A stretch of DNA of 51,730 nucleotides from a virus. The notes under the pieces were generated by a model, which was given only the letters and a program-made list of their open reading frames with translations, had not been told where the DNA came from and did not search any database. Both the position numbers and the translations under genes were made by a program. Shown here in pieces: positions 1 to 51,730 of this stretch; the stretch's first letter is position 1; each line of letters begins with the position of its first letter. The stretch is from IMG/VR virus record IMGVR_UViG_3300012936_000021, positions 1-51,730 of that record. One strand, given 5' to 3'.

Positions 1-510
1 GCAGAAGCAAGTATAAGCTCAGTACCACAATTTTTAAATGAAACATTTCCTGGCTGGGAATTTCAATCAGCAGAAGAAGCTTTATATGAAAGAATAGAAA
101 ACATTGATACAAAGTTTAAAGGCTATATCGATTGTATAATAAAAGTCCCACACAAAGAAAAATATAAATACTGGGTGTTAGATTGGAAAACTTCCAATGG
201 AAGGGGATGGTCTTTGGATAAACAAAGAGACTTTAAGACACAAGCACAAGTTATACTTTATAAACACTTTTGGGGAACTAAGTATAACATCTCAATGAAA
301 GATATCCAGTGTGGTTTTGTCTTACTTAAAAAGGTTAAGACTGTAGGAAAATCATGTCAACTAATAAAAGTTTCAGCAGGACCAAAAAACTTAGAAAAGT
401 CACAGAAAATGGTTAGGAGCATGATTAAAACTGTAGAGAAACAATTTTTTCTAAAAAATAGAAATTCTTGTATGTTTTGTGAATTTAAAAACACAGATTA
501 TTGTAGATAG
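1..510 (+). CDS. PD-(D/E)XK (Cas4/RecB-like) nuclease, 5' end cut by window
   Basis: The reading frame is open from base 1, so the gene begins outside the window and only its last 169 codons are present. The visible part has the PD-(D/E)XK nuclease layout: a G-Y-I-D segment at bases 115-126 followed by a beta-strand with D-W-K-T at 181-192, matching the acidic residue and the (D/E)-x-K catalytic pair. The C-terminus carries C-x2-C-x8-C just before the stop. This is the spacing seen in Cas4/AddB-type nucleases, where such cysteines help bind an iron-sulfur cluster; a fourth cysteine would lie upstream, out of view. Phage members of the family are DNA exonucleases in recombination or DNA processing. 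It is followed after 6 nt by a glycosyltransferase gene. The GTG at 175 is internal and not a believable start, because the catalytic GYID lies before it. The family call is fairly secure; the exact substrate is unknown. Confidence 0.72.
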   Translation, partial: AEASISSVPQFLNETFPGWEFQSAEEALYERIENIDTKFKGYIDCIIKVPHKEKYKYWVLDWKTSNGRGWSLDKQRDFKTQAQVILYKHFWGTKYNISMKDIQCGFVLLKKVKTVGKSCQLIKVSAGPKNLEKSQKMVRSMIKTVEKQFFLKNRNSCMFCEFKNTDYCR

Positions 511-516
511 GTTTAA

Positions 517-1749
517 ATGAGTAAAAAGAAAATACTAATAATTTCAGATCACGCTTTATCACCAAGCGGAGTAGGCTTACAAACAAAGTATTTAGCAGAA
601 GGTCTTTTAAAAACAGGTGACTATACAATAATTCAGCTCGGTGCTGCGATAAAGCATCAAAACTATAACACAGTTAAAGTATGTGAAGACTTTTACATAA
701 AACCTATAGATGGATTTGGAAACGTCAATTTATTGCGTTCTGTTTTACTTAATGAACAACCTGACGCTTTGATTATTTTTACAGATCCTAGATTTTTTAG
801 TTGGCTTTTTGAAATTGAAGACGAAATAAGACAAGTTTGTCCTATTTTGTGGTGGCATGTTTGGGATAACTATCCATACCCTGATTTTAACGAGTGGATG
901 TATGAATCAACAGACGTTATAAATTGTCACTCTTATTTAACATACAGTATGTTAAAGGGAAAATTCTCTGAAAAAGTTAATTTTATTCCTCATACTTTTC
1001 CTAAAAGCGTTTTTTTTAAGCTTTCAAAAAATATTATAAAGAAAGAAAAAATAAAGATTCTAGGTAAAGAAAGAGAAGATAATTTTGTCTGTATATGGGT
1101 AAATAGAAACTGTAAGAGAAAAAGACCTGCTGACTTGCTTTATGGTTGGAAAAGATTTGTTAAAATGATTGAAGGCAAAAAAAGAAAAGCAACTTTACTA
1201 CTACATACAAATCCTCTTGATGAATCTGGACAAAACTTATTTGAAATATGCAATAATTTAAACATACTAGACTCAGTTGCTTTTTCAACACAAAAAGTAT
1301 CGGAAAGAGAAATTAATATTCTTCACAATATAGCTGACGTCTGTATCAATGTCAGCTTTAATGAAGGATTTGGATTATCCACTCTTTCTTCAATGATGAC
1401 AGGAACGCCTATTATAGCTTCTAAAACAGGCGGTCTAACTAGACAGGTAGTTGATCATAGAGACAATACACAAAATGGGATTGCATTAGAAATAGATATG
1501 CAAACTGTTGTAGGAAATCAACATGTACCTTATATTTTTGAAGATTACGTAAGCCACGAAAATGTTGCGAAAGGTTTATACAAGATGTATAAAATAGAAA
1601 ATAAAGATCTAGAAAATCTTTCTAAAAAAGTTGAAAGTTACACAAAGTCTGAATTTGATTACATAAAGATGATTGAAGCTTGGGATAAATCTTTGAAACA
1701 AGCAATTCAAAAAAATAAATTAACAAAAATTGAGGTAATAAGTTTATGA
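517..1749 (+). CDS. GT-B fold glycosyltransferase (group 1/GT4-like)
   Basis: This 410-residue protein has two Rossmann-like halves as in GT-B glycosyltransferases. The N-terminal half starts with a beta-strand and a glycine-rich turn (IISDHALSPSGVG). The C-terminal donor-binding half holds a segment of the form NEGFGLSTLSSMMTGTP around residues 282-298, the usual nucleotide-sugar site. In most relatives this site is an E-x7-E motif; here the first Glu is at 283 but the second position, 291, is Ser. The gene ends in a 4-nt ATGA overlap with a second glycosyltransferase, so the two are probably translated together. In phages such enzymes modify hypermodified DNA bases, virion proteins or host surface sugars; nothing in the window tells which. 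No base-hydroxylating enzyme is seen nearby. Confidence 0.8.
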   Translation: MSKKKILIISDHALSPSGVGLQTKYLAEGLLKTGDYTIIQLGAAIKHQNYNTVKVCEDFYIKPIDGFGNVNLLRSVLLNEQPDALIIFTDPRFFSWLFEIEDEIRQVCPILWWHVWDNYPYPDFNEWMYESTDVINCHSYLTYSMLKGKFSEKVNFIPHTFPKSVFFKLSKNIIKKEKIKILGKEREDNFVCIWVNRNCKRKRPADLLYGWKRFVKMIEGKKRKATLLLHTNPLDESGQNLFEICNNLNILDSVAFSTQKVSEREINILHNIADVCINVSFNEGFGLSTLSSMMTGTPIIASKTGGLTRQVVDHRDNTQNGIALEIDMQTVVGNQHVPYIFEDYVSHENVAKGLYKMYKIENKDLENLSKKVESYTKSEFDYIKMIEAWDKSLKQAIQKNKLTKIEVISL

Positions 1750-2909
1750 AAAAAGTTTTAATCAAAGGTCCGCTATTAACAAGTTCTGGTTACGGTGTAC
1801 ATGCAAGACAAGTGTTTAATGCTTTAAAAACAAGAAAAGATATTGACTTATATACACAGGTTACAAATTGGGGAAATTGCTCTTGGATTCTAGATACTAG
1901 TAGTAAAACAATTAAAGACATATTAGAATGTAGTCATAAAACAAAAACTTTTAAAAAATTTGACGAGTCTTTTCAAGTACTAATTCCAAATGAATGGAGT
2001 AAAATAGCTACTAAAGACTTTGGAGTTACTGCAGGATTTGAGTGTGACATAGTAAAAAAGTCGTGGATAGAAGACTGTAATAGCATGGATGCGGTCATTG
2101 TCCCTTCTTTGTTTGCGAAAAATGCTTTTTTAAAGACTTGCAAAAAAAATAAAATAAATCTTAAAACTAAAATTAGTGTAATTAATGAGTGGTACTACAG
2201 AGACTTTGACAAAGAAGAAAGCAATTCAAATTTAGATATTGACCAGCATTTTAAGTTTAAAAAAAATATTTTAATATTTTGTCAAGTTTCAAACATAGAT
2301 TCAAAAAGTGATAGAAAAAACTTAATAAAAACTATAACATCAGCTTGTGATGCTATTGAAGACTTTAACTGTGGGATATTACTTAAAACTAACTTAGGAA
2401 AATCATCAAATTTATATAAGAAAAAAATAATAGAAATTATTAAAGAACGTATAGATATTAAGTTTCATAAAAAAATAAGCTTTTTGTTTGGTAATTTTTC
2501 TATATCTGAACTAAAAAGCTTGTATGAAAATGAAAAAATAAGTTGCTTTTTATCTGGAACAAGAGGTGAAGGCTGGGGACTGCCTTTTATAGAAGCAGCT
2601 GCTTGTGGATTACCAATAATTGCACCAAATCATTCTGCATATAAAGAATTCTTAGAAGAAGATTTTATAAAAGTCAATTATAGTTTAGTAACTTTTAATA
2701 ATGATCCAAGATTTACTGATCGGGAAGAAGAACCAAAATGGGCAGAATTTGAATATAAAGACATGGTAGACAAAATACATTTATTTTTTAAAAATGAAAA
2801 AAAATTCAACAATATTTCAGTCAATAGAAAAAAAATAATTAAACAAAATTTTAACTTTAATAATATAATTGTTAATTATACAAAATTTTTTGAAAGCAAT
2901 TGTAAATGA
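1746..2909 (+). CDS. GT-B fold glycosyltransferase, second of a tandem pair
   Basis: The 387-residue product begins with a strand and the S-G-Y-G-V-H-A-R acceptor-side loop typical of GT4-like glycosyltransferases. Around residues 100-125 it has the family pattern of a charged helix followed by D-A-V-I-V-P-S-x-F. The donor-site motif EGWGLPFIEAAACGLP around residues 275-290 keeps both glutamates of E-x7-E (275 and 283), unlike its upstream neighbour. It overlaps that neighbour by 4 nt and the next gene by 4 nt, so this is a tightly coupled three-gene unit. The pair may act in sequence on one acceptor, or one may be a non-catalytic partner; that is inference. Acceptor and donor sugar cannot be read from the sequence. 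Confidence 0.82.
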   Translation: MKKVLIKGPLLTSSGYGVHARQVFNALKTRKDIDLYTQVTNWGNCSWILDTSSKTIKDILECSHKTKTFKKFDESFQVLIPNEWSKIATKDFGVTAGFECDIVKKSWIEDCNSMDAVIVPSLFAKNAFLKTCKKNKINLKTKISVINEWYYRDFDKEESNSNLDIDQHFKFKKNILIFCQVSNIDSKSDRKNLIKTITSACDAIEDFNCGILLKTNLGKSSNLYKKKIIEIIKERIDIKFHKKISFLFGNFSISELKSLYENEKISCFLSGTRGEGWGLPFIEAAACGLPIIAPNHSAYKEFLEEDFIKVNYSLVTFNNDPRFTDREEEPKWAEFEYKDMVDKIHLFFKNEKKFNNISVNRKKIIKQNFNFNNIIVNYTKFFESNCK

Positions 2910-3220
2910 CATACTTGCTAATAGCATCAATTTTAATAAATATTTTTTTTATATATTATTGCATTAAGTTTGCACTAATAATAATCAAAGTACAAGCAAC
3001 TATAGAAAACTCTTTAGACAAAATTGATAGAAAATACAACAGAATTAGTCAAATTACAAAAATACCTGTTTTTTATGATAGTCCAGAAATAAAAAAAATT
3101 ATTCAAGAAATCATAGAAGTACAAGATGTTGTTTATGAAATTGCACTAGACTTATCTCAGTCTACTTCGACAAAAAAAACAAAAGAAGAGACATATCTTG
3201 AACAACAAAACGAAAACTAA
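2906..3220 (+). CDS. Small membrane-anchored protein of unknown function
   Basis: The 104-residue product has one strong hydrophobic segment at roughly residues 3-28, then a hydrophilic region with heptad-like spacing of I/L/V that could form a short coiled coil. It ends in a Lys/Thr/Glu-rich tail. It looks like a single-span inner-membrane protein with its long C-terminal part on one side. The start overlaps the preceding glycosyltransferase by 4 nt (ATGA) and its end overlaps the TTG-started reading of the sigma factor gene by 23 nt. Small membrane proteins of this shape are common beside late-transcription and baseplate genes in marine T4-like phages, but I do not recognise a named family. 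An A8 run at 3172-3179 near its 3' end is noted under findings. Confidence 0.6.
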   Translation: MTYLLIASILINIFFIYYCIKFALIIIKVQATIENSLDKIDRKYNRISQITKIPVFYDSPEIKKIIQEIIEVQDVVYEIALDLSQSTSTKKTKEETYLEQQNEN

Positions 3221-3935
3221 AAAAAAATCAAAAAGTAAAAAAAACTACTATTTTACAATGGAGACACAGCAAAAAATAGAAGAATATCAAAAGTCTAAAA
3301 CAAAGAGACTAAAAGATACAATTTATGTCAACCACATACACCCAGCGTTTAAAGAGTTAGTACATAATTTAGTTTCTGTTTATAAATTTAAATCTTCTTC
3401 TGAGGACATTAACCATCTTAAACACGACTGCGTTGCTTTTTTATATGAAACTATACACAAGTGGAAACCTGAAAATGGTACTAAAGCTTTTTCTTATTTT
3501 AATGTAGTTGCAAAAAACTGGTTAACAATACACACGAGAAGACTTTTAAAAAATTCAAAAAGAAACGTGTCCATAGAAAACACAGAAGACATGAGTAGTT
3601 ATGAAAAAACTCAACTTAATAGACTTGAAAAAGATATTAGTGTAATATATCAAGAAAACGAAGAAAGAGAATTGTTTTTACCTAACTTTATCGAAATGAC
3701 TGATGTTATACGAACTAAACTCAAAGATGATAGAGATAAAAAATGTATCGATGCTATTCAGCAAATATTTCGGAATGCAAATGATTTAGACTACTTAAAT
3801 AAGCGTGCAGTCTTTGTTTATTTAAGAGAAATATCTGGTCTTAATAATAGCGAACTAAGTTCAAGTCTTTCAACTATAAGAAAGCACTATAGAAAAATCT
3901 GTAGCCCAGGTTCAAAATATTACATGATGTTTTAA
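3198..3935 (+). CDS. 55: gp55-like RNA polymerase sigma factor for late transcription
   Basis: The protein of up to 245 residues has the sigma-70 region-2 pattern of T4 gp55: a helix with the aromatic-rich segment W-K-P-E-N-G-T-K-A-F-S-Y-F followed by K-N-W-L-T-I-H-T-R-R around residues 92-115. This part would bind the core polymerase and melt the late promoter. The last 60 residues contain a helix-turn-helix-like stretch (F-V-Y-L-R-E-I-S-G-L-N-N-S-E-L) resembling region 4, and the chain ends in hydrophobic Y-Y-M-M-F, possibly for sliding-clamp contact as in T4 gp55 (inference). Two starts are possible: TTG at 3198 with AGAAGAG upstream, which adds a Lys-rich leader, or ATG at 3258. TTG is given because the N-Y-Y-F segment just before the ATG looks like part of the fold. 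Its presence agrees with TATAAATA late boxes in the window. Confidence 0.75.
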   Translation: MNNKTKTKKKSKSKKNYYFTMETQQKIEEYQKSKTKRLKDTIYVNHIHPAFKELVHNLVSVYKFKSSSEDINHLKHDCVAFLYETIHKWKPENGTKAFSYFNVVAKNWLTIHTRRLLKNSKRNVSIENTEDMSSYEKTQLNRLEKDISVIYQENEERELFLPNFIEMTDVIRTKLKDDRDKKCIDAIQQIFRNANDLDYLNKRAVFVYLREISGLNNSELSSSLSTIRKHYRKICSPGSKYYMMF

Positions 3936-3948
3936 GAGGTAGGTAAAA

Positions 3949-4326
3949 ATGAAAGAAAGTCAAATTGAAACATTGTCAGATAAAATTGACAAAAACAACG
4001 AAAAAGAAAGCCAAATAAAAAACTTTTCAGATATTCTCGATGCAATAGACACTCTTGAAAATAAAAAGAAAGCACTCTGGAAAGAAATATATCAAAATGC
4101 GATTGAAGACAGAGAAAAAGCGAAGCTTCTTTTTAATGATGCATACATATCTATGCAAGGAGGTGTTAATGAGCATATGAATATAGGCTCAGTTATGTCA
4201 AAATATATGGAAAGAATGTGTAAATCAAATGACCAAATATTAAAGTTAGCAGAATTAATTGCTAAAGAAGAAGAAAAAAGCGAAACAATATCAGACGATG
4301 ATATTTTTGGAAAAATCAAGGACTAG
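3949..4326 (+). CDS. Probable small terminase subunit (gp16-like)
   Basis: The 125-residue, helix-rich, charged protein has a central stretch (E-H-M-N-I-G-S-V-M-S-K-Y-M ... N-D-Q-I-L-K-L, residues about 73-100) that lines up by eye with T4 gp16, where H-M-E-V-F is followed by an M-x2-M pattern and N-R-E-I-L-K-L. The T4 small terminase forms a ring that recognises DNA and regulates the gp17 motor. The length is a little below the 164 residues of T4 gp16. The C-terminus (D-D-D-I-F-G-K-I) is acidic-hydrophobic. Against this call, the gene is far from gp17 (at 39978) and beside gp55, so a gp33-type late-transcription co-activator is the main alternative. The start at 3949 has AAGAGGTAGG just upstream, a good ribosome-binding site. 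Confidence 0.48.
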   Translation: MKESQIETLSDKIDKNNEKESQIKNFSDILDAIDTLENKKKALWKEIYQNAIEDREKAKLLFNDAYISMQGGVNEHMNIGSVMSKYMERMCKSNDQILKLAELIAKEEEKSETISDDDIFGKIKD

Positions 4327-4329
4327 CTT

Positions 4330-6234
4330 ATGTTTTTGCAGGCAAAATGTCTTTTAGTTATTGATAGACAATATAAAAGTGAATACGATATTGTACAAGA
4401 GTTAAGAAATTTAAATATATTAGATGTTGTATTTAAGAAAAGTTATTTTGAAAACAAAGTACAAATAGATAATTTTATTAAAATGCTTCCTCAAAATACA
4501 GTAATTTCAAAAAAAATTACTGGAGACTTTTCTGCAAGTGAAGACTATTTTATTTCTCTTCCTTTTTTTTCTTCACACTTTAAAGTTCCTGTTAAGCGCG
4601 GAGAAAATATTTGGATATTTCCTTATACAAATAAATTTCCGGGAAAAATTAATTCGAACAGCTTCTGGATAAGTAGAGTACACGGTTATAAAGTTTCTGA
4701 AGATGTTAATTACACTTTTAGTGCTAGAGATAAAAGTGCTTCAAACGGTATAAGAAATTATTTTAATGAAATTTCAAATGAAAGTGAGACAAAATCAAAT
4801 AAAAAGAGAGAACTAAAGTCTCATAAAAAAGATATATCGGGAGGTATTCTTAAACCTATTGTAGGTTTTTCAAAGGAAGAAGAACTTACTTTTGAAGAAG
4901 CTGTTTATTTAAACAACAGCGTTATGAGTCAAAGTCTTAGAGCAGTCCCTTCTATACACAATAATTCTGAAGATTTGATATTACAAGGCTCAAATAACAC
5001 TTTAATAGAGCTCACTTCACAAAATAATTTAAAAAGCAATTTAGAAAACAAAAACAAAGGAGAAATAAACATACTTTCAGGTATGGGAAAATACGAGAAT
5101 TTAGATAGCATTGTTGAAATAGGATTCTTTATTAACAAAATTGGAGAAGTACAAGACGATAGCTTTGCTATGACGATAAAGCAAAATAGCACAATCCCAG
5201 TCGAAATATTGCATATAGACTCTCAAATATCAGAAAACTTTAAAATGCCTGAAATTTATGATACTCTTACCAATGTAAATAACTTGACTGATTTTAGATT
5301 AAAAAGTCTTTTAAATGACGCTTCTAGAATAACCCTTTCAGAAAATTACTCTTATTTTAATGATTCAATAACTACACAAAATATACCTTACTATGAGGAA
5401 TTAGAGTCAATAAAAGAAATTAACGCTTTCTTAAAAGATGAAAATAAAAAAAAGAATGTTTTTTATTATAAACCGATTTTTTCTAGAGGAATTAATTCTT
5501 CTTTACCTTCAATTAGTTTAGTTTCAAGTAATATTGAAATTTACTCTAGAAAGGAAGGTAACAATATAAGTCTAACGAAAGAGTATGAGTTAGTCTTAAA
5601 TGATAAAGAAAAAGTTAATTCATTCTCTTTCGTTAGATTAAGCAAAAATGGTGATATCTTTATAGACGGAAGCAGAATTTTTATTGGTAGTTCTAGTATA
5701 GAAAAAACAAAGTCTGGATTTAAAAACGGCAAAGGAACAGTAATTAGACTAGGTGAAAGCGAAGAAAGTCAATCGCTGGTATTAGGAGAGCAGCTTAAAG
5801 TTTTTTTGCAAGAATTTTTAGATGTTTCTAGAGAAGATATGCAAGATACAAAAACCTTGTTTTTAGATACTAAAAAATCTATTGAAAAAATTAATAAAAA
5901 ATTAATAGATGAGTTTAATTTAAAGTTAAATTCTTCACTTTCTACTTTAGGATCTAATTCTTCTAAAATAACTGCAATCTCATCACTTCCACAAGTTCCT
6001 GGTCCTGCATTGGCGACACAGTTAGTTGCTATTTATGCAACAATTAGCGATTTAATATTAAATTTACAAAATGCAATATTACAATTCCAAAAAGAGTCTT
6101 TGAAGATTCAAAACAAACTAAAAGAAAACATAGATAAAAAACAACTAAATAGAGATCAAGAACTCTCTTTGCGACTACAACAAATTGAAAATAATATTGA
6201 TAAAATTTTAAGTAAAATAAGTAAAACATCTTAG
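4330..6234 (+). CDS. Baseplate hub/spike-like structural protein (gp5-type OB fold)
   Basis: In the 634-residue product the N-terminal 150 residues contain L-P-F-F-S-S-H-F-K-V-P-V-K-R-G-E-N-I-W and then F-W-I-S-R-V-H-G, ending in D-V-N-Y-T. This is the OB-fold pattern of gp5-like hub proteins, in which a small barrel sits on the tail tube. A later segment around residues 435-470 (S-F-V-R-L-S-K-N-G-D-I-F-I-D-G-S-R-I-F-I-G) has the short repetitive beta strands expected of a spike stem. The last 140 residues are strongly helical, with a hydrophobic stretch flanked by coiled-coil heptads. No lysozyme domain such as that inserted in T4 gp5 is visible. The gene lies directly before gp25 and gp6, which supports a baseplate role. 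It could instead be another central baseplate component. Confidence 0.55.
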   Translation: MFLQAKCLLVIDRQYKSEYDIVQELRNLNILDVVFKKSYFENKVQIDNFIKMLPQNTVISKKITGDFSASEDYFISLPFFSSHFKVPVKRGENIWIFPYTNKFPGKINSNSFWISRVHGYKVSEDVNYTFSARDKSASNGIRNYFNEISNESETKSNKKRELKSHKKDISGGILKPIVGFSKEEELTFEEAVYLNNSVMSQSLRAVPSIHNNSEDLILQGSNNTLIELTSQNNLKSNLENKNKGEINILSGMGKYENLDSIVEIGFFINKIGEVQDDSFAMTIKQNSTIPVEILHIDSQISENFKMPEIYDTLTNVNNLTDFRLKSLLNDASRITLSENYSYFNDSITTQNIPYYEELESIKEINAFLKDENKKKNVFYYKPIFSRGINSSLPSISLVSSNIEIYSRKEGNNISLTKEYELVLNDKEKVNSFSFVRLSKNGDIFIDGSRIFIGSSSIEKTKSGFKNGKGTVIRLGESEESQSLVLGEQLKVFLQEFLDVSREDMQDTKTLFLDTKKSIEKINKKLIDEFNLKLNSSLSTLGSNSSKITAISSLPQVPGPALATQLVAIYATISDLILNLQNAILQFQKESLKIQNKLKENIDKKQLNRDQELSLRLQQIENNIDKILSKISKTS

Positions 6235-6245
6235 CGTTTATTTTT

Positions 6246-6253
6246 TATAAATA
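6246..6253 (+). promoter_or_regulatory. T4-type late promoter box (TATAAATA) before gp25
   Basis: A perfect TATAAATA lies in the 42-nt gap between the hub-like gene and gp25, 24 nt before the gp25 ATG. It matches the T4 late promoter consensus read by gp55-containing polymerase, and a gp55-like gene is present at 3198. In so AT-rich a genome such octamers also occur by chance inside genes, so its place in a short intergenic gap is the main support. Confidence 0.55.
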
Positions 6254-6266
6254 ATTATTTATTATT

Positions 6267-6270
6267 GAGG
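6267..6270 (+). promoter_or_regulatory. Ribosome-binding site fixing the gp25 start
   Basis: GAGG ends 6 nt before the ATG at 6277. The frame also has a TTG at 6265, but this lies inside the Shine-Dalgarno sequence, so 6277 is the believable start. Confidence 0.7.
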
Positions 6271-6276
6271 TGTTTT

Positions 6277-6777
6277 ATGACAGCATTTAAATTTAAAAAC
6301 GTAGGCAACAATCTTGAAGAAAAAATTCAAGAAATAAATGTAAACGAAAGTATAGAAAAAGACAGTTTAATGCCTGTTGGTATTCAAATGCCTCTTCGCA
6401 AAGGTAGGGGGAAAAATGAAACTTTGTTTAAGATGAACAATAATGTTTTTGACCAGATTTCAAATAATCTTAAAGTCTTTCTAACAACTAAAAAAGGTGA
6501 GCTTTTAGGAAAACCCGATTTTGGAACTTTACTATTTAATATTTATAATAGAACAGATCTAGATTTAACAGACATTGAAAATATTGCAATGCAAGAAATT
6601 AGTGAAGGAATTAGTAAATATTTTCCTTTTGTCACATTAATAGACTTTGAAACTAATGAAATCAAAAGTGACAAAACTCTAAATGCAAATTATTTCAATA
6701 TAGATATTAGATACACAATTCAAGGATTTGAAGACAATATGAATATAATTAGTCTAAAAGTCAGGAGATCAATTTAA
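6277..6777 (+). CDS. 25: Baseplate wedge protein gp25 (lysozyme-like gpW/gp25 family)
   Basis: This 166-residue protein carries the gpW/gp25 family core. A helix (F-D-Q-I-S-N-N-L-K-V-F-L) is followed by the signature K-G-E-L-L-G-K-P-D-F-G-T-L-L-F-N around residues 74-90, then a helical pair and a closing beta sheet. Gp25 is part of the inner baseplate ring that holds the wedges together and starts sheath polymerisation in contractile tails, so its presence implies a contractile (myovirus-type) injection machine. It is somewhat longer than T4 gp25 (132 aa) because of an N-terminal extension. The start at 6277 is chosen from the GAGG ribosome-binding site; a TATAAATA late box lies just upstream. 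The next gene, gp6, begins directly after the stop codon, and this order is common in contractile phages. Confidence 0.85.
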   Translation: MTAFKFKNVGNNLEEKIQEINVNESIEKDSLMPVGIQMPLRKGRGKNETLFKMNNNVFDQISNNLKVFLTTKKGELLGKPDFGTLLFNIYNRTDLDLTDIENIAMQEISEGISKYFPFVTLIDFETNEIKSDKTLNANYFNIDIRYTIQGFEDNMNIISLKVRRSI

Positions 6778-8646
6778 ATGTCTATTAACATACAAAACAA
6801 ACTCTTTAATGAAAGAAAAAGAGAAAATATAAATAAAAATTTTACTGACTTTAGAAGTCAACTGTTAAATTATGCTAGAACAAATTTTTCAGACCAAATA
6901 CAAGATTTTTCAGAAAGTTCATTAGGAGGAATGCTTTTAGATTTTGCTGCTACTGTAGGTGATTCTCTTTCTTTTTATGTTGATCAACAATTTTCTGAAT
7001 TACATTATGAAACTGCAACAAACCCAAACAACATAGTAAGCCATCTTAAAAGATCAGGTGTCAAAGCAGGTAATGCTTCGCCTTCTAGCGTTTATGTTAC
7101 ATTTATAATTGAAGTAGACTTAGACTCTACTGCTGACATAAGAGAGTTATTGCCAGATCCTAAACAACTCCCTATTATTAAAAAAGAAACAACTTTAAGT
7201 TCTAGTGGAGAAAATAATATTAACTTCATACTTTCAGAAGATGTTGATTTTACTAAAGACTACATAAAAACAGTTGCTGAAAGTGACGATGACGGTTTAC
7301 CAATAAGACTTTATCTTGAAAAAGAAGGTGTTTGTACTTCTGGAATAATTACTGAAGAAACAGTTTCTTTTGAAGAAGGCGACACAGAAAGCTTTTTATC
7401 TTATACCCTTAGTAATGATAATGTTCATAAAATTATTAAAATTTCTGACGATAGTCTAAATGAATATTACGAAGTTGAGTTTTTAAGTCAAGATACAGTT
7501 TATCTAAATGTTGAAAATTCAAAATTTAATCAAATTTACCCAACCGCTGCACCTTTTAGATTTGTAGTTGAAAAAAACTACAAGAACAATAATACGTTAA
7601 TTAGATTTGGAAACGGCTCAGGTAAGAAACTACAAGACAATATATTGACTAACCCAGAAGATTTTTTAATTCCTTTAAAAAATAGAGACTATAATTCTTC
7701 TATTTCTTTAGACCCGAATATGCTAATTAAGTCAAATTCTCTAGGCGTATCCCCAGCAGGATCAACGTTGACAATTAGATATATACATGGAGGAGGAAAT
7801 AGTCATAACGTAGATTCAAGAGAAATTGATCAAATATTAAATCCAATAGTAATTTTTCCAAATATTAATGATGATGATGAAGAAATTTCAGTAATAACAG
7901 AAAATGTTTTAGAAACATTAGATGCTATAAATCTAAATCCTGCAGTTGGTGGCACTAATTCTTTAAGTTTAGAGGATCTTAGAACACATATTCCAAATAT
8001 GGTTAATTCTCAAAAAAGAATTGTAAATGAAAAAGATTTAGTATCTAGAATATATACTATGCCTACTAATTACGGAAGAGTAAATAAAGTAGCTGTGATG
8101 GATAATGAATATTCTAATCTATCAAAAGACATGTACGTAATTTGTTTAGATAATGATAACCACTACGCATATGCAAATGATGCCTTAAAACTAAATTTAA
8201 GAAACTATATAAATCAATTTAGATTACTAGGCGATTCATATAATATATTAGATTCACCTATATATAATTTTGGAATAGATCTAACCGTAAAAGTAAAATC
8301 AAACTATGAAATAGAAAATGTATTAGATGAAGTAATATTAAACATAATTACTAACATGAGATTTGAAACTTTACAAATTAATCAAGCAATAAACGTTAAC
8401 GATATTGTCAATATCGTACTCAATACAGACGGAATTGCAAATATTATTACAATACCACAAAATATTGTAATTAATAAAAGCAACGAGTATGACTTTTTCG
8501 ATGAAGAAGAAAATGAAGAAATTACATATTCGAAAAATACATTTACTACTAGACATCAATATGAAAGTGGATTTATTTTTCCTAAAAAAGGAGGAATATT
8601 TGAACTTAAATATGAAGAACTAGATGTAGTAGTAAGAAACGGTTAA
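6778..8646 (+). CDS. 6: Baseplate wedge protein gp6 / J-like
   Basis: The 622-residue product has the gp6/baseplate-J N-terminal pattern: Y-A-R-T-N-F-S-D-Q-I-Q-D-F then S-L-G-G-M-L-L-D-F-A-A-T-V-G-D, followed by an aromatic helix with Y-V-D-Q-Q-F around residues 55-80. The C-terminal third has the typical sequence in which an R-I-V-N-E-K-D-L-type helix at about residue 415-423 leads into Y-G-R-V-N-K-V-A-V-M and later a dimerisation-like sheet. In T4 and other contractile tails, gp6 dimers form the iris-like inner ring of the baseplate that opens on contraction. T4 gp6 is of similar size (660 aa). The ATG touches the gp25 stop codon with no gap, and AGGAG at 6763-6767 serves as ribosome-binding site. 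Confidence 0.8.
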   Translation: MSINIQNKLFNERKRENINKNFTDFRSQLLNYARTNFSDQIQDFSESSLGGMLLDFAATVGDSLSFYVDQQFSELHYETATNPNNIVSHLKRSGVKAGNASPSSVYVTFIIEVDLDSTADIRELLPDPKQLPIIKKETTLSSSGENNINFILSEDVDFTKDYIKTVAESDDDGLPIRLYLEKEGVCTSGIITEETVSFEEGDTESFLSYTLSNDNVHKIIKISDDSLNEYYEVEFLSQDTVYLNVENSKFNQIYPTAAPFRFVVEKNYKNNNTLIRFGNGSGKKLQDNILTNPEDFLIPLKNRDYNSSISLDPNMLIKSNSLGVSPAGSTLTIRYIHGGGNSHNVDSREIDQILNPIVIFPNINDDDEEISVITENVLETLDAINLNPAVGGTNSLSLEDLRTHIPNMVNSQKRIVNEKDLVSRIYTMPTNYGRVNKVAVMDNEYSNLSKDMYVICLDNDNHYAYANDALKLNLRNYINQFRLLGDSYNILDSPIYNFGIDLTVKVKSNYEIENVLDEVILNIITNMRFETLQINQAINVNDIVNIVLNTDGIANIITIPQNIVINKSNEYDFFDEEENEEITYSKNTFTTRHQYESGFIFPKKGGIFELKYEELDVVVRNG

Positions 8647-8650
8647 CATA

Positions 8651-10918
8651 ATGATTATTATTGAAAATTCAACTAAAGATACATTTGTTACAGACTTATA
8701 TACTAAAGTTAATAATGGTGCGTATGCTAACTTTGGTAGATCATCTTCAATTGATCTTTTTAAAATTGCTAGCAAAAATAAAAAAATTAAAGCTCGTGGG
8801 CTTATTGTAATTAATAACAAAACAAATATAATCACTACTGACAAAATTGTAATTACAGATGCAATTGATAATTTTAAAGTTTTTAATTTTGGTGCTGCCA
8901 ATATTGACGAAATTAGCTTTGATTTAAACGCAGTAGACTTTGTTTCTAATATTATTGAAACTATTAACAATAGCAATTTAGAAGTAACTGCGTTTAAACT
9001 GGAGCACGATAAGATACTAATTGAGCAAAATTCTCCGGGCAGTGACGGTGAAAAGCAAATTCAATTAAACTTAAATGACGTAAACAGTATTAGTAAATTT
9101 GACTTTATTGTTTTTGAACACTCAGCAGGTTTATTTAACTTTGACTTGTCAAACCTTTATAATAGTCATGTAAATCAATTACAAACGTCAGTGTTTAAAA
9201 CAAACGATGATGGATCTGTAGACTATAGAGTATTAGTTAAATTAAGTGACGTTGGAAGCTCTTCAACGCATGCAAAAAATTATAAACTTCGACTCCGTGT
9301 TTTAAAAAATGATTTTGAAGAAGGTACGGGTAATGACATTTACAACTTGTCAGATATTGGTGACTCAAATTTCTTCTTTTTAGACGAAAAAAACAATATT
9401 ACTTGGGCTAAAGAAAAAATAGTTTCTGAATTAGATACATATACTCACGATACTGGATCAGAAATACAATATTTCAGCTTCCTCTCGGATAATTTACAAG
9501 GTGACGAACAAGTTGTTTTTGATATAACAGAATATTACAAACATTTTATTTTAAACAAGAATAACAATGTTAATCTTTCTCAAAGCTTTGTCTTAGACTT
9601 TTATTACGAAAACTTATTTGACAATAAAACCTACTTTCTTAAAAGACTTGGTAGTAATATTCTTAAAAACAAAATTAATACTCCAAAAATTGAAATTGAA
9701 GTCAAAGATAGCAATTTTAACAATGTTTTCTTTCATAATAAAAAAAGATTTCTTGATGCGCCTGAAGTTTTTTACTTGTCAAATTTAGTAAATAATCAAA
9801 TGACAGGATTCAATCAAGACTACGAAGTTCGTGCAAATATTAGTTATTTAGACGAAATTGTGACACATACGGAATTAAACTTTTTAAAACTTCCTGCTAA
9901 TAGAAGTCTCAAGTTTTTAGTTTTAGACTCTTATAACAACACAATACAAATTACGTTAACTAATGAAAACAATGACAATTTAGTTAAAATACCAGGCACA
10001 GATAACGAATATCTGTTAGGATTTAGTGAAATAAATAATATTAACGATCTAGTTAATAAAATAATAACACAATTAGACTTGATAACTGGTGACGGTGTAG
10101 ATGACGAAATTCAAGGTATAACCTATTCAAATGTAAACTCCAAGCTTGTATTTGAAAATCAAGATAACGGCGGTCTTCAAATTATCTCATTAATTCTTGA
10201 TGCAGAAAATTCCTGTATTATTAATAATATAAAAAGTCAGAGAAACATATTAAAAATTGCGCAAGATGATCCTTTGCTAGATACAATACTAGAAAGTGTA
10301 TACGACTACAAAGGGAACTTAATTAATGGTGTTAAAAAGTTATTTATTAACAAAAACGCAAACAGTGTTCTTGTATCCAGATTTATAAATAACAGCAAAT
10401 ATCAATCAGAATTATTAGAGAACAACTCTGTTAAAATTAATATTGAATACTATTTAAAAAGTAATAATAATATTAAGTATAATATAAAAAATGATACTGT
10501 AACTTTTAATCTTCCTGAGGTAATTAACCAGGATCAGAACAATAATTTGACAATATCAATACACTCACAAAATAGAACAATTGAGTCTGACGGTAGATTT
10601 ATTGGTTTAGAAGTTGATTTTATAGACAGCGAAAAGCATTATAAGTCTACAAAAACTAAAAGAAATTTAATTTCTGAAAATCTTGGCGAAGTCAAATATG
10701 AAATGTTTGACGTATATACAGGAGAAGTTTTAGTAAAAAAATCAGATCAGATTGAAAGTAATTCTATGTTTTTCAACGGCAAGTCTTATAATTTAAATTT
10801 ACATTCATCTAAAATATTTAAAAACAGAGTCGTTTATTTTAAGTTTTACTATGTAGATGTTCTAACAGGCTTTGAAAAGTCTATATCTAATAAAAAAATG
10901 ACTGTGAGTTTTAAATAA
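8651..10918 (+). CDS. Structural protein with DNRLRE-like domains
   Basis: The 755-residue protein begins with S-T-K-D-T-F-V-T-D and A-Y-A-N-F-G-R-S-S-S-I-D-L-F, the opening of a DNRLRE-like beta-sandwich as found in surface and phage baseplate/tail proteins. A second such region follows around residues 185-300, containing D-I-Y-N-L-S-D-I-G-D-S-N-F-F. Between and after these lie two segments (about 48-145 and 410-520) with a similar strand pattern and Asn/Asp-rich loops, which may be an internal duplication. It overlaps the next gene by one base (TAATG) and follows gp6 after 4 nt, so it is probably a baseplate-periphery protein comparable in position to T4 gp7/gp8. I do not recognise a specific T4 homologue. 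The structural role is well supported by context; the exact one is not. Confidence 0.6.
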   Translation: MIIIENSTKDTFVTDLYTKVNNGAYANFGRSSSIDLFKIASKNKKIKARGLIVINNKTNIITTDKIVITDAIDNFKVFNFGAANIDEISFDLNAVDFVSNIIETINNSNLEVTAFKLEHDKILIEQNSPGSDGEKQIQLNLNDVNSISKFDFIVFEHSAGLFNFDLSNLYNSHVNQLQTSVFKTNDDGSVDYRVLVKLSDVGSSSTHAKNYKLRLRVLKNDFEEGTGNDIYNLSDIGDSNFFFLDEKNNITWAKEKIVSELDTYTHDTGSEIQYFSFLSDNLQGDEQVVFDITEYYKHFILNKNNNVNLSQSFVLDFYYENLFDNKTYFLKRLGSNILKNKINTPKIEIEVKDSNFNNVFFHNKKRFLDAPEVFYLSNLVNNQMTGFNQDYEVRANISYLDEIVTHTELNFLKLPANRSLKFLVLDSYNNTIQITLTNENNDNLVKIPGTDNEYLLGFSEINNINDLVNKIITQLDLITGDGVDDEIQGITYSNVNSKLVFENQDNGGLQIISLILDAENSCIINNIKSQRNILKIAQDDPLLDTILESVYDYKGNLINGVKKLFINKNANSVLVSRFINNSKYQSELLENNSVKINIEYYLKSNNNIKYNIKNDTVTFNLPEVINQDQNNNLTISIHSQNRTIESDGRFIGLEVDFIDSEKHYKSTKTKRNLISENLGEVKYEMFDVYTGEVLVKKSDQIESNSMFFNGKSYNLNLHSSKIFKNRVVYFKFYYVDVLTGFEKSISNKKMTVSFK

Positions 10919-13900
10919 TGGCGAAGCAACCAGGATCAGTTTCTTTAGAAAGAAAATCTAAAAACTATAATTTCTTTAAAAATAGAAGTTTTTATAATGT
11001 TAATAAAAAAAGTAGTCTTGAAAGAACACTAAACAATAGAAAAAAAGAAAGTACTGGTGACGAATCTTATAGAGAAAACTTTAAGAGATTAGACAATTAT
11101 GATACTTTTTTTACAACACAACAATTAGCATCAGTTGATTTTTCAAATTTTGAAAATCACGTGTTTTTTGATTCAGCTGTTAGTAAAGTTCAGTATTCTT
11201 ACTTTAAAATATTAAACGAATTTCCTTACGATAAATCTGAGTATGAAATTAATCAGTTTATGTCAAGTTTGGACGGATTTACAAGATTTATATTTGACAA
11301 TAAAATAAATAAAAACATAGGCTACTTAAAATTTGATGGCAATAACGAACTTTTCATACCTGATAAAAGCGGTGCACTACTTGAAGACTTCGTAGGTGAA
11401 ACAAAAATAGGTCTGTTTAGTATTGATACAATGAAGTTTTGCTTTGAGTTTTGGCTTTATATAGAAAATTTAGATGACTTAAGTGTACCTGAATGTCAAA
11501 TCATATTTCAGAAAAAAGATGATTTTAATAATGGCATTACTATTTTTATAGAGAATTTTTTAGAAGAAGATAATAAAAAGTATTGTGACTTATGTATTAT
11601 AGTTACAAAAGACAATAGTTTCTATAAAAATACAACAAAAATTAATATTGGTAACGTTGAAGGACAAATTTTTAATCACATAAATATTTCTTCTTACGTT
11701 GCAAAAGGAAAGAAAATATTTAAGACTTATATTAATGGAAAAAGACAAAAAAGTATAAATGTAGGATCTTATTCTTCAAATACACAGTTAGGATTGGACT
11801 TTGCTATTTCAAATGCTTTTATCGGAAATGGACTAAGCCATACAATTAGTAGAGATAATTCATTAAATGTTAATAGAACTTCTGGTTTAATAGGTATTAT
11901 AGATGACTTTAGATTTTACGTAGGAAATAAGACAGACAAAGAAATTTTAGATCAAATGTATGTAAATGTCTTCAGTGACAAAAGGTTAAAAGCTTATTAC
12001 AGATTTAACGAGCCTGAAGGCAACTATTTAAATAATAGTATCGTATTAGATTATAGTGGAAATAAGGTTCATGGACTCATAAGAAATCATAACACTACAT
12101 TATATAATGAAGACCAAATAGCCAGCTTTAGAAATAAAACAGTTAACATTCCTTTAATTTACGAAGATGTTAAAATGTCTCCAGTAATGTTTCCTAACTT
12201 TTCTGATACGTTGTCCAGCCAGAGTAGTTTATTAGAAAAGGCTGAAGCTTATGATGACGAAAACCCTAATATCATATGGAACTTTTTTCCAAAAAATATT
12301 TTCATAGATAACGCAGACAGCAATTTAGCACTTGATGTGTACGTAAGCAATGAAGAAGTTACAATAAAAAAGAATGCAAAAAAAGAACTTTTTGGCGTAG
12401 ATATTCCTGCCAATAACGCACTAATTAATATTGTGCTTATTTGGGCTAGATTTTTTGATAATATAAAATGCTACTTAGATCAAATTACAGATATTATAGA
12501 CTATAGCTACGATAGTATTAATAATAACAATATAGACAGTATTTTTATTAAAAAGACGTTAGAAACTCTTGGGATTGATTTTAAAGAAGTTTTTCCGCAT
12601 GTCATTAAAGAAAAACTTGACGGAAAAAATTTACAATACGATCAAGTTATAAGTGACAAGTCTATTAGAAAAATTCAAAATATTTTGTGGAAAAGATTTA
12701 TAATAAATTCGCAAGATTATTTAAAAAGTAAAGGGACAGCTGCTTCTATAAAATCTGTGTTTAATAGTTTTGGTTTAGAACCTGACTTATTTGTAAATAT
12801 TAGAGAGTTTAATGCAGTTAATAGTCTAAATATGTCAGACAGTTTTGTTGAAAAAATAACAAATCTTAAGTATATAGACTTTAATAATAATTCAGAAAAC
12901 CAATTTGATCAACAAGGCTTTATTAACAACAATGTTTCATTTATATCAAAAACAAACAATAATTTTGATTTTTCAAACAATTGGTCTCTAGAATTTTTTA
13001 TTAAATATGACAAAAATTATTTGGAAAGTTTTGACAATAAGCAGTCTTTGTTAAGACTAGAAGACTTAAATTCAGGAAATCCTTATGTAAACTTAATTTT
13101 TGAAAGAAGTAAGTCTTTAAAAAACAAAGGAACATTAAAATTGTACGTAAACGAAGAAAACTTAAACAGTAAAGTTTTTTCTTGTGAAATCAAAAGTGTT
13201 CCTTTGTTTGAAGGAAAAATATTTTATATTAACATTAACAAAAAAAATATTTCTAGTGTAAAGTCTAACTACGAATTAATATGCAGTATGTCTGATTTCG
13301 GATCTCAAAACCAACCTTTTAATAAAAGTAAAGTATCTGTTGACCATGTAGAAAACAGCACTTTAGACAACATCGATATTAATATAGGTAGTTACAAAAT
13401 ACACGACCAAGTGTCACAACAAAATTTGAATAATCTAGATTTTGAAAGTAACTTTGAAGGCCAGTTATATAACATAAAACTTTGGAAAAAATATTTAATT
13501 AGTGATGAAATTAACATGCATAGAGCAAATATGTTAAACAGCGGATTAAAAGATATAAATATTTCCACAGCAAGGAGTGATTTATTAATTAACGTTAGTC
13601 TTAGAGAAAGCTTTGACAATAATGTTTATAATAGCATTGTTAACAATGAGTTAGTAGTTGTTAGTGATATTTTAACGTCAGAGAGTCCAATAAGCAATGT
13701 TGTTTATGTTGATACGAGCAGCATAAATCAAAGCTTTGTTAAATCAAATGATTATATACTGTTAGAGCAGTCACCTGAAGTTGATTATAATACTCATTAC
13801 ACAAGAGTAAATAGCACTTCGTACTCAGAACAAGGTCTCGTAGACTATTATGACTTAAATTTATTAAGTCCTGTGCATGAAATAGATGACAATGAAGAAA

Positions 13901-14409
13901 GATATGAAGATATAAGAGTCTCAATTGATTTTTCAACAAGTAATTTTATCAATAAAGAACTTTCAAAGTTACTAATAATTAATGATTACTTTACTAAGAC
14001 TTTAAGTAATTCGTCAAGTTTATACGATGATACATATCAAAGCTTATATGAACTTAGAAACGTATTTTATGAAAAGCTAGAAAGTGAAATAAACATTAAA
14101 CAACTTTACCAAGTTTACAAATATTTTGATGAATTATTAGAAGAATTATTAAAAGACGCGATACCTGCAAAAGTTCACTATCATGGGTTTAATTTTGTAG
14201 TAGAGTCAAATATTTCTGAAAGACATAAATATGTGTACAAAATGTCTGATGCTAGATTGGGATTAAACAGTGAAAATTTGGACTTTAATAGATATTCACA
14301 AAAATTTTTAGACAAAGACTATTGGGAAAATATAACATTTAGGTCTGATACTTTTGGAGGGCAAAATAACAACGTAGTTCATAGAAAATCTTGGGGGAGT
14401 AATCGATGA
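10918..14409 (+). CDS. Large structural protein with two LamG-like domains and a tail-protein-I-like core
   Basis: The 1163-residue protein holds two laminin-G/concanavalin-like beta-sandwiches. The first spans about residues 165-365 (from F-C-F-E-F-W-L-Y to A-Y-Y-R-F-N-E-P-E-G) and the second about 685-870 (from N-W-S-L-E-F-F-I-K-Y to I-K-L-W-K-K-Y-L). Such domains in phages usually bind sugars or stabilise fibres. Between them, about 500-640, lies a helical part ending in Y-L-K-S-K-G-T-A-A-S-I-K-S-V-F-N-S-F-G-L-E-P. This resembles the conserved K-G-T-x3-I motif of P2 gpI-like tail proteins that join wedge to fibre. The C-terminal 150 residues are charged and helical. It is coupled to neighbours by TAATG and ATGA overlaps. 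A wedge-to-receptor linker is the likely job, inferred from domain types. Confidence 0.6.
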   Translation: MAKQPGSVSLERKSKNYNFFKNRSFYNVNKKSSLERTLNNRKKESTGDESYRENFKRLDNYDTFFTTQQLASVDFSNFENHVFFDSAVSKVQYSYFKILNEFPYDKSEYEINQFMSSLDGFTRFIFDNKINKNIGYLKFDGNNELFIPDKSGALLEDFVGETKIGLFSIDTMKFCFEFWLYIENLDDLSVPECQIIFQKKDDFNNGITIFIENFLEEDNKKYCDLCIIVTKDNSFYKNTTKINIGNVEGQIFNHINISSYVAKGKKIFKTYINGKRQKSINVGSYSSNTQLGLDFAISNAFIGNGLSHTISRDNSLNVNRTSGLIGIIDDFRFYVGNKTDKEILDQMYVNVFSDKRLKAYYRFNEPEGNYLNNSIVLDYSGNKVHGLIRNHNTTLYNEDQIASFRNKTVNIPLIYEDVKMSPVMFPNFSDTLSSQSSLLEKAEAYDDENPNIIWNFFPKNIFIDNADSNLALDVYVSNEEVTIKKNAKKELFGVDIPANNALINIVLIWARFFDNIKCYLDQITDIIDYSYDSINNNNIDSIFIKKTLETLGIDFKEVFPHVIKEKLDGKNLQYDQVISDKSIRKIQNILWKRFIINSQDYLKSKGTAASIKSVFNSFGLEPDLFVNIREFNAVNSLNMSDSFVEKITNLKYIDFNNNSENQFDQQGFINNNVSFISKTNNNFDFSNNWSLEFFIKYDKNYLESFDNKQSLLRLEDLNSGNPYVNLIFERSKSLKNKGTLKLYVNEENLNSKVFSCEIKSVPLFEGKIFYININKKNISSVKSNYELICSMSDFGSQNQPFNKSKVSVDHVENSTLDNIDINIGSYKIHDQVSQQNLNNLDFESNFEGQLYNIKLWKKYLISDEINMHRANMLNSGLKDINISTARSDLLINVSLRESFDNNVYNSIVNNELVVVSDILTSESPISNVVYVDTSSINQSFVKSNDYILLEQSPEVDYNTHYTRVNSTSYSEQGLVDYYDLNLLSPVHEIDDNEERYEDIRVSIDFSTSNFINKELSKLLIINDYFTKTLSNSSSLYDDTYQSLYELRNVFYEKLESEINIKQLYQVYKYFDELLEELLKDAIPAKVHYHGFNFVVESNISERHKYVYKMSDARLGLNSENLDFNRYSQKFLDKDYWENITFRSDTFGGQNNNVVHRKSWGSNR

Positions 14410-15452
14410 AATCTGTAACTATTGATGGTTTTAAGTCACACCTATACAAAGAAGGCTTTGGTTATAATGTTTTTTACCAGAATATAAATTCTGTTAGAGT
14501 GAAAAGAAGCTTAAACAGAATTAAACGTCAAACTTCTGGCTATAGAATAAATCTAGTTTTTAATCCAATTTACAGCGTTGATAATACACTAAATGACCAA
14601 AAATATAGTGACGTAATAGAAAACAACAAGTCTTCATCTTTAACACCCTTCTTTGAAAGAAAATTAACTTTTAAAAAAATAGGAAAAAATACAACAATCT
14701 TTCATAAAAATTACGGTGATTATTCTAATAACATTATGGATCATCAAAAAGATTTTCAAGAATATAAAGATATTAATTTTTTCTCTGTCAAAGATCTAGT
14801 AACCAGATCAGAAAGTGATATATTAAAATTACATTATCCTTTAGAATTTAATGTAGACAATTATCATCAAAAAGGAGGGAGAATAGATGTTTTTGATCTT
14901 GTTAATAAAATAAAAATGTATTCTTTTGGTGTTGACAAAATAAAAGGAGTCAAAGCTTATATTACTTCAAATGGACTAAATACAAACAAGAAAAGCTTGA
15001 AAATAGAAGATCATTTTGTAAGAAAACATAATAAAAATGACTTTTTTGAAGATGGAATAATAAAAGATGTCATCTACAACAAGAATAGCAAAAAAATAAT
15101 TGATCAAATATACAAGTTTTACGAAGAAGAAGATGACGAAATCAAAATCAAGGTAGAATATAGGGCTGTAACGAGAGTAAGTAACGAACCTAGATACATA
15201 AATCAAGAAAAAAACAGAATAAAGCCCTTTACAGACATGTCTTATAATCAAAATGATATTGAAATTAAAAACAACGATTTCTTTAATATCAATAAACTAT
15301 CTAGTAATAGTCTCAATGATATTTTATTGTCGAATAGAGACAAATATAATTATATGGATGAAAGAAATATCTATTTATCTAGAGGTAGAAGTATAGACTA
15401 CTCTTCTAGCAATGGATTGGACTCTATAGCGTTTTATGAAAGTTTAGACTAA
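14406..15452 (+). CDS. Unrecognised structural-cluster protein (348 aa)
   Basis: The 348-residue product is rich in Asn, Lys, Asp and Ser, with no signal peptide, membrane segment or motif I recognise. It opens with alternating charged and aromatic residues that look like beta strands (T-I-D-G-F-K-S-H-L-Y-K-E-G-F-G-Y-N-V-F-Y), and its last 80 residues are Asn/Asp/Ser-rich and likely irregular. It overlaps the preceding LamG protein gene by 4 nt and touches the next one through a shared base (TAATG), so it is translated with tail/baseplate proteins. A virion role is inferred only from this context. Confidence 0.5.
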   Translation: MKSVTIDGFKSHLYKEGFGYNVFYQNINSVRVKRSLNRIKRQTSGYRINLVFNPIYSVDNTLNDQKYSDVIENNKSSSLTPFFERKLTFKKIGKNTTIFHKNYGDYSNNIMDHQKDFQEYKDINFFSVKDLVTRSESDILKLHYPLEFNVDNYHQKGGRIDVFDLVNKIKMYSFGVDKIKGVKAYITSNGLNTNKKSLKIEDHFVRKHNKNDFFEDGIIKDVIYNKNSKKIIDQIYKFYEEEDDEIKIKVEYRAVTRVSNEPRYINQEKNRIKPFTDMSYNQNDIEIKNNDFFNINKLSSNSLNDILLSNRDKYNYMDERNIYLSRGRSIDYSSSNGLDSIAFYESLD

Positions 15453-17704
15453 TGCCTAAAATAAGAAAAAAACAAAAATTAATTACTACTGATGGGTATG
15501 TAAAAAAATCAGGTATACTAACTAGATCTTTAAAAAGTATTATAAAAAAAGAAAACGTTAGAAAAAACTTTTTTAAAGATATTTTGTTGCATGAGTCTGA
15601 CTATTTAAATAATAACATTATACCTTACAATGATAATAATACTATTTTATTTGTGAGCAAAAACGTAAACCCAGTTTTTACAATAGAAGATAAATATAAA
15701 AACAATAATAGAATATTGCACACACCTAATGAGTTCAATACTGACTTTAAACAGCAGCGTCTTGTTGAAAAAGAAGTGTATGAAAAATTTCTAAGTCCAA
15801 ATTATGATACTTTTATAAGGGAAAAAGCTTTTAACGACAACAAGCTTTGCAAAAAAGAAGATTTAGAGTTGGGTAAAGAAGTCGTAAATATCAATCTAGT
15901 GTTTAATGAACCTTGTAAATTATCATTTAATGAGTCAAGTTTAAGCTTAGATGACTTAGGCAATCAATTAGTGAGATTAAACAATAGTGTGTATAAAAAA
16001 AGAAATGCTCCGGTTGCTTATTATAACTTTGAAGACAACTCTTGGGAATATCTAGGTAACATAGACGATTTGTATTTTAAGTCTATTAGTCGTCTTAAAG
16101 AAAGCCCGATAGCTTTTAATAGTCTAAATACTTTAAATAATCATGAAAGAAAAAATTGTAATTTAGGAATTCCAGTCAATACTTTTGGTTTTCCTTTTGA
16201 TTCGAAATTTAAAGGAATGAATAGACATCTTTATAGCTTAGCAAATCATATTAATGCTCCTTTCACTCTTGAAGAAATAAAAATCAATCTAGAAGTCAGT
16301 AATTTATCTGAAGTAGAGGCTACAAAAGCTAGAGAAATAATAAATTCACTTAACTTTTTTGTCTTAAATCAAAGAAAAAATTTAAATTCGAATTCTTTTA
16401 TAAATTTAGGTCTCGATCATGGTAAAATACATTTTTACAACAGCACAAGTAGTGAAATTGATGAAGATAATTTAACATACAATATAAATACAAATCCAGT
16501 TTTTTCAAAAATTATTAATCCAGGTAGCACGAGCGAAAGTATTGCTACATATACTGGTTCTGAATCTGGTGTGACTAGTTTTGATGAAGATCAAGCTTCT
16601 CAAAGAGAACTAGTTTCCTATTTAACAATTGTAAACTATACATCAGGTAGCTTAAATTCAGAAAATATAGATATAGAAAACATAAAAGAAAATTCTGATT
16701 ATTTTTTTGAAAAAACAGACGGCTTTATCGATATTAATACCAAGTTTGACACTAACTATACTAGAAGAAAAATAGAAGTAAAAGGTATCTGCAGAACTCC
16801 AGTTTTTCATAATAGACTCGAAAAAATTACAAACCATGATGTATACGCAAGCTCCACTTTTAAAAACAGATCAGGAACAATTTATAGAACAGAAAGATCT
16901 TTTGAAACTGACTATGGCTTGCAAGATGAAACAGTAAATATTAGCGATGACTTTGGTATAGAAATAGACTTAAGCAAAAAATCTTATAAAGAAAATCAAT
17001 ATACACTTCTACCTTCAGATAATCTGATTTTTGGATTTTCTTTTAATCCCACACTTAGTTTTGAAAATAATTCTATTTCTTCTAAAGATATATGTTTTAT
17101 ACATGATAAAATAAATATTAGTTTAATTGGTAGATATTATCAAAACAAGAGTCCTGTTAAACTAAGTGAAAAAAATTATTTTAAAAACAACGTAAAAAGA
17201 ATTAATGTTTTTGAAAACAAAAACTGCTTCGATGATATTGGATTTAACAATATCTATTTAAACAAAGGCGCTTACTATGATGGCTACTATTATCAAGTAG
17301 TGAGTGCAGGCATACCTTCACTTGGAATTGCGCCTGTTGTATTTGAAGTACGAAATATTGATTCAGGTTTAGTGTTTAGTACGTTTAGAAATCCAAAAAC
17401 ATTTACGGGTTTTATTCCTGTTAGAGACGAAAATATAGTTCTAATGGATAAAATATCAGAAAACTCTACTTCAGAAAGAAAAAAATACTATTTATTTAAA
17501 TTAGATAGCTTTGGTCAACAAAAATCTTTTTACCATGGGTATAAAAACTATGCTTATAAAGATATTAAAACAAAAAAGAATTACTTTTTTATCAATAAAA
17601 AAAGTATAAATAAATATTTTGAAGATGTATCGATTGATGAAACTATGACTTATAACAAAGATGAGCATGCAAGAATAACGCAGCCATTTTCATTTAAAGA
17701 ATAA
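15452..17704 (+). CDS. Unrecognised structural-cluster protein (750 aa)
   Basis: The 750-residue product has no domain I can name. It starts with a basic segment (K-I-R-K-K-Q-K-L, then more Lys up to residue 45) and continues as a mixed beta-rich chain. The C-terminal third (about residues 595-725) has a strand-rich block with G-A-Y-Y-D-G-Y-Y-Y-Q-V-V-S-A-G and later F-R-N-P-K-T-F-T-G-F-I, which reads like a propeller-blade or sandwich fold; this is only an impression. It lies in the long run of tail/baseplate genes, starting within the stop of its neighbour (TAATG) and followed by a 27-nt gap with a good ribosome-binding site (AAGGA, 17721-17725) for the next gene. Confidence 0.5.
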   Translation: MPKIRKKQKLITTDGYVKKSGILTRSLKSIIKKENVRKNFFKDILLHESDYLNNNIIPYNDNNTILFVSKNVNPVFTIEDKYKNNNRILHTPNEFNTDFKQQRLVEKEVYEKFLSPNYDTFIREKAFNDNKLCKKEDLELGKEVVNINLVFNEPCKLSFNESSLSLDDLGNQLVRLNNSVYKKRNAPVAYYNFEDNSWEYLGNIDDLYFKSISRLKESPIAFNSLNTLNNHERKNCNLGIPVNTFGFPFDSKFKGMNRHLYSLANHINAPFTLEEIKINLEVSNLSEVEATKAREIINSLNFFVLNQRKNLNSNSFINLGLDHGKIHFYNSTSSEIDEDNLTYNINTNPVFSKIINPGSTSESIATYTGSESGVTSFDEDQASQRELVSYLTIVNYTSGSLNSENIDIENIKENSDYFFEKTDGFIDINTKFDTNYTRRKIEVKGICRTPVFHNRLEKITNHDVYASSTFKNRSGTIYRTERSFETDYGLQDETVNISDDFGIEIDLSKKSYKENQYTLLPSDNLIFGFSFNPTLSFENNSISSKDICFIHDKINISLIGRYYQNKSPVKLSEKNYFKNNVKRINVFENKNCFDDIGFNNIYLNKGAYYDGYYYQVVSAGIPSLGIAPVVFEVRNIDSGLVFSTFRNPKTFTGFIPVRDENIVLMDKISENSTSERKKYYLFKLDSFGQQKSFYHGYKNYAYKDIKTKKNYFFINKKSINKYFEDVSIDETMTYNKDEHARITQPFSFKE

Positions 17705-17731
17705 CAACTATTAAATTAAAAAGGAAAAAAC

Positions 17732-18745
17732 ATGGCAGGCTTTCTTAGCAAAAAAAAGCAATTATTAGATTACAAGCTAACAGAACATGGAAGAAAGCAA
17801 TTAAGTACTGGAGATTTAAGATTTAAGTATTATACGTTTTCTGATAGGTCAATTGTATATAGTCAAAAAATAAAAAAAGGGAAAAAGTTTTCCGATTCAG
17901 AGTTTAATTTTCTTTCGTTTGAAACAACTACAAGCCCAGGTATTTACTTTAATCCAGAGTTTTATCTGACAAGTGAAATTAAGTATGAAAACAATAATCC
18001 TTTGTTTTTTAACGCAAACGAAACATATAAAACACTCAGTGAAAATATTGCTAAATCAGAAATACTAACTTCTTTAACTCTTGGTAATAATAGTCTAAGA
18101 GACGTTACAGACTTTAGATTCGACTATTTAGAAATTGTAGATAATTTTGACTTTGTTAATAGCATTCATACTCGTCGTTATCCAACAATTAAATACTTAA
18201 AAGAGAGTATATCAAACTTAGTAGAAGTTAAAAAAGACGAAAGATTTAAAGACTTTATTAAGTTTAAAAAAATGGCCCCATTAAATTTACAAGGTCAGGA
18301 AATTATTGAATCTCAAGAAGAAGAAAATAATCGTCAAAATAGCAAGATTAATAGACTATTAAAAAACTTTACTTTAAACAGTAAAGTAAAAAGCAGCGAT
18401 AGCTTAGAAGTTACAGTATCAAAAATCTTAAAAACAATGGATTCTTCATCTAGAATTTTTAAATTAAAATATAGTTTAGATAGAGAATTTGCTAAAGAGA
18501 ATGACTTTTTTCATTTTGAAATGCATAAAGTTGTTAATAATACACTCGATAAAATTCCATTTGTTAATCTTGGTTCTTTTTATGATAATGAAACTAAAAG
18601 TCTTAAAAGTGTATTTTTAATAGGAAAATTCCTAGAAGACATAAATAGAGAAGAAAAATATAATATAGAGAACAATACTACTTTTATAAATAGTATTAAA
18701 GAATATTACTTTATTAACATGTTTATTCTGGTGGTAGAACAATGA
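17732..18745 (+). CDS. Phage structural protein with N-terminal 'LTExGRxxL' motif
   Basis: The 337-residue product opens with a conserved phage signature: A-G-F-L-S-K-K-K-Q-L-L-D-Y-K-L-T-E-H-G-R, followed by Q-L-S-T-G and then F-K-Y-Y-T-F-S-D. The same layout (L-T-E-x-G-R-x2-L, then F-x4-F and an Asp) opens the protein encoded at 29210. I know this N-terminal pattern from many tailed-phage structural genes of unknown exact role, commonly next to baseplate or tail-fibre genes. The middle is charged and helical; no other domain is seen. It overlaps the next gene by 4 nt. The AAGGA before its ATG is one of the clearer ribosome-binding sites in this block. Confidence 0.55.
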   Translation: MAGFLSKKKQLLDYKLTEHGRKQLSTGDLRFKYYTFSDRSIVYSQKIKKGKKFSDSEFNFLSFETTTSPGIYFNPEFYLTSEIKYENNNPLFFNANETYKTLSENIAKSEILTSLTLGNNSLRDVTDFRFDYLEIVDNFDFVNSIHTRRYPTIKYLKESISNLVEVKKDERFKDFIKFKKMAPLNLQGQEIIESQEEENNRQNSKINRLLKNFTLNSKVKSSDSLEVTVSKILKTMDSSSRIFKLKYSLDREFAKENDFFHFEMHKVVNNTLDKIPFVNLGSFYDNETKSLKSVFLIGKFLEDINREEKYNIENNTTFINSIKEYYFINMFILVVEQ

Positions 18746-21700
18746 TAAAAAAAATTAGAAAAGGACAAATTCTAAAAAATATTTTACTAAATGACTCGTT
18801 TTTTAATGACGAAAGTTATTTTTTGCCTATTAGAGTAAATAGAGTTTTAGCTGCAGAATTTAATGTAAAATACGCTTTTGCTTCGATTTTGCCGGCAATT
18901 TTATATACTAATTCACAAGAAGAAGCAGGCAATAGTGCAAAACTTTCGCCTATGTTTATGAACTTGCCTCTTGAAAACAAAAATTTCTTTAATGAAAATA
19001 ATGTCGAGGAAGAAAGTTCTATAAACAATTTATTTAAAAAAATATACTCTAAAAATGTTGTCTCTAGCTTTGGAAATAATGACTACATAGAAGATATTTC
19101 TACAATAGATTATATTTATCGACTTGACGACATAGATGTTGATATTACGATAAAATTGGATAAAAGTAAAATCTTAAACAATATAGAAGAAGGACAAAGA
19201 TTTTATGTTCATGTGTATCTATTAAATGATTTTTATGAAGTTATTGATAATTTAAATATTGAATCAGAAAGACAAATTGAAAGTTATTATGATAATGAAA
19301 CTGATGAATCTTTACTGTTTCAGGATGCTGCGATAGAATTTATAAATAACTTTAGTTTAGTATTTAGAAGGTACAATTTTCCTATAAGAGAAAACTTAGA
19401 AAATAATTTAACAATTAGAGGTTTTACACATTTTCCTAATAGCATTACAGAAGAAAATTTTAATTCAGACTTTTTAAAAGAAATTACAGTATCTTTGGTT
19501 TCTGAAGAAATTCAAAAAAGCTTTTCTATTAAAAAATTTACTCAATTTTCTACACCAGATGCTGAATCTTTTGCTTTTAATATGATTAACAGACAGAATG
19601 TTTTTAATTTTATAAAGTCAATATATTTAATTTACAATACAAGTGATATAGAAAATGTAAGTGTTCCTTGCATATTAAATTTTTCAATAAAAGATAGACT
19701 TTCACGTGAGTCTACGATAGAAAAAAATATCAACATTGCTTTTTCTCAAATTAGTCGTTTTTATAACGATATGTTAAGGTATAAAATAGAAAAAAACCTA
19801 GAAAACAAAAGCATTGCATTTTTACAATTAGAAAACTTAAGTCAAGAATTTAGAGAAGGACAGTCAAGAACAAGAAATTATAGAATAAACTTTAGTATAT
19901 CACAAGAATGCTTGCAAAATATAGAAATTAAAAACTCAAAGGTAAGATTTGAGTTTTTTAATACTAATTTAGAAAAAATAGAAGTCAACAGGTTGTATTT
20001 TGATGATAATTTGACAGAAAATAACTACGTTGACATAGAAGAAGGATCTTTAAGTATAAGCAACATTTTAAACGATCGTAGCCAAATTCAGTTGTACTTT
20101 AGAAATTACAACGAATATTCAATACTAGAATCATATATAGTTTTTTATTACAATTTAGACACAATTCCTATTATGATTGGGCCATTTAGGACTAGCGAAT
20201 CTTTTAATAATTTAGTTTCTTCTTATAATAGAATAAGTGAAAATAATTTCGACGAAGCTTCTCTAATTTTAGGAGAAAGTACTTTTTTTCAAACATCGAA
20301 CATAGATGACATTAAAAATGTCATGTTAAATAGGCAAAGTAATTTAGATATTCTTAAAATAAATACTTCGAGAATAGTGGAAAATATTTATTTTAAGAAT
20401 TTAAATCACTTTAATCTACAAGAAAATACTAATATTTTAAATCAAATAAGTCTATTAATAAATAACGTTATTGTAAAAGTTAGAAAAAAAATATTTGTTA
20501 ACGACTTAGAAATATTTAATACAAAAAAATGTTGTATTTTTTCTGATATTGTTAGTAAGATAGAAAATATTAATGATACATATTTTATCAATTGTAATAT
20601 AAAATCTTTTCCTGACATTTCTCAGAACTTAGATTTAGAAGCAAGATTAATTAATAATAATAATATTTTGAGAAATATTAATAGTTTTTTGTTAGGTGAA
20701 GATGTAATTAACAGAAATTTCAAAATACAACTTTCAATAGAATTATCATATATAGTTTTACCAAACGATACAGTTAATCATTTTGGAAAAAATATATCAG
20801 AACAAAGTGTAAACTATCAAGATGTAAACGCTAGCAAGAATAACTTAGTTGACTTTGTAATAGAAAATAACAGTAATTTCTCTATTACACGCTTAAGAGA
20901 AGTAATAAATAATATATATTCAGAATCTTATTTTAATCCAGTTAATAAAAATAACTATTTAAATGAAGTATACAATATTTCGGATGAAAACGTTTACGAC
21001 GCAATTAAAAGTATTGAAATTAATCAAGACGAAATCAATACAGTAAATAATTCAACTGTAATAGATACGACGTCTATAGACGAAACATCTGGTCAAGTCG
21101 ATAGAGAGTCTAATGAAAGTAGTCAAGATCTTCTATTAAACTTAGAAAATATAGAATATCTTGACTTTGTAAAAAATACAAACATTACTACTTTAGACAA
21201 TATAAAAATTGACTTGCGAGATAGAGTCTTAGAAATAAATAAAATTTCAAAAGACTTTCCTTTAGTTAAAATTCAAGGTGAGCTAGCTAGAGAAATTTTA
21301 AATAAAAGGCGTTTAGGTATTATTGACTTTACAAAAATAACGATAACTCCTGTCGTTACTTATAACGGTATATTTTCTAAAGTGAGTAGTTCTAGTGTAA
21401 ATGGTGATTTTAATGTTGTAGCAAAAGACAAAGAAATTTTTATATTTAATGATATAAAAGACAGTCTAGTTTTGCGTTTTAACATAGACAACGAGGAAGA
21501 AATAAGTCTAGATGCTTTACAAAACAATTATTTATTTGAAGAGTTTGATGAAGAGTATTATTCGATAATCAGTACAATATTAAACGAAAATGACGACGAG
21601 ATAGATAAAGTTGTTATAGAAAATATTTATTTTAGACTAAACATAGACTTTAATGTCGGTGAAAGGAGAATAATAATTTCTAAAAATTTAAACATTAAAC

Positions 21701-21936
21701 ATTCTCCTAACTTTTCAAAATACATTATAAAAAACGCAGTAAGATTTGATCAGGACAAAATAAATCTAGATGTTGCAAAAACAGAAAGTAAACATTATAT
21801 GCCACGCATAATATTTAATAATAATGATGCAAATGTTTTAAACACAACTTCAAATATGTCTAGTATAAATTCACCGTCAAGATTAGATTTAACTGACGTT
21901 AGAAGTAGAATTTCTCGAGCAAACTTTGGTAGATAA
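18742..21936 (+). CDS. Unrecognised large structural-cluster protein (1064 aa)
   Basis: The 1064-residue product is dominated by Asn, Ile, Ser, Glu and Asp and has no signal peptide, membrane span or domain I recognise. Many short alternating hydrophobic/polar stretches suggest a mostly beta structure, as in baseplate periphery or fibre proteins. A polar, Ser/Thr/Glu-rich break at about residues 770-800 may be a linker between two larger parts. The C-terminus is Ser/Arg-rich. The gene starts in a 4-nt overlap with the LTExGR protein gene and ends 3 nt before the 1865-codon gene, placing it firmly in the tail transcription unit. Confidence 0.5.
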   Translation: MIKKIRKGQILKNILLNDSFFNDESYFLPIRVNRVLAAEFNVKYAFASILPAILYTNSQEEAGNSAKLSPMFMNLPLENKNFFNENNVEEESSINNLFKKIYSKNVVSSFGNNDYIEDISTIDYIYRLDDIDVDITIKLDKSKILNNIEEGQRFYVHVYLLNDFYEVIDNLNIESERQIESYYDNETDESLLFQDAAIEFINNFSLVFRRYNFPIRENLENNLTIRGFTHFPNSITEENFNSDFLKEITVSLVSEEIQKSFSIKKFTQFSTPDAESFAFNMINRQNVFNFIKSIYLIYNTSDIENVSVPCILNFSIKDRLSRESTIEKNINIAFSQISRFYNDMLRYKIEKNLENKSIAFLQLENLSQEFREGQSRTRNYRINFSISQECLQNIEIKNSKVRFEFFNTNLEKIEVNRLYFDDNLTENNYVDIEEGSLSISNILNDRSQIQLYFRNYNEYSILESYIVFYYNLDTIPIMIGPFRTSESFNNLVSSYNRISENNFDEASLILGESTFFQTSNIDDIKNVMLNRQSNLDILKINTSRIVENIYFKNLNHFNLQENTNILNQISLLINNVIVKVRKKIFVNDLEIFNTKKCCIFSDIVSKIENINDTYFINCNIKSFPDISQNLDLEARLINNNNILRNINSFLLGEDVINRNFKIQLSIELSYIVLPNDTVNHFGKNISEQSVNYQDVNASKNNLVDFVIENNSNFSITRLREVINNIYSESYFNPVNKNNYLNEVYNISDENVYDAIKSIEINQDEINTVNNSTVIDTTSIDETSGQVDRESNESSQDLLLNLENIEYLDFVKNTNITTLDNIKIDLRDRVLEINKISKDFPLVKIQGELAREILNKRRLGIIDFTKITITPVVTYNGIFSKVSSSSVNGDFNVVAKDKEIFIFNDIKDSLVLRFNIDNEEEISLDALQNNYLFEEFDEEYYSIISTILNENDDEIDKVVIENIYFRLNIDFNVGERRIIISKNLNIKHSPNFSKYIIKNAVRFDQDKINLDVAKTESKHYMPRIIFNNNDANVLNTTSNMSSINSPSRLDLTDVRSRISRANFGR

Positions 21937-21939
21937 ATT

Positions 21940-24900
21940 ATGAGCAAAACAAGACAAGGACTAAGTACTTCTAGAGCATCAAAAGCTGATAGAGGAAATA
22001 ATAATATTCCTAGTATGATACGTAACGAAGAAGATAATACTGAGGAAAATAAAAATGTAATAGTTGATTCAGAGGAAAATCAAAACGAAGAAACAAATAA
22101 TTCAAACAGCATTAATTCGGTAGAGTCTCTGAGAAAAAGAGGATTTGATGGGGCTCTGTATAGTACTAATCCTGCGCAAGAAGCAGCGCAAAGCACTGAT
22201 GCTAGAGAATTACAGTCATCTAGAGAAACATTTATGAATCAGTTTGCTGAAGCATATGCAAATGGTTCAGAAAATTTTCTTCTTACTGAAGATATAAAAG
22301 AAGCATTTTCAGCAAAATACTCGAGCGATTTTTTTAGTGGATTCAAATATAGTGAAGATAACATACCAACAAAAAATTATCAACTAGACGCTAACTTTAA
22401 AGTAATATCAGACGTTGATAAACTTGATGAAGACTTTAAATTTAAAATTATGTTGCACGAAAATACTAGTTTTAACTTTAACGATCAAGACAAAATAGAT
22501 ACAAATATGCTTTTTTTGTCTAGAAGATCTTTAAACTCAAGTATTTTTGAAAGCTTAATAGAAAATAAGATTAATAAATTTGAATCAATATTTGATAAAA
22601 CTTTAGAATATTTAGATTTGCAAGAGCACGAAAAACTTTTGGCAGATTCAGTTGATGACTCTATTGAAAAAGTAAAAACTCTAAATGATTTAACAACATT
22701 TAATAAAAAGCTAGAGAAAGATTTAAATTACGGAAACATAGTAGAAAAATTTATCAGCAGCGGAATAAGCAAACATAACGGAAAAATTATTAATATTTTG
22801 CTAGAAAAAGATTTAAATTATATTAAAAGTTCTTCAAAAGACGATAGAAGACTTTTAGACAAACAAGAAATTGATGAAGATTTAAATATTTCTACGAATA
22901 CATTGCTAGAATTTTATGAAAAAGTTATGTCTTTTAAGATAATATCTGAAGATATTAACAATATTGATCAAAAAATTCCTAATTCAGATAGACTAGTAGG
23001 CCAGCTTTTATATGACTATGCTATATCATCATACAACATATTTCCAAATTGTGACTTTGAATCACAAAGTAGTCTTTTTTCTAGCAACAGGTTACAAAAT
23101 GATAGGTTTGATGTACTAAACAAATATCCTCTAATTAGAGTATATAATCACTATAATCCTGATGTAAGAGGTGTAATTAATAATACAACTTATATAGAAT
23201 CTATACAAGGCAACGAGTTTAATACAAACTTATGTCTTAAAAACGTACAAAAAAAATCGGTAAACTCAAGAGGAAATACTAATAAAAATTATTTCAACTA
23301 TGTAGAAAAGTCATTGCCTGATGTTGAAGTTATGCAAAGCAATAGATTTAGTCTTATAGGCGAAACTCACATTCAAGAAACTACTATTGGTTTGAAAGTT
23401 GTAAGAGAAAACTTCCAAAATCAGTATTTGACTTTAAGAGTTAATTCAAATACTAGCGATAGCACAAGACAATCTTTGTATGACAACGTATATTTTGATG
23501 TAAAAGGAACAGAAAATTATACATATGATAGTCCTTCGTTTATGGTTTTTCCTGAGAGATATTTAACTTCTGAGTTTATTGACAAGGCAATTATTGAAGA
23601 CTATGATGATGATGAAAGCTTTATTTTTAATTTTGCATCATCTAGTGATAACTCTGACGGATATGGCGTCAATTTAGGTGAAGATGGAATTACCCGAAAT
23701 GCAGTTGCTAATATTTCTTTAGCAAAAAATTCTGTAGGTTCGTTATTTGGTAGAAAAGTCATGAATATAGCAAGTAGTAGCTCTTATATTCCTGAAACTA
23801 TTTATAATAATATAAAAGAAGTATGGAATCTTTCCTTAAGAGAAAATATTACCAAAATATACGCAAAAAATTTTTACGATGCAAATTCATCATCAGACTT
23901 GAATAGTACTATAAGATTAAGCATAAACATAAACAACGAAGAAATTGACAATCATGACTACAATATTGGAGTTTCAAAGTTTATATTGGAAAATCATTTT
24001 CAAAACAATAAAGAACTTTCTTTACTAACACCAGATTTTAGAGATTATGGCGGAAATATTAGTAATTTAGGTTTTCAAGTCTTTACATCTGGATTAGAAA
24101 CTATTACTGTAAATAATCAAGAAATAGATGTTTTCGATGAAGAATCTTCAGAGTTCTACGTTAAAAATTTAAACCGAGAGTTGTTCGATCCTATAGATCA
24201 AAATATATTTTCTATTTTAGAAAATAGGCAAGGAATAAATTGGGGTGGCATAAGAAATGATGTAGTTGTTTTTAAAGGAAGCAATACATTTTTTACAAGG
24301 AAAGAGTTGATAGAATGGAGTAATAATAAGGTTACATTATCTAATAATCCTGAAAGCTTTAAATACATAATACCTATAAGCAATAGAATTCTTAATAAGA
24401 ATAACACTTCAGAATTTATAAAAAATTCTGCTATGTGGACTAATCATTCTCATTTAACTTTAAAAATAGCTAATACTATAAATAGAATAAAAAGATCAAA
24501 ATCAGAAATCGCAGAAGAGTTAAATAATATGATTAGTAGAGGTAAAAGTCATCTTCTAGAAAACAAAAACTTTTGCTTATTGTATAGTGAAAAAGAACAA
24601 AATTGTATTAATACTTTTAAAGATAGCAAGTTTATATCAGAAGGAAATAGTTATAAAAACAATTTTACTAAAAGCTTTACAAAAAATATAAAAAACACTT
24701 CAGAAAGTTTTGCTAGTAATGAAAATTTTGATAATTCTCATTTATTTACTTCTCTTCAGTACAGAGAGTTTCTTTCGAAAAGTTATTTTAAGTCTTTTGT
24801 CAAAGATAAAACTACACTTTTAAAGCGATTAACTGAAGATTGCATTGATATATTTAAAAATAGTATGAACTATAGTGATGATAGAGAAGTTGGTTTTGAC

Positions 24901-27537
24901 ATTCTTTTAGCAGAATCTTTATCAGACAGAAATAAAAGCGATGCTAATCAAGTAAATAGCGTAGTTAAAATGATTATTGCAAATTCTCTAGCGAAGTCTT
25001 CAAGTATTGATAGTCAAATAAGCTTTTTATATGAACAACCTGAGGTTATTGAAAAGGATCGTCATTTAGCTAGCAAAAGTCAAGGCTATATATTATCGCA
25101 AAGAATTGAAGAAATATTTGGAAGTGAAAATAAAAACAATATAATTAGGTCAATTTTTAATCCTAAAATTATTAAAAATCAAAACACTTATGTAATAAGA
25201 AAAATTACACCGCCGCCTGTTGAATTTATAACAAGAAGTTTTTCTTCTTCTATAGAAAATGCAACAACAATATTTCAGCACTTACCGGGTGAGTTAATAA
25301 CTTTAAAGTTTCCTTTTGTTAAGTTTAAATTTGACATGAGCGAAGCAAAGCCATGTACAATTAAAGGTACACTTCAAAACTTAAAAGATTATTATGGAGC
25401 CATTTCTAACGGAGAAGAAATAAGTGAAGATGACAATAGTGCTTCAATTGCTAAATTTTGGCTTCAAGATATTAAGCAGCTAAGCAGCACTTTAAGCTAC
25501 AATCATGATATATTTTTAAGATCAGAAGTTACTGGAATTGACTTTTACAAGGAAAACGAAGATAGCAAACTAGAACTTCATGGTTTTGATTTTGACGAAG
25601 AAAATGAAAAAATTGGTTGTTCGTTAAGAGTTGGTTACTTTGACAAATCAACAAGTAATCTGGAAGAGCCTTCAGTAAATGGTCTTGGATATGGTACTTG
25701 GTCTGAAATTATACCTTTTAGTTATTTTTACTTGTCTGACATAGAGTCTACATTTTCTAATAAAATTACAAATTTATGCGAAAACTTTTTATCAATTTAT
25801 GATATTAATTATGAAGATTTCAACACAATGCAAGATATACTTGACTGGATTGATACAAACCCTTTTTACATAAAAGTCTTAAAAGAAATGTTAGAAGTTT
25901 TTTCGTGCATTGTATTAGATAGCTTTAACAACTACGAAGTAACAGTTCTTAATCAACTTTATCGAAATAGCAATATATCGTATAGTTTTTCTAACGGCAA
26001 TATTTCAGATAGAGAAAAAGCTGTTAGTGATTTGGAAAAAATGCAAACAATATTAGAAGAAAAAACGTCTTCTGTTGAATATATCAAATCTTTGCCGTTT
26101 AGAAATTCTACAACATATTATAATGCATATAATATGGGTAATGAAAGCTTTATTTTTAATAATAGATTAGAAGATTTATGTAGAACATTTAAAGTAATTA
26201 GAAATAGTGACATATCAGATGCAATATGTCACGATTTAATTCATGGTTACTTTCTAAATTTTGAAGAAAACGTTTTAAACAGACAAGAAAATTCTGAGTC
26301 TTTTAAACGAAGCATAGAAGAAATAAACAAAAATATTAATTCTTTTAAAGAAGTAGAAAATTTTGATATTACAAATTACATGTTAAACGAGTTTTATCAA
26401 AATTTTGTTAGCAAAGAAATACAAGAAATAATGTTTTATAAAAACATTTACAACGAAACTTTTATAAAGGATAACACTTATCAAAACACTAAAACAAAAT
26501 ATCTAAATAGTAACGTGTTTAATCATAGAAGGCTTTTTCTAAAAAACAAACATAAACTAACAAAATCTAGTTTAAGAATTATTACAGATATATTTAGAGG
26601 TTCTAATTACGTAAATTGTGATATTGCTTCTATTCCTATTGATTTTGATATGTCAAAGTCTTTAGGCGAAGAATTTATAGTCGAATTTAGTGTAACACCT
26701 GTTAATTTAAAGTTTCCAGAAATTGAATACAAAGAATTAAAATATTTTTATAGTAGCAATTTTACAAATATCACTAGTAATTTTATAAGTCACTTAGGAG
26801 AAAATTGCATTGAAGACTATATTGGCTATTATGAAGATACAGAAAAAATATACGACAGATATTGTGTCTTAGATAATAGAGAAGCTTTACAAATATTAAA
26901 TAACAACATTGTAAAAAGATATAAAATATCTTCTGGCTTTAATAATTCAAGTGTTGTTTCTGGTTTTGACTCTGAAGCATTGTCCTTGAGAATATTAAAT
27001 GATTTAAAGGTTTCGCATGCAATAAAAAACTTAAACTTTATGAGACAGAAAGCATTTGATGAAAAAGTTAAAATAATAGGTAGTGATATCGAAAATATTA
27101 TATCAGATAATACTGTAAAACTGTACAACAGCCTTAGTCTAGAAGACTTTTTAAACGTTTTTGAAGAAGAAAAGAATAGAATTTTTGGAGAAAACTCTAG
27201 TGAGTACAGCTATTTTAATTTGTCTTCTAACCAAGATATATTAGAAAACAAAAGCCTTTATAAAAAATATCTTATAGAAGCAGACAAAGACTTGTCATGC
27301 AAAGAAGTTATAGAAGCAATGATTCCTAATAAATTTTATGATACTTTTAATATACTTATAAGTAAAAACAAGCTAGAAGTTGTTGATGAAAGAAGCTCTA
27401 TTGAAAGAAGAGTTAGACAGCTTTCAGCCCAAGCTGTTAGTGAATCATGGAATTTTGAAACACAAAGATCAGATATATTTAGTGATGCAGATACTGAAGA
27501 TTTTTTCGTATACTATATAGGAGCTAAGGTGCTATAA
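21940..27537 (+). CDS. Giant unrecognised structural-cluster protein (1865 aa)
   Basis: This is the longest gene in the window. The first 110 residues are polar and apparently disordered (N-E-E-D-N-T-E-E-N-K-N and Ser/Gln-rich stretches), followed by an Ala-rich helix near residues 60-85. The rest is a mix of helical and beta segments without membrane spans, long heptad repeats or tandem repeats visible to the eye. The lack of long coiled coil and of hydrophobic helices argues against a tape-measure protein. A short proline-containing stretch (K-I-T-P-P-P-V-E-F-I) occurs around residue 1090. It starts 3 nt after one structural-cluster gene and shares one base (TAATG) with the FN3 protein gene. 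I cannot name a function; a large peripheral baseplate or fibre component is the contextual guess. Confidence 0.5.
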   Translation: MSKTRQGLSTSRASKADRGNNNIPSMIRNEEDNTEENKNVIVDSEENQNEETNNSNSINSVESLRKRGFDGALYSTNPAQEAAQSTDARELQSSRETFMNQFAEAYANGSENFLLTEDIKEAFSAKYSSDFFSGFKYSEDNIPTKNYQLDANFKVISDVDKLDEDFKFKIMLHENTSFNFNDQDKIDTNMLFLSRRSLNSSIFESLIENKINKFESIFDKTLEYLDLQEHEKLLADSVDDSIEKVKTLNDLTTFNKKLEKDLNYGNIVEKFISSGISKHNGKIINILLEKDLNYIKSSSKDDRRLLDKQEIDEDLNISTNTLLEFYEKVMSFKIISEDINNIDQKIPNSDRLVGQLLYDYAISSYNIFPNCDFESQSSLFSSNRLQNDRFDVLNKYPLIRVYNHYNPDVRGVINNTTYIESIQGNEFNTNLCLKNVQKKSVNSRGNTNKNYFNYVEKSLPDVEVMQSNRFSLIGETHIQETTIGLKVVRENFQNQYLTLRVNSNTSDSTRQSLYDNVYFDVKGTENYTYDSPSFMVFPERYLTSEFIDKAIIEDYDDDESFIFNFASSSDNSDGYGVNLGEDGITRNAVANISLAKNSVGSLFGRKVMNIASSSSYIPETIYNNIKEVWNLSLRENITKIYAKNFYDANSSSDLNSTIRLSININNEEIDNHDYNIGVSKFILENHFQNNKELSLLTPDFRDYGGNISNLGFQVFTSGLETITVNNQEIDVFDEESSEFYVKNLNRELFDPIDQNIFSILENRQGINWGGIRNDVVVFKGSNTFFTRKELIEWSNNKVTLSNNPESFKYIIPISNRILNKNNTSEFIKNSAMWTNHSHLTLKIANTINRIKRSKSEIAEELNNMISRGKSHLLENKNFCLLYSEKEQNCINTFKDSKFISEGNSYKNNFTKSFTKNIKNTSESFASNENFDNSHLFTSLQYREFLSKSYFKSFVKDKTTLLKRLTEDCIDIFKNSMNYSDDREVGFDILLAESLSDRNKSDANQVNSVVKMIIANSLAKSSSIDSQISFLYEQPEVIEKDRHLASKSQGYILSQRIEEIFGSENKNNIIRSIFNPKIIKNQNTYVIRKITPPPVEFITRSFSSSIENATTIFQHLPGELITLKFPFVKFKFDMSEAKPCTIKGTLQNLKDYYGAISNGEEISEDDNSASIAKFWLQDIKQLSSTLSYNHDIFLRSEVTGIDFYKENEDSKLELHGFDFDEENEKIGCSLRVGYFDKSTSNLEEPSVNGLGYGTWSEIIPFSYFYLSDIESTFSNKITNLCENFLSIYDINYEDFNTMQDILDWIDTNPFYIKVLKEMLEVFSCIVLDSFNNYEVTVLNQLYRNSNISYSFSNGNISDREKAVSDLEKMQTILEEKTSSVEYIKSLPFRNSTTYYNAYNMGNESFIFNNRLEDLCRTFKVIRNSDISDAICHDLIHGYFLNFEENVLNRQENSESFKRSIEEINKNINSFKEVENFDITNYMLNEFYQNFVSKEIQEIMFYKNIYNETFIKDNTYQNTKTKYLNSNVFNHRRLFLKNKHKLTKSSLRIITDIFRGSNYVNCDIASIPIDFDMSKSLGEEFIVEFSVTPVNLKFPEIEYKELKYFYSSNFTNITSNFISHLGENCIEDYIGYYEDTEKIYDRYCVLDNREALQILNNNIVKRYKISSGFNNSSVVSGFDSEALSLRILNDLKVSHAIKNLNFMRQKAFDEKVKIIGSDIENIISDNTVKLYNSLSLEDFLNVFEEEKNRIFGENSSEYSYFNLSSNQDILENKSLYKKYLIEADKDLSCKEVIEAMIPNKFYDTFNILISKNKLEVVDERSSIERRVRQLSAQAVSESWNFETQRSDIFSDADTEDFFVYYIGAKVL

Positions 27538-29192
27538 TGAATGTCGATAATATTAGTGATGTTTTATTTTCTATAAGTAACAATGTTTTTAGAAATCAAG
27601 AAGTAAATTTTAAATTTATATATAATAGCTATGAAAAAAACGAGACATCTTTAACAGATGATGTAATTTTTAATAGGCCACTAAGGTTATTAACTAAAAC
27701 AAAAAAAAATAAGTTTATTAGAATAACGCTTGAAAACAACGAAAAAAGCATATATACTAGAAATATTAGTTTAAACAACTACATAAACAAAATAAACTCT
27801 ATTATAACACCTTTAAGTAATATTAGTATAAAAAGCAACAATAGAGAAGCTTTTAACAAGCTAGACAATCTAATGCCTGAACGAATGCATCTATTAATAG
27901 ACAATAAATACAAAGAATATGAGAGATATACTGATTTGTATGATACAAATAATAGTATCAACGCAGTTTCAGACTTTAATAAAAATAATAGATCTAATAA
28001 GATTTCTTTAGTTAATGATAACTTGTATGTAGAAAGTTTTTTAAAAAAAGACTACGTAGAAAATTTTAACTATAAAAACCTAAAAGACTATGATAGTTTA
28101 GTAAAAAGTGATAGTATTGACAAGGCTAGAAAAAATAAAACAAAATTTATAAACAATTATAAAAGCGGAAATATTTTTCCTGGTTTAAACTATATTTCTA
28201 GATCAATTAACTTTGGAGATGCACAAGAATATTCTGATTATAATGGAATTCATTGTGGTATTTATGTTGAAAAATTTGTTAAAAAAGAAAATGATTATAA
28301 TTTTTTAGTTGGAAAATTTTACAATAAAGTTTTGGACACAAAACCATCAGACGACTCAGAATTTATTATCGAAGACGAAGCAGTTAATTATGGAAAAACT
28401 TACCGATATACTGTATATAATGTTTATTTCTTTTCAAATATTGATCCAGAAAACAGATTTATAATTAAACATTATATGTTATGTTCACATCCATATATAA
28501 GTAATGATATAGTCTGCAAAGAGTTTAAAAAGCCTCCTCCACCTGTTGGTCTTTCAGCTATTTACGATATAGAGTCAAACACTTTAAATATTTCTTGGCA
28601 AAGTCCTAGCAATTATGAAAGTGATATAAGAGGATATCAAGTATTAAGAAGAAACAGTATTGACGAGCCTTTTACAGTTGTAAAACAACTAGAAGGTCAT
28701 TACAAAACTGACTTTTATGAAAGAAAAGAAATAGTAAATATAAATGACATTATAGTGACACCCGGTATAGTTCCTAATGAATTTTTTGATAAAAGCTTTG
28801 ATGTTAACAAATCAAGCATTTACACAGTTAGATCTATAGACGCTCACGGAATGGTTTCTGATTATGGAATTCAATCAAGAATATATTATGATTTTATACG
28901 TAACAAGACAGAAGTTAGTGTAGTATCGAGCTCAGGAAGTAATGTTTTATATCCAAACGAAAATTTACTTAATTCTAGTAGTTTTGTAACAGAAGAGGCT
29001 AATATAATAGATAATTTACCTACCGTTAACAATCCTAAAAAAATAAGCCTTTATATTGCACCTGATTTTGCATATATTACAAATAACAGTATTGAAAATA
29101 AAATAATAGATGGTAGTTATCAATTTACATTTTCAAATTTAAACAGTACAACTTATAGAAGTGATATATTTACTATTAGAAATTTTGGATAG
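27537..29192 (+). CDS. Structural protein with fibronectin type III-like domain
   Basis: The 551-residue product has a fibronectin-III-like module at about residues 330-440. It begins K-K-P-P-P-P-V-G-L-S-A-I-Y-D, continues L-N-I-S-W-Q-S-P-S and then G-Y-Q-V-L-R-R, the usual strand order (Pro-rich entry, Trp in strand B, Tyr in strand C). FN3 modules in phage tails act as spacers or carbohydrate contacts. The N-terminal 320 residues are Asn/Lys-rich and unassigned. The gene starts within the stop of the 1865-codon gene and is followed by a 17-nt gap with AGGAG for the next gene. A tail surface role is likely. Confidence 0.6.
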   Translation: MNVDNISDVLFSISNNVFRNQEVNFKFIYNSYEKNETSLTDDVIFNRPLRLLTKTKKNKFIRITLENNEKSIYTRNISLNNYINKINSIITPLSNISIKSNNREAFNKLDNLMPERMHLLIDNKYKEYERYTDLYDTNNSINAVSDFNKNNRSNKISLVNDNLYVESFLKKDYVENFNYKNLKDYDSLVKSDSIDKARKNKTKFINNYKSGNIFPGLNYISRSINFGDAQEYSDYNGIHCGIYVEKFVKKENDYNFLVGKFYNKVLDTKPSDDSEFIIEDEAVNYGKTYRYTVYNVYFFSNIDPENRFIIKHYMLCSHPYISNDIVCKEFKKPPPPVGLSAIYDIESNTLNISWQSPSNYESDIRGYQVLRRNSIDEPFTVVKQLEGHYKTDFYERKEIVNINDIIVTPGIVPNEFFDKSFDVNKSSIYTVRSIDAHGMVSDYGIQSRIYYDFIRNKTEVSVVSSSGSNVLYPNENLLNSSSFVTEEANIIDNLPTVNNPKKISLYIAPDFAYITNNSIENKIIDGSYQFTFSNLNSTTYRSDIFTIRNFG

Positions 29193-29209
29193 TATATTAG
29201 GAGAAAACA

Positions 29210-29953
29210 ATGGGTTTTTTGAATCATACGACAAACAATATAATAATTGATGCAGTATTAACTGAAAAAGGTCGGGAGCTTTTGGCAAAAAATGATGGCA
29301 CCTTTCAAGTACAAAAATTTGTATTAGGAGATGATGAAGTCGATTATTCGTTAATTGAACAGTACGGAGTACCTTTAGGAAAAGAAAAAATTGAAAAAAA
29401 TACACCAATTTTTGAAGCAATAACAAATCAAGACCTCGGCATTAAATATCCTTTAATTACATTGTCAAATGATACAGAAAAAGTTTTTGCATATCCTAAT
29501 TTAGAAGTAGTTACACCTTCTTCAAATTTAGTAACATTAAGTACATCTTCTTTAGAGCAATCATCCAGCAATATTAATGCTGAAGTGGCGGTTAAAACTG
29601 TTATTGATCAAGATACAGACTTTGATTTATCAAAAGCTCAATTAATTGATGACTTTTTCGTTGTAAAGGTTGTTAATAAACTTTTAAAAGTTTCAAACCC
29701 TAACGGAGTAATAAACACAGGAAGAAATATAACTTCATACAGAATTAATTCATCTGCCCTAACAGAGACTGCTGAGTTTAAAGGACAAGTTAAAATTAAT
29801 TTTAATGTTACAGCTTCAGGAGTAGTTACAGATAGTAGTTACAGGTATTACTCTACAAACAACGACAAGACAAAAATAAAGACTGAAATTTTGGTCATCG
29901 GTAACAAGACTAATGCACTCATCAAGATTCCTGTTGAAATTAAAAGTGTGTAA
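29210..29953 (+). CDS. Phage structural protein with N-terminal 'LTExGRxxL' motif (second copy)
   Basis: The 247-residue product starts G-F-L-N-H-T-T-N-N-I-I-I-D-A-V-L-T-E-K-G-R, then E-L-L-A-K-N-D-G-T-F, and F-V-L-G-D-D-E-V-D-Y. This is the same N-terminal layout as the protein at 17732 and is known from many tailed phages. The remainder looks like a small beta-sandwich with a Ser/Thr-rich loop (about residues 105-118) and a final I-K-I-P-V-E-I strand. AGGAG ends 8 nt before the ATG. The two LTExGR proteins flank the three large genes 18742-29192, which may mean they cap or anchor those products (inference). Confidence 0.6.
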   Translation: MGFLNHTTNNIIIDAVLTEKGRELLAKNDGTFQVQKFVLGDDEVDYSLIEQYGVPLGKEKIEKNTPIFEAITNQDLGIKYPLITLSNDTEKVFAYPNLEVVTPSSNLVTLSTSSLEQSSSNINAEVAVKTVIDQDTDFDLSKAQLIDDFFVVKVVNKLLKVSNPNGVINTGRNITSYRINSSALTETAEFKGQVKINFNVTASGVVTDSSYRYYSTNNDKTKIKTEILVIGNKTNALIKIPVEIKSV

Positions 29954-29976
29954 TTAACTATATAAAGGAAGTAGTA

Positions 29977-31299
29977 ATGGCAAGAGAAATAATTAATTTA
30001 ACTAAAAGCTTTTATCCAATAAGCGATGCAGATACTATGAGAAAAACAACCACTGTCAAACAGCTGGTTGATATTCTGTCTATAGATATTGCAGGTCGAA
30101 ATGAAGACGGTGCAAGCTTAAACACAAGAAGAAAATATGAAGTGTTTGTAACAGGAGGCATCGATGATCTTTCACCTGTAACCAGTTCATTATTTCAAAC
30201 CGTATTTGATCAAGATTACGAAACGCAAACATCTAATGAGTTACTAGATATTACAATAGGATGTTACCATGGAGGAGACTTAGTTCAGAGTACACTTGAT
30301 AAAACACAAGGGTTAGAGGACGAAGAAAACTCAGGGCAGTTTACAGGTATCGACGCAAGTGGAAAATATTTATTTGCAAACGACACTTTGATGATGAGAG
30401 AAAAAATCAACATATACAAACAATATGCTAAATATTTGTTAGGCAACAGTGAAGAGTATTTTACATCACCATTTAATGAAGATTTTACTCATGTTGATAA
30501 TTCAGATCAATTAACTTACAGAGAAAGAATTGATGAAGCAATCTTTATTAATTTAAAAAGATTGTTTGTAAGAGATGCGCTTGATAAAGAGCAATTTGCA
30601 TTAACTTTTTTTAAAGACGCACACAATACAGTTTCTGGTTCAAATATCAATATTGTAAGTAACAGTACAAATATAAATGCTGTTACAGACAACGGAGCAA
30701 AAAATAACCTTAGAATTACTACTATTTGCGGTGCAGTTGGTACTTTAAAAAAAGACAATCCGTCTGCTGGTGAAGATGAAAATGTGGGTTTAATTTTTTA
30801 TGACAAAGGCATTGTAGTTTTAGACGCAAAAAAAATCTTCGATCCTGATCAATCAATATCAGGTTCTATTTCTGCAGTTACAGGAACTGAGCCAGCATTT
30901 TCACCTACAGCATCAACGCTTGATTTTGATGGAAGTTTAATTCCTAACTTTTGGGTTTCTGGTTCTATCGATAATATAATAGATCATATTTGTGAATCTA
31001 GGTTTACAAGAGACTTTAGTACAGCTTTAGGCTTTATTAATGAAACTTATATCAACTCTTCTATCTACATATGTAGAGTCGGACCTAGTCAAGCTAATTA
31101 CTCTAGAAACCCTACTTACAAAAAAGAAGACGGTTCTATTAGAGTAATTAGCAATCCTGGGGACGATCCTTTTTCTTATATTACAACAGTTGGTTTGTAT
31201 GATGGCTCAAATAGTCTTTTAGCAATTGCGAAAACTTCAAGACCAATAGAAAAGAATCCTGAGGTTGATCTTTCAATTAGTATAAGAATAGACTATTAG
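29977..31299 (+). CDS. Structural protein sharing a C-terminal module with its neighbour
   Basis: The 440-residue product is better balanced in composition than its neighbours and has fewer Asn runs, which fits an abundant folded virion protein. Its last 40 residues (Y-I-T-T-V-G-L-Y-D ... L-L-A-I-A-K-T-S-R-P ... I-R-I-D-Y) match the last 40 residues of the next gene's product in spacing and several identities. I recall the form 'YITxxGLY...LLAxAKLSxP' from other marine phage structural proteins. The chain also contains F-Q-T-V-F-D-Q-D-Y at about residue 75, another recurrent piece. It has a strong ribosome-binding site (AAGGAAG). It shows no obvious sheath or tube signature, so I do not assign it to either. 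Confidence 0.55.
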   Translation: MAREIINLTKSFYPISDADTMRKTTTVKQLVDILSIDIAGRNEDGASLNTRRKYEVFVTGGIDDLSPVTSSLFQTVFDQDYETQTSNELLDITIGCYHGGDLVQSTLDKTQGLEDEENSGQFTGIDASGKYLFANDTLMMREKINIYKQYAKYLLGNSEEYFTSPFNEDFTHVDNSDQLTYRERIDEAIFINLKRLFVRDALDKEQFALTFFKDAHNTVSGSNINIVSNSTNINAVTDNGAKNNLRITTICGAVGTLKKDNPSAGEDENVGLIFYDKGIVVLDAKKIFDPDQSISGSISAVTGTEPAFSPTASTLDFDGSLIPNFWVSGSIDNIIDHICESRFTRDFSTALGFINETYINSSIYICRVGPSQANYSRNPTYKKEDGSIRVISNPGDDPFSYITTVGLYDGSNSLLAIAKTSRPIEKNPEVDLSISIRIDY

Positions 31300-31300
31300 A

Positions 31301-34300
31301 ATGACTTTTAATCTTATCGAAAAAAACATGATTGCATTTAATAAAGTAGAAATGCATCCTGACTTTTTGTACATTTTTGCTTCAGATAATTGTAATTCGC
31401 TTGAATTACTAGATATTGATCATTTTAGCAGTGAGATTACAGCAGGAGTGTACGGAGGACAAAAATTATCAAACATTAAAATTAAAAAAGATAGAGTCTA
31501 TAATGTAAATAGTACCTTTATTAATGATGATAGAAATACAATAGATAAGATTACAAGCGCTAAATCTGATCTGCAAAGTGCAGAAACTTTAGCATCAAAT
31601 GTTGAAAATTTATACATTGCAAACTTAACAAACCAAATACAAATTGACAACGCAAATGCAATGAACAAAGGCATTTTGTTTACAAATAAAAAAAATATAT
31701 TGGAAAACTTTGGACTTTTAAGCTTAGATAACGACTCTTTTGAATTTAAAGTTGAAAATTATAATTTTGACTATTTAATAGATAGTGAATACGTTTTGAA
31801 AGTTAATTCTACTAAGAATTTATATGAATACTACAATAGAGATTTAGAACAAAATAATTTTTATGAACTAGATCATGGTTTTAATAACTATAGTAGTTTA
31901 AATTTTTTTAATATATCAAACAATTTTAATAGTAATTTTAAAGAAGATACAACACACAAAAATTGTTTGATATATCCAAACTTAATGAATAATAGTGTTT
32001 TGCAATACTCTTTTAATAAAAACAAAGATTTTACTGTAAGCTTTTATATTAATCCAAGAAGAAAAAATACAAAAAACTTCCATTATAATCCGGGTTGTGT
32101 ATTAAGCATTCCAGGTATTATCTCTATATTTATTGTAAAAGGAAGTAACTTAGATGAAGAAGAATTAACTGATGGTTTTAGGTTATACATTCAAACAGGC
32201 GAAGATACTTATAATGCTTTAACTAATCAAGATTTCGATTTAAGCAGACTGGAATCTCAAAACAATAATCTTAATTATTTAAGTGAAGATAATTTATTAA
32301 AATTTAATTGTTGGCACAACGTTGTTGTTAGTTTAAAAGAAAATATGACCCAAAATGAAAGTGGATATAACCTATCTTTAAACGTTGATGGTATTTTGAA
32401 AGAAATTGTTTTTTCTAACAAAGATATAGAAAAAAGTAATTCAGGAAGTTATATCTTAATTGGAAATAAATTTAATATTCAAAAGAACAATAACAGTGAC
32501 TTTGTTTTGCATGCTTTTTCAAAAAACAATCTTGCTTTAGATGACAACGAAGGTCCATATGTAAATAAACATATCAAATTAGGATCGAATATAGACTATG
32601 TTTTAACTTCTTTGCCTGATCCTAACAATACATATACTTTAAACAACTCTTTAAACGCAAGCAATTCTGATTATATTGATAATAATACGAGTATGGCACT
32701 TAACGCAGAAATTTGCGATATTAGAGTGTATAATACTTTTATTGATAGTCAAAAATCAAAAGATATATTTCTAAATAGCGTAAAAGACATAGAAAATGAA
32801 ATAAGAGATTATGGCTTAGTTTTTTATGTTCCTGTCTTTTATAGATCACAAAATGTAAGAAAAAAAGGACTAATTAATTTAAATGCTCCATACCAAAAAA
32901 CGCATGAGACGCTTGAATTAGTTAGTATTGGTGGCGGAATTGCTCAAAGCCTTGTAGATGTAACAAATTTTGTAAACATTGATGAAAATTTAACTGGAGT
33001 TTATGAAATTGACGGTGAAGATGAAAATAAGTGGCCACAAGCTGAGGTGGATTTCAGGGTAAAGACACACAATATTTCTTATGATTATCCTATTAATCCA
33101 TATTTTTTTAACTATACTGGCGGTACTGAAGTATCTGTAGAACATTTTGTAAGAGATTTTGTTGGAGAAACGCAGCCTAACATTATAATTGGAGGTTCAA
33201 TTAAAGAAGATAGATATCAAGACTGTTTCTTAGTAAAGCCTTCTAATATTATTGGCGAAAATGCTAAACTATTAAACAAAATTGCAAAGTCTGGAGGTAC
33301 TGCAGACGATCTCTTAGAGAAAATATTTAGCGAAGAGATTTTAGATGAACAAACTATAAATTCATTAAACGTCGACTTTCAAGATAACAACATATTATAT
33401 AGAAATTATATGATTTTGCCTAATGATAATGGAATTCAGAATCAATTTTATAATAATAGAATTTTTAAGTATAAAAATAATGAAAACGTAAGCGTTCATT
33501 TAAGAAAAAACAAAAACATAGATTATGGTTTTGTGTCACTAAATTATTTAGATAAATCTGCTTTAAGAACAAACATCTTTAATCAAAATAGACTAGTTGT
33601 TGATGAATACTTGTTACATACACAAAACACCTACGAGTCTGATAGTCGTAGAAAACTTTTTTATTTTGAAAACCAGGAAATACAAAGCTTTGTATTGGGT
33701 GCTTCAGCACAAATACAAGGAAAGAGTTCTTTTCCGCAAAGTCAAACTTTTATAGAAACTTCTGACAAATTAAAAAATATTTCATTATCAAATTATTTTA
33801 ATGACTTAAATGTACTATATATACATGAGCTAGATCAAGACTCGATTAATAGACTAAGTTTTTGGAGAAAGAATAATACAGATGGAAGTATAATCTTAGA
33901 TTTAAGCTCTGCTTCTGGGCTGTTTAACACAATGTCAAATCCATGTCAAAGAAGCTACTATTCGTCAATGGAAAATTCTTTTTCTAAGACAGAAGTTTTT
34001 GACTATAAACCGCTAGAAGAACAAAACAATATAGCATATTTTAAATTAAATATGCCACTATGGCAAACAATGCCGACAGTTTTAGAAAATGTTTCAAACT
34101 ATTTTTATATCTCAAAACAGCTTTTTAATAAAAAAGTCAAAAGAGAAACTTTAAACTTAAAAGACGTAGAACTACCTTTAACAAGTGGAATAAGAATAAA
34201 CTTAAAAGATACTAGACTAGGAACAATTTATAGAGCTGATAGCTTAACGCCACATGCTAAATGGAATACTCTAGGTAATATTTTGTATCATGAAGGAATT

Positions 34301-34621
34301 ATAAGAACTTGCCATGTAGGTTTACATAATTTTGGTAAAACAAATTTTCAAATAAATACAAAGACAACAGCATGTTTAAATGTATCTGAAATTAATTTGC
34401 CAGCATTTGCTGGAGGCTCAAATTTTTCTAGAAACAATTCATATATAAGTGATTTAAGAATTGATGAATCAGATTTTAACAAAGATGAAGATTTTACATA
34501 TATTACAGATATCGACATACATGATGAAAATTTAAATAAAGTTGCTGTAGTTAAACTATCACAACCTTTTGCTAAGAAAAATAGTGATAATGTTCTATTT
34601 AGAGTAAAGATGGATTATTAA
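31301..34621 (+). CDS. Large structural protein with LamG-like domain
   Basis: The 1106-residue product has a laminin-G-like sandwich at about residues 235-480. It runs from D-F-T-V-S-F-Y-I-N-P, through W-H-N-V-V-V-S-L-K-E, to E-I-C-D-I-R-V-Y-N, the usual order of strands in this fold. The C-terminal 40 residues form the same module as in the preceding protein (Y-I-T-D-I-D-I-H-D ... V-V-K-L-S-Q-P ... V-K-M-D-Y). The middle (about 530-1000) is unassigned. LamG domains in tail proteins suggest binding to host polysaccharide. The gene starts one base after the upstream stop and ends directly before the TTG start of the resolvase gene, closing the 26-kb structural block. Confidence 0.58.
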   Translation: MTFNLIEKNMIAFNKVEMHPDFLYIFASDNCNSLELLDIDHFSSEITAGVYGGQKLSNIKIKKDRVYNVNSTFINDDRNTIDKITSAKSDLQSAETLASNVENLYIANLTNQIQIDNANAMNKGILFTNKKNILENFGLLSLDNDSFEFKVENYNFDYLIDSEYVLKVNSTKNLYEYYNRDLEQNNFYELDHGFNNYSSLNFFNISNNFNSNFKEDTTHKNCLIYPNLMNNSVLQYSFNKNKDFTVSFYINPRRKNTKNFHYNPGCVLSIPGIISIFIVKGSNLDEEELTDGFRLYIQTGEDTYNALTNQDFDLSRLESQNNNLNYLSEDNLLKFNCWHNVVVSLKENMTQNESGYNLSLNVDGILKEIVFSNKDIEKSNSGSYILIGNKFNIQKNNNSDFVLHAFSKNNLALDDNEGPYVNKHIKLGSNIDYVLTSLPDPNNTYTLNNSLNASNSDYIDNNTSMALNAEICDIRVYNTFIDSQKSKDIFLNSVKDIENEIRDYGLVFYVPVFYRSQNVRKKGLINLNAPYQKTHETLELVSIGGGIAQSLVDVTNFVNIDENLTGVYEIDGEDENKWPQAEVDFRVKTHNISYDYPINPYFFNYTGGTEVSVEHFVRDFVGETQPNIIIGGSIKEDRYQDCFLVKPSNIIGENAKLLNKIAKSGGTADDLLEKIFSEEILDEQTINSLNVDFQDNNILYRNYMILPNDNGIQNQFYNNRIFKYKNNENVSVHLRKNKNIDYGFVSLNYLDKSALRTNIFNQNRLVVDEYLLHTQNTYESDSRRKLFYFENQEIQSFVLGASAQIQGKSSFPQSQTFIETSDKLKNISLSNYFNDLNVLYIHELDQDSINRLSFWRKNNTDGSIILDLSSASGLFNTMSNPCQRSYYSSMENSFSKTEVFDYKPLEEQNNIAYFKLNMPLWQTMPTVLENVSNYFYISKQLFNKKVKRETLNLKDVELPLTSGIRINLKDTRLGTIYRADSLTPHAKWNTLGNILYHEGIIRTCHVGLHNFGKTNFQINTKTTACLNVSEINLPAFAGGSNFSRNNSYISDLRIDESDFNKDEDFTYITDIDIHDENLNKVAVVKLSQPFAKKNSDNVLFRVKMDY

Positions 34622-35200
34622 TTGGAAAAAAACGTAAAATATGTAGGGCTTGATATTTCTACTTCTATAATAGGAGTTTGTTTTTTAGATAAGAATCAAG
34701 ATATTATACTCTTAGATTCTATTAATTTAAAAAAAATTAAATGTTTATTTGAAAAGTCAAATTTTGTTAGAAAAAGATTTGATCTATATAAAGAAGAATA
34801 CTCTTTTGAAGAAAATATGGAGCTATCAATAGAAGAAGCATTTCAATCTTTCAGTAAAGGCTTTTCTTCTGCTAGAACTTTGTCACAATTAAATAGATTT
34901 AACGGTATTGTATCTTATTTATGCTGTGAAGTATTTAATATAAAACCTGTATATATAAATGTTAACACAGCGAGAAAAAATTTACAAATAAAAATAAATA
35001 AAAAACTAAATAAAAACACAAAGGAACAAGTCTTTGAATGGGTTAAGAACAGTATAGATGATGACTTTCCTTGGCCTATAAAAACAATATCAAGAGGAGT
35101 AAATAAAGGTGTTGTAAAATTTGATGAATGTTGTTATGATATGTCAGACGCATTTGTTATTTGTAAGGCACTTTTATATTATGATAAAGAAAACTCCTGA
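34622..35200 (+). CDS. RuvC-like Holliday junction resolvase
   Basis: The 192-residue protein shows the RNase H-like fold of RuvC resolvases. The first strand ends in G-L-D-I-S-T-S-I-I-G-V (Asp11), a middle helix carries I-E-E-A-F (Glu71/72), and the C-terminal helix has Y-D-M-S-D-A-F (Asp173 and Asp176). These four acidic positions would bind the two metal ions that cut the junction strands. Phages use such enzymes to remove branches from replicating DNA before packaging; T4 itself uses the unrelated gp49. The start is TTG at 34622, directly after the upstream stop, because the catalytic GLD lies only ten codons in and the next Met is at residue 66. It overlaps the primase gene by 20 nt and belongs with the recombination and replication genes that follow. 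Confidence 0.75.
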   Translation: MEKNVKYVGLDISTSIIGVCFLDKNQDIILLDSINLKKIKCLFEKSNFVRKRFDLYKEEYSFEENMELSIEEAFQSFSKGFSSARTLSQLNRFNGIVSYLCCEVFNIKPVYINVNTARKNLQIKINKKLNKNTKEQVFEWVKNSIDDDFPWPIKTISRGVNKGVVKFDECCYDMSDAFVICKALLYYDKENS

Positions 35201-36179
35201 AGAAAAATACTATTTTTTAAGCAAATATATTGATACTTCAATTTCTAAGGACGGATTAAACGCTAACATTTGGTGTCCTTTTTGTAAGCATCCTAATAAA
35301 AATAAGCTAAAAATGGTAATACATCTTGAAAGCAACATGTATCATTGCTGGTTGTGTGATAAAAAAGGAAGAAATGTATCTTATCTTCTGTCAAGAATTT
35401 CAAAGAAAATTTCTGAAGAATCACAAAAGTATTTTGGAAAAAATAAAATTTTAAAAAAAAGCAACATACTTTCAGAAAAAACATTACAGTTCTTAGGGCA
35501 TAGTTTAGTCGAAGAATCTGAAGAAAAAGTAGAAATTCCACAAAAATTTGACTTACTAGTTAACGCATATAACTCTAATGACCCAGACGTAAGAGATGTT
35601 TTTAAATATGCAATTAAAAGAGGCGCTAGTAAAAACAAGTTTTGGTTTTTAAGGCTTGGTTATTCTCTGCATAGCGACTTTAGACGGTATTTAATATTAC
35701 CTTCTCTCGATGCCAACGGTGAGATTAATTTTTACACAGCAAGAAAAATTGATGTTGACACTAGTAGTGGCTTTAAATACAAAAATGCAGCAATACAAAA
35801 GAAAAATATTATATTTAATGAAATTAACATTGACTGGTCAAAGCCTTTAACAATTGTTGAAGGGCCTCTTGATCTTCTTAAGACCAATGAAAACGCAACT
35901 TGCCTGCTAGGTTCATCACTTACAGAAGATATGTTGTTATTTAAAAAAATTATAAAAAATAACACTACAGTTAATCTTGCTTTAGATTCAGATGTTTATC
36001 ATAAAACTTTAACTATAGCAAAACTATTAGACACATATAATATTACGGTTAATATCGTTAATACTCGAGGTTTTGAAGATGTTGGAGAAATGACTTCAAA
36101 TCATTTTTTACAAAGGTTAGAACAAGCAAAAGTTTTTTCTGACACTGATTATCTATTAAAAAAAATATCAACTCTATAA
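35181..36179 (+). CDS. 61: DNA primase with zinc ribbon and TOPRIM domain (gp61/DnaG-like)
   Basis: With the start at ATG 35181 the protein has 332 residues. An N-terminal zinc ribbon has C-P-F-C (Cys32, Cys35) and H-C-W-L-C (Cys56, Cys59), as in primase zinc-binding domains. The central part has the DnaG-type segment ending F-Y-T-A-R-K, and the TOPRIM domain shows V-E-G-P-L-D (Glu227) and A-L-D-S-D (Asp269, Asp271). These acidic residues hold the metals for RNA primer synthesis. T4 gp61 (342 aa) has the same size and order. The frame is open to 35121 upstream, but those extra codons lie inside the resolvase gene and precede the conserved fold, so 35181 is preferred. No gp41-type helicase gene is in the window. 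Confidence 0.8.
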   Translation: MIKKTPEEKYYFLSKYIDTSISKDGLNANIWCPFCKHPNKNKLKMVIHLESNMYHCWLCDKKGRNVSYLLSRISKKISEESQKYFGKNKILKKSNILSEKTLQFLGHSLVEESEEKVEIPQKFDLLVNAYNSNDPDVRDVFKYAIKRGASKNKFWFLRLGYSLHSDFRRYLILPSLDANGEINFYTARKIDVDTSSGFKYKNAAIQKKNIIFNEINIDWSKPLTIVEGPLDLLKTNENATCLLGSSLTEDMLLFKKIIKNNTTVNLALDSDVYHKTLTIAKLLDTYNITVNIVNTRGFEDVGEMTSNHFLQRLEQAKVFSDTDYLLKKISTL

Positions 36180-36188
36180 GGTTATAAT

Positions 36189-39100
36189 ATGACAGTTAAA
36201 ATTGCACACATATCAGATATTCATTGGAGAAGTTTAAAAAGACACGAAGAATATAAAATTGTATTCGAAGATCTTTTTAAAAATCTTAAAAAAAATGTCC
36301 CAGATATGATTTTCCTCGGAGGCGATATTGTTCATTCAAAAACACAAAGTATTTCTCCTGAATTAGTAGAAAATTTAACTTGGTGGTTTAACTCTCTTGC
36401 AGATATAGCGCCTACACATATTATTTTAGGAAATCATGACGGACTTATTCTTAATAAAGATAGACAAGATGCAATTACTCCTATAGTCAATGCTATAAAT
36501 AATAAAAATATTTTTCTATATAAAAAAAGTGGCGTATATCCTGCTTTTACTTCAAAAGAAGGAAAAATATTTAACTGGTGCGTTTTTAGTTGTTTTGACG
36601 AAGAAAACTGGAAAAACGTTTTACCTATTGAAAATGATATTAATATTGCTTGCTTTCATGGCGCAGTATGGGGTTCAAAAACAGATGTTGACTGGGAGCT
36701 TGAAGGAGAAGTTAATCTGTCTATGTTTGATGGGTTTGACTTCGGTTTTCTAGGTGATATTCACAAATACCAGTTCTTAGACAAAGAAAAACGAGTAGCC
36801 TATCCAGGATCAACGATTCAACAAAATTACGGAGAAGATATTCAAAAAGGATATTTGCTTTGGGAAATTAATGATAAGTATACTTTTAAATCTAATTTTA
36901 TTAAATTAAACAATCCTTACCCGTATGTAACAATTAACTGGCAAGAAAATATAGAAAATACAATTAGATTTTGCGAAAAAGTTAAAAAAAATTCAAGATT
37001 TAGAATAAAGTCACAGTCAGCAATATCACAAGCTGAAATAAAACTACTTTATCACTACCTGAAACACGAGAAAAATGCAAAAGAAATAGTTTTTCAAAAC
37101 TTAAATAAAGATACAGTATTAAATAAAAATAATTTATCTAGCAATAAAGTCAACGATGTCTTAGACATAAGAAATAAAAATTCTAGATTAAAGCTTTTAA
37201 ACCAATTTTTCTGTAATTTGTCACAAGAAGAACTTGAAAAAATTAACAAGTTGTATGAGGAAAGTTTAGATAAAACAAGTATTGCTCTTGATTCTACTTC
37301 TAGTAACTGGTCAATTAGCTCTTTAGAATTTAACAATACTTTTTCCTATGGAAAAAATAATTTTATAAACTTTAATAACTTAAATGGCGTAATTGGTTTA
37401 TTTGGAAACAACAGAACAGGAAAATCTTCTATACCCGGCACCTTAATGTATGCCTTATATAATACCTCAGATAGAGGATCTATTAAAAACCAAGATATTG
37501 TAAACACTAGAAAGGGATTCTGTGATGCAAAAGTTAAATTTTCTATAGGCTCTGAAAATTATGAAGTTAAAAGAGAAACAATTAAAAAAACAAACAAAAA
37601 AGGCATAACATCTGCAACAACTAATTTATCTCTTAAAAATACATCGTCAGGCAACAGTGATATTACAGAAGAACAAAGAAGAGAAACAGATAAAATCGTT
37701 AGAAGATTAATAGGAACTGCAGACGACTTTCTTTATACTTCGTTTGCTTCGCAAGGAGAAATGAATACTTTTATTAAAGAAAAATCATCTGCAAGAAGAG
37801 CTGTTTTATCAAAATTTTTAAATTTAGATTTGTACGAAGAAATCTTTAAAAACTCTAGAGAAAATTATATCGTTCTCAAGAACAAATTAAAAAACTCTAC
37901 AGAGAAAAATTGGCCAGTGTTAATTAAAGATATTGAAGAAGAAAAGATTAAAAACGAAAAAAACAAAATAAATATTAATAAAAATTTAGAAAAACTAAGA
38001 AATAAAGAAGTTGATTTAAAATTAGAAATAAAAGAAATTGAAAAAAATATAAAAAATCATCCGTCTGGATATGACTTTCATAGTGCAAAAAGTCAGCTAT
38101 CATCGCTTCTTATATTAAAAGAAGATCTTCAAAAAGATTTAGCACTAATTAAAAACAAAATTAAAGAAAATACACAAAGTCTAGAATCAATTGAAAAATT
38201 TAAATTGAATTATCCTGTTAAAGACTTAGAAAAAGATAGTGAAAAACTTAGCGTTTTAGTAAATAAACTAAAAGATTTCAAGTTTAAAAGAGACCAAATT
38301 AAAAAAGACTTTTCAGCAGCAGAGTCTGAAATTAAAATTCTTGACGAGGTTCCTTGCGAAGATAAATTTCCAGGCTGCAAATTTATTAAAAACGCTTATG
38401 AATCAAAAAACAATATTAAAGAGTTATTAGAAGACATTAGAAAATTTGAAATAGAAATATTTTCTTTGCAAAATACTGTAAAGGCTTTAAAGAAAGAAAA
38501 TATAGATCAAAAAATAAAAAAATACAATGAAGTCTTACAAAAAGAATATAAATTAAAAGTTGACAATAAAAGTCTTTTGGAAAAAATAGAAGTAAAGTCT
38601 GATAAAATTAAAAGTATAAGTAAAGACATAGATAATATTGAAAATATAATTTTAGAATTACAAAACTATACTAATGATGGTTTTAATGTAAAGTTCAATA
38701 AGTTAAAAACAGAGTTAAAAGAGATAGCAGGACTTATTTATTCTGAAGAGAGAAGTCTTTCTAATAACATAGAAGACTTTATTGAAATAAAAAATAAACT
38801 AAACAATCTAATAAAAGAAAAAAAAGATTATAATAATTTACTAAGTGAGTGGAAAATATTTGATTTTTTTAACTTAGCAAATTCAAAAAAAGGAATTCCT
38901 TCAATGCTAATTAGTAGTTGCTTGCCTAGCATTAATAATGAAATTAACAATATACTAAGTGGTGTTGTAAATTTTAAGATTTCCATAGAAGATAATGAAA
39001 ATAACTTAGATGTCTACATAGATTATGGTGACTCTAGAAGAATTATTGAATGTGCTAGTGGTATGGAAAAAATGATGACATCAATAGCAATTAGAGTTGC

Positions 39101-39329
39101 TCTTATTAATATTTCTTCTTTACCTAAGTCTGATGTTTTTATTATTGACGAAGGTTTTGGCGCTTTAGATGATTCGAATATAGACGCATGTGCTATGCTT
39201 TTAAAAAGTTTAAAAAAGTACTTCAAAACAATTATAATAATATCACATGTTGATTCAATCAAAGATATTGTTGACAAACAATTAGAAATATCGCTAAAAG
39301 GAAAAGATTCATATGTCGAATATAGATAG
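36189..39329 (+). CDS. Mre11-Rad50 (gp47-gp46) fusion nuclease-ATPase
   Basis: One uninterrupted 1046-codon frame joins two proteins that are separate in T4 (gp47 and gp46). Residues 1-345 form an Mre11/SbcD phosphoesterase: S-D-I-H (Asp10, His12), G-G-D-I-V-H (Asp46), G-N-H-D (82-84), F-H-G (His157) and G-D-I-H (190-192). From about residue 370 a Rad50/SbcC ATPase begins, with Walker A G-N-N-R-T-G-K-S-S near 406. Two long coiled-coil arms (roughly 570-715 and 735-890) flank C-E-D-K-F-P-G-C (about 722-730), a stretched version of the CxxC zinc hook. The signature A-S-G-M-E-K-M near 956 and Walker B F-I-I-D-E-G-F-G near 986 complete the head. The complex processes DNA ends for recombination-dependent replication. 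It overlaps the next gene by 17 nt. Confidence 0.9.
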   Translation: MTVKIAHISDIHWRSLKRHEEYKIVFEDLFKNLKKNVPDMIFLGGDIVHSKTQSISPELVENLTWWFNSLADIAPTHIILGNHDGLILNKDRQDAITPIVNAINNKNIFLYKKSGVYPAFTSKEGKIFNWCVFSCFDEENWKNVLPIENDINIACFHGAVWGSKTDVDWELEGEVNLSMFDGFDFGFLGDIHKYQFLDKEKRVAYPGSTIQQNYGEDIQKGYLLWEINDKYTFKSNFIKLNNPYPYVTINWQENIENTIRFCEKVKKNSRFRIKSQSAISQAEIKLLYHYLKHEKNAKEIVFQNLNKDTVLNKNNLSSNKVNDVLDIRNKNSRLKLLNQFFCNLSQEELEKINKLYEESLDKTSIALDSTSSNWSISSLEFNNTFSYGKNNFINFNNLNGVIGLFGNNRTGKSSIPGTLMYALYNTSDRGSIKNQDIVNTRKGFCDAKVKFSIGSENYEVKRETIKKTNKKGITSATTNLSLKNTSSGNSDITEEQRRETDKIVRRLIGTADDFLYTSFASQGEMNTFIKEKSSARRAVLSKFLNLDLYEEIFKNSRENYIVLKNKLKNSTEKNWPVLIKDIEEEKIKNEKNKININKNLEKLRNKEVDLKLEIKEIEKNIKNHPSGYDFHSAKSQLSSLLILKEDLQKDLALIKNKIKENTQSLESIEKFKLNYPVKDLEKDSEKLSVLVNKLKDFKFKRDQIKKDFSAAESEIKILDEVPCEDKFPGCKFIKNAYESKNNIKELLEDIRKFEIEIFSLQNTVKALKKENIDQKIKKYNEVLQKEYKLKVDNKSLLEKIEVKSDKIKSISKDIDNIENIILELQNYTNDGFNVKFNKLKTELKEIAGLIYSEERSLSNNIEDFIEIKNKLNNLIKEKKDYNNLLSEWKIFDFFNLANSKKGIPSMLISSCLPSINNEINNILSGVVNFKISIEDNENNLDVYIDYGDSRRIIECASGMEKMMTSIAIRVALINISSLPKSDVFIIDEGFGALDDSNIDACAMLLKSLKKYFKTIIIISHVDSIKDIVDKQLEISLKGKDSYVEYR

Positions 39330-39573
39330 TGTTAAATGGCATAAAATTGATAAACATTTAGAAGAAGCCTATATAGATGGCATTAGATTCGTAAGGCCTG
39401 TTAATCAACTGTCTATTCCGCTTTCGTGTCCTTCTTGCAATAGTTTGTTCTATACAGTAGAAGACATAGAAATGTACAAAAAAGAAAAAGTTTGTGAAGA
39501 ATGCTATTTAAGATATTATTATATAAATAAAGAAAAATGGAAAAAAGGCTGGCGACCTAATATAATTAAATAA
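39313..39573 (+). CDS. Small zinc-ribbon protein
   Basis: The 86-residue product has two cysteine pairs, C-P-S-C around residues 39-42 and C-E-E-C around 64-67, spaced as in a zinc ribbon. A Trp/Lys-rich tail (K-W-K-K-G-W-R-P) follows. Such small ribbons bind nucleic acid or a protein partner. I believe similar short proteins accompany gp46/gp17 in marine T4-like phages, but I cannot name one. The start overlaps the end of the Mre11-Rad50 gene by 17 nt, with AAAGGA at 39296-39301 as ribosome-binding site, so translation is likely coupled. A role with the recombination or packaging machinery is inferred from position only. Confidence 0.6.
   Translation: MSNIDSVKWHKIDKHLEEAYIDGIRFVRPVNQLSIPLSCPSCNSLFYTVEDIEMYKKEKVCEECYLRYYYINKEKWKKGWRPNIIK
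39522..39529 (+). promoter_or_regulatory. Possible late promoter box (TATAAATA) before the packaging/head module
   Basis: A perfect TATAAATA lies near the 3' end of the zinc-ribbon gene, 73 nt before the ATG at 39602. It would suit late transcription of gp17, gp20 and the head genes. It is inside a coding region, where the octamer also arises by chance in this AT-rich genome, so support is weak. Confidence 0.25.
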
Positions 39574-39601
39574 ATATACCAGAAAAAAATAGAGGTTTAA
39601 A

Positions 39602-39973
39602 ATGGATTTTGAATTAATTCAAGGGCTTTCAAGTGCAATTGACAACGTATATAACTACACATCTGAAGATGGTGCGAGAAAGACAAAAGCTAAGCTAATT
39701 GATAACCAAATGCATATTACATATGTTACAATAATTAACGCTGCTAGAGAATCAGAGTTAAATTTACAATTATCACTTGTTAAAAAAGAAACAAATGAGA
39801 TGATTAACTCAAGACTTAGAACCATTAAATCAGAGTTCAAAGATGCATCAAAAAGATCACTAGTAACTAAAAAATGCGGAATGTCTGATAACATCGAAAC
39901 ACTAACTGTTAGTCCATATAGTCCGTTTAGAAAACTTAAATACTCCTGTACATATGTCTACGAAGTAAAATAA
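39602..39973 (+). CDS. Unrecognised 123-aa protein before the large terminase
   Basis: The 123-residue product looks like a compact alpha/beta protein. A helical start (L-I-Q-G-L-S-S-A-I-D-N-V-Y) is followed by a strand (M-H-I-T-Y-V-T-I-I-N), a charged helix with K-K-E-T-N-E-M-I, and a final strand pair (L-K-Y-S-C-T-Y-V-Y-E-V-K). It has no membrane segment and no motif I recognise. AGAGGT precedes its ATG. It sits 4 nt before gp17, where T4 has gp16, so a packaging or head role is possible, but the residues do not resemble gp16 and the better gp16 candidate is at 3949. Confidence 0.5.
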   Translation: MDFELIQGLSSAIDNVYNYTSEDGARKTKAKLIDNQMHITYVTIINAARESELNLQLSLVKKETNEMINSRLRTIKSEFKDASKRSLVTKKCGMSDNIETLTVSPYSPFRKLKYSCTYVYEVK

Positions 39974-39977
39974 ACTT

Positions 39978-41603
39978 ATGAAGTCAAGAAACGCTCAAAT
40001 CAACGAAATAATAAAGTGTGGCAAAGATCCTGTATACTTTATGAACAAGTATTTAAAAATTCAACATCCTCTAAAAGGCTTAATTAATTTTAATACTTTT
40101 AACTTTCAAGACGATTGCGTTCAAGACTTTAATGATCATAGATTTAATATAATTCTTAAGTCACGTCAATTAGGTCTTTCAACTTTAGTTGCTGCTTATG
40201 CAGTTTGGCAAGCCTGCTTTTATAAAGAAAAAAATATACTTATCATCGCGACAAAATTAGCTGTTGCACAAAACTTTATAAGAAAAGTAAAAACTTATAT
40301 TAAGTCAATGCCAAATTGGTTATTGGTGCCAATAATAACAGCAAACAACAAACAGCAAGTAGAATTTTCAAATGGCTCGCAAATAAAAGCTGTACCAACT
40401 TCAGAAGATGCAGGTCGATCAGAAGCTTTGTCACTTTTGATTGTTGATGAGGCAGCTTTTGTAAGAAACTTTGACGAGTTATGGATGGGATTATATCCAA
40501 CACTATCTACAGGCGGCCGTGCAATACTTCTTTCGACCCCAAACGGTGTAGGCGGGCAATATCATGATATATATTCAAAAGCTTTAAGAAAAGAAAACGA
40601 ATTTAACGCTATAAAGCTCATGTGGGATGTTCATCCAGAAAGAGATGACGTCTGGTTTGAAAAAGAAACAAAAAACATGTCGAAAAAGCAAGTTGCGCAA
40701 GAATTGCTTTGCGACTTTTCTTCTTCTGGTGATACTTTTTTATCAAATGAAGTCTTAGAAGACATAAGAATTATGACAAATTCACCTATAGAAAAAAGCG
40801 GCCCTAGTGGTAATATATGGTACTGGGATTATCCTTTGGAGGGTAATAACTATATTGTATCATGTGATATTGCAAGAGGCGATAGTGGTGATTATTCAAC
40901 TTTTCATGTAATAAATACAAACAAGCTTTCAGTTTCAGCTGAGTTTAAAGGGAAAATTCCTCCAGATCAATTTGCTGTTGTTGTATACGATATTGCAAGA
41001 AGATTCAATAGTGCAATGATATGTCCTGAAAACAATGCATACGGCTATACAATGTTAGTTAAATTAGCTGATCTTGCATATAAAAATATTTATTTTAGTT
41101 CTGAAAAAGAAAAATATCGCTATTTATATGGTGAAGGAGATAACTTAGGAAAAGCAGGCTTTACTACAAGTAAAGAAAGCAGAGACAAGATACTTGCTAA
41201 TCTTGAAGAATGTCTAAGAAACAAAAAAATAAAAACAAGATCACAAAGACTTTATGCAGAGCTAAAAACTTTTATCTGGAATGGTAAGAAAATTACTGCT
41301 ATGAAAGGTTATAATGATGACCTGATAATGTCATTGGCAATTGGATCTTGGATTGCTGCAAGTAATTCTAGTACTTATAACGCTAGTCAAATTCAACAAG
41401 CAGATGCAATATTAAGAGGAATGGAAGTTAACAACAATAAAATAAATAATACAATATCACCATCACCTTTTTATAAAAATAATCAAAATGCTGTTAATCC
41501 ATTTATTCCTGTTTATATGCCAGATAATAAATTTAACAGTAATAATAAAAACATTACTAGAAAAAACCCACTTGGCGATTTAAGTTGGTTGATTGGAAAA
41601 TAA
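39978..41603 (+). CDS. 17: Terminase large subunit gp17 (packaging ATPase and nuclease)
   Basis: This 541-residue motor protein has an N-terminal ATPase with a Walker A-like loop S-R-Q-L-G-L-S-T (62-69), Walker B L-L-I-V-D-E-A-A (153-160) and coupling motif L-L-S-T-P-N-G (184-190). The C-terminal RNase H-like nuclease shows C-D-I-A-R-G-D (Asp297), P-E-N-N (Glu351) and N-D-D-L-I-M-S (Asp447/448). It docks on the portal and pumps DNA into the prohead, cutting the concatemer at each end of packaging. T4 gp17 is 610 aa, so this is slightly shorter but complete. The portal gene begins 3 nt after its stop; in T4 the sheath and tube genes lie between these two, and here they do not. Confidence 0.92.
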   Translation: MKSRNAQINEIIKCGKDPVYFMNKYLKIQHPLKGLINFNTFNFQDDCVQDFNDHRFNIILKSRQLGLSTLVAAYAVWQACFYKEKNILIIATKLAVAQNFIRKVKTYIKSMPNWLLVPIITANNKQQVEFSNGSQIKAVPTSEDAGRSEALSLLIVDEAAFVRNFDELWMGLYPTLSTGGRAILLSTPNGVGGQYHDIYSKALRKENEFNAIKLMWDVHPERDDVWFEKETKNMSKKQVAQELLCDFSSSGDTFLSNEVLEDIRIMTNSPIEKSGPSGNIWYWDYPLEGNNYIVSCDIARGDSGDYSTFHVINTNKLSVSAEFKGKIPPDQFAVVVYDIARRFNSAMICPENNAYGYTMLVKLADLAYKNIYFSSEKEKYRYLYGEGDNLGKAGFTTSKESRDKILANLEECLRNKKIKTRSQRLYAELKTFIWNGKKITAMKGYNDDLIMSLAIGSWIAASNSSTYNASQIQQADAILRGMEVNNNKINNTISPSPFYKNNQNAVNPFIPVYMPDNKFNSNNKNITRKNPLGDLSWLIGK

Positions 41604-41606
41604 TAA

Positions 41607-43661
41607 ATGGCAAAAGAAAACCCAAATTTATTTAAAAAGCTAACAGATCTATTTAGATCAGGTCCAGTAATAAGAAGAAAAGTTAAAACACAAAAAAACT
41701 TATCTAGCTCAAAGTCTTCACTTGAAGTATTTAAAAAAGCACATAGTGATGTCTATAATTCTACTTTAAGTGCTTATGGCTCTTACGATAGAATGGCAAG
41801 ATATAGCGACTTTTCAGAAATGGAAGCAACGCCAGAAATAAGTTCAGCCTTAGATATATACTCTGAAGAGTGTGTTTCACCTGACGTTGAAGGACAAGTA
41901 CTTCACATTTATTCTGAAAATAGAATGATAAAGAAAATTTTAAATGAACTTTTTTATGATACTCTAAATATTGACTTTAACTTAGCAATGTGGGTTAGAA
42001 ATTTATGTAAGTATGGCGACTTTTTTCTATTTAACGATATACATCCTGAATATGGGGTGATAAATGTTTTTCCAATACCTATCTCAGAAATGGAAAGAGA
42101 TGAAGGTTTTGATCCTGAAGATCCTGGTGCAGTCAGATTTAGATGGGTTACACAAGGTAATAAAATTCTTGAAAATTGGCAAATATCACACTTTAGACTT
42201 TTAGGTAATGATGCATTTTTACCATACGGATCTTCAGTTTTAGAAGGTGCCAGAAGAGTTTGGCGCCAGTTAATTCTTATTGAAGATGCTATGTTGGTAT
42301 ATAGAGTAATTAGGTCACCCGAGCGCCGAGTTTTCTACATTGATGTCGGCAATATACCACCTGAAAATATTGCAGACTATTTAGAGCAAGCACAAACTTC
42401 TCTTAAAAGAAATGCTGTAATTGATAAAAATACTGGCCAAGTCGATCTTAGGTACAATCCTTTGTCAGTTGATGAAGATTATTTCTTGCCTGTTAGAGGT
42501 GGAGATACTGGTACAAGAATTGATACGCTAGCAGGTGGTTCAAATACTACTGCAATTGAAGACGTTGAATATATACAAAAAAAGCTTTTTGCTGCACTTA
42601 AAATTCCAAAAGCTTATTTAGGCTATGACGAAGATATAGGCGCAAAAGCAACTTTAGCACAAGAAGATATTAGATTTAGCAGAACAATACAAAGAATTCA
42701 AAAAACAATAATTTCAGAGCTAAATAAAATAGCAATGATACACTTGTACGTTCACGGATACACAGAAGAAAATATTCTTGATTTTGAATTAAAGCTTAGT
42801 AATCCTTCTAGTATTGCTCAGCAACAGAAGCTTGAACTAATAAGAACAAAGTTTGAGATAGCAGGCCAAGCTCCAGAAGGTTTTGTCGATAAAGAATGGA
42901 TTAGAAAACATATTATTGATCTAAACGACGATGAAATTTATAGAATTGAAAGAGGTCGAGAAAAAGATAAGCTTAGAGATATGGAGCTTGAATCAGTCCA
43001 GCTTCCTCAAGAAAATAGCATGTCGTTTGGTGATGAAAATCAAGATGATAGCGGAAGTAGTGACAGTGACGGAGGAGCAGATTTGTTTGGTGGCGGAGAC
43101 GCAGGAGATAGCGACGCGGGTTCAGGGGGAGATGACGCAGGTGGTGGCGGCGGATTAAGCGATCTTTTTGCATCTGAAAAAAGATCAGGTAAAATAATGT
43201 CTGAAGACGAAATAAACGTATACGACAGCCTTATCGAAGAAGATGAAGATGATAAAAAAGTAAAGAAAAACATGGCAGGTGAAGATATTCCTATAAAAGC
43301 TAGTTCATCTTCTAATGTAAATAAGATTTATACCAGTAAGGATTTTAATCCTGTGAGTACAATTTCAGGCTCACAGCATACAGGCATTTACAAAGACTCG
43401 TTTTCTTCAATAGTAAGGTCTAAAAATCAAAACATAAAGTCAAAAGATTTAATGGATAATGTTTTACCACAAAGTCCTGTAATTAGTGATTATATCGACA
43501 AACAGTTTTCTAAAAGAATGAATAAAGATTTAAGTAAAATGTCTGACTCTTTAGGAATTAGCCAGAAAAATACTTTATTAAGAGAAGAAAAAGAAATAAA
43601 CGATAAAGATTTCGATATACTTATAGATGATAATTTGTTTAGTGATGAGGAAAACGATTAA
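41607..43661 (+). CDS. 20: Portal protein gp20 with long acidic/Gly-rich C-terminal extension
   Basis: The 684-residue product matches the T4-type portal. Near residues 50-90 it has Y-S-D-F-S-E-M-E-A-T-P-E-I-S-S-A-L-D-I-Y, then W-V-R-N-L-C-K-Y-G-D-F-F, and S-V-L-E-G-A-R-R-V-W-R-Q around 208-220. These are core parts of the dodecameric ring through which DNA passes. T4 gp20 has 524 aa. Here the core seems to end near residue 460 and is followed by about 220 extra residues: a Gly/Asp/Ser low-complexity patch (about 472-512), an acidic segment and a final charged helix. The patch is also a local GC-rich island. The gene shares one base with the next (TAATG). Portal identity is secure; the role of the tail is not known. 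Confidence 0.92.
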   Translation: MAKENPNLFKKLTDLFRSGPVIRRKVKTQKNLSSSKSSLEVFKKAHSDVYNSTLSAYGSYDRMARYSDFSEMEATPEISSALDIYSEECVSPDVEGQVLHIYSENRMIKKILNELFYDTLNIDFNLAMWVRNLCKYGDFFLFNDIHPEYGVINVFPIPISEMERDEGFDPEDPGAVRFRWVTQGNKILENWQISHFRLLGNDAFLPYGSSVLEGARRVWRQLILIEDAMLVYRVIRSPERRVFYIDVGNIPPENIADYLEQAQTSLKRNAVIDKNTGQVDLRYNPLSVDEDYFLPVRGGDTGTRIDTLAGGSNTTAIEDVEYIQKKLFAALKIPKAYLGYDEDIGAKATLAQEDIRFSRTIQRIQKTIISELNKIAMIHLYVHGYTEENILDFELKLSNPSSIAQQQKLELIRTKFEIAGQAPEGFVDKEWIRKHIIDLNDDEIYRIERGREKDKLRDMELESVQLPQENSMSFGDENQDDSGSSDSDGGADLFGGGDAGDSDAGSGGDDAGGGGGLSDLFASEKRSGKIMSEDEINVYDSLIEEDEDDKKVKKNMAGEDIPIKASSSSNVNKIYTSKDFNPVSTISGSQHTGIYKDSFSSIVRSKNQNIKSKDLMDNVLPQSPVISDYIDKQFSKRMNKDLSKMSDSLGISQKNTLLREEKEINDKDFDILIDDNLFSDEEND

Positions 43662-44485
43662 TGTCTAGATCACACAATAAGAAAAGAAATGTAGGGATTA
43701 TATACGAGCAAATAATAAATTTTATTTGTGAGTGCCTTTTGAATAATAATAAAGAAGATGCTGCTGTTGCAACTAAAATTATAGAAAATCACTTTAAAAA
43801 AGGCACGCAACTCAATAAAGAGTATAAGCTTTTTAAAGCGTTAGCTTCAACAAAAGAAGTATCTGATCAACTAGCTGGTTCAATAATTAATGAAGCTAAA
43901 AAAGCTTGTAATACTATGTTTGACAATAAACAACTAGAAAAAGAAAAATCTTTACTTATAAAAGATTTAAACTACATGTTTGGAAAAGGTAAGATTTTTG
44001 AAGAAAAAGTCAAAAACTACAGAATATACGCAACAATTCAAACATTACTAAATGAGTGGAGAAGTAACAATAGTAACTTTGATAAAGCAACAGAATATGA
44101 AATTGCTTTACATGAAAGTTTAACTAGTAAAAAACAAATAATTAACAATGTTCCTAAAAAAATAGACTCTTTGACATATAACTTAATGAAAAATTTGTTT
44201 AGCGAAAAATATGATAGCTTATTAAATCAAACTCAAAAGTCTTTAATTTCTTCATTTATAGAAGAGGACGATAAAAGTATTGTTAAAGAATATAAAAATT
44301 TAAAAACTTCTTGTTTGTTAACTCTTGAAAACTATATTAACAAATGTAATAATAAAATATTAACACAAAAAAATACAAATGTAAAAAACAGTATAGAAAG
44401 TCTAAACGAAAATGATCTTTCTAAAGAAAATCTTCAAAAATTTTTAATTGTTTCAAAATTAAAAGAAGAACTACAAGGAGAGTAA
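43661..44485 (+). CDS. Unrecognised protein between portal and prohead protease (gp67/gp68 position)
   Basis: The 274-residue product is almost wholly helical and charged, with Lys, Asn, Glu and Leu dominating and no membrane segment. In T4 the prohead core proteins gp67 and gp68 are encoded exactly between portal gp20 and protease gp21, so position suggests a prohead-core or head-morphogenesis protein. Its length is well above theirs (80 and 141 aa), and I see no direct residue match. The N-terminal N-V-G-I-I-Y-E-Q-I-I-N-F-I and the central S-L-L-I-K-D-L-N-Y-M-F-G-K-G-K-I-F segments look like a conserved core. The start is fused to the portal stop (TAATG). Confidence 0.55.
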   Translation: MSRSHNKKRNVGIIYEQIINFICECLLNNNKEDAAVATKIIENHFKKGTQLNKEYKLFKALASTKEVSDQLAGSIINEAKKACNTMFDNKQLEKEKSLLIKDLNYMFGKGKIFEEKVKNYRIYATIQTLLNEWRSNNSNFDKATEYEIALHESLTSKKQIINNVPKKIDSLTYNLMKNLFSEKYDSLLNQTQKSLISSFIEEDDKSIVKEYKNLKTSCLLTLENYINKCNNKILTQKNTNVKNSIESLNENDLSKENLQKFLIVSKLKEELQGE

Positions 44486-44486
44486 A

Positions 44487-45089
44487 ATGGGTGCGCAAAG
44501 ACTAATAACAGAATGGGTTAATTTTGAATACGACCCTAAAGTAATAAAGGAACAGAGAGAAACAGGATCACCTTTAATAATGAAAGGAATTTTGCAAAAA
44601 GCAGAAACTTTAAATCAAAACGGACGTGTGTATCCTCGTGAAATTCTTGAAAGAGAAATAAGAAATTATCAAAAGTTTATACAAGAAAATAGAGCACTTG
44701 GTGAATTAGACCATCCTGATTCTTCTGTCGTTGAGCTTAAAAACGCTTCTCATAATATTAAAAAAGCTTATATGGAAGGTAACATAGTTTATGGAGAAGT
44801 AGAAATCCTTAATACACCAAGCGGAAAAATACTTCAATCTTTAGTTGAAAGCGGCGTAACTTTAGGAATATCTTCGAGAGGTGTTGGTAGTACAAGATCT
44901 GAAGGTAATAAACAAATTGTACAGGATGACTTTCAACTTATTTGTTGGGACTTTGTAAGCGAGCCTTCTACTCCTGGTGCTTTTATGATGAAAGAAGGAA
45001 AAGAAGTTTCTCCTCAATTTATAAATAATGTATTTAACAAAACAGATAGAATAGATAGAATTTTTAATGATATATTGGAGTGGAAATAA
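44487..45089 (+). CDS. 21: Prohead protease gp21
   Basis: The 200-residue enzyme has the motifs of the T4 gp21 serine protease: G-E-L-D-H-P with catalytic His76, L-G-I-S-S-R-G with the catalytic Ser at 129 or 130, and C-W-D-F-V-S-E-P-S (Asp155) later in the fold. It also has the early N-G-R-V-Y-P (45-50) typical of this family. In T4 it sits inside the prohead core, then cleaves scaffold and capsid proteins at (L/I)-x-E sites once assembly is complete. Size matches T4 gp21 (212 aa). AAGGAG ends 6 nt before the ATG. The stop codon overlaps the next ATG by one base. Scaffold and capsid genes lie downstream as in T4. Confidence 0.9.
   Translation: MGAQRLITEWVNFEYDPKVIKEQRETGSPLIMKGILQKAETLNQNGRVYPREILEREIRNYQKFIQENRALGELDHPDSSVVELKNASHNIKKAYMEGNIVYGEVEILNTPSGKILQSLVESGVTLGISSRGVGSTRSEGNKQIVQDDFQLICWDFVSEPSTPGAFMMKEGKEVSPQFINNVFNKTDRIDRIFNDILEWK
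45077..45080 (+). promoter_or_regulatory. Ribosome-binding site fixing the start at 45089
   Basis: GGAG lies 8 nt before the ATG at 45089. The frame also has a GTG at 45080, but that overlaps this Shine-Dalgarno sequence, so translation should begin at 45089. Confidence 0.65.
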
Positions 45090-45685
45090 TGGCAATATCA
45101 CATATACCAAGATCAGTCGGACATAATTTTGTTCCAGAATACCAAATTAGTGCTGTTCCAAGAATTATTGACATATCAACTGCAACAAAAATAGTAGTAA
45201 GAAAATCAGACGGTTTAATTGTAGGAACCGCTGTTGCTGGCGGCCAAGGTCAAGCTGTAACAACTTTTGAATCTTTATCTGGGGTTGCTGACACAGCTAT
45301 TTTTAATGATGACGGCGATGGTGGAGGAGCTGCAGGTGATAATCAAATTCATGCAGATGAAAAGAAAGATGACAATTTAACAGCAGATTTTGTTACTTTA
45401 AAAGTTGTAAAATTAGATAAAGTTTCACAATGGATTCAAGTGCGATCTCCAAATGCATCTGCTATGAGTTTAGCATTTTCTAGAAAAGATGCTGCAAATG
45501 AAAACTTAATTGTTGTAAATCAAAATACTGATTCTTTTCCGCTTAGTATTAGGTGCGTTAATATTTACTTGCCAGATACAGTAGCTTCAGGAACAATTCT
45601 AGCAGGACTTACAACAATAGAAAGAATTGAATTTGACAATATCGTTGAAAAGTTTAGCGGCGATGATATTACTGTTAATGTGTAG
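45089..45685 (+). CDS. Unrecognised head-cluster protein (ISHIPRSVGHNFVPEYQ type)
   Basis: The 198-residue product begins A-I-S-H-I-P-R-S-V-G-H-N-F-V-P-E-Y-Q, a proline-containing arm, and continues as a beta-rich, Ala/Val/Thr-rich chain with a Gly/Asp loop (about residues 75-95). It ends F-S-G-D-D-I-T-V-N-V. The composition (few Lys or Asn runs, many Ala, Val and Thr) is like that of an abundant structural protein. It is encoded between the prohead protease and the scaffold gene, so a capsid decoration, vertex or head-tail connector protein is possible. I have a faint memory of the same N-terminus in other marine phages but cannot name it. The start at 45089 is chosen by its ribosome-binding site. 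Confidence 0.5.
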   Translation: MAISHIPRSVGHNFVPEYQISAVPRIIDISTATKIVVRKSDGLIVGTAVAGGQGQAVTTFESLSGVADTAIFNDDGDGGGAAGDNQIHADEKKDDNLTADFVTLKVVKLDKVSQWIQVRSPNASAMSLAFSRKDAANENLIVVNQNTDSFPLSIRCVNIYLPDTVASGTILAGLTTIERIEFDNIVEKFSGDDITVNV

Positions 45686-45693
45686 GAAATATA

Positions 45694-46122
45694 ATGGCAA
45701 AAGTAAGTAGAAGTATGCTTAAGAGCATTGTAAAAGAGTGTTTAGTAGAATTACTAGCAGAAGGTCTAAGTGGAGGAGATACAGCTTCGCTTAATGAAAG
45801 CTTAAGTCTAGAAAAAAATGTTACTTTTAAACAGGAAATGATGCCAGAAGAAAGAAAAAACACAAACAAGGTAGTTAATCCTAATTTTGAGCAAAAGACA
45901 AAACAGATAATTTCTCAAGCTACTAGCGATCCTATTATGGCATCTATTCTTGAAGATACAGCGCAAACAACTTTGCAAGAACAGAACACTGCGGATAGAC
46001 CTAATCAATTTAAGCCAAAACCTACAGATACATACAGTCAGATAGCTAGTGAGTCTGACCCTATGGAGATGTTTGGAGGCGCTTCAAATAACTGGGCAGC
46101 TTTAGCATTTTCAGATAAATAA
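45694..46122 (+). CDS. Small head-cluster protein with amphipathic N-terminal helix
   Basis: The 142-residue product begins with an amphipathic helix (S-M-L-K-S-I-V-K-E-C-L-V-E-L-L-A-E-G) followed by a polar, Gln/Thr/Pro-rich and probably disordered body. It ends N-N-W-A-A-L-A-F-S-D-K. The C-terminal W-A-x-L-A pattern recurs at the end of the scaffold protein (W-A-T-L-A-G-I), and the N-terminal helix resembles segments in the next genes. Such short terminal helices often dock cargo or scaffold onto shells in prohead cores; this is inference. It lies in the run between gp21 and gp22. AGGA sits upstream of the ATG. Confidence 0.5.
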   Translation: MAKVSRSMLKSIVKECLVELLAEGLSGGDTASLNESLSLEKNVTFKQEMMPEERKNTNKVVNPNFEQKTKQIISQATSDPIMASILEDTAQTTLQEQNTADRPNQFKPKPTDTYSQIASESDPMEMFGGASNNWAALAFSDK

Positions 46123-46204
46123 AAGAAAGTTTTTATAAAATAATGTTTTTAGACATATTTAAGAATATATTAATTAAACAAGAAACATTAAATGGAGTTT
46201 ATTT

Positions 46205-46495
46205 ATGTCTAGAACTAGAGAAAGAATGGTTGAAATTACACCTGCGACAATTAGAAGATTAGTTAAAGAAGAGCGCACTCGTTTAAATGAAACTTTAGAA
46301 CTTAAGATGAAACATCCATCAGACGTTCACAAAAAAGTAAGAGAAGTTGATGCAACAAGCTATGCTGATACTCTTTCTAAGTGCATGAATTACTATCAGG
46401 CTTGCAAAATCAAAGAAGCTAAAATGATAGAAGAACTTAAAAGACTTCAAGAAGTTAAAAGAGAGCTTAAAAGTCGTATACTTAAAGGTATCTAA
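46205..46495 (+). CDS. Small basic helical head-cluster protein (96 aa)
   Basis: The 96-residue product is basic and almost entirely helical, with I-R-R-L-V-K-E-E-R-T-R-L-N-E near residues 16-30 and a heptad-like C-terminal half (M-I-E-E-L-K-R-L-Q-E-V-K-R-E-L-K). It resembles a short coiled-coil core protein; T4 gp67, also small and charged, is a functional analogue only by position and character. An 82-nt gap precedes it. That gap holds a near-match to the late box (TATAAAAT at 46134-46141) and a GGAG ribosome-binding site at 46194-46197, so it may have its own late promoter. Confidence 0.5.
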   Translation: MSRTRERMVEITPATIRRLVKEERTRLNETLELKMKHPSDVHKKVREVDATSYADTLSKCMNYYQACKIKEAKMIEELKRLQEVKRELKSRILKGI

Positions 46496-46529
46496 TAATA
46501 TTATTTAAAGTTCAAGAAAGGATCTTCTT

Positions 46530-47129
46530 ATGGCAGGTTATAGAGCACCCGGTAACAAATTTACAAACGCTACAACAAAAAACAACCAGATGGACGACCA
46601 AAGAGCCAAATATCAAGAAAAAAACGAAGCTCGCACGGTTAGTGAAAAGCTAGGTATTGCAAGGTCAGACTTAGCTTCATTGTTTAGATTTGACGTAGGA
46701 GGTCTAGATAATATATTTGAGGCAAGTATTAGCACTTTTGAAGATTTAGATTCACGAGTAGGAGAAGGTAATCCTGACTTTAACAACGGCACAAGCTTAA
46801 GATCTATAGGCGCAGGAAGAACAGCAGAAGGAACAATGTTTAGTGACGTGACAGAACAAGCTGACAAGCCTAATAAAAAAGGTCCTAACCTTATTGCACC
46901 AAATATTAATGATGCAACATTTGCTAATAATGACCAACAAACATCACAGTTTACTGAAAGAGGATTTGGTTGGTCAGATAAAAGAAATAACGCAGGCGAA
47001 GAGTCTGCTCGTATCGGCAAGTTCTTTAGTAAACACTATAGTGCGCTAGGTGCTTCTGAAGACTCTCCTGTTTTCGGCGAGGCTAAAAGTCCTGATCCTG
47101 ATACTAACATTGATTACAACCAACCTTGA
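46530..47129 (+). CDS. Unrecognised polar head-cluster protein (199 aa)
   Basis: The 199-residue product is polar, Asn/Gly/Asp-rich and probably mostly disordered, with a short ordered part at about residues 36-75 (V-S-E-K-L-G-I-A-R-S-D-L-A-S-L-F). A segment I-S-T-F-E-D-L at 67-73 recurs as V-S-T-F-E-D-L near the C-terminus of the next protein. No enzyme motif or membrane segment is present. It lies between prohead protease and scaffold and has an AAGGA ribosome-binding site, so it is likely packaged in or assembled with the prohead. The exact role is unknown. Confidence 0.48.
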   Translation: MAGYRAPGNKFTNATTKNNQMDDQRAKYQEKNEARTVSEKLGIARSDLASLFRFDVGGLDNIFEASISTFEDLDSRVGEGNPDFNNGTSLRSIGAGRTAEGTMFSDVTEQADKPNKKGPNLIAPNINDATFANNDQQTSQFTERGFGWSDKRNNAGEESARIGKFFSKHYSALGASEDSPVFGEAKSPDPDTNIDYNQP

Positions 47130-47147
47130 GATTTGAGTTTGTAGAAT

Positions 47148-48026
47148 ATGCCTAAAGCACCAATATATAACGGTAATAGTAATCCTAATGCAAAAGGCGG
47201 TGCATTTGGGTATGACGGTAGAACTGGGTTAGGTATTGGTTCTTTAGGTGGTGATCCTAATAGTGGTATTGGTAGAGACTGGAACATGGGAGATGCTTTA
47301 AGCTCTCCTAAGAGCGATTATGACTATGATGAATATGAAGAAAATTCTATTCAAGTAACACCAAACACAACTATTAAAGACTTAGCAATATTTGCTGGTC
47401 TAATTGATAGTGAAGAAGAATATGATGAATTTGAAGCGGGTATTGAAGCAAAGTCGCATTCATCTTTTCATAGAGGAGCTACAGATAGTTTAGCTCATAA
47501 GAGCAGAGATATATCAAGTCTTGGCGGTTTAGGAAATAGCATGGCAGGTGTAATAGGACTTTCAGCAGGCAAAATAAATTATGGTGATGTTGTTTCAGAA
47601 GAATTTTTAACAAGTTATATAAGAGAAGCTATACTTTTGGAAAAAAGAAATGGATTTATGAGCGGTGCAATTTATGTAAGAAGTGGTGGGAAAGGAAGCA
47701 TGTATAAAAACGCAATGGCTTCTACGAATACTTCTGATGCACCAGCAAATAGAAGAAATTTACCAACTTCAAGATCTGCTAAAAATTATAAAGGATACGG
47801 ACAAAGCAAGGTGAAAGTTAGCATTAAAGGGCAGACAGACGATATTAATATTGACATGATCCCAACTACAGATGGTGCTGAAACTGTTGGTTTAAAAAGA
47901 GTTATAAAAAAGAAGAAAAAGTCAGCTAATAATTTTAACAAAGGAGTTTCTACCTTTGAAGACTTGTTAGATAGTTGTGATAAAGAACAAATAGACATCG
48001 AAAATGTTGACTTTTATAAAAATTAA
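47148..48026 (+). CDS. Unrecognised head-cluster protein sharing motifs with scaffold and neighbour
   Basis: The 292-residue product has a Gly/Asn-rich N-terminus, an acidic Tyr/Asp patch (56-66), and then T-T-I-K-D-L-A-I-F-A-G-L-I-D-S-E-E-E at 74-91, which matches a segment of the scaffold protein. Around residue 160-173 lies S-Y-I-R-E-A-I-L-L-E-K-R, similar to the N-terminal helices of the two small proteins upstream. It has a basic patch (K-K-K-K-K) near 257 and V-S-T-F-E-D-L at 267-273. It therefore carries short motifs of several neighbours, as expected of a protein that shares a docking surface in the prohead core. No catalytic motif is seen. Confidence 0.5.
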   Translation: MPKAPIYNGNSNPNAKGGAFGYDGRTGLGIGSLGGDPNSGIGRDWNMGDALSSPKSDYDYDEYEENSIQVTPNTTIKDLAIFAGLIDSEEEYDEFEAGIEAKSHSSFHRGATDSLAHKSRDISSLGGLGNSMAGVIGLSAGKINYGDVVSEEFLTSYIREAILLEKRNGFMSGAIYVRSGGKGSMYKNAMASTNTSDAPANRRNLPTSRSAKNYKGYGQSKVKVSIKGQTDDINIDMIPTTDGAETVGLKRVIKKKKKSANNFNKGVSTFEDLLDSCDKEQIDIENVDFYKN

Positions 48027-48040
48027 AAACTTGTAAGATA

Positions 48041-48048
48041 TATAAATA
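48041..48048 (+). promoter_or_regulatory. T4-type late promoter box (TATAAATA) before scaffold and capsid genes
   Basis: A perfect TATAAATA lies in the 48-nt gap before the scaffold gene, 26 nt upstream of its ATG. It matches the late consensus used with gp55-type sigma factors and would drive gp22 and gp23, which are needed in large amounts. Confidence 0.55.
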
Positions 48049-48074
48049 ATGTAAAATAAATTAGTGAGTATTCA

Positions 48075-49583
48075 ATGAACAATCTATATCTTGAAGCAAT
48101 AAATGCTGCAGAACAAATAAAATTATCAGCTGAAGAAAAAGTTAAACAGCAAATAATAGAGTCAATGTCACCACAAATAAAACTTATGGTTGAAAAGAAA
48201 ATCATGGGTAATGAAAAAGAAGAGAAAGAAGAAGAATGCGGTTCTGAGTCAAATGATGAATGCGGAATGTATGACAATGATGAAAATGAGTCTGTTAATG
48301 AAATAACATTGGACGAAGACTCTAGAAGAATATTAAATAATTTTATTTCTGCAAAAGCTAAAAAAGATGATATCAGTGAAAAAATAAACAATCTTAAAGA
48401 AGGCTTAAAGACAATTCAAAAAGCAAGGCTTTTAGCAGAGAATAGCGGCAGTTCTTTATCTAGTAAAAGACGAATAAATCTTTTATTTAAAAAAATAGTT
48501 AAAGAAATTAAAAATATCAAAAATAATAAGATAGTTAGAAATAACAAAACAATATTGAAAGAATATTATAAACTAATAAAGGAGCTTGACAATATGACTA
48601 GAAGACGTCGTAAATTAATTGATGAGTCATTAGAAGATCTACTAGAAATGAATCTGTTTGAAGATGAAGAAGAAAAAGATTCAGAAGAAGAAGATAGCGA
48701 CGCCGAGGAGTTATCTTTTGATGATCTAGGTGGTAGTGACGATAATGATGATGATGCACCAGTAGAAACAGATGAAGATGATGCACCAGAATCTTCAGTA
48801 AATAAAGATACAACTGTAGAACAGTTAGCAGCAATGGCTGGAATTATGTCAGAAGATGACGAAGGAGATGACGAAGGCGAAGAGCCTTTAGACTTAGAAG
48901 GCATCTTTGAGACTGAAGAGTCTGATATGGAATCTGACTTAGAGACAGATTCTGAAAATCTAGCATCAGGTGACATGGAGTCAGTCTATGAGTCATATGG
49001 AAGAGACCGTGTTTTAGAAATTGATGAAAATATGCTTAGAAGAGAGATTGGGAGAATGAAGGCTCTTCGTGAAGGTGAAGCTAAAGATATGGCATCACAC
49101 TTTGGAGGCGGTTCTTTAGAGGGTGAATTATTTGTTGATGGCGTAGAGCTTAACAAATTACATGAAATGAAAATTAAAGCTGCAAAAGTTGTACGCAAGA
49201 ATCGTATGCTAGAAAGCAAGCTTTCTCAATATAAAAAGGCTCTTCGTGGAATGAAGAGTCAACTCACCGAAATGAACCTCTTTAACGCGAAGCTTCTTTA
49301 TGCAAACAAGCTCATGCAAAATAGAGATTTATCGATTAAGCAACAACGCCACATTGTTGAATCTCTAGACGAAGCAAAGACATTAGGCGAGGCCAAGATT
49401 CTATTTGAAAGCCTTTCTAAGTCACTTGTAAGCGGAAGACCTGCACAACGTAGAAACAACTTGACAGAAGGTGCTTCTAGAAGACCAATGAGTTCTTCTT
49501 CAAGACCAGTTCGCAGCGCTCAAAATCTTAATGAGTCAGTTGCTCTAGATCGTTGGGCTACTCTAGCAGGAATCAAAAAGTAA
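48075..49583 (+). CDS. 22: Prohead core scaffolding protein gp22-like
   Basis: The 502-residue product has an N-terminal helical part, a long charged middle with an extreme acidic stretch (about 190-310, rich in Glu, Asp and Ser), and a C-terminal coiled-coil domain. The latter contains L-T-E-M-N-L-F-N-A-K-L-L-Y-A-N-K around 397-412, then H-I-V-E-S-L-D-E-A-K-T-L-G-E-A-K. This block is typical of gp22-like scaffolds in marine T4-type phages. Scaffold fills the prohead core and is destroyed by gp21 during maturation. It is larger than T4 gp22 (269 aa), mainly through the acidic insert. The motif L-A-A-M-A-G-I (251-257) and the terminal W-A-T-L-A-G-I (494-500) are shared with neighbours. The last quarter switches from AGA to CGN arginine codons. 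Confidence 0.78.
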   Translation: MNNLYLEAINAAEQIKLSAEEKVKQQIIESMSPQIKLMVEKKIMGNEKEEKEEECGSESNDECGMYDNDENESVNEITLDEDSRRILNNFISAKAKKDDISEKINNLKEGLKTIQKARLLAENSGSSLSSKRRINLLFKKIVKEIKNIKNNKIVRNNKTILKEYYKLIKELDNMTRRRRKLIDESLEDLLEMNLFEDEEEKDSEEEDSDAEELSFDDLGGSDDNDDDAPVETDEDDAPESSVNKDTTVEQLAAMAGIMSEDDEGDDEGEEPLDLEGIFETEESDMESDLETDSENLASGDMESVYESYGRDRVLEIDENMLRREIGRMKALREGEAKDMASHFGGGSLEGELFVDGVELNKLHEMKIKAAKVVRKNRMLESKLSQYKKALRGMKSQLTEMNLFNAKLLYANKLMQNRDLSIKQQRHIVESLDEAKTLGEAKILFESLSKSLVSGRPAQRRNNLTEGASRRPMSSSSRPVRSAQNLNESVALDRWATLAGIKK

Positions 49584-49613
49584 GAATTTTATTAGAATTA
49601 TAAAGGATTAAAA

Positions 49614-51614
49614 ATGAGTTTTACACTTAATAAATTAACAGAAGGTATTAGAGACCGCCACGTAGGCCAGCAAAATAAGCGCCTCGTTGAGAAATGGTCT
49701 CGCACAGGCCTCCTAAGAGGCATGGACGATGTACACCGTGAGAACATGGCTACTCTTCTTGAGAACCAAGCTGCACAAGTTCTTCGTGAGAGTAATACTA
49801 TGGGTGGCGATCAGGTTGGTGGTTTCACTAACATTGCTTTCCCTATCGTTCGTCGCGTATTTGGTGGATTGGTAGCAAATGAGCTAGTTTCAATTCAACC
49901 AATGAGTCTACCAAGCGGTCTTCTTTTCTACTTAGACTATACATATGGTAGTGATGCAGGTCCTTACTCAAAAGGTCAAAGCATTTATGGACAACCTAGC
50001 GGCAAAGACATCCAAGGTGGTGCAGACGCTGTAGGTGGTCAATACGACCTTGCAGGCGCTGGCTTCTCACGTGTACACCAGCTAGCAGCAGCTAAAAACG
50101 AAGGTGCTGGTAATCACAATGAAACAGCTGCACGTATACTTTTAGGTACCTTGACCGGTGAAAATAATGATAAAGAAGGTATTGTAGAGTTTCAAGCACT
50201 AGCAGGAGCATTTGCAGCAGCAACTGGTGCACTTACTGAGGACGGTAACATTTCAGCTAGCTCTTCAAAAGACCTTCGACTTATTCAGCATGACCCACAA
50301 ATTCTTGAGAGAATTATTCCAGCTGCTGATGGTGGTCTTGGGGAGAAATATGCATTCTTATTGCTTCCAGTACAAGCTACACGTGTTGATGATGGCGCCG
50401 GCGCTAACTCAACTGTATCGCCTTTGTCAGGTGCAGATTCTACAATGATTAAAGACATTGTGTTAAAGAAAGTTGCTGATGCAACAGCAGTTGGTAAGCT
50501 TGAAAGCATTCCATCAGCAGTACAAAGTGGTTCTGCATTGAACGTTCGAAGACTTACACAGCTTGGAACATATGACTCTGCTAAGGGTTTATTTACACCT
50601 GACTCTTTAGCTTCAATGGATAGCGCTGATACACATATTTTGTTTGTTGTTCGCAAAAGTGCTGACGACATCGACGATAATGACGACGACTTTGCTACAA
50701 ATAGAAATCTTACAGTTTCATTTGTAAAGAGTTCTTCGCAGTCAGTTGATTCTGCAAGTGGTGAGGTTGATTTCGATCCAGCATTCGAAAGCAATATGGC
50801 AGCTAACGGTGGAGATATTTCTCCTGTAATCCCAGAGATTGATATCAAGATTGAGTCAATTCCTGTAACTGCACAAACACGTAAGTTACGTGCACGTTGG
50901 AGTCCTGAGTTGGCGCAAGACCTTAACGCGTACCACTCAATGGACGCTGAGGTTGAGCTTACTCAGATTCTTTCTGAGCAGATTGCTCTTGAGATTGATC
51001 GTGAGATTCTTGGAGATCTTCTTCATGGTGCTAAGGGTGCAAACTTCTTCTGGAGTCGTTCACCTGGTAAATTTGTTAATAAGCGTACTGGTGATGAGAT
51101 TGCTCGTACTTCAACACTTAACCCTGGTCCAGCATTTACTGGTACAGTTCGCGAGTGGTATGAGACTTTAACTGAGACAGTTATTGACGTTGCTAATGAG
51201 ATTCACAGAAAGACTCTACGTGGTTCTGCGAACTTTATCGTAGTTTCTCCTGACGTTGCAACTATCCTTGAAGCATCTGTTCTTTATCGACCAAGCTATA
51301 GCCTTGACGGTGACGGACAAGTTGGTGCTCCATTTACAATGGGTGCAGAGAAGATTGGTACTCTTTCAAACCGTTTCACAGTTTACAAAGACCCGTACTT
51401 CCCACGCAACAAGATCCTTGTTGGCTATAAGGGCGGAAGCTACCTTGAGACAGGATTTGTTTACGCTCCATACGTACCATTAATCGTTACTCCTACCATC
51501 TTCCAGCCTGAGGATTTCACACCACGTAAGGGTGTGATGACTCGCTACGGTAAGAAGATGGTTCGTGCTGACTTCTACGGTACAGTTACATGCCTCGACA
51601 TGAACGTTATCTAA
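49614..51614 (+). CDS. 23: Major capsid protein gp23
   Basis: The 666-residue product is a clear T4-type major capsid protein of the HK97 fold. The N-terminal part contains E-N-M-A-T-L-L-E-N-Q-A, followed by F-T-N-I-A-F-P-I-V-R-R-V-F and the block S-I-Q-P-M-S-L-P-S-G-L-L-F-Y-L-D-Y. The C-terminal half holds R-K-L-R-A-R-W-S-P-E-L-A-Q-D-L and a final P-R-K-G-V-M-T-R-Y-G-K-K-M. The likely gp21 maturation site is L-R-E59 / S60, with L-L-E50 as alternative. It is longer than T4 gp23 (521 aa); the extra residues lie around 120-400. Codons are richer in C and CGN arginine than in other genes, as expected of the most expressed phage gene. A terminator follows 36 nt after the stop. Confidence 0.93.
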   Translation: MSFTLNKLTEGIRDRHVGQQNKRLVEKWSRTGLLRGMDDVHRENMATLLENQAAQVLRESNTMGGDQVGGFTNIAFPIVRRVFGGLVANELVSIQPMSLPSGLLFYLDYTYGSDAGPYSKGQSIYGQPSGKDIQGGADAVGGQYDLAGAGFSRVHQLAAAKNEGAGNHNETAARILLGTLTGENNDKEGIVEFQALAGAFAAATGALTEDGNISASSSKDLRLIQHDPQILERIIPAADGGLGEKYAFLLLPVQATRVDDGAGANSTVSPLSGADSTMIKDIVLKKVADATAVGKLESIPSAVQSGSALNVRRLTQLGTYDSAKGLFTPDSLASMDSADTHILFVVRKSADDIDDNDDDFATNRNLTVSFVKSSSQSVDSASGEVDFDPAFESNMAANGGDISPVIPEIDIKIESIPVTAQTRKLRARWSPELAQDLNAYHSMDAEVELTQILSEQIALEIDREILGDLLHGAKGANFFWSRSPGKFVNKRTGDEIARTSTLNPGPAFTGTVREWYETLTETVIDVANEIHRKTLRGSANFIVVSPDVATILEASVLYRPSYSLDGDGQVGAPFTMGAEKIGTLSNRFTVYKDPYFPRNKILVGYKGGSYLETGFVYAPYVPLIVTPTIFQPEDFTPRKGVMTRYGKKMVRADFYGTVTCLDMNVI

Positions 51615-51650
51615 GATAAGTTCTAGTGGTTAACACCTCAGGGTGATAAG

Positions 51651-51675
51651 AAACCAGCTTCGTGCTGGTTTTTTT
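51651..51675 (+). terminator. Intrinsic terminator after gp23
   Basis: AAACCAGC (51651-51658) pairs with GCTGGTTT (51664-51671) across the 5-base loop TTCGT, and a run of seven T (51669-51675) follows. This is a standard Rho-independent terminator and closes the head module. A smaller hairpin, CACC-TCAG-GGTG at 51634-51645, lies just before it. Confidence 0.88.
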
Positions 51676-51715
51676 GTATTTATTTATCGAGTTAATCCCT
51701 GTTTTTGCTTTTTTG

Positions 51716-51721
51716 TTGACA
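51716..51721 (+). promoter_or_regulatory. Possible -35 box of a sigma-70 promoter at the right edge
   Basis: TTGACA, a perfect -35 consensus, lies 40 nt after the terminator in a non-coding stretch. The -10 region would fall outside the window, so the promoter cannot be confirmed. Confidence 0.25.
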
Positions 51722-51730
51722 AATATAAAC

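Follow-up and report, generated by a model that had tools for sequence, protein, structure and literature searches.

A single-chain Mre11–Rad50 protein, probably of the R555 type, in a marine T4-superfamily phage

Described fusions and the gene in the window

Fusions of Mre11 and Rad50 have been described in mimivirus (protein R555), Bacillus phage 0305phi8-36, plasmids, bacteria and eukaryotes (Yoshida, Claverie and Ogata, Virol J 2011, PMC3175470). The same study proposed that such fusions arose more than once. In R555, His replaces the third Asp of the SbcD motif, and the residue corresponding to P. furiosus His206 is an Asp. Aquatic viral fractions are rich in R555 homologues, which lie on scaffolds that also carry phage primases of the SPO1, Twort and S-PM2 types, and aquatic phages were inferred to carry R555-like copies; these environmental fusions were confirmed in just a few scaffolds of the GOS marine metagenomes, without a complete Rad50 half. 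In the solved T. maritima complex, the C-terminus of Mre11 lies ~28 Å from the N-terminus of Rad50, a distance that 9–12 residues would span (PMC3175470).

The window analysed here is a 51,730-nucleotide stretch of virus DNA (IMG/VR record IMGVR_UViG_3300012936_000021). A sequence-only reading had claimed a covalent Mre11–Rad50 fusion in one frame at 36189–39329, and translation, domain matches, fold matches and relatives all confirm it: the stop-free translation of the + strand is a 1046-residue chain with an Mre11-type nuclease followed by Rad50. The frame starts with ATG, a few bases downstream of AAGG. Between residues 301 and 419 there is no in-frame ATG or GTG, and TTG occurs only at 344 and 355, so a separate, internally started Rad50 is unlikely. 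No second Rad50 or Mre11 was found within the window, which is itself just a fragment of a genome. The parts of the gene are as follows.

36189..39329, + strand: Mre11–Rad50 (SbcD–SbcC) fusion gene, 1046 aa (translation, domain matches, relatives, AlphaFold model)
36189..36923, + strand: Mre11-type nuclease domain, residues 1–245 (Pfam Metallophos, SbcD/Mre11 structure match, conservation)
36924..37103, + strand: capping domain, residues 246–305 (model secondary structure, SbcD structure alignment)
37176..37271, + strand: probable Rad50-binding helix-loop-helix, residues 330–361 (model helices 330–340 and 346–361, kept in fused homologues)
37272..37304, + strand: Mre11-to-Rad50 linker, residues 362–372, ~11 aa (model, pN/pS, length among relatives)
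37305..37823, + strand: Rad50 N-terminal ATPase lobe, with Walker A at 37404–37427 (translation, conservation, structure match)
37824..38888, + strand: Rad50 antiparallel coiled coil, residues 546–900 (model helices)
38355..38378, + strand: hook apex C723-x6-C730 (CEDKFPGC), a variant of the C-x2-C zinc hook (Cys conservation, comparison with other Rad50s)
38889..39326, + strand: Rad50 C-terminal ATPase lobe, with signature SGMEK at 39057–39071 and Walker B IIDEG at 39141–39155 (translation, conservation, structure match)

Pfam Metallophos (calcineurin-type phosphoesterase) matches residues 4–193 (E 1.4e-12), PHROG 77 SbcC matches residues 260–1045 (E 4e-48), and Pfam AAA_23 matches residues 378–621 (E 1.3e-5, slightly under its curated cut-off); the NCBIfam sbcd and sbcc models each match the protein, also under their curated cut-offs. 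The Mre11 motifs lie at DIH 10–12, GGDIVH 44–49, GNHD 81–84, H157 and GDIH 189–192, and those of Rad50 at Walker A GNNRTGKS 406–413, hook C723/C730, signature SGMEK 957–961, Walker B IIDEG 985–989 and His1020; the motif positions first given for this gene were correct within one or two residues. The Rad50 half is a bipartite ABC head carrying Walker A, signature, Walker B and His, and an antiparallel coiled coil separates its two lobes.

An AlphaFold model built from 33 sequences has a mean pLDDT of 82 and a pTM of 0.51, a value that leaves the relative placement of the domains unestablished. Within it, residues ~1–305 align to solved SbcD/Mre11 structures (Z ~23; the SbcD nuclease and capping structure covers 3–305), and residues 374–1046 align to solved E. 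coli SbcC and archaeal Rad50 (Z ~28). Residues 308–322 form a low-confidence stretch, and the first Rad50 strand begins at 373. The helix pair at 330–361 is a probable Rad50-binding helix-loop-helix of Mre11, by its position and by comparison with the published description (PMC3175470).

The neighbouring genes are as follows.

34622..35200, + strand: RuvC-like Holliday junction resolvase (PHROG 159/827)
35121..36179, + strand: DNA primase, directly upstream of the fusion (PHROG 47, E 1e-31; 28 other loci have a homologous ORF in this position)
39602..39973, + strand: 123-aa protein with no named function, downstream of the fusion (homologous ORF downstream in 43 other loci)
39978..41603, + strand: terminase large subunit of the T4 superfamily (PHROG 2, E 1e-50; nearest to Immutovirus and Mel-JY01, 39%)

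The 123-aa protein has no PHROG or Pfam match; the same holds for a 1106-aa ORF (31301–34621) upstream of the RuvC-like gene. Downstream of the 123-aa protein, the order continues with terminase, portal, protease and capsid genes. The terminase and major capsid proteins are nearest to those of Flavobacterium phage immuto, Mel-JY01 and a 484-kb phage, and by these two proteins the phage is assigned to the T4 superfamily.

Gene content and model together point, with a probability of roughly 0.87, to a fused gp46/gp47 analogue (the Mre11/Rad50, or SbcD/SbcC, end-processing enzyme on one chain) of the R555 type, which likely assembles as M2R2 and would resect and tether DNA ends.

Relatives, hook and nuclease active site

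A scan of IMG/VR with the fusion protein gave 51 loci. The fusion is full-length and in a single frame in 41 of the 51, cut by a contig end in nine and interrupted by an insert in one (L047). The 32 relatives aligned with the window protein are between 39% and 60% identical to it, and the key catalytic, Walker, signature and His residues are invariant in 44 aligned sequences. The fusion is also present in an isolate, Microcystis phage Mel-JY01 (WWT39521.1, 1066 aa, with 'AAA domain containing protein' as its sole annotation), and a 735-kb phage assembly (L055) encodes a version of 1202 aa. Between close relatives, pN/pS is 0.13 in the nuclease, 0.46 in the helix-loop-helix plus linker, 0.39 in residues 362–376 and 0.11–0.15 in the Rad50 heads. 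These ratios indicate that both halves and the junction are under purifying selection, the junction evolving as coding sequence.

Complete or truncated fusions also occur on contigs L056, L057, L059, L060 and L062, in bins of Halobacteriovorax, Methylococcaceae, Nitrosopelagicus, an unclassified bacterium and Bacteroidetes; these contigs in bacterial and archaeal bins are possibly phage contigs.

An insert of ~0.9 kb interrupts the fusion gene in two divergent relatives, at ~1931–2838 of L047 and at ~3676–4584 of L054 (the 484-kb phage LR756508.1). The two share their site, in the nuclease between GDIH(R/K)xQ and a GSxIQQNxGE-type stretch, beside active-site codons. Each insert has an ORF of its own; the one in L047 encodes 295 aa and includes Cys pairs and a YVQFDGVYWHG stretch. 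ELExYLxxGW is common to the read-through tails of both. The insert looks like a homing-endonuclease-type element. Neither interrupted gene had an Rfam match to a known intron class, Pfam gave no match for the L047 ORF, and inspection by eye revealed no intein motif in either interruption.

At the apex of the coiled coil, the C-x2-C zinc hook is absent and C-x6-C stands at 723/730, as first noticed from the sequence; both Cys are invariant in the 33 aligned sequences of the marine clade (consensus VPCGDxFPxCKFIK). The Rad50-type assignment rests on the ATPase head and coiled coil; the hook is taken as a variant of the canonical zinc hook. In fusions farther from the window clade, C-x2-C occupies this place (Mel-JY01 CKHC, L055 CVTC, L059 CSFC, L060 CTYC, L062 CEFC), and split Rad50s have it too (T4 gp46 CPTC, Exiguobacterium phage CSQC, phage G CNFC). 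Since the distant fusions and most of the unfused phage Rad50s examined carry C-x2-C, the C-x6-C spacing is probably derived within the marine clade. The hook region was also considered as a widespread phage motif and rejected: tblastn with the 28-aa hook peptide gave only matches at E = 2, located in the sigma factor/gp47 region of cyanophages and not at a hook. A literature search, for which most subscription papers were out of reach, found no published account of a C-x6-C hook.

The unfused SbcC of Moorella phage MTATph1 (L065 2381–4513) has CNDKLKPSC, a C-x7-C, in a VPC...C context that resembles the window clade. A long hook spacing is thus not unique to the window clade; a survey of hooks by way of relatives of the Moorella SbcC turned up none in viral contigs. 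The clade's C-x6-C hook is a natural case in which to ask how far dimerisation depends on zinc-hook geometry.

The nuclease half has the SbcD/Mre11 fold. All Mre11 motifs had been reported in it, and motifs I–V are indeed present, but two of them depart from the canonical form by clade-wide ligand swaps. Motif II is GDIVH (GDxxH in place of GDxxD), with H49 invariant in the 33-sequence alignment, and motif V is GDIH (GDxH in place of GHxH), with D190 invariant in all 44 aligned sequences. The change of His to Asp in motif V and of Asp to His in motif II could alter metal use or activity. A bolder proposal would join these swaps to the hook, with the apex rebuilt into a longer dimerising C-x6-C loop (by metal or otherwise) and a distinct, ligand-swapped metal centre making up a biochemically distinct single-chain machine; this is doubtful.

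The swaps also bear on whether the nuclease half works as a nuclease at all, or whether the protein is instead an ATPase and tether with a structural phosphoesterase domain. D190 is invariant across the fused family and H49 across the 33-sequence clade, whereas motif V is GHxH in the split SbcD proteins of three phages (T4, Exiguobacterium phage and Moorella phage), a point in favour of lost activity. However, Asp and His can each bind metal, the remaining catalytic residues are conserved, and pN/pS is as low in the nuclease as in the ATPase heads. Loss of nuclease activity is accordingly considered very improbable, and an active fused end-processing enzyme is the preferred reading.

Assembly, role and integrity of the gene

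The sequence-only reading proposed that a covalent 1:1 link would change M2R2 assembly. This does not follow, because two fused chains supply two nucleases and two Rad50s and so still give M2R2. Most likely, two chains would pair at three points: their nuclease domains, ATP bound between the two Rad50 heads, and the hook. Such pairing would rebuild an ordinary M2R2, in which each set of Rad50-binding helices docks on the coiled coil belonging to its own chain. As ATP is bound and hydrolysed, DNA ends would become accessible to the nuclease or be closed off from it. By resecting ends and tethering DNA, the enzyme would serve recombination-dependent replication of the phage genome and its repair. 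Under this model, the fusion would mainly fix 1:1 expression and assembly, with docking in cis expected. The geometry is supportive: a linker of ~11 residues follows the probable Rad50-binding helix pair, and the T. maritima termini are ~28 Å apart (PMC3175470).

The chain might nevertheless not form M2R2, being a monomer, taking some other arrangement or being cut into two proteins after synthesis. The linker region is the least conserved, residues 308–322 are of low confidence in the model and the hook spacing departs from the canonical one, all of which would suit such a reading. Against it, the helix-loop-helix, capping and linker lengths are kept, the stretch from R328 to W374 spanning just 47–51 aa among relatives, and the arrangement fits the geometry of the solved complex (PMC3175470). 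A product other than M2R2 is hence given little credence, and the single-chain M2R2 enzyme is retained. As a 1046-aa chain with fixed 1:1 stoichiometry, it could suit structural work.

That a sequencing or assembly indel joined two neighbouring genes by erasing the stop and start that had parted them, a doubt raised when the fusion was first noticed, has nothing behind it beyond the general possibility of artefact in a virus record assembled from a metagenome, and it is ruled out by independent homologues: the same co-linear, full-length fusion is carried by 41 other IMG/VR contigs, the Mel-JY01 isolate and the 735-kb phage, and the junction evolves as protein.

Comparison with known systems

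E. coli SbcCD and archaeal and human Mre11–Rad50 resemble the window protein in fold over both halves (Rad50 head Z ~28, nuclease Z ~23); they consist of two polypeptides, with longer coiled coils and a canonical active site and hook. Among phages, T4 gp47/gp46 and the SbcD/SbcC of Herelleviridae belong to the same two enzyme families and likely have the same role, but they are encoded by separate genes and have a GHxH motif V and a C-x2-C hook. In Flavobacterium phage immuto, a search for separate SbcCD gave only marginal profile matches (E about 1e-3); the profile clearly detects T4 gp46 and the Exiguobacterium phage, phage G and Moorella phage proteins, yet it missed T4 gp47, so that a diverged immuto nuclease could escape it. 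In a small maximum-likelihood tree of Rad50 heads, with sparse sampling and very long branches, the fused proteins split from four unfused phage proteins with a support of 86. The tree, which does not include R555, is compatible with a single fused branch.

Mel-JY01 also belongs to the T4 superfamily, and its terminase and capsid proteins are related to those of the window. The Mel-JY01 fusion protein has the GDIH motif and 34.5% identity to the window protein (two pieces, 68% of the query). It differs in its C-x2-C hook (CKHC) and in its terminase gene, which does not adjoin the fusion.

With the R555 type, the window protein has in common the domain order, kept capping and helix-loop-helix regions, a short linker, an aquatic viral origin and a phage primase as neighbour (PMC3175470). 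The capping region is kept, the helix-loop-helix corresponds by position only, and the linker, ~11 residues here, falls within the 9–12 residues of the published description (PMC3175470). Both active-site changes, GDxxD to GDxxH and GHxH to GDxH, are shared as well, the R555 state being taken as given in PMC3175470 and not from an alignment. In the fold search with the model, the top viral matches include full-length proteins from mimivirus relatives (Tupanvirus, Harvfovirus, Yasminevirus and Catovirus) and from Tenacibaculum phages. R555 itself is longer, with 1351 aa and a longer coiled coil, whereas the window protein has 1046 aa and a C-x6-C hook.

By comparison with the published description of R555, the window protein belongs to the already described R555-type group. 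The idea that fusions of this kind were unknown is not borne out, being largely answered by that description (PMC3175470); the kind has been on record since 2011, and only the altered spacing of the zinc hook is somewhat new. What the present set adds to the 2011 description is 41 full-length genes and a link to a marine lineage of the T4 superfamily in which the neighbouring genes are conserved.
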